Origin: a virus
IMG/VR virus record: IMGVR_UViG_3300031972_002613
Location: 1 to 25,344 of that record
Strand: one strand, 5' to 3'
DNA length: 25,344 nucleotides
Positions 1 to 25,344 of this stretch are shown here, in pieces. How positions within the stretch are numbered: position 1 is the first letter of the stretch; the number at the start of each line of letters is the position of its first letter. The position numbers and the translations under genes are program-made. Under the pieces are notes generated by a model that was not told the origin of the DNA, ran no database searches, and saw only the letters and a list, made by a program, of their open reading frames with translations.

Positions 1-2766
1 CTAGAAATAGAGGCGACCCGAAACTCTGGTGCTGTTAGGGTTCGAATACTGGACGAAGAACGGGAGGGTCTGTCTGAAGCTGCCGAGGCTGCCGGTTTTG
101 CGCCCGTAGGTGATATCAGAGAACTAACTGGCGCCGCAGCCGTGTCTTTTCTGCTAAACAGGCAACAAGGCGTTCTGGCTACATTGAACGAACGGATAAT
201 AGAAGATTTCTTTGACTTGGATATGACTAGCCAACGAAACATTATACCGATAAGTTCTGAAGATGAAAGCTTGTTAATCAATTTCCTTCAAAAAAGACCA
301 AACCTCCTTCCTTACTTCGCAATACGCACCCCCTATCTGTCTTTGTTGGTACCAAAGATAAGATTATTTAAAAAAGTATATAGAAGAGAGGATGATGGAT
401 CCTTTTCAATCGCTGACGTCGGCAATCTAGAGTTTAAGTTTAAGTCGTTCACAGAAAACTCAGACATCGAAGATATAACTAGCCACAATTTTGGAAGGGC
501 CGGCGGCGCAGGGATTAAAAGTGTCAACTGGTCCTACGAGGGAACAAACCCAGAAGCTGTTAAATCGTTTGTTAACTTTGATATATCACTATTCTTTCAA
601 AGTTTAAGCGACTTTGTTGGCCCTGGTGCCACCAGCGCAGAAAAAGCTTTGCTCGATCGAGACAGTGTTGATTTGATCAATCTTATTGGCGCCGGCATTG
701 GTGTCGCAGATGATAGTGGCCAAACGCAGTTTAAGTTTGAGATAACAGCACAACTAGGTTGGGAACTCGATCAAACAATCAACCACGACCTAGCTGAAGA
801 TCAGAAAATAAGAGATCTCAAAGCAGTTATCAGTCAGACAAACACAAACCTTCGTCTTTCTCTACAAGAGCACAATATTAATTTTAACGAAGATGGTACT
901 CTAACCTTAGACATAAACTATTTTTCCGCTATTGATGAAGTTTTCACAGATGAAAGTCTTAACATTTTACGAATCGGCCTCCCGGATGGCACAGGAATCC
1001 AGGCGGTCCGAGGAGCAAGAGATGCTCCAGACCCAAATACCCCAGAAGGCACTACAGGAAAGATTGTTGCCCCAGAATTAGATCCGTGCGCAATCTCCAG
1101 GCAAGTGATCAACGGCAGCGATACTTCCGATTCTGATGAAGATAAACCACCGACCGCCGAAGACCTAGCCATTGCTGCAGCGTTGCAAGGTTCTGAAGAT
1201 GAAAACATAATTCAGAACTATAATAATATATTCATGAAAATGATCCAAAGCAATAGGATTTATAGGGTGGCAATCAATCAGGCCGCCGTTGCCGGCCTGA
1301 TTGATTCTAACATTAGAAAAAGAGACAGCCGGCTTGAAAGAAGTACCATTGAAGTTAGATATCTAACAGAAGGTGCGCTAAGAAGCCTCAGCGCCGGCGA
1401 CAACGGCCTGAAAGTTGAAACAGTGGAAATCAGCGCTGATTCGCTTCCTGTCGGTGAAAATGAGCAGGTTGAGATCCAAGAAGCTGCGAAAAATAACGAT
1501 GTCGAAACTGGTGAAAACCCCCTATCTGATGCCGATTTAAACCAAGCAATGGATCGGGCAATACTAGAAAGATTTGCCGAGCTCAGTGACGGCAACAGCG
1601 AGTTAACCATTGACTTTATAAGATTAGGAGACCTTTTAGACAATATAATAAGCGGATTGAAGGAAATACCAGGAACACCTCTACAGGAAAGGGAAGGAGA
1701 CTTCTTGTTCGTAACCGGTCTTTACACCTACAGAGAAATCGCAGCAGGTATACGAAAGGCATATAACTATTCTGATATGCTTATTTCTATTGATGCTTTT
1801 AGATCATTTTTTACTGAGAAGATCATAAGGCCACTAAAAGTAAAATACAACCTAACAAACTTTATTATCGATATCGCAAATAAGTTTTCTTATGTAAACT
1901 CAGTCGGCATGGCTAGCCAGGGCACTTTTGTTAGCGCCGAGGGCCGACCGACATTTGCAACCTTCCAAGCGCCCGATGTAGGCCTGGCCGAAAATTTGCG
2001 AGCCTCTGCCGCACTCGATGCATTGTTTGACTTTGATTTAAGTGGCTTTAGTAGGTACTACCATAGCCTAAATAATGCCAACCCAGCTTACTTTGGAGAA
2101 ATAGAGGGCAATTTTAACCCAGCGTCATCCCCTGATCCCCTAAGAGAAATAAGTTATTTTGTCCTACGTAGTAGTGGCCACGTCATACAAAGAGACGGCA
2201 AAGAAGCCGAAGACATCGAAGAAGGAATCTACCACTTAAAGCTAGGCTCTGATAAAGGTATCTTGAAATCAGTTAAGTTTAGAAAAGATGAAATCAGAGG
2301 CCGCAGGGAAGGCAGGATTGTTCGTGCCGGTGGTCTAAACCTAGCAGCACTAAGAGAGAAGTATGATGCTACAATAACAATCTTTGGCGCCCCGTTCATC
2401 TACCCAGGAATGTATATATATCTCAACCCTTCCTTGGTTGGTTATGGTGCTGGATCTGATTCTGCTGCAAAGATCTTGGGCTTGGGTGGGTATTATTTTA
2501 TTAACAAGGTTAGAAACTCAATCAGTTCAGACGGATCGTTTGATACAGAGATCGAAGCAAGCTGGAATGCCTTTGCTGGTACCGATTGTGGCTCCAGCCG
2601 TCTCGACATTATCCGCCCCCCTGACAACGCAGTGAATGAAGTGCTTCAAGCCGGAAAGGATGAAGAGAAGGATCTCACTACAGAGATCCAGATAGAGGAG
2701 AACATTGCAAGGGGGCTTACCCCAGACATTGCCGAGCAGCAAGCACGAGGGGGAGGTCTCAGATAG
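1..2766 (+). CDS. Large virion/tail-associated protein, 5' partial
   Basis: The reading frame is already open at base 1 (LEIEATRNSG...), so the GTG at 142 is only the first start-like codon in view and the true start lies upstream. 921 residues are visible. There are no enzyme motifs. The C-terminal part (about nt 2380-2590) has a GAPFIYPGMYIYLNP segment followed by GGYYFINKVRNSIS and DGSFDTEIEASWNAF. That pattern (surface loop, then a beta-strand ending in a 'Y.I.KV...I..DG.f.T.i...W' motif) recalls baseplate-hub or late-control-type tail proteins. The tail is acidic and charged. The stop overlaps the next GTG by 1 bp, so the two are probably co-translated. The structural role is inferred from size, composition and context; the exact role is unknown. 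Confidence 0.6.
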   Translation, partial: LEIEATRNSGAVRVRILDEEREGLSEAAEAAGFAPVGDIRELTGAAAVSFLLNRQQGVLATLNERIIEDFFDLDMTSQRNIIPISSEDESLLINFLQKRPNLLPYFAIRTPYLSLLVPKIRLFKKVYRREDDGSFSIADVGNLEFKFKSFTENSDIEDITSHNFGRAGGAGIKSVNWSYEGTNPEAVKSFVNFDISLFFQSLSDFVGPGATSAEKALLDRDSVDLINLIGAGIGVADDSGQTQFKFEITAQLGWELDQTINHDLAEDQKIRDLKAVISQTNTNLRLSLQEHNINFNEDGTLTLDINYFSAIDEVFTDESLNILRIGLPDGTGIQAVRGARDAPDPNTPEGTTGKIVAPELDPCAISRQVINGSDTSDSDEDKPPTAEDLAIAAALQGSEDENIIQNYNNIFMKMIQSNRIYRVAINQAAVAGLIDSNIRKRDSRLERSTIEVRYLTEGALRSLSAGDNGLKVETVEISADSLPVGENEQVEIQEAAKNNDVETGENPLSDADLNQAMDRAILERFAELSDGNSELTIDFIRLGDLLDNIISGLKEIPGTPLQEREGDFLFVTGLYTYREIAAGIRKAYNYSDMLISIDAFRSFFTEKIIRPLKVKYNLTNFIIDIANKFSYVNSVGMASQGTFVSAEGRPTFATFQAPDVGLAENLRASAALDALFDFDLSGFSRYYHSLNNANPAYFGEIEGNFNPASSPDPLREISYFVLRSSGHVIQRDGKEAEDIEEGIYHLKLGSDKGILKSVKFRKDEIRGRREGRIVRAGGLNLAALREKYDATITIFGAPFIYPGMYIYLNPSLVGYGAGSDSAAKILGLGGYYFINKVRNSISSDGSFDTEIEASWNAFAGTDCGSSRLDIIRPPDNAVNEVLQAGKDEEKDLTTEIQIEENIARGLTPDIAEQQARGGGLR

Positions 2767-3848
2767 TGGCCATACAAGAATTTAACATAGGCAAAATCAT
2801 ACAAAACTCCTCAAAAAGGATTAGAACAAACTATAATAGCGATCTAGACTATAAGCTTTTCTTAGATACAGACTTGTTTCCACTTATTCCAAGAGACACC
2901 AAGCTTATTGGGTTTAGTCAAGATTCTTTTGTTTTAGAAGAAGTAGCCGAACAATACAAAAAGTTTACAGATCTAATAACAAGAAAGATGCTTCAAAAGA
3001 AAGTTGGTTTTGAGTTTTATAACTTTACAAAAAAACCAGACTTTTCCAACAATAACTTATTAGAAGCATACGCAAACAATCTAAATACTTATTATGGTTT
3101 ACTTGTAGGTTACATAGACGGAAGAAACATAAAGATAAGAAACGTCACAGATTTTTATAATACCTTTCTAGACTATATTGGAAGATACTCTAGCATCTTG
3201 CCCTTGACTTTTTACAACTTAAACTTTAAGAAACGGTTGTATTTCGAAAACACCGGATTATCAATAGTTATAAAGCAAAAAGGCGCTGGTGACCCAACAG
3301 GGATCTTTGCAGACTTTCTTAGGAACACCAGAAACACCAACGATTATGTAAAGATAGCAAATTTACAAGGTTTTGAGGTTGATCTTGCAAATCCTTATCG
3401 CTTGGTGTATAATCCATTCAGAAAGATAAATAACGTTGACATCAAGCAGTTCTATACTGACAACTTTTTTAACTATTTTGATTTAGAGTTTAGTTATCTT
3501 GACATGATGGTCACAACAATGTATAATCAATATAACAAAGATCGTTTTGCGAACCACTTCTCTGACAAGGACAAGATCTATTTTCCAAACGAGATGTGTA
3601 AGAACCAAATAAGAACAATAAAAGAAAACATCAATAAAGAAGGAACATTAACAAAAGAGCAAAAACTAAAACTTTACTTTTTTGCGCTTCTATCGGAAAC
3701 AAACCAAAACGAGATGCCAAATAAAGACAAGGTATTTCATAACGCTTTGGCCGTGGCGAATTCTCTTGACATGCCGTCCGCAATGCGCTATACTGTAGCC
3801 CAAGTCAGGAGATCGTCCAAGACCACCACGCTCACCCCGGTTTTTTAA
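2766..3848 (+). CDS. Putative phage structural protein, unknown
   Basis: 360 aa with a GTG start overlapping the previous stop by 1 bp. A GGGGGAGG stretch at about 2749-2756 is a strong ribosome binding site and supports this start. The protein is rich in Asn, Tyr, Phe and Lys, with no signal peptide, membrane segment or catalytic motif. Aromatic-rich blocks (YRLVYNPFRKINN, FFNYFDLEFSYLDMMV) and a basic, Thr-rich C-terminus (RRSSKTTTLTPVF) are visible. Being coupled to the large upstream protein suggests a virion or virion-assembly role. I do not recognise the family. Its stop overlaps the polymerase start (TAATG). Confidence 0.6.
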   Translation: MAIQEFNIGKIIQNSSKRIRTNYNSDLDYKLFLDTDLFPLIPRDTKLIGFSQDSFVLEEVAEQYKKFTDLITRKMLQKKVGFEFYNFTKKPDFSNNNLLEAYANNLNTYYGLLVGYIDGRNIKIRNVTDFYNTFLDYIGRYSSILPLTFYNLNFKKRLYFENTGLSIVIKQKGAGDPTGIFADFLRNTRNTNDYVKIANLQGFEVDLANPYRLVYNPFRKINNVDIKQFYTDNFFNYFDLEFSYLDMMVTTMYNQYNKDRFANHFSDKDKIYFPNEMCKNQIRTIKENINKEGTLTKEQKLKLYFFALLSETNQNEMPNKDKVFHNALAVANSLDMPSAMRYTVAQVRRSSKTTTLTPVF

Positions 3849-5032
3849 TGTTCCAAACCCTTGATACGAAAAACAAATGCCACGCTGTCTATGAAGACGG
3901 CGTTTTTCATTTTGACGGTGCTGAAACAAAAGCCGCAAAAACTTGGTCTTATCACCACGCAACCGACAAAGAAGATCTGCAGGTTGGAAACATTTGGGCT
4001 GGTGGTCGTTCTCTAAAAGAATGCTGCCCAGCCGATGTTATGCCAGAATACTTGGAGATTGAGAAAAAACTCCAAGCTTTTAACATGGCTTTTGGCGCCG
4101 TCGACTTTAACGTCCAAGAATGGTGCGTATACGACTTTATGCCGCTTTCTTTCCTGATTGATCTTTGCGAGGTAAAAAATAAAATAACTGAAAACGTTCT
4201 GCAAAACTATACCAAGCCAAAATCTTATGACCACCTATTGGAAGTACACCGACTTCTCTCTGAGATGAACCACAAGCAAGTTCTTTTTGACTTTGATGTG
4301 GCGGCACAAGTAAGCACGACAAAGGCCTTACAAGGCAAACTACGAAGCCTGAGAGGCACAAACAAGTGGGTTCACTACGATCCTTACGGCACAATCACAG
4401 GAAGGTTGAGCACAAAGCCAGATACGTTCCCGATTCTCAACCTCCCGCACGAGTTCAAAACAGCCGTGCGCCCACATAACGATCTTTTTGTTGAGTTGGA
4501 CTATAACGCAGCTGAACTTCGCACAATGTTGGCCTTGGCTGGTAAAGAACAACCCGAAGAAGACATCCACGAATGGAACATGAAAAACGTGTTCTCTCGC
4601 ATTGAGGATCGTGATCAAGCAAAGAAGAAAGCTTTCCAGTGGCTTTACGGCAAAACCGCCGCAAACAAAACTTTGGAAAAGGTTTACGATAAAGATAAGA
4701 TCAAAACTGACTGGTTTCATCACGATTTTGTCAAGACACCATTTGGTCGTGCGATTGAGTGTGATGACGACCACGCAATCAATTATGTTATTCAATCAAC
4801 AACCGCAGACGTTGTTTATGAGAACGCAAGCAAAGTCAATGAACTTCTGAAAGGACGCCAAACAAACTTAGCCTTTATCGTGCACGACTGTATTATTTTG
4901 GACCTAAGCAAAAAAGATCTTGACTTGATCGACGATTTGGTGCATACTTTCTCTAACACTCGCTTTGGAGACTTTCGAACGACCCTCAAGGCAGGTAAGA
5001 CGCTCGGCAGCATGCAGGAGATTGCTTTATGA
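3848..5032 (+). CDS. Compact family A DNA polymerase, no exonuclease domain
   Basis: 394 aa with the C-terminal palm/fingers of Pol I-type polymerases. TGRLS lies at 184-188. Motif A is DYNAAELR (218-225; catalytic Asp218). Motif B matches R-x3-K-x3-F-x3-YG exactly (RDQAKKKAFQWLYG, 255-268). Motif C is VHDC (345-348; catalytic Asp347), with Cys where most family members have Glu. The FGR...AINYVIQSTTADVV stretch between B and C matches the family. The N-terminal ~140 residues lack recognisable 3'-5' exonuclease motifs, and the fingers between motifs B and C look shortened relative to E. coli Pol I. ATG overlaps the upstream stop; the 3' end overlaps the next gene by ATGA. The window also encodes a DnaE-type polymerase, so this enzyme probably has a specialised rather than main replicative job (inference). 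Confidence 0.88.
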   Translation: MFQTLDTKNKCHAVYEDGVFHFDGAETKAAKTWSYHHATDKEDLQVGNIWAGGRSLKECCPADVMPEYLEIEKKLQAFNMAFGAVDFNVQEWCVYDFMPLSFLIDLCEVKNKITENVLQNYTKPKSYDHLLEVHRLLSEMNHKQVLFDFDVAAQVSTTKALQGKLRSLRGTNKWVHYDPYGTITGRLSTKPDTFPILNLPHEFKTAVRPHNDLFVELDYNAAELRTMLALAGKEQPEEDIHEWNMKNVFSRIEDRDQAKKKAFQWLYGKTAANKTLEKVYDKDKIKTDWFHHDFVKTPFGRAIECDDDHAINYVIQSTTADVVYENASKVNELLKGRQTNLAFIVHDCIILDLSKKDLDLIDDLVHTFSNTRFGDFRTTLKAGKTLGSMQEIAL

Positions 5033-5889
5033 TTGAAAAAGTTATTGGTATTGGCGACGGCGGAAGCCAGATTGCCGAACATTTTAAAAAGTATTATGAT
5101 TATTCTGTTCTTTGCGTTTCTGAAAAAGGTGATATCAAGATCCCGAAGACGAAAAAAGTAGAAGAGTTAGAAAATAAGATGTTCGAGACCAAGAAAAAGT
5201 GGTCAAAAACATTAAAAACCTTTGCTGCAGACGATAAGTTGCTTTTTATTGTTAATGGAGCAGCAAGATCAGCAGCAACTTCCTTGGTTTTGATGGAAGA
5301 AGTCAAAGAAAACCCAAAAACGGTCATCTTTGTCAAATCAGACCCAAATACAATCAACGGAACAGCAAAACTACAACAAAGAGCCGCCCTAATGGTTATG
5401 CAAGAGTTTGCTCGCTCCGGATTGATCGAAAAAATGTTTATTGTTGATAATATGGCCTTAGAAAAGATCAGCCCGGAAGTCAACATCCTAAACTACTATG
5501 AACAACTAAACGATCTTATTGTTTCGACTTTTCACATGATCAACTTCTGTAAGGGCCAGCGCCCCGTGCTAAATACGACGGACGATCCGGTGGAAACCGC
5601 CCGCATCGCAACGTTTGGAGCCTTTAACGTCGAGAACGGTGAAAAAAAACTTTTTTATTCTCTTGACTTCCCGAGAGAGACGAGTTATACTTATGTTCTG
5701 AACGATGAGGCGCTAAAGGAACCGGCTAGGCTAATGAACATCAAAGACATCAACACAGCAGCAAACAATACAGAGCCATCAAATGCATCATCATTTGTTA
5801 TTTATCGCTCGGACTTAGAACACAACTATGGATATATTGTTCAATACAGCACGATGATCCAAGAACAGTTGATAGAAAACCAGAACTGA
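5029..5889 (+). CDS. Putative divergent tubulin/FtsZ-like protein
   Basis: 286 aa, translationally coupled to the polymerase (ATGA overlap). The N-terminus VIGIGDGGSQIAEHFKK (5-21) resembles the nucleotide-binding T1 loop of tubulin/FtsZ. A strand plus helix LLFIVNGAARSAATSLVLME (71-90) sits where FtsZ has its T4 glycine loop, but the GGGTGTG signature is replaced. FIVDN.AL (137-144), NYYEQLNDLIVSTF (155-168) and the Asp pair in LNTTDDPVETA (181-191) fall in the same order as the FtsZ segments from the post-T4 strand to the T7 catalytic loop. No membrane segment. The similarity is by eye and weak. A Rossmann-like protein of another family is the main alternative. If it is a tubulin, the altered T4 loop makes GTP binding uncertain. 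Confidence 0.4.
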   Translation: MIEKVIGIGDGGSQIAEHFKKYYDYSVLCVSEKGDIKIPKTKKVEELENKMFETKKKWSKTLKTFAADDKLLFIVNGAARSAATSLVLMEEVKENPKTVIFVKSDPNTINGTAKLQQRAALMVMQEFARSGLIEKMFIVDNMALEKISPEVNILNYYEQLNDLIVSTFHMINFCKGQRPVLNTTDDPVETARIATFGAFNVENGEKKLFYSLDFPRETSYTYVLNDEALKEPARLMNIKDINTAANNTEPSNASSFVIYRSDLEHNYGYIVQYSTMIQEQLIENQN

Positions 5890-5896
5890 GGCAACA

Positions 5897-5951
5897 CGAT
5901 CGCCGCCGGACATTTTTCGTTTTTACGTGGATAAGATCCGGCGCTCGATCG
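5897..5951 (+). promoter_or_regulatory. Long intergenic stem-loop upstream of the SSB promoter
   Basis: CGATCG (5897-5902) pairs with CGATCG (5946-5951), and CGCCGGA (5904-5910) pairs with TCCGGCG (5937-5943). This gives 13 bp interrupted by a 1x2 internal loop, with a 26-nt loop at 5911-5936. No U-tract follows, so it is not a classical terminator, although it lies just after the stop at 5889 and could still slow or stabilise transcripts. The loop and 3' arm contain the GTGGATAAGATCC repeat also found at 19894. Confidence 0.5.
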
Positions 5952-5956
5952 TCTAA
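5927..5956 (+). repeat. 30-nt intergenic repeat, copy 1
   Basis: GTGGATAAGATCC, four variable bases (GGCG), then CTCGATCGTCTAA. It matches the copy at 19894-19923 at 25 of 30 positions; the differences are the four-base block and one further base. It contains GTGGATAA, close to the reverse complement of the DnaA-box consensus (here TTATCCACG). The variable block forms part of the hairpin 3' arm in this copy. Confidence 0.6.
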
Positions 5957-6002
5957 CTAATGTGAGGCGCTCAAGGGCGTCTGACCGATGAGAAACGAGT
6001 GC

Positions 6003-6031
6003 TTGACATTCGTCACTCTCTGGTGTATAAT
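6003..6031 (+). promoter_or_regulatory. Sigma70-type promoter for the SSB/UvsX/helicase operon
   Basis: TTGACA (6003-6008) and TATAAT (6026-6031) are both perfect consensus, separated by 17 bp, in the 195-bp gap before the SSB gene. Transcription would start at about 6038. It shares the GCTTGAC start of its -35 region with three further promoters in the window. Confidence 0.88.
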
Positions 6032-6041
6032 AAACTAAATT

Positions 6042-6062
6042 CGGTGGCCATTCGGGTCGCCG
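6042..6062 (+). promoter_or_regulatory. Leader hairpin in the SSB mRNA
   Basis: CGGTGGCC (6042-6049) and GGTCGCCG (6055-6062) form an 8-bp stem with two G-U pairs around an ATTCG loop. It lies between the promoter and the AGGAGGT ribosome binding site (6074-6080). T4 gene 32 is autoregulated through a structured leader; a similar role here is only an inference. Confidence 0.4.
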
Positions 6063-6084
6063 CAGCCAACCATAGGAGGTACAC

Positions 6085-6822
6085 ATGGCTATTGATATGA
6101 GTAAAATGAAGAAGAAGCTTGATAAGCTGAACAGCAAGGGTAACGGCGGAGGTCAGTATCTAAAGATGGAGATCGGGAATACTTACGAGATTCGTATTCT
6201 TCCTACGCCTGATGGCGATCCATTCAAGCAGTATTTTGTCCACTATCGTGTGGGCGACTCTCAACCGTTCCTCTCGCCAAAGAAGAACTTCAACGAGGAT
6301 GATGCGCTTGATCGGTTCGTGCGAAAACTTTATGATGAGGGTTCGGAAGAAAGCCGAAACATGGCTCGTGACTTGTCTGCTAAGGCTCGTTTCTTCTCAC
6401 CTGTAATTGTTCGTGGGCAGGAAGATGATGGTCCAAAGGTCTGGTCTTATTCGAAGACTGTATACCAGGAGCTTCTAAAGACTGTGCTGGATCCGGACTT
6501 TGGTGACATTACAGACCCAAGTGCTGGATTCGATCTCAAGGTTACTTACGATAAGCCGAATGGCAAGATGTATCCTGAGACCGTGGTTCGTCCTCGGCCA
6601 AAGGCTTCAAAGCTCTCTAAGGATGAGAATCAGACCGAAGAGTGGCTCGCAAACCTTCCGGACATTGATGGAATGCAAACCCGAAAGACTCCGGCCGAGG
6701 TTCAGGAAATCCTAGATGCCTTTCTTATGTCTGACGACGTAGATCCGGAAGAGATGGCTAGTGAGACTATCCGCTCTGGTGGCGGCAGTCGAGTAGCTAA
6801 CGCACTATCCGACTTGGTATAG
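6085..6822 (+). CDS. gp32-like single-stranded DNA-binding protein
   Basis: 245 aa. A strong AGGAGGT site ends 4 nt before the ATG. It has a basic N-terminus (MSKMKKKLDKLNSKGN, like the gp32 cooperativity domain) and then the gp32-type core starting YLKMEIGNTYEIRILPTPDG (25-44). The core continues FKQYFVHYRVG, ARFFSPVIVRG and KVWSYSKTVYQELL, ending in a charged tail (DDVDPEEMASE...). Length and layout fit phage T4-type SSBs. The His/Cys residues that bind zinc in T4 gp32 are absent: there is no cysteine at all in this protein. First gene after the 6003 promoter, so probably abundant. It would coat ssDNA and interact with UvsX and the replisome encoded downstream. Confidence 0.85.
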   Translation: MAIDMSKMKKKLDKLNSKGNGGGQYLKMEIGNTYEIRILPTPDGDPFKQYFVHYRVGDSQPFLSPKKNFNEDDALDRFVRKLYDEGSEESRNMARDLSAKARFFSPVIVRGQEDDGPKVWSYSKTVYQELLKTVLDPDFGDITDPSAGFDLKVTYDKPNGKMYPETVVRPRPKASKLSKDENQTEEWLANLPDIDGMQTRKTPAEVQEILDAFLMSDDVDPEEMASETIRSGGGSRVANALSDLV

Positions 6823-6829
6823 GGGGTTT

Positions 6830-7915
6830 ATGGGGATCAAAGATCTAAAAGATATCCTAAATAAGAAAATGGGCGCAATCGTCGCTCATGATCTTACAAA
6901 GGAAAACCCAACAGAGGTGAAAGATTGGATCCCCACAGGTTCTCGGTGGCTTGACTCTATTATTTGTAAGGGTCAAGTTGCCGGGATCCCTGTTGGGAAG
7001 TGGACTGAAATCGCCGGCCTGGAGTCGACGGGTAAGTCTTACATGGCGGCACAGATTGCTGCTTCGGCTCAACGTAAAGGTATTCAGGTTGTTTATTTTG
7101 ATTCAGAATCATCAATCGATCCTGCTTTCTTGACGTCGGCAGGTTGCGAACTAGAGGATTTGCTTTATGTTCAGGCAACTACCGTTGAAGATGTGCTTGG
7201 ATCAATAGAAACAATCCTAGAACAAACCGAAGATCGTGTTTTGTTCATTTGGGACTCGTTGGCTATGACACCAGCAAGAGCAGATCTAGAGAAAGATTTC
7301 AACCCTCAAGCAACAATGGCAATGAAGCCAAGAGTGCTAGCAAAGGGAACAGAAAAGCTTTCAATTCCAGTCGCAGACAAACAAGCAACTGTTTTGATTC
7401 TAAATCAGCTCAAAACAAACATTACCTCAAACATCGCTGAGGCAATGACCACACCTTACTTTACTCCAGGCGGTAAAGCACTTTCGTATGTTTATTCGCT
7501 TCGGATTTGGCTTACAGGTTCAAAAGCAAAGAAAAACTTTATTACAGATGAAACTGGCTTCCGTCTTGGTAAGCTTGTGCGCTGTAAGCTAGAAAAGTCA
7601 AGGTTTGGAACCGAAGGTCGAAACTGTGAGTTCAAGATTATGTTTGGGACAGACAGCCCAGGTATTCTTGATGAGGAGTCTTGGTTGGATGCAGTTAAGA
7701 TTTCCGATCGAGTAAAAGCCGGTGCGTGGTATACTCTAACGTTCCGTGATGGGACCGAGAAGAAGTTCCGTGCTGCTGATTGGCTCAAAGAGCTAGAAGA
7801 TCCTTTATTCCGACGTGAGATCTTAGATATCATGGACGAAGTAGTAGTAAGGAAATTCGATGAAAGAACAGGAAACGCAGAAGATTACTACGACGAAGAG
7901 AGCACCGACGAGTAG
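6830..7915 (+). CDS. uvsX: UvsX/RecA-like strand-exchange recombinase
   Basis: 361 aa. Walker A is GLESTGKS (63-70). DSESSIDP (91-98) matches RecA's catalytic-Glu segment (Glu93 here). Walker B is VLFIWDS (137-143). ILNQLKTNI corresponds to the RecA L1/Gln switch region, and TPGGKALSY to the L2 loop. The C-terminus is acidic (DYYDEESTDE), as in RecA/UvsX. AGGGGG precedes the ATG, 7 nt after the SSB stop. It would load on gp32-like-coated ssDNA for recombination-dependent replication. RecA versus UvsX subfamily is not settled by eye; the phage context and adjacent gp32 favour UvsX. Confidence 0.9.
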   Translation: MGIKDLKDILNKKMGAIVAHDLTKENPTEVKDWIPTGSRWLDSIICKGQVAGIPVGKWTEIAGLESTGKSYMAAQIAASAQRKGIQVVYFDSESSIDPAFLTSAGCELEDLLYVQATTVEDVLGSIETILEQTEDRVLFIWDSLAMTPARADLEKDFNPQATMAMKPRVLAKGTEKLSIPVADKQATVLILNQLKTNITSNIAEAMTTPYFTPGGKALSYVYSLRIWLTGSKAKKNFITDETGFRLGKLVRCKLEKSRFGTEGRNCEFKIMFGTDSPGILDEESWLDAVKISDRVKAGAWYTLTFRDGTEKKFRAADWLKELEDPLFRREILDIMDEVVVRKFDERTGNAEDYYDEESTDE

Positions 7916-8291
7916 GGAAAAGAGGATGCTGGGCCTTGCTGCAAAGCAGGCCAGCACCTCTGACTTCCCTGTGTTTAGGCACGGTGCTGTTTTAGCGAAG
8001 GGATCAAAAGTTTTGAGTTTGGGCGTTAATAAGAATCAGTTTAATTCTTTTGCGGCTAAGTTCAAGAAAAAACCAGAACACGCTACTGTTCACGCAGAAC
8101 TTGGTTGTATTCTAGGGGTTGACAGACGCTCAACCTCTGGAGCAACCATTTATGTCGTGCGTATTAGCCCACAAGGAGAATGGCGTATGTCAAAGCCTTG
8201 TTGTATGTGCCAAGCTGCAATGCGGTATGTTGGCATTAGACGAGTGATTTACTCTGTCGACAAAAAATTTATAGGAGAAATGAAATTATGA
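7860..8291 (+). CDS. Zinc-dependent dCMP/cytidine deaminase-like protein
   Basis: 143 aa from the ATG at 7860, which overlaps uvsX by 56 bp with AAGGA 8 nt upstream. An in-frame ATG at 7926 (AGAGG upstream, 10 nt past the uvsX stop) would drop 22 residues and is a real alternative. The deaminase motif is HAE (78-80) with PCCMC (113-117): zinc ligands His78, Cys114 and Cys117, catalytic Glu80. The core start AAKQASTSDFPVFRHGAVL is typical of the family. The likely role is dCMP-to-dUMP conversion feeding ThyX in the same cluster; activity on another nucleotide or on tRNA cannot be excluded. Confidence 0.75.
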   Translation: MKEQETQKITTTKRAPTSREKRMLGLAAKQASTSDFPVFRHGAVLAKGSKVLSLGVNKNQFNSFAAKFKKKPEHATVHAELGCILGVDRRSTSGATIYVVRISPQGEWRMSKPCCMCQAAMRYVGIRRVIYSVDKKFIGEMKL

Positions 8292-8683
8292 AGGGACAAC
8301 TAGTTGAATACCACAACCCATCACATGGAGAGCGGTATGGTGTTGCAAGAGAAAAGCGAAAAGATGGAAAAACTTTGATTGCAACAAGCTGGCATGCATT
8401 ATCCGGAGACGCATACAGTCCGTTTCTTCGGCTATCAGAAGAGGGAGCTTTTATTAGGTTAACGCCAGAAGATGTGTATGCTCGTCGAAAATCAATCCAA
8501 AACCACTTTGAAGGCCTTTGGAGAACAAGTAATGGAAGTATGGCCTCTACAAAGACACTAGTGTTTGCGAACACGCTAGGAGACGGTACACTTGAGGGAC
8601 AGATTGGCTTTTTGCCGCCGCCGATGGCTGAAGAACTAGTCGACTACTTTCTGAGCGTGGGATGGTTTGCAAATGCCGAATAA
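8288..8683 (+). CDS. Small uncharacterised protein, possible SH3-like fold
   Basis: 131 aa, coupled to the deaminase by an ATGA overlap, with AGGAG at 8272-8276. The N-terminus GQLVEYHNPSHGERYGVARE followed by KDGKTLIATSW is a short beta-rich pattern like small SH3/KOW-type domains. The rest is unremarkable: no Cys, no signal peptide, no membrane segment. It is embedded between nucleotide and replication genes, so a replication accessory role is possible, but nothing in the sequence shows it. Confidence 0.55.
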   Translation: MKGQLVEYHNPSHGERYGVAREKRKDGKTLIATSWHALSGDAYSPFLRLSEEGAFIRLTPEDVYARRKSIQNHFEGLWRTSNGSMASTKTLVFANTLGDGTLEGQIGFLPPPMAEELVDYFLSVGWFANAE

Positions 8684-9656
8684 AAAGATTATGATCATCG
8701 ATGCCCTCAATATGTTTTTGAGGTCATATGTTGTAAACCCCTCTCTTGGGCCTAATGGGGATCCGATCGGTGGGTTCTATGGCTTTCTCAAGTCAATGCA
8801 GAAATGTATTCGTGAGATCGATCCGCAAGAAGTTCACATCTGTTGGGACGGACCAGGAGGAGCAGTTCGCAAAAGATCCGAGAACAAAGGATATAAAGAA
8901 GGTCGTAAACCAATCAAAATGAATTGGAACTATAACCATCTTACTGACGATGACAAACTAAAAAACAAAGTTTGGCAACAACTGCGTTTGATAGAGTATT
9001 TGGAGACCTTACCGGTAAAACAATACCTCCACGAAGGAATAGAGGCTGATGATATTATTGCTTATTTATGTACTTTCCCAGGTTCGAAAGACGCAGTAAA
9101 GATCATTGTATCCAGCGACAAGGACTTTTTACAACTTTGCTCCAATGATACTATTTTATACCGCCCCATTTCAGATAGTTTTGAGACTCATAAAACAGTA
9201 ACAGAAAAGTATAAAGTTCATCCAACCAATATGGCGCTGGCTAGGGCCGTAGAGGGCGACAAGTCAGACAACCTACCCGGTGTGAAGGGTGTCGGCATCA
9301 AAACGCTTGCAAAGGCCTTTCCGTTCCTTTCAGAGGATAAATTCTATGGGGTTGATGATATTCTCAAAGGCTGCAGGAAGGTAGAAAAGAAAATGTCTGT
9401 CCATAAAAAGCTGTTAGAGTCCAAGGACCTTCTATACAGCAACTATAAAATGATGCAACTTTATGCGCCAGACATTCCGATTGGGGTTGCGGACGGCACA
9501 AAAGAAGTGTATAATGAACCGTTCTCGTATAGTCAAAAAGACTTTGATGCGAAACTGATTAAAGAAGGGTTGGGTGCCTATGACTGGTCCTCACTCCGTC
9601 TTTTTTCTAGAATGGTAATGAACAACCAAAGAACCCTAGCGAAACAAGGAGCATAA
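8673..9656 (+). CDS. 5'-3' exonuclease / flap endonuclease (RNase H-type)
   Basis: 327 aa from the ATG at 8673; a TTG at 8667 is also in frame but a less likely start. The metal-binding acidic residues of the FEN/Pol I 5'-nuclease family are present in order: IIDALN (Asp10), ICWDG (Asp59), EADD (124-127), SSDKD (147-151, Asp149 and Asp151) and EGDKSDNLPGVKGVG (194-208, the helix-hairpin-helix DNA-binding loop). Length fits T4 RNase H and T5-type exonucleases. It would remove RNA primers and trim flaps on the lagging strand. The family A polymerase in this window lacks a 5'-nuclease domain, so this is the natural partner activity. The start overlaps the previous gene by 11 bp. Confidence 0.9.
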   Translation: MPNKKIMIIDALNMFLRSYVVNPSLGPNGDPIGGFYGFLKSMQKCIREIDPQEVHICWDGPGGAVRKRSENKGYKEGRKPIKMNWNYNHLTDDDKLKNKVWQQLRLIEYLETLPVKQYLHEGIEADDIIAYLCTFPGSKDAVKIIVSSDKDFLQLCSNDTILYRPISDSFETHKTVTEKYKVHPTNMALARAVEGDKSDNLPGVKGVGIKTLAKAFPFLSEDKFYGVDDILKGCRKVEKKMSVHKKLLESKDLLYSNYKMMQLYAPDIPIGVADGTKEVYNEPFSYSQKDFDAKLIKEGLGAYDWSSLRLFSRMVMNNQRTLAKQGA

Positions 9657-9658
9657 CT

Positions 9659-11047
9659 ATGATTAAAGATACAACATTTGGTAATAAAGACGGGTTCGAG
9701 AAGTTTGGTAAGTCTTTCCAAGAAAAACTTTGCAAACTTATTATGTTCGATCGTCCTTTTGCCGATCAGATGGAAGAAGTCCTGGACGTGTCTTTTTTCG
9801 AGAACAAAGCTTTACAAGAACTAACAAAGCTTATTTTCAGACATAGAACAGAATACAGTGTTCATCCGTCCGAAGAAACCTTAGAGACTTTGGTAAGAAC
9901 TGAAATCACAGATCTACCAGAGTCAGTCCAGGCAACGATTCGAAACTTTGTTGCAAAATCTATTGGAAACCAGATTGTAGCAGATTCTGACTACATTAAA
10001 AACCAAGCATTAGACTTTTGTAAGAAGCAGAAACTCCAAGAAGCTATTTTACACTCTATCTCTTTGATCAAAAGCTCTTCGTTTGACGAGGTAAAAGGAG
10101 TTATCGACGAAGCACTAAAGCTTGGAATGGACAATGACTTTGGTCACGACTTTATCAAGGACTTTGATGCTCGGTATGTAGAAAAGCCTAGACACCCCGT
10201 TACAACAGGATGGTCGCTTATTGACGATCTAACACAAGGTGGCCACGGCATTGGAGAACTAGGTGTAGTTATCGCACCAACAGGAGCAGGAAAATCAATG
10301 GCTTTGGCTCACCTAGGAGCACAAGCTGCGAAAGCCGGCAAAACTGTTGTCCACTATACATTAGAACTGTCTGATAAGGTGGTAGCACAAAGATACGATT
10401 CTTGTATTTCCGAGATCAAACTAAATGAACTAAGAAATAGAAAAGAAGATGTTTTAGACTCAATCAAAGAGATCGAGGGCGCCATTATTGTAAAGGAGTA
10501 TCCAACAAAATCAGCATCTGTTGCGACTCTCGACCGCCACTTGGAAAAGCTAGTATCAAGAGGTATTCCCATTGGAACAATCGTTGTTGATTATGCCGAT
10601 CTTTTGAAGTCGGTAACTAGTTATAAGGACAAAAGATTTGAACTTGAATCTATCTATGAAAATCTACGAGGTCTAGCACAAAAATACGCTTGTCCTATTT
10701 GGACTGCATCTCAGACAAACCGTTCTGGTGTCAATGCTGAAATCGTAACGATGGAAGCTATTTCAGAAGCATTTAGTAAGTGCTTTGTTGCTGATTTTAT
10801 TTGCTCGCTCTCTAGGACAATCGATGACCGAAACAACAATACCGGCCGTTTATATATCGCAAAAAACAGAAACGGTGCGGATGGGCTAGTTTTCCCTTTA
10901 TATATGGACACCAGCAACGTTAAGATTCGAGTCTTAGAGCCAACAAATGAATCAATCGAAGACCTAAAAAAGAATACAGCAAAAAGACAGATGAATCATC
11001 TGCGAGAACAATACAAACAAATGAAAACTGAAGGAGAAAATAGTTAA
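9659..11047 (+). CDS. Replicative DNA helicase, DnaB/gp41 type
   Basis: 462 aa. A helical N-terminal domain (about 1-165) is followed by a RecA-like motor. Walker A is APTGAGKS (206-213). The catalytic Glu is in YTLELSDK (Glu236). Walker B is IVVDYADLL (308-316; Asp311). The DnaB motif H3 is WTASQTNRSG (348-357, Gln352), and the H4-like segment is AKNRNGADG. It would unwind the fork as a hexamer. ATG follows the exonuclease stop by 2 nt with AAGGA upstream; the stop overlaps the nrdJ ATG. No primase is visible in this window. Confidence 0.92.
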   Translation: MIKDTTFGNKDGFEKFGKSFQEKLCKLIMFDRPFADQMEEVLDVSFFENKALQELTKLIFRHRTEYSVHPSEETLETLVRTEITDLPESVQATIRNFVAKSIGNQIVADSDYIKNQALDFCKKQKLQEAILHSISLIKSSSFDEVKGVIDEALKLGMDNDFGHDFIKDFDARYVEKPRHPVTTGWSLIDDLTQGGHGIGELGVVIAPTGAGKSMALAHLGAQAAKAGKTVVHYTLELSDKVVAQRYDSCISEIKLNELRNRKEDVLDSIKEIEGAIIVKEYPTKSASVATLDRHLEKLVSRGIPIGTIVVDYADLLKSVTSYKDKRFELESIYENLRGLAQKYACPIWTASQTNRSGVNAEIVTMEAISEAFSKCFVADFICSLSRTIDDRNNNTGRLYIAKNRNGADGLVFPLYMDTSNVKIRVLEPTNESIEDLKKNTAKRQMNHLREQYKQMKTEGENS

Positions 11048-12294
11048 TGGAACTTGCTACAAAGATTTTATCAGACATCACGGTGCACATGAAGTACGCC
11101 AAGTACGACCCGGTCCAGCAGCGTAGGGAAAGTTGGGACGAGTTGGTAAATAGAAATATGTATTTGCATGTTAAGAAGTATCCAGATCTAGCCGGGGAGA
11201 TCGTCAATGTTTATGAGGACTATGTAAGGCCTAGAAAAGTTCTTCCTTCAATGCGCTCAATGCAGTTTGCTGGAAAGCCTATTGAGGTTGCGCCAAACAG
11301 GGTATACAACTGCGCCTATCTGCCTATTGACCATTCAGCAGCTTTTTCCGAGACAATGTTTCTTCTTCTTGGAGGAACAGGTGTGGGATACTCTGTACAG
11401 ACTCACCACGTTGAAAAGCTTCCTGAGATCCGCCGGCCAAATGAAAAAAGAACCCGTCGTTTTCTTATTGGCGACTCAATTGAAGGCTGGGCTGATTCTG
11501 TAAAAGCACTAATCTTATCTTACTATCGTGGTACTTCTAGGATTCGTTTTGACTTTTCAGACATCCGACCAAAAGGTGCTCGTCTAGTTACATCAGGAGG
11601 CAAAGCGCCAGGACCACAGCCTTTGCGTGAGTGTCTTGTAAAGCTTGAAGGTATTCTTTCACAGAAGGAAGATGGTGATAAGCTTGACCCAATCGAAGTC
11701 CATGACATGATTTGCCATATTGCGGATGCTGTCCTTGCGGGAGGCATTCGCCGTGCCGCTCTTATCGCTCTTTTCTCAGCTGATGATGATGAAATGATTG
11801 CTTCAAAGGTTGGAGACTGGTGGGAAGCAAACCCACACCGTGGTCGAGCAAACAACTCAGCTGTAATCCTACGCCACAAAGTTGATAAAGATTATTTTCT
11901 TTCACTTTGGGATCGAATCCAAAAGTCAGGTTCAGGCGAGCCCGGTATCTACCTATCAAACGATAAAGACTGGGGGACAAACCCTTGTTGTGTCGACGGT
12001 GAAACTCTCGTTATGACAGATAAGGGTGAGATGACAATGGCTCAGTTGGTTTCTGAATACCAGAACGGAAGTAACATCAAAGTCGTCTCATTTAGTGAGG
12101 ACACCGGAGATCTTGAGTTCAGATCTGTCGAAGCAGCCGCAATGACAAGAGAGGACGCCAGTGTGATCAAGGTTGAGACAGAAGATGGTCAGACAATCAC
12201 TCTAACCCCGGATCACAGAGTATACACTGAGAATCGTGGTTATGTTGAGGCTGCCGACTTGACAGAGGATGACATTCTACTCTACATCGAATAA
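11047..12294 (+). CDS. nrdJ: NrdJ N-terminal half fused to split N-intein
   Basis: 415 aa: residues 1-314 are the N-extein of an adenosylcobalamin-dependent (class II) ribonucleotide reductase, and 315-415 are an N-intein. Extein features are VYNCAY (Cys89, equivalent to the redox Cys119 of the Lactobacillus leichmannii enzyme), LLGGTGVGYSVQ, and the end GTNPC, whose Cys314 corresponds to the thiyl-radical Cys408. The intein begins CVDGETLVMT (block A) and contains TPDH (block B, Thr73/His76 of the intein). It ends in an acidic tail (LTEDDILLYIE), then TAA. There is no C-terminal intein part or C-extein in this gene; both lie at 13225. The reductase can only become whole by trans-splicing. 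Confidence 0.92.
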   Translation: MELATKILSDITVHMKYAKYDPVQQRRESWDELVNRNMYLHVKKYPDLAGEIVNVYEDYVRPRKVLPSMRSMQFAGKPIEVAPNRVYNCAYLPIDHSAAFSETMFLLLGGTGVGYSVQTHHVEKLPEIRRPNEKRTRRFLIGDSIEGWADSVKALILSYYRGTSRIRFDFSDIRPKGARLVTSGGKAPGPQPLRECLVKLEGILSQKEDGDKLDPIEVHDMICHIADAVLAGGIRRAALIALFSADDDEMIASKVGDWWEANPHRGRANNSAVILRHKVDKDYFLSLWDRIQKSGSGEPGIYLSNDKDWGTNPCCVDGETLVMTDKGEMTMAQLVSEYQNGSNIKVVSFSEDTGDLEFRSVEAAAMTREDASVIKVETEDGQTITLTPDHRVYTENRGYVEAADLTEDDILLYIE

Positions 12295-12390
12295 AACTGG
12301 AAAAGTCAAGTTCTTTATTTAGTTTATTTTTTTATTAGATCTTGGCCAACTACAAGCATAAAAAAGATCGAAAATAAAGGCTGTCGTTTT

Positions 12391-12448
12391 TTTGGCGGGC
12401 ACACTATTTATAAGTATGAAAACAATACAAGGGTCTGTGCCCGCCAAA
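12391..12448 (+). promoter_or_regulatory. Hairpin enclosing the endonuclease start codon
   Basis: TTTGGCGGGCACA (12391-12403) is perfectly complementary to TGTGCCCGCCAAA (12436-12448): a 13-bp stem with a 32-nt loop (12404-12435) containing the ATG at 12416. The 3' arm is inside the coding region (reads ...SVPAK...). No good ribosome binding site lies just before the ATG. T-runs precede rather than follow the stem, so it is not a terminator. Probably it limits endonuclease translation (inference). Confidence 0.6.
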
Positions 12449-13279
12449 GAAATACTAGTTGCGATTGAGAGGATTTACCTGGATTTAGATCGAGGCAAAC
12501 AAAAGATAATACCTGAAGAGTTAGAGGGCGAGTATCAAACTTATGCCTCGAAGAGATACAAAGAGATGGGCAACTCGTCAAGATCATCGAATAAAAGATC
12601 TTTCTTGATTGAGAATGCCCACAGGATCCATCCAAATGAGTTTAGACTGGCTAGAGATTACATTTCTAATCTTTATGGAGATGGATACGGGCTCAAACTA
12701 ATAGGGAAACATCTGAACTTAGGTCCAACGAGGGTCCGGACTCTTTTTCGCATTTTAGGCATCACTATAAACAAAGGTCGAAATATTGTTTATGACAAAA
12801 CAAGAGAGATAAGGAGCGAAAACCTAAAAGAAAAGTATGTTAGTAGAACTGGGTGGTTTAGAAGTCTAGAAAGACGAACAAACAAAACATCTCGTGGGAT
12901 CCAGGGCTACTACTACAACCAATCGAGAGGCAAGTATGTCTGGCTACGAAGCACTTATGAATACATTTATGCTAAGTGGCTAGATAGGAACAAGATCGAT
13001 TGGGATGTCGAGCAACAGACATACCAGTTAGAGGGCACCACATACCGACCAGATTTCTTTATCTATGAAAACGATTCTCTAGTAAAGATTGTTGAGATAA
13101 AGGGATACTGGGCGACCGGGGTGAGGAAGACTCGTGAACTATCAGAAACACTAAACATAACGGTCGTGCTAGTAACAGACATAAAACCGTATTACAAACA
13201 AAGTTACAAAAAGGAGTTACAAGAATGGAAACACAAGAGAACACTCTACAGCGAAGAACGCTCAAGAGGACAAAAATAA
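12416..13279 (+). CDS. Homing endonuclease, PD-(D/E)xK/Vsr-like, inside the split intein
   Basis: 287 aa from the ATG at 12416; a TTG at 12392, in the hairpin stem, is an alternative with AAGG 11 nt upstream. Residues about 84-117 (LYGDGYGLKLIGKHLNLGPTR...) look like a helix-turn-helix. The C-terminal domain carries a restriction-fold nuclease signature: Glu182 in the STYEYIYAKWLD helix, RPDFFI (Asp213) and VEIKGYW (Glu227, Lys229). It stands between the two intein halves in a different frame, and its last 55 bp overlap the C-intein gene. Its likely job is cleavage of intein-less nrdJ alleles so that the whole insertion is copied. Related metagenomic split-intein endonucleases were described as Vsr-like; subfamily assignment here is by motif only. 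Confidence 0.78.
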   Translation: MKTIQGSVPAKEILVAIERIYLDLDRGKQKIIPEELEGEYQTYASKRYKEMGNSSRSSNKRSFLIENAHRIHPNEFRLARDYISNLYGDGYGLKLIGKHLNLGPTRVRTLFRILGITINKGRNIVYDKTREIRSENLKEKYVSRTGWFRSLERRTNKTSRGIQGYYYNQSRGKYVWLRSTYEYIYAKWLDRNKIDWDVEQQTYQLEGTTYRPDFFIYENDSLVKIVEIKGYWATGVRKTRELSETLNITVVLVTDIKPYYKQSYKKELQEWKHKRTLYSEERSRGQK

Positions 13280-14289
13280 AAAGAATCTCAGTAGAGACAA
13301 ACAGAGATGTATACGACATCCAAGTTGAGGCAAATGAGAACTTCTTTGCCAACAACGTGCTGGTTCACAACTGTGAAATCGCACTTCGCCCTTATCAGTT
13401 CTGTAATCTAACTGAGATCAACGCTTCAGATCTTGACTCCCAAGAAGAGTATGAAGCTCGTTGCCGTGCTGCTGCTTTCCTGGGCACACTCCAAGCCGGC
13501 TATACAGACTTTCACTACTTGCGTGATGTTTGGCGAAGAACAACAGAGAAAGACGCACTTATTGGCGTATCAATGACCGGCATCGCATCAGGAGCAGTAT
13601 TGGATCTGGATATGGAAGCGGGCGCAAGATCAGTAAAAGAAGAAAATAAAAGAGTTGCCGATCTTATTGGTATTCGACAAGCCGCAAGAACCACTTGTGT
13701 CAAACCGGCTGGTACAACTTCACTAACTCTTGGAACATCATCAGGTATTCATGCTTGGCACAGTGATTATTACATTCGTCGGCTTCGTTTGGGCAAGAAT
13801 GAAGCAATTTATTCTTATCTCTCGGAGAACCACCCAGAGTTAGTTGAGGATGAATACTTCCGACCACACGACACAGCAGTTGTCTCAGTTCCTCAAAAGG
13901 CGCCCGAAGGGGCTATTTATCGAACAGAAAGCGCCCTATCACTACTCAAGCGCATTGAACGAGTTTCACGTGATTGGGTAAAGTCCGGACACCGAAAGGG
14001 AGAGAACACACACAACGTTTCAGCGACTGTCTCAGTTCGTGAAAGTGAATGGGATGATGTTGGTGAATGGATGTGGGAAAACAGGAATGTCTATAACGGC
14101 CTCTCTGTTCTTCCCTATTCTGATCACACACACGTTCAGCTACCTTTCCAAGAGTGTTCAAAAGAAGAATACAATGCTTTGCTTGGAGCGCTAAAAGATG
14201 TTGATCTTACAAAGATCATTGAAACAGAAGACAATACAGACTTAGCAGGTGAACTAGCTTGCGTCGCCGGAAGCTGCGAAGTAAAATAA
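13225..14289 (+). CDS. nrdJ: Split C-intein fused to NrdJ C-terminal half
   Basis: 354 aa: residues 1-49 are the C-intein and 50-354 the C-extein. AAGGAG (13211-13216) lies 8 nt before the ATG, inside the endonuclease gene. The C-intein has a basic start (LQRRTLKRTKIKR), matching the acidic N-intein tail, then block F DVYDIQVEANENFFA and block G VLVHN, ending in His48-Asn49 before the +1 Cys. The extein begins CEIALRPYQFCNL: Glu316 and Cys325 of the spliced protein match catalytic Glu410 and redox Cys419. The C-terminal ACVAGSC (Cys611/Cys616) matches the re-reducing CxxxxC pair. The spliced enzyme would be 619 aa, shorter than the ~739 aa of L. leichmannii. It supplies deoxynucleotides and needs cobalamin, not oxygen. 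Confidence 0.92.
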   Translation: METQENTLQRRTLKRTKIKRISVETNRDVYDIQVEANENFFANNVLVHNCEIALRPYQFCNLTEINASDLDSQEEYEARCRAAAFLGTLQAGYTDFHYLRDVWRRTTEKDALIGVSMTGIASGAVLDLDMEAGARSVKEENKRVADLIGIRQAARTTCVKPAGTTSLTLGTSSGIHAWHSDYYIRRLRLGKNEAIYSYLSENHPELVEDEYFRPHDTAVVSVPQKAPEGAIYRTESALSLLKRIERVSRDWVKSGHRKGENTHNVSATVSVRESEWDDVGEWMWENRNVYNGLSVLPYSDHTHVQLPFQECSKEEYNALLGALKDVDLTKIIETEDNTDLAGELACVAGSCEVK

Positions 14290-14335
14290 CGATCGCTTTA
14301 CTTGGTCAGAACAAAAGTAACGATCGCTTTACTTG
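14287..14335 (+). repeat. 18-bp tandem direct repeat upstream of a promoter
   Basis: TAACGATCGCTTTACTTG occurs at 14287-14304 (starting with the nrdJ stop codon) and again, identically, at 14318-14335. The spacing is 31 bp start to start, about three helical turns. The second copy ends 23 bp before the -35 box of the promoter at 14358. The placement suggests paired protein-binding sites on one face of the DNA. Confidence 0.75.
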
Positions 14336-14357
14336 ACCGGAAGGTGGTAAAAAATGC

Positions 14358-14386
14358 TTGACTTCTCGCCGGGTGCGTGCTAGAAT
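14358..14386 (+). promoter_or_regulatory. Sigma70-type promoter after nrdJ
   Basis: TTGACT (14358-14363), 17-bp spacer, TAGAAT (14381-14386), in the 163-bp gap after nrdJ and within the GCTTGACT context shared by other promoters here. The leader to the next ATG is about 60 nt and contains GTTGAGTGG...CTGCTCAC, which could fold weakly. A GGAGG box (14443-14447) precedes the gene at 14453. Confidence 0.75.
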
Positions 14387-14452
14387 GATATCTGTTGAGT
14401 GGAGGAGCGCCCGTCGCCCCTGCTCACAAACTAACATAAATGGAGGACAACC

Positions 14453-14722
14453 ATGAAAGAAGAAGAAAAGACAGAAAAGATCCGAGAGTTCATTCAAACT
14501 TTTGATGCTATTGAGCAAGAAATGGAACCCTACAAGGACGCAAAGCGAGATCTTCGTGCGAACTACAAGGAAAACGAATGGCTTACCGGCGATGAGATGC
14601 GGCTAGCAGTAAGGGCCTATCGTATGCTCAAGAAGGATGAAGATCTAGAAGAACTACAAGAAATGTATAGCAAGCTTTTGACTGCTATCTCAACAAAGCG
14701 AGGTTATTCAGATGTATCTTAA
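14453..14722 (+). CDS. Small helical protein, GapR/DUF2312-like
   Basis: 89 aa, strongly charged and all-helical by composition. The layout IREFIQTFDAIEQEMEPYKD, then a second helix through YKENEWLTGDEMRLAVRAYR, then DLEELQEMYSKLL is similar in order and length to the GapR family of nucleoid-associated proteins, in which an 'IE.LE.E' helix is followed by 'R.i.rlR' and 'E.....Y...L'. The likeness is by eye. If real, it would be a DNA-binding dimer tracking overtwisted DNA. A generic coiled-coil protein is the alternative. It has GGAGG 5 nt before the ATG and is first gene after the 14358 promoter. Its end overlaps the next gene by 11 bp. Confidence 0.45.
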   Translation: MKEEEKTEKIREFIQTFDAIEQEMEPYKDAKRDLRANYKENEWLTGDEMRLAVRAYRMLKKDEDLEELQEMYSKLLTAISTKRGYSDVS

Positions 14723-15008
14723 CCCTTGCAATCGGTTCCTGCACATTTCATTGATTGAGCCTGAGCCTGAAAAAGAAACCAAAGAAGCAAAAGTGCTACT
14801 TCCAGATGATTATGTAAAAGAAGTAAAGCAAAGATACCGAACAGCTAGCCTTCTTGGTGTTGGAGAGCAATGCACAGTGTTTTCCTCTAGCGACGTTGGT
14901 AGTGTTTTAGTCGTAGTCGATACAACTATGGTGGAAAGCTTTGTCGATCTAAGCGGAAAAGAGCAGTTTTTCATTCTAGAAAGTCACATTTTAGGCACTT
15001 ACCGATAA
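14712..15008 (+). CDS. GroES/gp31-like co-chaperonin
   Basis: 98 aa, the usual GroES length. The N-terminal FLHISLIEPEPEKETKEAKV then LLPDDY is like the GroES start (strand, mobile loop, 'LP'). TASLLGVGEQCTV matches the 'G.VvavG.g' strand, and VGSVLVVVD the 'vGD.V' strand. The end GKEQFFILESHILGTY matches 'geeylvl.e.dilav'. No large chaperonin is seen in the window, so it would cap the host GroEL, as T4 gp31 does for capsid protein folding. The roof-loop region is short, as in phage versions. Overlaps the previous gene by 11 bp. Confidence 0.6.
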   Translation: MYLNPCNRFLHISLIEPEPEKETKEAKVLLPDDYVKEVKQRYRTASLLGVGEQCTVFSSSDVGSVLVVVDTTMVESFVDLSGKEQFFILESHILGTYR

Positions 15009-15017
15009 AGGAGATAA

Positions 15018-15362
15018 ATGAGAAAACTAATAGTATTGAGTACCTTCTTGCTGATGCTGATGCTTTCCCGTAAAGCATCAGCCGATTGCATTTGCTATGG
15101 CAGGGACTGGGAGACGGGTTATGAGTATGCAACCTCGTGGTGTTTAGAAGATGTTGATCCTTGCCGAAACACTCCTCCGATGTATCACTATCTAAATGGA
15201 GGAGAATGGGAGCCTATTCCACACGGAGAATGGCCAGCTGGCTTATCAGAGCTAGTTTGTGAGGAACTCATTTGCAGCGCTTGTGGAGAAGTTTCTTATG
15301 ACTGCTCAGATGTAAGACACTCTATTCGCCGGCGCTATGTTGGACCAGAGGATGGTTGCTAA
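15018..15362 (+). CDS. Secreted cysteine-rich small protein
   Basis: 114 aa. MRKLIVLSTFLLMLMLSRKASA (1-22) is a classical signal peptide with an AxA-type cleavage site; there is no lipobox. The mature part holds nine cysteines (DCIC, WC, PC, VC, IC, AC, DC and the C-terminal Cys), so it is probably disulphide-bonded in the periplasm. No known domain recognised. AAAGGAG before the ATG supports the start. The stop overlaps the thyX ATG by 1 bp. The role is unknown; modification of the host envelope or superinfection exclusion is a guess. Confidence 0.65.
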   Translation: MRKLIVLSTFLLMLMLSRKASADCICYGRDWETGYEYATSWCLEDVDPCRNTPPMYHYLNGGEWEPIPHGEWPAGLSELVCEELICSACGEVSYDCSDVRHSIRRRYVGPEDGC

Positions 15363-16066
15363 TGGAAATCAAAGATGAAACAATCTATTTGTATGGAGAT
15401 GAGATCGGAAGATGCGACTTTATACAATCATGGGGAAATGACATTATGGCTGTCAATGCGGCCAGAGCCTCATTTGGCGTTGAGAAAGAAGAGCTAGATG
15501 AAAAAGATAAAAAACTTATCAACTTTCTAGTGAAGCATAAACATACGTCAGTGTTTGAACACGGCGGAATCACTTTTAGATGTGTTGTGCCTTTGTTTGT
15601 GCGTTCTCAACATCATCGTCATAGGACTTGGTCTTATAACGAGATCTCAAGGCGATACACAAACGTCAACCTGCAGTTCTATGAGCCAGAAAGCTTTAGA
15701 ACCCAGCATAAAAGCAACAGACAGGCATCAAACGATAAAGATCTAATCAATCCAGAGTTGCAACATTCCTTCCGAAGCCGAAAAATTAGCGATCACGTTC
15801 GGGTGCATCACAGTCAGAGTTTACAGCTTTATGATACAATGATTGGAGCAGGAGTTTGTCGAGAACAAGCAAGAGGGGTACTACCCCAGAACCTCTACAC
15901 AACTTACTATGCATCGGCTAATGTCTCAAACATTATAAAGTTCATTGGGCTTAGAGACAAGCCGGAAGCACAACAAGAGATTCGGGTACTAGCACAAGCA
16001 ATGAAAAAGTTCTTAGAAAGAGAGTTCCCACACACAGAAGAAGCAATGGGGGCTGATTATGATTGA
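15362..16066 (+). CDS. thyX: Flavin-dependent thymidylate synthase
   Basis: 234 aa from the ATG at 15362, which overlaps the preceding stop (TAATG); a TTG at 15356 is in frame but less likely. The ThyX signature RHRxxSxNExSxRY is complete: RHRTWSYNEISRRY (86-99). HTSVFEHGGITF (61-72) and GVCREQARGVLPQNLYTT are the conserved FAD/dUMP-site segments, with the catalytic region intact. It makes dTMP from dUMP using FAD and methylenetetrahydrofolate, and pairs logically with the dCMP-deaminase-like gene (7860) and class II RNR (11047/13225). Confidence 0.95.
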   Translation: MEIKDETIYLYGDEIGRCDFIQSWGNDIMAVNAARASFGVEKEELDEKDKKLINFLVKHKHTSVFEHGGITFRCVVPLFVRSQHHRHRTWSYNEISRRYTNVNLQFYEPESFRTQHKSNRQASNDKDLINPELQHSFRSRKISDHVRVHHSQSLQLYDTMIGAGVCREQARGVLPQNLYTTYYASANVSNIIKFIGLRDKPEAQQEIRVLAQAMKKFLEREFPHTEEAMGADYD

Positions 16067-16148
16067 TTATTTTATTTTTGGACTGACTGTATCGTTCGTT
16101 CTCGTTTTTGGTTTTGCCTATCTTTCAGCACTCAAAGGGGATGATTGA
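16059..16148 (+). CDS. 29-aa single-span membrane peptide
   Basis: The ATG at 16059 overlaps the thyX stop by 8 bp, with a GGGGG stretch 7-8 nt upstream. The product is MIDYFIFGLTVSFVL followed by VFGFAYLSALKGDD: about 20 uninterrupted hydrophobic residues with a charged cytoplasmic-like end. It fills the otherwise empty 74 bp between thyX and the next gene and overlaps that gene's ATG by 8 bp, as other gene pairs here do. A real but tiny gene is likely. Its function is unknown; holin-like or envelope-acting are guesses. Confidence 0.5.
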   Translation: MIDYFIFGLTVSFVLVFGFAYLSALKGDD

Positions 16149-16995
16149 GTATGAATACGATGAAGTTGTTGTTGGGGGCAACATTTCTTCATTGGTTTTT
16201 GCCATAGAAAACAAACTTCCAATCATCTCAACCCGATGGGAAGACTTTCAGATGTATGATAGATTAGAATACGATGAAAGATGGGTAGAGACGTTTGATA
16301 AAGTGGGGATCCCAAGCGATCACTGGGAAGCCGATTATAAAACTCATACAAAAAAGATAATGAGTTCCGGCTTATCAGAGTTGCTTGGGATTCTTCATTT
16401 GTATCACGGAAGGCATTACCCAAAAATCTATTGCCCTTTCAACGATGGAATGTATTTCCACGAAGGGAAGATGAGGATTATCGCAAGCAACAAGTTTGAC
16501 TTTCACGTAAAGGCCAACACATACCACGTTTTCGATGCTGAGCAGATAAAAAACAAATCGTTTGAGGTCGAGAGCATAGAAAATAAAAAAGAGTTTAGAA
16601 TAGTTGATTATCTTATAGCAAAGAAGCCACTGAGATATCCAGGCAACGGAGTTCAGGGCAATGACTTTTTTGTAAATGAGATCATCACAAAAAACGTTAG
16701 AGAACATTATGCGATCTCTTATCTAAACAGCCGTCAGATAAACAGACACAACTATGCTGACTATTCTGTTCGCTTCAAAGCACAAGACATAATGAAGGCC
16801 GCCGGCATCACAGGATACGCCAGAGCAGACAAGCCACACCTTTTTCGTGGCATCTCATTAAGACCTCAAAAAAGAGAAATTTACTCTTTAGAGAAAAAAA
16901 ATTATAAAAATGTGGATAATTTTCGCTTCCCAAACGTCCAACATAGATGGGGTGTTTGCGAAAGTTTGCTTAAATTGGATTTACCGGCACTATGA
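16141..16995 (+). CDS. Uncharacterised protein with Rossmann-like N-terminus
   Basis: 284 aa from the ATG at 16141, preferred over an in-frame TTG at 16108. The AAAGGGG run abuts the ATG, too close for normal initiation, so coupling to the 29-aa gene is likely. EYDEVVVGGNISSLVFAIEN (5-24) looks like a beta-alpha-beta nucleotide-binding start (VVVGGNISS in place of GxGxxG). The remainder is mixed alpha/beta and rich in Lys, Tyr and His (DFHVKANTYHVFDAEQI, SLRPQKREIYSLEKK), with no further motif I can name. It could be an FAD/NAD-dependent enzyme, but the evidence is one motif. Its stop overlaps the next gene by ATGA. Confidence 0.5.
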   Translation: MIEYEYDEVVVGGNISSLVFAIENKLPIISTRWEDFQMYDRLEYDERWVETFDKVGIPSDHWEADYKTHTKKIMSSGLSELLGILHLYHGRHYPKIYCPFNDGMYFHEGKMRIIASNKFDFHVKANTYHVFDAEQIKNKSFEVESIENKKEFRIVDYLIAKKPLRYPGNGVQGNDFFVNEIITKNVREHYAISYLNSRQINRHNYADYSVRFKAQDIMKAAGITGYARADKPHLFRGISLRPQKREIYSLEKKNYKNVDNFRFPNVQHRWGVCESLLKLDLPAL

Positions 16996-17831
16996 CAGGA
17001 CTAGGAACAGTAACAAACATGGTTGGAGTTATTCCTTCTTTTGACCGACGCATTGACTTTGGTTTTGAGTGGGATGACTGCCTAACACCACTAGAACACG
17101 ACTATACCCTTCTAGAAAGGTCGGTAATGGAGTGCGCAACTGTTGGATGTTCCAGTATTTGGATTTGTTGCGACCCTCACATGATTCCTCTAACAAAAGA
17201 AAGGATAGGGGAGGTCGCATTAGACCCAGTTTGGGCAAGACGGCCTTTTGAGAGAGAAGGGTGGAAACTCAAAAGATATATTCCAATTTTTTATGTGCCT
17301 ATAAACTCAATGCACATAAACAAAATGGAGAGTGTTGCTTGGCAAATCATTTGGGCAGCACATTCATCTTATTATGTATCAAAGTTTATCTCAAAATGGA
17401 CAACATACGATAAAGTTTATGTTTCTTCTCCTTTTGGGGTGTATGACTTTGAGGCTCTAAGAGAAAAGCGAGAGATCATCCGAAAAAACAATGTCTTTTT
17501 ACAATACGACAACAAAGACGTAACACACGACATGCCGCTTGGTTTTTGTTTTACCGCAGAAGATTTTATCGAGTCCCGAAGAAACCTTCGTCGGCTTTTT
17601 ACCGAAAAAGGCAAAGAAATTTACGAAGAAGGAACAAAATGGGTCTTTGATAACATAAAAAACAAAGATTACGAGCTAATTACTATAGAGGAGTTTTATC
17701 CCCTAAGAACATTCCAAGATCTAAGAAACTATTATGGGTCCAGCCTAACTTTTGATTATAAAAAGAAAAACTGGCTCGTACCAAAAGTTTGGTTTGACCG
17801 AACAAGCACAAAGGAAAATGAAAATGAATAA
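16992..17831 (+). CDS. Putative nucleotidyltransferase-fold (GT-A-like) protein
   Basis: 279 aa, ATGA overlap with the previous gene. The N-terminus VGVIPSFDRRIDFGFEWDDC, then ECATVGCSSIWICCDPHMIP and GEVALDPVW resemble the early strands of sugar-nucleotide transferases ('vIPaaG...', 'a...g...i.iv...d..pl'). The classic glycine-rich loop is replaced by SFDRRIDFGF. The C-terminal half has the DIKNKDYELI-type charged helices. It may act with the upstream protein, with which it is translationally coupled. An uncharacterised phage family is as likely as a true transferase. Confidence 0.45.
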   Translation: MTGLGTVTNMVGVIPSFDRRIDFGFEWDDCLTPLEHDYTLLERSVMECATVGCSSIWICCDPHMIPLTKERIGEVALDPVWARRPFEREGWKLKRYIPIFYVPINSMHINKMESVAWQIIWAAHSSYYVSKFISKWTTYDKVYVSSPFGVYDFEALREKREIIRKNNVFLQYDNKDVTHDMPLGFCFTAEDFIESRRNLRRLFTEKGKEIYEEGTKWVFDNIKNKDYELITIEEFYPLRTFQDLRNYYGSSLTFDYKKKNWLVPKVWFDRTSTKENENE

Positions 17832-18123
17832 GTTATTTGCTTTACTTTTAGTAGCATTGTTTATGACAAGTTGCGAAATCTATACTAACCAAGTTTATAT
17901 GAGAGACCCAGTAACCCCACACTATTCTTTTGATACGTGGTATGGGCCTGATTGTTATAACTCAGATCTTCAACATACAACGGGCTATGACTCACACGTT
18001 TGCAAGTGGCACTGCGCATCTTATGATGGTCAGTATAGAGTAAGCTTAGAGATTCGCTTTGAAGAGCAATACAATAACGAGTGGCGAATCAGAGAATATG
18101 TAAGTCCACATAACTGTTATTAG
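17818..18123 (+). CDS. Small phage lipoprotein
   Basis: 101 aa from the ATG at 17818 (or 99 aa from the ATG at 17824, which is better spaced from AAAGGA). MNKLFALLLVALFMTSC is a lipoprotein signal peptide whose lipobox-like MTSC would acylate the Cys, with Glu next. The mature domain is Tyr- and Cys-rich (WYGPDCYN, VCKWHCASYDGQY) and ends PHNCY. It overlaps the previous gene by 14 bp. Unlike Rz1 spanins it is not proline-rich. It may alter the host outer membrane during infection, but no family is recognised. Confidence 0.65.
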   Translation: MKMNKLFALLLVALFMTSCEIYTNQVYMRDPVTPHYSFDTWYGPDCYNSDLQHTTGYDSHVCKWHCASYDGQYRVSLEIRFEEQYNNEWRIREYVSPHNCY

Positions 18124-18143
18124 CATAATCGGTATATCAGAAA

Positions 18144-18581
18144 ATGGCTATTGAAAGAACAAATCCAATCCACGCTAAAATGTTTATTTACATTAGTCAC
18201 ATTCTTCCGCAAATCAACGCTGGAAGGATTTGGATTTGTAGCACTACCCTTGCCTTGGTCCGAGCCGACGGAGAGGGCTGGTATGCCTATGAGGACCTTA
18301 CAGGGCTAGCTGAAGAGTTTAGTCAAGGCAAAAAGAATGGAAAACAAGTAAAACAAGTGATTGATGACTTTGCTGAGGGTAAATGGAATACCAAGCTAAA
18401 AAAAGAAGCAAAGATTCTTTATACGAAGCTAGCCGAAAAAGCAAACAACAAGCTTCAAGACGCAACTTATTTTGTTTACGGAAACTTTCCACCTGATAAC
18501 AAAGCACAACTAAGCACAGAGAACGCTAATTTTGTATTAGGATTGGCGCTTCGAAAACTAGACGAACTGAAAAAACAATGA
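18144..18581 (+). CDS. Uncharacterised protein
   Basis: 145 aa. The start at 18144 lacks a clear ribosome binding site; ATG 18180 is a weaker option. No domain recognised. A beta-like N-terminal part (ICSTTLALVRADGEGWYAYE) is followed by a Lys-rich helical part. The last 4 bp overlap the methyltransferase start (ATGA), placing it in the same transcript. Confidence 0.5.
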   Translation: MAIERTNPIHAKMFIYISHILPQINAGRIWICSTTLALVRADGEGWYAYEDLTGLAEEFSQGKKNGKQVKQVIDDFAEGKWNTKLKKEAKILYTKLAEKANNKLQDATYFVYGNFPPDNKAQLSTENANFVLGLALRKLDELKKQ

Positions 18582-18958
18582 TCAAGACAGAAGATCGAAT
18601 AAAAAAGAACGGAGAGGTCTTCACACCTGACTGGCTAGTAAAAGAAATGTTAGGCAAGCTTCCAGAAGATGTTTGGGATCCAAATAAAACATTCTTAGAA
18701 CCAGCAGGAGGCGACGGAAACTTTGTAGAGGCTATTATCAAAGAGAAAGTATCACGAGGCCACGATCCACACAAAGCACTACAAACCACATACGCAGTCG
18801 AACTAATGGAAGACAACGTTATAAAAATGAAGTGGCGAGCAATCTTAGCAGCAGGTCTAAACGTTGATGATGAGGCGGCTAGGAAGATTGTAGACAGAAA
18901 CATTCGACAAGGCAATTTCTTAGAGATTGATGATTTTGTTGAGTTTTTTAATGTTTGA
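18578..18958 (+). CDS. Adenine methyltransferase, N-terminal part (split)
   Basis: 126 aa holding the N-terminal motifs of a gamma-type N6-adenine methyltransferase: motif X GEVFTPDWLVKEML (12-25), motif I FLEPAGGDGNFVEAI (39-53, the AdoMet loop), motif II-like TTYAVELMEDNV, and motif III-like NIRQGNFLEIDDF. It ends FFNV-TGA exactly where the catalytic NPPY should follow. NPPY begins in another frame at 18951, overlapping by 8 bp. The break lies in a T6 run (18944-18949). Either the enzyme is made as two subunits, or the frame is joined by +1 frameshifting, or the run is a mutation or sequence error. Removing one T gives one continuous frame. Confidence 0.8.
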   Translation: MIKTEDRIKKNGEVFTPDWLVKEMLGKLPEDVWDPNKTFLEPAGGDGNFVEAIIKEKVSRGHDPHKALQTTYAVELMEDNVIKMKWRAILAAGLNVDDEAARKIVDRNIRQGNFLEIDDFVEFFNV

Positions 18959-19844
18959 CGTTATAGTTGGAAATCCACCTTATCAAGAAAAGAAAGCCGA
19001 GAACAAAACCTCAAAAAAGATCTGGGATAAGTTTGTTGATAGAACATTAGATCTCCTAAACAAAGAAGCTTATCTTTGCTTAGTTCATCCGGCTGGTTGG
19101 CGCAACTATGGAGGGCGATGGAAAAAACTAGCCAACAAGATGTTAGAAAGAAAGTTTTTATATTTAGATATCAACGATGTAAAGGCCGGCATCGCAACTT
19201 TCGACGTTCAGACAAGGTATGACTGGTATGTCCTCCAAAACAAAGAAGCCGGCGGCGAGACACTGATCAAAGATCAAAACAACAAGGTATATACCTACGA
19301 TATATCAAACTTAGATTTTATTCCCAGTGGTAAGTTTGAGGAGATCTTCAAACTAGTAGCCACCGAACAGCAAGATACTGTAGAAATGATTTATGATTCA
19401 TCTTACCACAGTCAGCGTGCGTGGATGAACAAAGAAAAGACATCAACGTTTGTTTACCCTTGTATAATAAACGTTGCCAAAGAAGATAAACTATCATTAT
19501 GGTGGTCGAAGCGCAAGAAAGGCCACTTTGGGGAAAAGAAAGTTATCTTCGGTAAACGAGGCGCCAATGTTCTTGTCGACGCCAAAGGAGAATACGGCCT
19601 TTGCGAAGATGGTAGAGCAATTATTGATGAAGAGTTAGCACTACCACTGATCAAACAAGCAATGCAAAGCAAGGAGTTTGTTGAGCTAATGAAGTTTTGT
19701 GATGTTGGTGGTTTAAAAGTTACATACAACCATAGAGTTATTGCTTTGTTTCGAAAAGACTTTTGGAAAGAATTTATCGATGACAATGCTTTGTATTTGT
19801 ATTACGCCCAGCAGAACAATGCCCTCGGAACGCTTGACTTCTGA
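18951..19844 (+). CDS. Adenine methyltransferase, catalytic C-terminal part (split)
   Basis: 297 aa from the ATG at 18951 (MFDVIVGNPPYQEK). Motif IV NPPY (8-11) is the adenine-methylation site. LCLVHPAGWRN is the motif VI-like segment after it. The rest (IATFDVQTRYDWYVLQN, VIFGKRGANVLVD) is a target-recognition-type region. The open frame extends upstream to 18927, but that reads as hydrophobic leader without motifs. It has no AdoMet-binding motif of its own and depends on the preceding gene. There is no ribosome binding site before 18951, so it relies on coupling or frameshifting. It may protect phage DNA or methylate the host; the target site cannot be read here. The -35 box of the next promoter lies in its last codons. 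Confidence 0.8.
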   Translation: MFDVIVGNPPYQEKKAENKTSKKIWDKFVDRTLDLLNKEAYLCLVHPAGWRNYGGRWKKLANKMLERKFLYLDINDVKAGIATFDVQTRYDWYVLQNKEAGGETLIKDQNNKVYTYDISNLDFIPSGKFEEIFKLVATEQQDTVEMIYDSSYHSQRAWMNKEKTSTFVYPCIINVAKEDKLSLWWSKRKKGHFGEKKVIFGKRGANVLVDAKGEYGLCEDGRAIIDEELALPLIKQAMQSKEFVELMKFCDVGGLKVTYNHRVIALFRKDFWKEFIDDNALYLYYAQQNNALGTLDF

Positions 19845-19862
19845 CCCTGGCCGTGGTACAAT
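19834..19862 (+). promoter_or_regulatory. Sigma70-type promoter for tRNA and dnaE
   Basis: TTGACT (19834-19839), 17-bp spacer, TACAAT (19857-19862). The -35 box overlaps the methyltransferase stop codon. The stretch CGTGGTACAATACGGCTCT (19852-19870) is 18/19 identical to the promoter at 24484-24502, so this is a repeated promoter element. Confidence 0.8.
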
Positions 19863-19893
19863 ACGGCTCTGGCGTGAAAAAACGTAAATAAGT

Positions 19894-19923
19894 GTGGATA
19901 AGATCCTCACCTCGTTCGTCTAA
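19894..19923 (+). repeat. 30-nt intergenic repeat, copy 2
   Basis: GTGGATAAGATCC, variable TCAC, then CTCGTTCGTCTAA: 25/30 identical to 5927-5956. With the preceding T it contains TGTGGATAA (19893-19901), an exact reverse complement of the DnaA-box consensus TTATCCACA. GTGA (19874-19877) could pair with the variable TCAC (19907-19910). It lies between the promoter and the tRNA. Confidence 0.6.
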
Positions 19924-19939
19924 TAGATGGACCCGGAAC

Positions 19940-20011
19940 GCCGCCGTAGCTCAACGGCAGAGCAACGCACTTGTAATGCGTAGGCTATCGGTTCAAATCC
20001 GATCGGCGGCT
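19940..20011 (+). tRNA. tRNA-Thr (anticodon UGU)
   Basis: Full cloverleaf. Acceptor GCCGCCG (19940-19946) pairs with CGGCGGC (20004-20010). The D stem is GCTC/GAGC. The anticodon stem is ACGCA (19965-19969)/TGCGT with loop CTTGTAA, giving anticodon TGT (19972-19974). The variable loop is short. The T stem is ATCGG/CCGAT with loop TTCAAAT. Discriminator is T; CCA is not encoded. It reads ACA codons, which are very common in the phage genes here. Confidence 0.93.
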
Positions 20012-20028
20012 TTAGATAAGGAGGAGTG

Positions 20029-20268
20029 ATGGCAGAACTAAATGATAGAACGGTGCGTGAATCAAGCTTGAATACACTTCGAAAAATGATGGACGCACCA
20101 AGAAAGAAGACAGAAAGGAAGAAGAATCTAAACAAACTGATTTCTGTTTTGATTAAAGAACTTAAACAAGACTTGGCAGAAGATGAAGAAATGAAGCTTT
20201 ACTTTGCTTTGTCGAGAGCCCCGATCGCAGAGATTAAGAAAACTCTCGTGTCTGGCGAAATTACATAA
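20029..20268 (+). CDS. Small basic helical protein, unknown
   Basis: 79 aa from the ATG at 20029; AAGGAGG (20018-20024) is well spaced for it, while an in-frame GTG at 20026 would be too close. It is highly charged and Lys-rich (PRKKTERKKNLNKLISVLIKELKQDL), fully helical by composition, with no Cys and no signal peptide. It sits 18 bp after the tRNA and 11 bp before dnaE. It could bind nucleic acid or the polymerase, but no family is recognised. Confidence 0.55.
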   Translation: MAELNDRTVRESSLNTLRKMMDAPRKKTERKKNLNKLISVLIKELKQDLAEDEEMKLYFALSRAPIAEIKKTLVSGEIT

Positions 20269-20279
20269 AAAGGAGAAGA

Positions 20280-23200
20280 ATGAAAGAAAGAATTGAATCA
20301 AAACTTAAATTTGTAAACTTACACGGGCACTCTTGTGTTGGATCTCCTTTTGACGCTCTAGGATATCCGGATGAGCACATGGATTTCAGCTACAACAACG
20401 GGTGTGATGCTGTTGCTCTAACCGATCATGGGAACATGAATGGCTTTTCTCATCAATACCTTCATTGGAAGAAGATGAAGAACGAAGGAAAAGAGTTCAA
20501 GGCCGTGTATGGGGTTGAGGCTTACTTCCATCCTTCGATCAAAGACTGGAAAGAAGAAAAGCTTCGTATCGAAGAAGACAAGAAGCAAGCAAAGAAACTG
20601 GCCAAGGCTGAAGGAATGTCTATTGAAGATGAGGGATCGACTCGTTCAAGAAACTCTCCAATCAATCACCGACGCCACCTTGTGCTCTTGGCGCAGAACC
20701 AGACCGGTCTAAACAATCTTTTCTCGCTTGTCTCTAAGTCACACCAAGGGGACAACTATTATCGATATCCCAGAATGGATTACGATCTTCTTCGTGAGCA
20801 CTCCGAAGGGGTTATTGTAACTTCTGCTTGTCTTGGCGGATACATTGCTAAGATTATGTGGCAGATGTTAGATCAATCTGATGAGGAGATCATCGCAGAA
20901 GCGGTAAGCCAATCCAAAGAAATGCTTGAGATCTTTGGAGAGCGATTCTTTCTAGAACTACAGTGGAACTCTATCCCAGAGCAGCACAGACTAAACAAGA
21001 TTATTATTGCTGTGGCTCAAGAACTAAACATTGAGCTTGTATCAACTGCGGATGCACACTATCCCAGCCCAGAGCTTTGGAAGGACCGCTTGCTTTACAG
21101 GAACTTGGGTTGGATGAACAGAAAGTCCAATCCAGACTATGAGATCAGCATCCCTGAGACCTTAGAAGAAGTTGGGTATGAGTTGTATCCTAAGAATGGC
21201 GACCAGATGTGGCAAGCATACAAAGACTATTCTGCTGAAGTTGGAGAAACTTACGATGATGATCTAGTCCGTGGTAGCATTGAAAGAACTCACTGGATCG
21301 CACACGAACTGATTTCTGACTTTGAGCCGGATGCTGAGGTTCGCCTTCCTGACTTTGTTGTGCCGGAAAGTGAAACAGCTGACAGCCAGCTGGTGAAACT
21401 AGCGATTGAAGGAATGACAGAGCTTGGCCTCGCTGATAATGATGAGTATGTTGCAAGGATCCGTGAAGAGATTGAAGTAATCAAAGAACGAGGCTTTGCA
21501 AAATACTTTCTTACAATGAAGGCAATTGCTGATAGAGCCAACGAGATGATGCTTTCAGGTCCAGGTCGAGGTTCAGCAGCGGGCTCTCTTTTGGCTTATG
21601 TGCTAAAGATTACACAGATCGATCCAATCAAACACGGGCTTTTGTTCTCTCGTTTTATGACGAAAGACGCAACAGACTATCCTGACATTGACTTTGATGT
21701 TTCACGCAGTATGGAAATCAAAGAAGTGCTGGCAGAAGAGTGGGGTGAGGATTCAGTTGTGCCGATCTCAAACTTCAACACTCTCAAGCTAAGATCTCTA
21801 ATCAAAGATGTCTCAAAGTTTTATGGTATTCCCTTCACAGAGGTAAACAAAGTAACTTCTGTTATGATCAAGGAAGCCACGCCACTAGCAAAGGCAGCGC
21901 ACGGTATGACTGCCGGTATGTATGTACCAACTTATGAAGAAACAGTTCTCTATTCCGAAAGCTTACAGAGTTTCCTAACAAAGTATCCTGAAGTTGGTGA
22001 GCGCCTCAGTGCTTTGTTAGGACAAGTCCGTTCTCTTTCTAGACATGCCGGTGGTGTTGTTGTTGGAGACGATCTAAAGAAGTGGATGCCCCTTATTGCA
22101 TCTGGTGGAGTTGTACAAACCCCGTGGTCAGAAGGGCAAAACGTAAGACACTTGGAGCCACTTGGCTTTATTAAGTTTGATGTTCTTGGACTAACAACAT
22201 TAGCGATTATGGAAGGTGCGATTTATCACATTCTTCGTCGGCATCACGGGATCGAAGAACCAACTTTCGATCAGATCCGAGACTTCTATGATAAAAACCT
22301 TCATCCAGACAAGATCGATCTAGACGATGAAGAAGTTTATAAAGACATTTTCCAAGCAGGAAAGTGGGCCGGCATCTTCCAGTTCGCCAATGAAGGAGCA
22401 CAAAAGCTTTGCTCAAACTCAAAAGTAGAGTCCATTATTGATCTTTCCGCTGTGACTTCCATTTATCGACCTGGGCCTCTTTCGGCTGGTGTTGATAAAG
22501 ATTACATCGCAGCAAAGGAAAGCCCTCAATACATCAAGTACGACCATCCAATCATTCGCACGATCTTGGAGCCAACATACGGCTTTATGATTTTCCAAGA
22601 GCAGATTGCTCAGTTGGCTGCTGAACTTGGAAAGGGCCTTACTCTTGATGATGGAAACAAGCTTAGAAAGTTGCTTACAAAGAAGGGCCTTTCTGAAAAG
22701 AAGATGAAGGAGAAAGCAGACATTAAACAAAAGTTCTTGGAGGGCTGTTATGAAAAGGGTTACAAGGGCGGCGAAGATCTTTGGAGAAAGTTTGAGTACT
22801 TCTCTGGTTACGGCTTTAACAAATCTCACGCTGTTTGTTATTCTGTTATTAGCTATCAGTGTGCTTGGCTTTATAAGTATTTTCCATCCGAATGGACCGC
22901 TGCGTTTTTGGATAACGAACCGGATGCGAAGAAGGAAGCAGCGATTGCGACAGCGAAAGGAGCAGGATTTAATGTAGAGAAGATCAGCATCAACTCTTCC
23001 GGTCGTTGCTGGGAAATCTCTCAAGATGGGCAAACTCTTTATCAGCCACTATCTTCCATCAAGGGGCTGGGTGACGCTGCTATCAATGAGATTATGGCTC
23101 ATCGCCCATTTCACAAAGTAGAAGACCTTATCTTTTCAGAAGAGATCTCATACTCCAAACTAAATAAGAAAGCGCTTGATGTTCTTTGTCGGGCTCAGGC

Positions 23201-23723
23201 TCTAAACTCTTTGGTTGATGAAAGGTTTACAGGGCTGAAACACTTTTGGTCTGCTGTATGTGTCGATCGCCCAAAGATCTATAAGAAGATCCAAAAGTCA
23301 CACGATAAACTAGCCGAGAACATCAAAGAGTATGCTCCCGAAAAGGACTTCTCAGATGTTGAAAGGATTGAGTATCTCTCAGATCTGACCGGGGTGTTCC
23401 CAATGTCGCTAGTTGTTGATGATAACTTGCTCCAAGATCTTCATCATCGAGGTGTGCCCCCTATCTCTGAGTTCGATCCTGAGCTTTTGGTTTGCTGGTT
23501 CATTCCTCGCAAAGTAACTGAGCGTAAGACAAAGAAAGGGAAAACATACTGGATTGTTGATGTTACAGACAGCAACAGTGAGATGATCGCAATCAAATGC
23601 TGGGCTGTCCAAAAGAATGATGTTGTTCATCTAAACAGGCCCTACGCAGCAAAGCTTGATCATAGCCCACAATGGGGCTTCTCAACTCGCTCAATCAAAC
23701 ATCGCTTCAAGTTGCTTTCCTGA
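20280..23723 (+). CDS. dnaE: DNA polymerase III alpha-like replicative polymerase
   Basis: 1147 aa, close to full DnaE length. The PHP domain starts FVNLHGHSCVGSPFDALGYP (His15/His17) with ALTDHGNMNG and YGVEAYF. The palm has GPGRGSAAGSLLAYVL, then YPDIDFD (catalytic Asp pair about Asp471/Asp473) and FIKFDVLGL (Asp634). Fingers and HhH follow: IFQEQIAQLAAELG, LRKLLTKKG and YGFNKSHAVCYSVISYQCAWL. A C-terminal OB-type segment (VTERKTKKGKTYWIVDVTD) is present. The frame is unbroken, with no intein. AAGGAG precedes the ATG. It is probably the phage's main replicase, working with the helicase at 9659 and SSB at 6085. Clamp and loader genes are not in the window, so it may use host or distant phage ones. 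Confidence 0.95.
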   Translation: MKERIESKLKFVNLHGHSCVGSPFDALGYPDEHMDFSYNNGCDAVALTDHGNMNGFSHQYLHWKKMKNEGKEFKAVYGVEAYFHPSIKDWKEEKLRIEEDKKQAKKLAKAEGMSIEDEGSTRSRNSPINHRRHLVLLAQNQTGLNNLFSLVSKSHQGDNYYRYPRMDYDLLREHSEGVIVTSACLGGYIAKIMWQMLDQSDEEIIAEAVSQSKEMLEIFGERFFLELQWNSIPEQHRLNKIIIAVAQELNIELVSTADAHYPSPELWKDRLLYRNLGWMNRKSNPDYEISIPETLEEVGYELYPKNGDQMWQAYKDYSAEVGETYDDDLVRGSIERTHWIAHELISDFEPDAEVRLPDFVVPESETADSQLVKLAIEGMTELGLADNDEYVARIREEIEVIKERGFAKYFLTMKAIADRANEMMLSGPGRGSAAGSLLAYVLKITQIDPIKHGLLFSRFMTKDATDYPDIDFDVSRSMEIKEVLAEEWGEDSVVPISNFNTLKLRSLIKDVSKFYGIPFTEVNKVTSVMIKEATPLAKAAHGMTAGMYVPTYEETVLYSESLQSFLTKYPEVGERLSALLGQVRSLSRHAGGVVVGDDLKKWMPLIASGGVVQTPWSEGQNVRHLEPLGFIKFDVLGLTTLAIMEGAIYHILRRHHGIEEPTFDQIRDFYDKNLHPDKIDLDDEEVYKDIFQAGKWAGIFQFANEGAQKLCSNSKVESIIDLSAVTSIYRPGPLSAGVDKDYIAAKESPQYIKYDHPIIRTILEPTYGFMIFQEQIAQLAAELGKGLTLDDGNKLRKLLTKKGLSEKKMKEKADIKQKFLEGCYEKGYKGGEDLWRKFEYFSGYGFNKSHAVCYSVISYQCAWLYKYFPSEWTAAFLDNEPDAKKEAAIATAKGAGFNVEKISINSSGRCWEISQDGQTLYQPLSSIKGLGDAAINEIMAHRPFHKVEDLIFSEEISYSKLNKKALDVLCRAQALNSLVDERFTGLKHFWSAVCVDRPKIYKKIQKSHDKLAENIKEYAPEKDFSDVERIEYLSDLTGVFPMSLVVDDNLLQDLHHRGVPPISEFDPELLVCWFIPRKVTERKTKKGKTYWIVDVTDSNSEMIAIKCWAVQKNDVVHLNRPYAAKLDHSPQWGFSTRSIKHRFKLLS

Positions 23724-23766
23724 TAAGAACACCAGCCAACTAATTATGATAAAGGAGAAGAAAAAA

Positions 23767-24399
23767 ATGAGTAAAATGAAACAAATCTTGAAAGAGTGGA
23801 GAGACTATACACTTCTAAATGAATCTAGTCTAAGTAGAGTATACCGCCACATTCAAGAGCATGACTGTGTTATCATCACGGCTTTCAGGGACGACACTGA
23901 AGACGAGACTAACTGTACAGAACGCTCAGTGAGTGGCGGAGACAACAAAGAAAGAAACAGAGATCTCAAAGCAACACTGCTTGGCTTAGGCTACGGCGTA
24001 ACAGCTGTTGATGGTTCTTATGTTGAGGACTTTGGTTCCGAGACAGCAAAGGAAGTCAAAGAAGACAGCTTGTTTTGCGTAAACCTCAAGGACGATCCTA
24101 ACTTTATTGAGACAATGGCAGCCCTAGGTGAAAAGTTTTGTCAAGATTCTATTATTGTTTTCCCAAAAGGTGGCGAAAGCATTTACCTTCGTGGGACCAA
24201 TAGCGCAAGCTTCCCAGGCTACGGCTCTGAGCAAACAGTTGGTGACTTTGCAGGTGGAGAAGAAGCAGAGTTTATGACTAGAGTAAAGGGTCGGCCTTTT
24301 ACCACCAAGGAAAGTCTAGCGCTTGAAACTTATGATGGTCTCACTAGGCTACAAAAGATGTCTGTAAGGGCCACACAAAAGAAAATATTAGGTAGTTAG
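23767..24399 (+). CDS. Uncharacterised phage protein (possible DUF3293-like)
   Basis: 210 aa from the ATG at 23767, which has AAAGGAG about 9 nt upstream; the open frame reaches back to 23656 but that part lies over dnaE. The N-terminus MSKMKQILKEWRDYTL is a helix of a type I associate with marine-phage proteins. Then come VIITAFRDD, a run with ERNRDLKATLLGLGYGVTAV and VEDFGS, EDSLFCVNLKDDPNF, and LGEKFCQDSIIVFPKGG. This order (ITAfR, N..R.L, EdSf, FgQdSi) resembles the DUF3293 family, whose function is unknown. The C-terminal part is a Lys-rich tail. The family call is tentative. Confidence 0.5.
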   Translation: MSKMKQILKEWRDYTLLNESSLSRVYRHIQEHDCVIITAFRDDTEDETNCTERSVSGGDNKERNRDLKATLLGLGYGVTAVDGSYVEDFGSETAKEVKEDSLFCVNLKDDPNFIETMAALGEKFCQDSIIVFPKGGESIYLRGTNSASFPGYGSEQTVGDFAGGEEAEFMTRVKGRPFTTKESLALETYDGLTRLQKMSVRATQKKILGS

Positions 24400-24464
24400 T
24401 CGCTCTTTATCGGCAACAAGCATATATCAGTATTGTATTCAACCCCACGGCGGGCACGGAATGC

Positions 24465-24494
24465 TTGACATCCGGCCCTGAATCGTGGTATAAT
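24465..24494 (+). promoter_or_regulatory. Sigma70-type promoter, twin of the 19834 promoter
   Basis: TTGACA (24465-24470), 18-bp spacer, TATAAT (24489-24494): both boxes are perfect consensus. CGTGGTATAATACGGCTCT (24484-24502) matches the 19852 element at 18/19 positions, and the similarity continues into the leader (TCGTGGAAAAACAACG here, GCGTGAAAAAACG there). It lies in the 131-bp gap after 24399, which holds nothing else I can name. Confidence 0.88.
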
Positions 24495-24530
24495 ACGGCT
24501 CTATCGTGGAAAAACAACGCTCGGAGGCGT

Positions 24531-24731
24531 ATGGACACCAAAATTAGAATCGGATCGTTCGTTGGCTGGGACAGCCCTCGTGGCGACTACGGGATCGTCG
24601 TTGGAGGCAGCAACGATCCTCGAACCTCGCACATTATTTGTGTTGATTGGTTTGGAAGAGAAGGTAAGAAAGTATTGACCCCCAATACAATAAGTAGGTT
24701 TGATAAAAGACTATACTTAATCAGTGAATAA
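24531..24731 (+). CDS. Small SH3-like-fold protein, unknown
   Basis: 66 aa from the ATG at 24531, with GGAGG at 24523-24527. IGSFVGWDSPRGDYGIVVGG then SHIICVDWFGREGKKVLTPN has the 'vG..V.......GiV.......v.Wfg' pattern of small phage SH3-type barrels. No catalytic residues. First gene after the 24465 promoter, so probably expressed early and strongly. The role is unknown. Confidence 0.6.
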   Translation: MDTKIRIGSFVGWDSPRGDYGIVVGGSNDPRTSHIICVDWFGREGKKVLTPNTISRFDKRLYLISE

Positions 24732-24759
24732 AACAATGGAAATAACTAATAGGAGAAAA

Positions 24760-25047
24760 ATGATTATCAATGATACAGTAGTACAGGTCCAAGGAAACTC
24801 TTTGCTTGTTGGCACAGTCAGCGAAACAAAGAAGGAGAACGGATGGCTTTTTGCTCGGGTAGATTGGGTTCCGACAGAGGCACGACAAGGGATCGAAACA
24901 AACCTTGAGAGTTTGTTGGAGATCCGAAGAGAAGATTACAATCCAGAAACTGAATGGATTCGCTGTTCTAAGTTGATCAATGTAAACGCCGAGGCTCTTA
25001 TTGAGGCTCTTCATCAAAGCAAACAGTCTGATACAACCGCCCAATGA
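24760..25047 (+). CDS. Small uncharacterised protein
   Basis: 95 aa from the ATG at 24760, which AGGAG (24751-24755) supports; an upstream in-frame GTG at 24724 lacks this. The N-terminus INDTVVQVQGNSLLVGTVSE and FARVDWVP again look like a small beta-barrel, followed by a helical end (NAEALIEALHQS). The stop overlaps the next ATG by 4 bp. No family recognised. Confidence 0.55.
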   Translation: MIINDTVVQVQGNSLLVGTVSETKKENGWLFARVDWVPTEARQGIETNLESLLEIRREDYNPETEWIRCSKLINVNAEALIEALHQSKQSDTTAQ

Positions 25048-25301
25048 AAACTAACGCAAGGTTTATAAAAGACATTGACAGCAATAGAAAGTTATGGCAA
25101 ATGCCTGATGGTGTGTATATCCAAACATCTTTCTCAGATAAGGTCGTCGCTTCGTACGAAACGGCGGCATTCTATGCCAACGCCGAGGGAGAGGTTGTGG
25201 ATTGGTTAGATTTGGTTGTCGCATTCTCTTCAGAGCCTGCGCACGAATACGTTATCGAAAAAGTCCTAAAAAAATACAACCGACTCGGACTTACAAAATA
25301 A
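25044..25301 (+). CDS. Small uncharacterised protein
   Basis: 85 aa, ATGA overlap with the previous gene. Mixed alpha/beta, no Cys, no signal peptide. FIKDIDSNRKLWQMPDGVYI and EYVIEKVLKKYNRLG are the only visible blocks. It ends 9 bp before the next start, in the same operon as the 24531 and 24760 genes. No family recognised. Confidence 0.5.
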   Translation: MKTNARFIKDIDSNRKLWQMPDGVYIQTSFSDKVVASYETAAFYANAEGEVVDWLDLVVAFSSEPAHEYVIEKVLKKYNRLGLTK

Positions 25302-25310
25302 AGGAGAAGA

Positions 25311-25344
25311 GTGGAAGCTAATAAAAACAAAGAACTAAAAGGAG
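25311..25344 (+). CDS. Start of a further gene, 3' partial
   Basis: GTG start preceded by AAAGGAG at about 25300-25306, 9 bp after the previous stop. Only 11 codons are visible (MEANKNKELKG) before the window ends. The spacing and ribosome binding site match the neighbours. Confidence 0.4.
   Translation, partial: MEANKNKELKG

What the first reader, a model, noticed from the sequence alone, without database searches (positions are those of the whole stretch)
11047..14289. nrdJ fractured by a split intein with an endonuclease gene between the halves
The RNR is encoded by two genes that end and begin with intein halves. Deleting 1383 bp restores a perfect NPC-CEIALRPYQFC active site in frame. 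The insertion falls right after the thiyl-radical Cys (Cys408 equivalent), so the enzyme is dead unless the halves trans-splice. Fractured genes with split inteins are known from metagenomic phages (NrdJ-1, gp41-1), which I recall with Ser at +1. Here the +1 residue is Cys, which gives a distinct splice chemistry. The acidic N-half and basic C-half tails fit fast natural split inteins.
Basis: partly seen in the sequence, partly recalled or inferred. Interest (0 to 1): 0.85.

Follow-up and report, generated by a model that had tools for sequence, protein, structure and literature searches.

The report
Mobile split intein breaking phage nrdJ
A phage's only visible gene for making DNA building blocks is cut in two by a mobile element that should stitch the two protein halves back together, a known kind of arrangement whose close relatives here show clear signs of jumping between phages together with a DNA-cutting enzyme gene.

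Summary
The class II ribonucleotide reductase gene nrdJ is two genes ending and beginning in split-intein halves (101 aa and 49 aa), with a nuclease gene between. Removing exactly 1383 bp restores a 619-aa enzyme with all five catalytic cysteines. The break falls directly after the thiyl-radical cysteine. The best reading is a trans-splicing split intein of the NrdJ-1 family carried by a homing cassette. IMG/VR holds a locus 98% identical to NrdJ-1, with the same site and a nuclease of the same family, so this is a new member of a known kind ('fractured genes'). The +1 Cys is not special chemistry: 76/76 intein-less relatives have Cys there, and 35 of 47 loci with this nuclease have Cys (11 have Ser). 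New here: the nuclease is PD-(D/E)XK (T7 endonuclease I/TnsA-like), not EDxHD/Vsr, and nearly always sits in a split intein in RNR genes. The cassette is 97-98% identical between phages whose flanking nrdJ DNA is only 69-76% identical. A 97%-matching empty allele exists. A hairpin with a late-promoter-like loop precedes the nuclease, like T4 I-TevI. Splicing, cleavage and timing remain untested.

The parts
11047..11988 (+). nrdJ N-extein, 314 aa, ends ...TNPC; its last residue is the thiyl-radical Cys (Cys408 equivalent)
   Evidence: phrog_367 RNR E 5e-63 and TIGR02505 E 5e-38; aligns to uninterrupted NrdJ homologues up to residue 314
11989..12294 (+). N-intein, 101 aa, C1VDGETL...TPDH(73-76)...VYTENRGYV...DDILLYIE + TAA
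   Evidence: TIGR01445 E 5e-15; NrdJ-1 PDB 8ubs E 5e-18; catalytic Cys1 and block-B TxxH present, tyrosines equivalent to NrdJ-1 Tyr83 and Tyr89 present
12386..12453 (+). RNA hairpin ahead of the nuclease: perfect 13-bp core TTTGGCGGGCACA (12391-12403) / TGTGCCCGCCAAA (12436-12448), loop 12404-12435
   Evidence: inverted-repeat score 41 against a maximum of 24 in 15 shuffles; -31.5 kcal/mol, z -4.4, 0 of 200 shuffles as low; other stem sequences with the same shape in relatives
12404..12418 (+). CTATTTATAAGTATG, T4-late-promoter-like sequence inside the hairpin loop
   Evidence: CTATTTA is invariant among 7 relatives; TATTTATA found 29 times upstream of ORFs against 4 expected in related contigs. 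Promoter function inferred
12416..13279 (+). PD-(D/E)XK nuclease gene, putative homing endonuclease (start codon uncertain: ATG 12416 or GTG 12437)
   Evidence: 45-member alignment with invariant R178, S179, E182, E199, P212-D213, E227-x-K229; 8 of 45 members match Pfam Phage_endo_I, best E 4e-10; AlphaFold pLDDT 87, fold hits TnsA, XisH, Bax1
13225..13371 (+). C-intein, 49 aa, ends VLVHN; ATG overlaps the nuclease 3' end by 55 bp, AGGAG just upstream
   Evidence: TIGR01443 E 2e-6; 79% identical to L087 and L096 C-inteins over the aligned stretch, 48% to NrdJ-1; overlap found in 42 of 47 lineages
13372..14289 (+). nrdJ C-extein, 305 aa, starts C(+1)EIALRPYQFC, ends with the ACVAGSC redox pair
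   Evidence: phrog_367 E 2e-53, TIGR02505 E 3e-30; catalytic Cys 89, 314, 325, 611, 616 in the joined protein

Best explanation
A naturally split class 1 intein of the NrdJ-1 family interrupts the phage nrdJ at the catalytic site, and N-intein, PD-(D/E)XK nuclease and C-intein form one mobile cassette. Inferred mechanism: both nrdJ halves are made with the early/middle replication genes. The intein halves associate through their charged tails. Cys1, then Cys+1, then Asn49 (preceded by His48) carry out trans-splicing, giving the 619-aa NrdJ. On early mRNA the hairpin hides the nuclease start, while the C-half uses its own ribosome site inside the nuclease 3' end. Late transcription starting in the loop frees the nuclease, which cuts empty nrdJ alleles of co-infecting phages so that repair copies in the whole cassette. 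Shown by sequence: anatomy, homology, precise insertion, sporadic presence, recent transfer of the whole cassette, purifying selection, hairpin. Not shown: splicing, cleavage, timing.
For: Anatomy and families. NrdJ-1 kinship: N-intein E 5e-18 to 8ubs; an IMG/VR locus 98% identical to NrdJ-1 (L177 = L156) has the same site and a nuclease of the same family. Intact enzyme: five catalytic Cys. No second nrdJ in 184-, 160- and 147-kb relatives. Mobility: in 92 NrdJ sequences the element needs at least 9 gains or losses. Empty L046 matches filled L108 at 97% in both flanks; cassettes L106 and L111 are 97.0% identical (L106 and L110 97.7%) with flanks about 69-76%. Selection: dN/dS 0.04-0.16 for the N-intein and 0.14-0.34 for the nuclease among L104, L106, L109 and L111. 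Hairpin; the T4 precedents I-TevI, segB and mobE are in PMC2988022.
Against: No experiment. The block-F His (His29 of NrdJ-1) is Glu in the window; 32 of 47 lineages keep His, and 11 others have Q, S, K, Y or N, so it may be dispensable or slow splicing. The nuclease start codon is uncertain: the ATG that follows the hairpin in several relatives is AAA in the window. The promoter-like loop is a weak motif, and exact TATAAATA lies on the opposite strand in the window. About half of the lineages, including NrdJ-1, have no hairpin above controls.
Confidence: 0.9

Rival explanations
1. The halves assemble without splicing, as in the genes-in-pieces NrdA of Aeromonas phage Aeh1 split by mobE.
For: Aeh1 NrdA works in pieces although no self-splicing intron is present (PMC3653736).
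Against: Both intein halves are complete, and related copies are under purifying selection. The break separates Cys314 from Glu316 and Cys325 in the active site, and each half carries an intein tail at the break.
Confidence: 0.05
2. A decayed element: the intein or the nuclease is no longer active, and nrdJ is a dying gene.
For: Block-F His replaced by Glu; the nuclease start codon seen in relatives is lost.
Against: All reading frames are open and the splice residues Cys1, TxxH, HN and +1 Cys are intact. The same allele is in three assemblies. Related cassettes are under purifying selection.
Confidence: 0.06
3. The interruption is removed at RNA level by a group I or II intron.
For: Phage RNR genes often carry group I introns (PMC3653736).
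Against: No Rfam match at E up to 1 in 10000-15500. Intein domains flank the seam, and each half has its own stop or start and ribosome site.
Confidence: 0.01
4. The nuclease is not a homing enzyme but a resolvase-like repair or defence nuclease that merely hitch-hikes.
For: Nearest sequence family is T7 endonuclease I, a junction resolvase.
Against: In all but three of 52 non-redundant loci it has a split-intein half beside it, and the C-exteins scanned (46 loci) match RNR families. It moves with the intein.
Confidence: 0.08

Closest known systems
NrdJ-1 split intein (marine metagenome; PDB 8UBS)
   Same: Homologous intein halves, same insertion point NPC| in nrdJ, nuclease of the same family in between at the NrdJ-1-like locus L156/L177; equivalents of accelerator Tyr83, Tyr89 and His39 present (PMC13123727).
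   Different: +1 is Cys, not Ser; N-intein 38% identical; block-F His is Glu; host nrdJ of another lineage; strong hairpin before the nuclease, not seen at the NrdJ-1 locus.
Fractured genes (Dassa et al. 2009)
   Same: DNA-synthesis gene of a phage broken by a split intein with a free-standing endonuclease gene inside.
   Different: The family named in that work is EDxHD/Vsr (PMC12350094); the nuclease here has PD-(D/E)XK residues and no conserved His. The original paper is not held, so whether it also lists this family could not be checked.
T4 I-TevI, segB and Aeh1 mobE regulation
   Same: Hairpin over the start region of the endonuclease with a late-promoter-like sequence inside (PMC2988022).
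   Different: Host element is a split intein; the downstream half-gene has a separate ribosome site.
I-Ssp6803I (PD-(D/E)xK homing endonuclease)
   Same: Same catalytic class (PMC3943268).
   Different: From a bacterial group I intron (own knowledge); not among the listed sequence or fold matches.

Membership tests
Fractured gene with split intein | Conserved enzyme gene broken in two by matching split-intein halves | tested here: met
Fractured gene with split intein | Free-standing endonuclease gene between the halves | tested here: met
   12416-13279, PD-(D/E)XK nuclease
EDxHD/Vsr homing endonuclease | E-D-x-H-D catalytic residues | tested here: not met
   invariant residues are E182, D213, E227, K229, with no conserved His; no Vsr entry among the listed sequence or fold matches
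NrdJ-1 intein family | Sequence homology and same insertion site | tested here: met
   E 5e-18; NPC| site in both
NrdJ-1 intein family | Ser at +1 | tested here: not met
   Cys; the residue follows the extein lineage
NrdJ-1 intein family | Fast trans-splicing | not testable with these tools
   needs co-expression
Class 1 intein | Cys1, block-B TxxH, C-terminal HN, +1 C/S/T | tested here: met
Class 1 intein | Block-F His (common, not universal) | tested here: not met
   Glu in the window; also replaced in other lineages
Homing element | Precise presence/absence alleles and transfer into diverged hosts | tested here: met
   shown for sister cassettes, while the window's own cassette has empty nearest relatives (L003-L005)
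Homing element | Nuclease cuts the empty allele | not testable with these tools
   needs a cleavage assay
Class II RNR (NrdJ) | Five catalytic cysteines, NPC-x-E active site | tested here: met
   Cys 89, 314, 325, 611, 616; Glu316
T4-type late control of a homing endonuclease | Hairpin covering the start region with a late promoter in the loop | tested here: inconclusive
   hairpin strong; promoter only motif-like

The most novel reading that the evidence does not exclude
This nuclease is an undescribed homing endonuclease family (helix-rich N-terminus plus T7 endonuclease I/TnsA-like PD-(D/E)XK domain) specialised on the RNR active-site codons and travelling almost only inside split inteins. 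The cassette uses two insertion points one codon apart: after the thiyl Cys where the next native residue is Cys or Ser (NPC|C, NPC|S), and before it where that residue is nearly always Gly or Ala (NP|CGE, NP|CAE), making the thiyl-radical Cys itself the splicing nucleophile. Its timing is set by a hairpin/late-promoter switch, so that the enzyme is spliced early and the nuclease comes late.
Probability: 0.45. Interest if true: 0.65.

Novelty: new member of a known kind. Interest (0 to 1): 0.45.

Why it matters
It places the biotechnologically used NrdJ-1 intein in its natural family: 47 distinct loci with both halves, 35 with +1 Cys and 11 with +1 Ser. These are matched, naturally evolved pairs for testing what sets +1 choice, speed and orthogonality. 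It also gives direct comparative evidence that a split intein and its nuclease move as one cassette, near-identical empty and filled alleles for a homing assay, and a testable regulatory switch.

Tried and rejected
Group I/II intron: no Rfam match. Distinct +1 Cys chemistry: rejected. EDxHD/Vsr nuclease: rejected. Intact second nrdJ: none in long relatives. Nuclease in bacterial and archaeal genomes: no relative found; in named phages only two weak matches. MAFFT alignment of the hairpins misplaces the 5' arms, so no formal covariation count was made; the claim rests on individual folds. dN/dS between the window and other cassettes is mostly saturated at synonymous sites, so only pairs among L104, L106, L109 and L111 are used. 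Dassa 2009 and two other papers looked up by id were not held, so statements about Dassa 2009 rest on papers that cite it and on memory.

Full report
OBSERVATION. The window is a 25,344-bp IMG/VR virus record. It carries phage replication genes around the site: UvsX-like recombinase, SSB, 5'-3' exonuclease, DnaB-type helicase, ThyX, PolA and PHP/PolIII alpha. The nrdJ N-half (11047-12294) ends in a 101-aa N-intein. The C-half (13225-14289) begins with a 49-aa C-intein. Between them is a 287-aa nuclease ORF (12416-13279). The gap between the exteins is 1383 bp, and joining them gives 619 aa reading TNPC|CEIALRPYQFC. All five cysteines expected of a class II RNR are there: Cys89, thiyl Cys314, Cys325 and the C-terminal pair Cys611/616 (assignment from knowledge of the L. 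leichmannii enzyme). Two further assemblies of the same virus have the same arrangement.

INTEIN. Curated intein models hit both halves. The only significant PDB match of the N-half is NrdJ-1, E 5e-18. Cys1, TPDH, VHN and the +1 Cys are present, and the tyrosines and histidine equivalent to the NrdJ-1 accelerator residues Tyr83, Tyr89 and His39 (PMC13123727) are conserved. The block-F His is Glu, a possible weakness.

NrdJ-1'S OWN LOCUS. Searching IMG/VR with the NrdJ-1 N-intein found one contig at 98% identity. The same contig was found independently with the nuclease profile, and it carries N-intein, nuclease of the same family and C-intein in the same order. The window is therefore a homologue of the NrdJ-1 fractured gene in all parts.

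THE +1 RESIDUE. Of 76 close uninterrupted viral homologues, all 76 have Cys after NPC. Among 47 non-redundant fractured loci with both halves, +1 is Cys in 35 and Ser in 11, one unresolved. The +1 residue is what the host gene already had. Two insertion points exist: NPC|C or NPC|S, and NP|C. In the second group, read, the residue after the Cys is Gly in 14 of 20, Ala in 4, Val in 1 and Ser in 1. There the thiyl-radical Cys itself would be the splicing nucleophile (inference).

NUCLEASE. A 45-member alignment has invariant R178, S179, E182, E199, P212, D213, E227 and K229, the PD-(D/E)XK pattern, without a conserved His. Eight members match Pfam Phage_endo_I (best 4e-10), and the profile's best PDB match is T7 endonuclease I, E 0.003. 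The AlphaFold model (pLDDT 87) gives weak but consistent fold matches to TnsA, XisH and Bax1, all restriction-endonuclease-like, and none to Vsr in the list shown. The family linked to fractured genes in the literature is EDxHD/Vsr (PMC12350094), so this is another class. Of 98 loci with the nuclease (52 non-redundant), all but three of the 52 have a split-intein half beside it, and 47 have both. C-exteins of 46 loci were scanned and the family tallies are RNRs.

MOBILITY. On a tree of 92 NrdJ sequences the element's presence needs 10 changes, at least 9 forced by well-supported branches. Empty L046 and filled L108 agree at 97% in 700 bp on each side. Cassettes L106 and L110 are 97.7% identical, and L106 and L111 97.0%, while their flanking nrdJ DNA is only 69-76% identical; L104 and L106 share 90.7% over the cassette and 70-72% in the flanks. 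The unit that moves runs from N-intein to C-intein. The window's own nearest NrdJ relatives, L003-L005, are empty. Between cassettes dN/dS is 0.04-0.16 in the N-intein and 0.14-0.34 in the nuclease.

CONTROL REGION. Directly before the nuclease lies an inverted repeat with a 13-bp perfect core around CTATTTATAAGTATG (score 41 against at most 24 in shuffles; z -4.4). Relatives have different stem sequences that still pair, with z from -3.6 to -8.9 in the twelve folded. In 24 of 48 loci the repeat beats all shuffles; the NrdJ-1 locus does not. TATTTATA is about sevenfold enriched upstream of ORFs in related contigs, partly because nuclease copies are included. T4 uses this layout for I-TevI, segB and mobE: a hairpin hides the ribosome site on early RNA and a late promoter inside frees it (PMC2988022). 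The C-half has its own AGGAG and overlaps the nuclease end by 55 bp, an overlap seen in 42 of 47 loci. Early splicing and late nuclease is the simplest reading, but it is inference.

ALTERNATIVES. Non-covalent assembly, decay, RNA splicing and a non-homing nuclease were weighed (see rivals). None is favoured. Long relatives of 184, 160 and 147 kb show no second nrdJ or other PF02867 RNR, so there the fractured gene appears to be the only one; those records may be incomplete.

VERDICT. The locus is real, well explained and of a known kind. What it adds is the natural family and mobility of the NrdJ-1-type element, the nuclease class, the one-codon shift of the insertion point and the regulatory hairpin.

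Noticed in passing
L100:3096-7443 (also L101): nrdJ broken into three genes by two split inteins: PD-(D/E)XK nuclease at NPC|SEI and an HNH-like ORF at a second site (VKPSG|...VVHN|TVSQ, +1 Thr). Extra N-intein matches downstream in L121, L126, L135-L137 and L145-L147 suggest more such cases.
   Followed up: partly
L016:1087-3882 and L018: At the same NPC|CEI site these phages carry a contiguous intein with an HNH-like stretch, in one open frame: the site was colonised by a different intein type.
   Followed up: partly
L006:2571-3545, L176: Split intein at the same site with a shorter N-terminus and a long C-terminal extension of the nuclease, only the catalytic core shared.
   Followed up: no
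window 3848-5032 and 20280-23723: The phage encodes a short PolA-type polymerase (394 aa) and a PHP-domain PolIII alpha (1147 aa), an odd pairing for a phage with UvsX and gp32-like proteins.
   Followed up: no
G006:C1:59670-59810 (contig of L119): A 47-aa extra copy of the nrdJ C-terminus lies next to the fractured gene, possibly a remnant of recombination.
   Followed up: no
L083:3067: The gene downstream in the second assembly of the same virus is preceded by a terminator-like hairpin and CTATTTATAGTGC, the same motif as in the nuclease hairpin loop, supporting a late promoter.
   Followed up: partly
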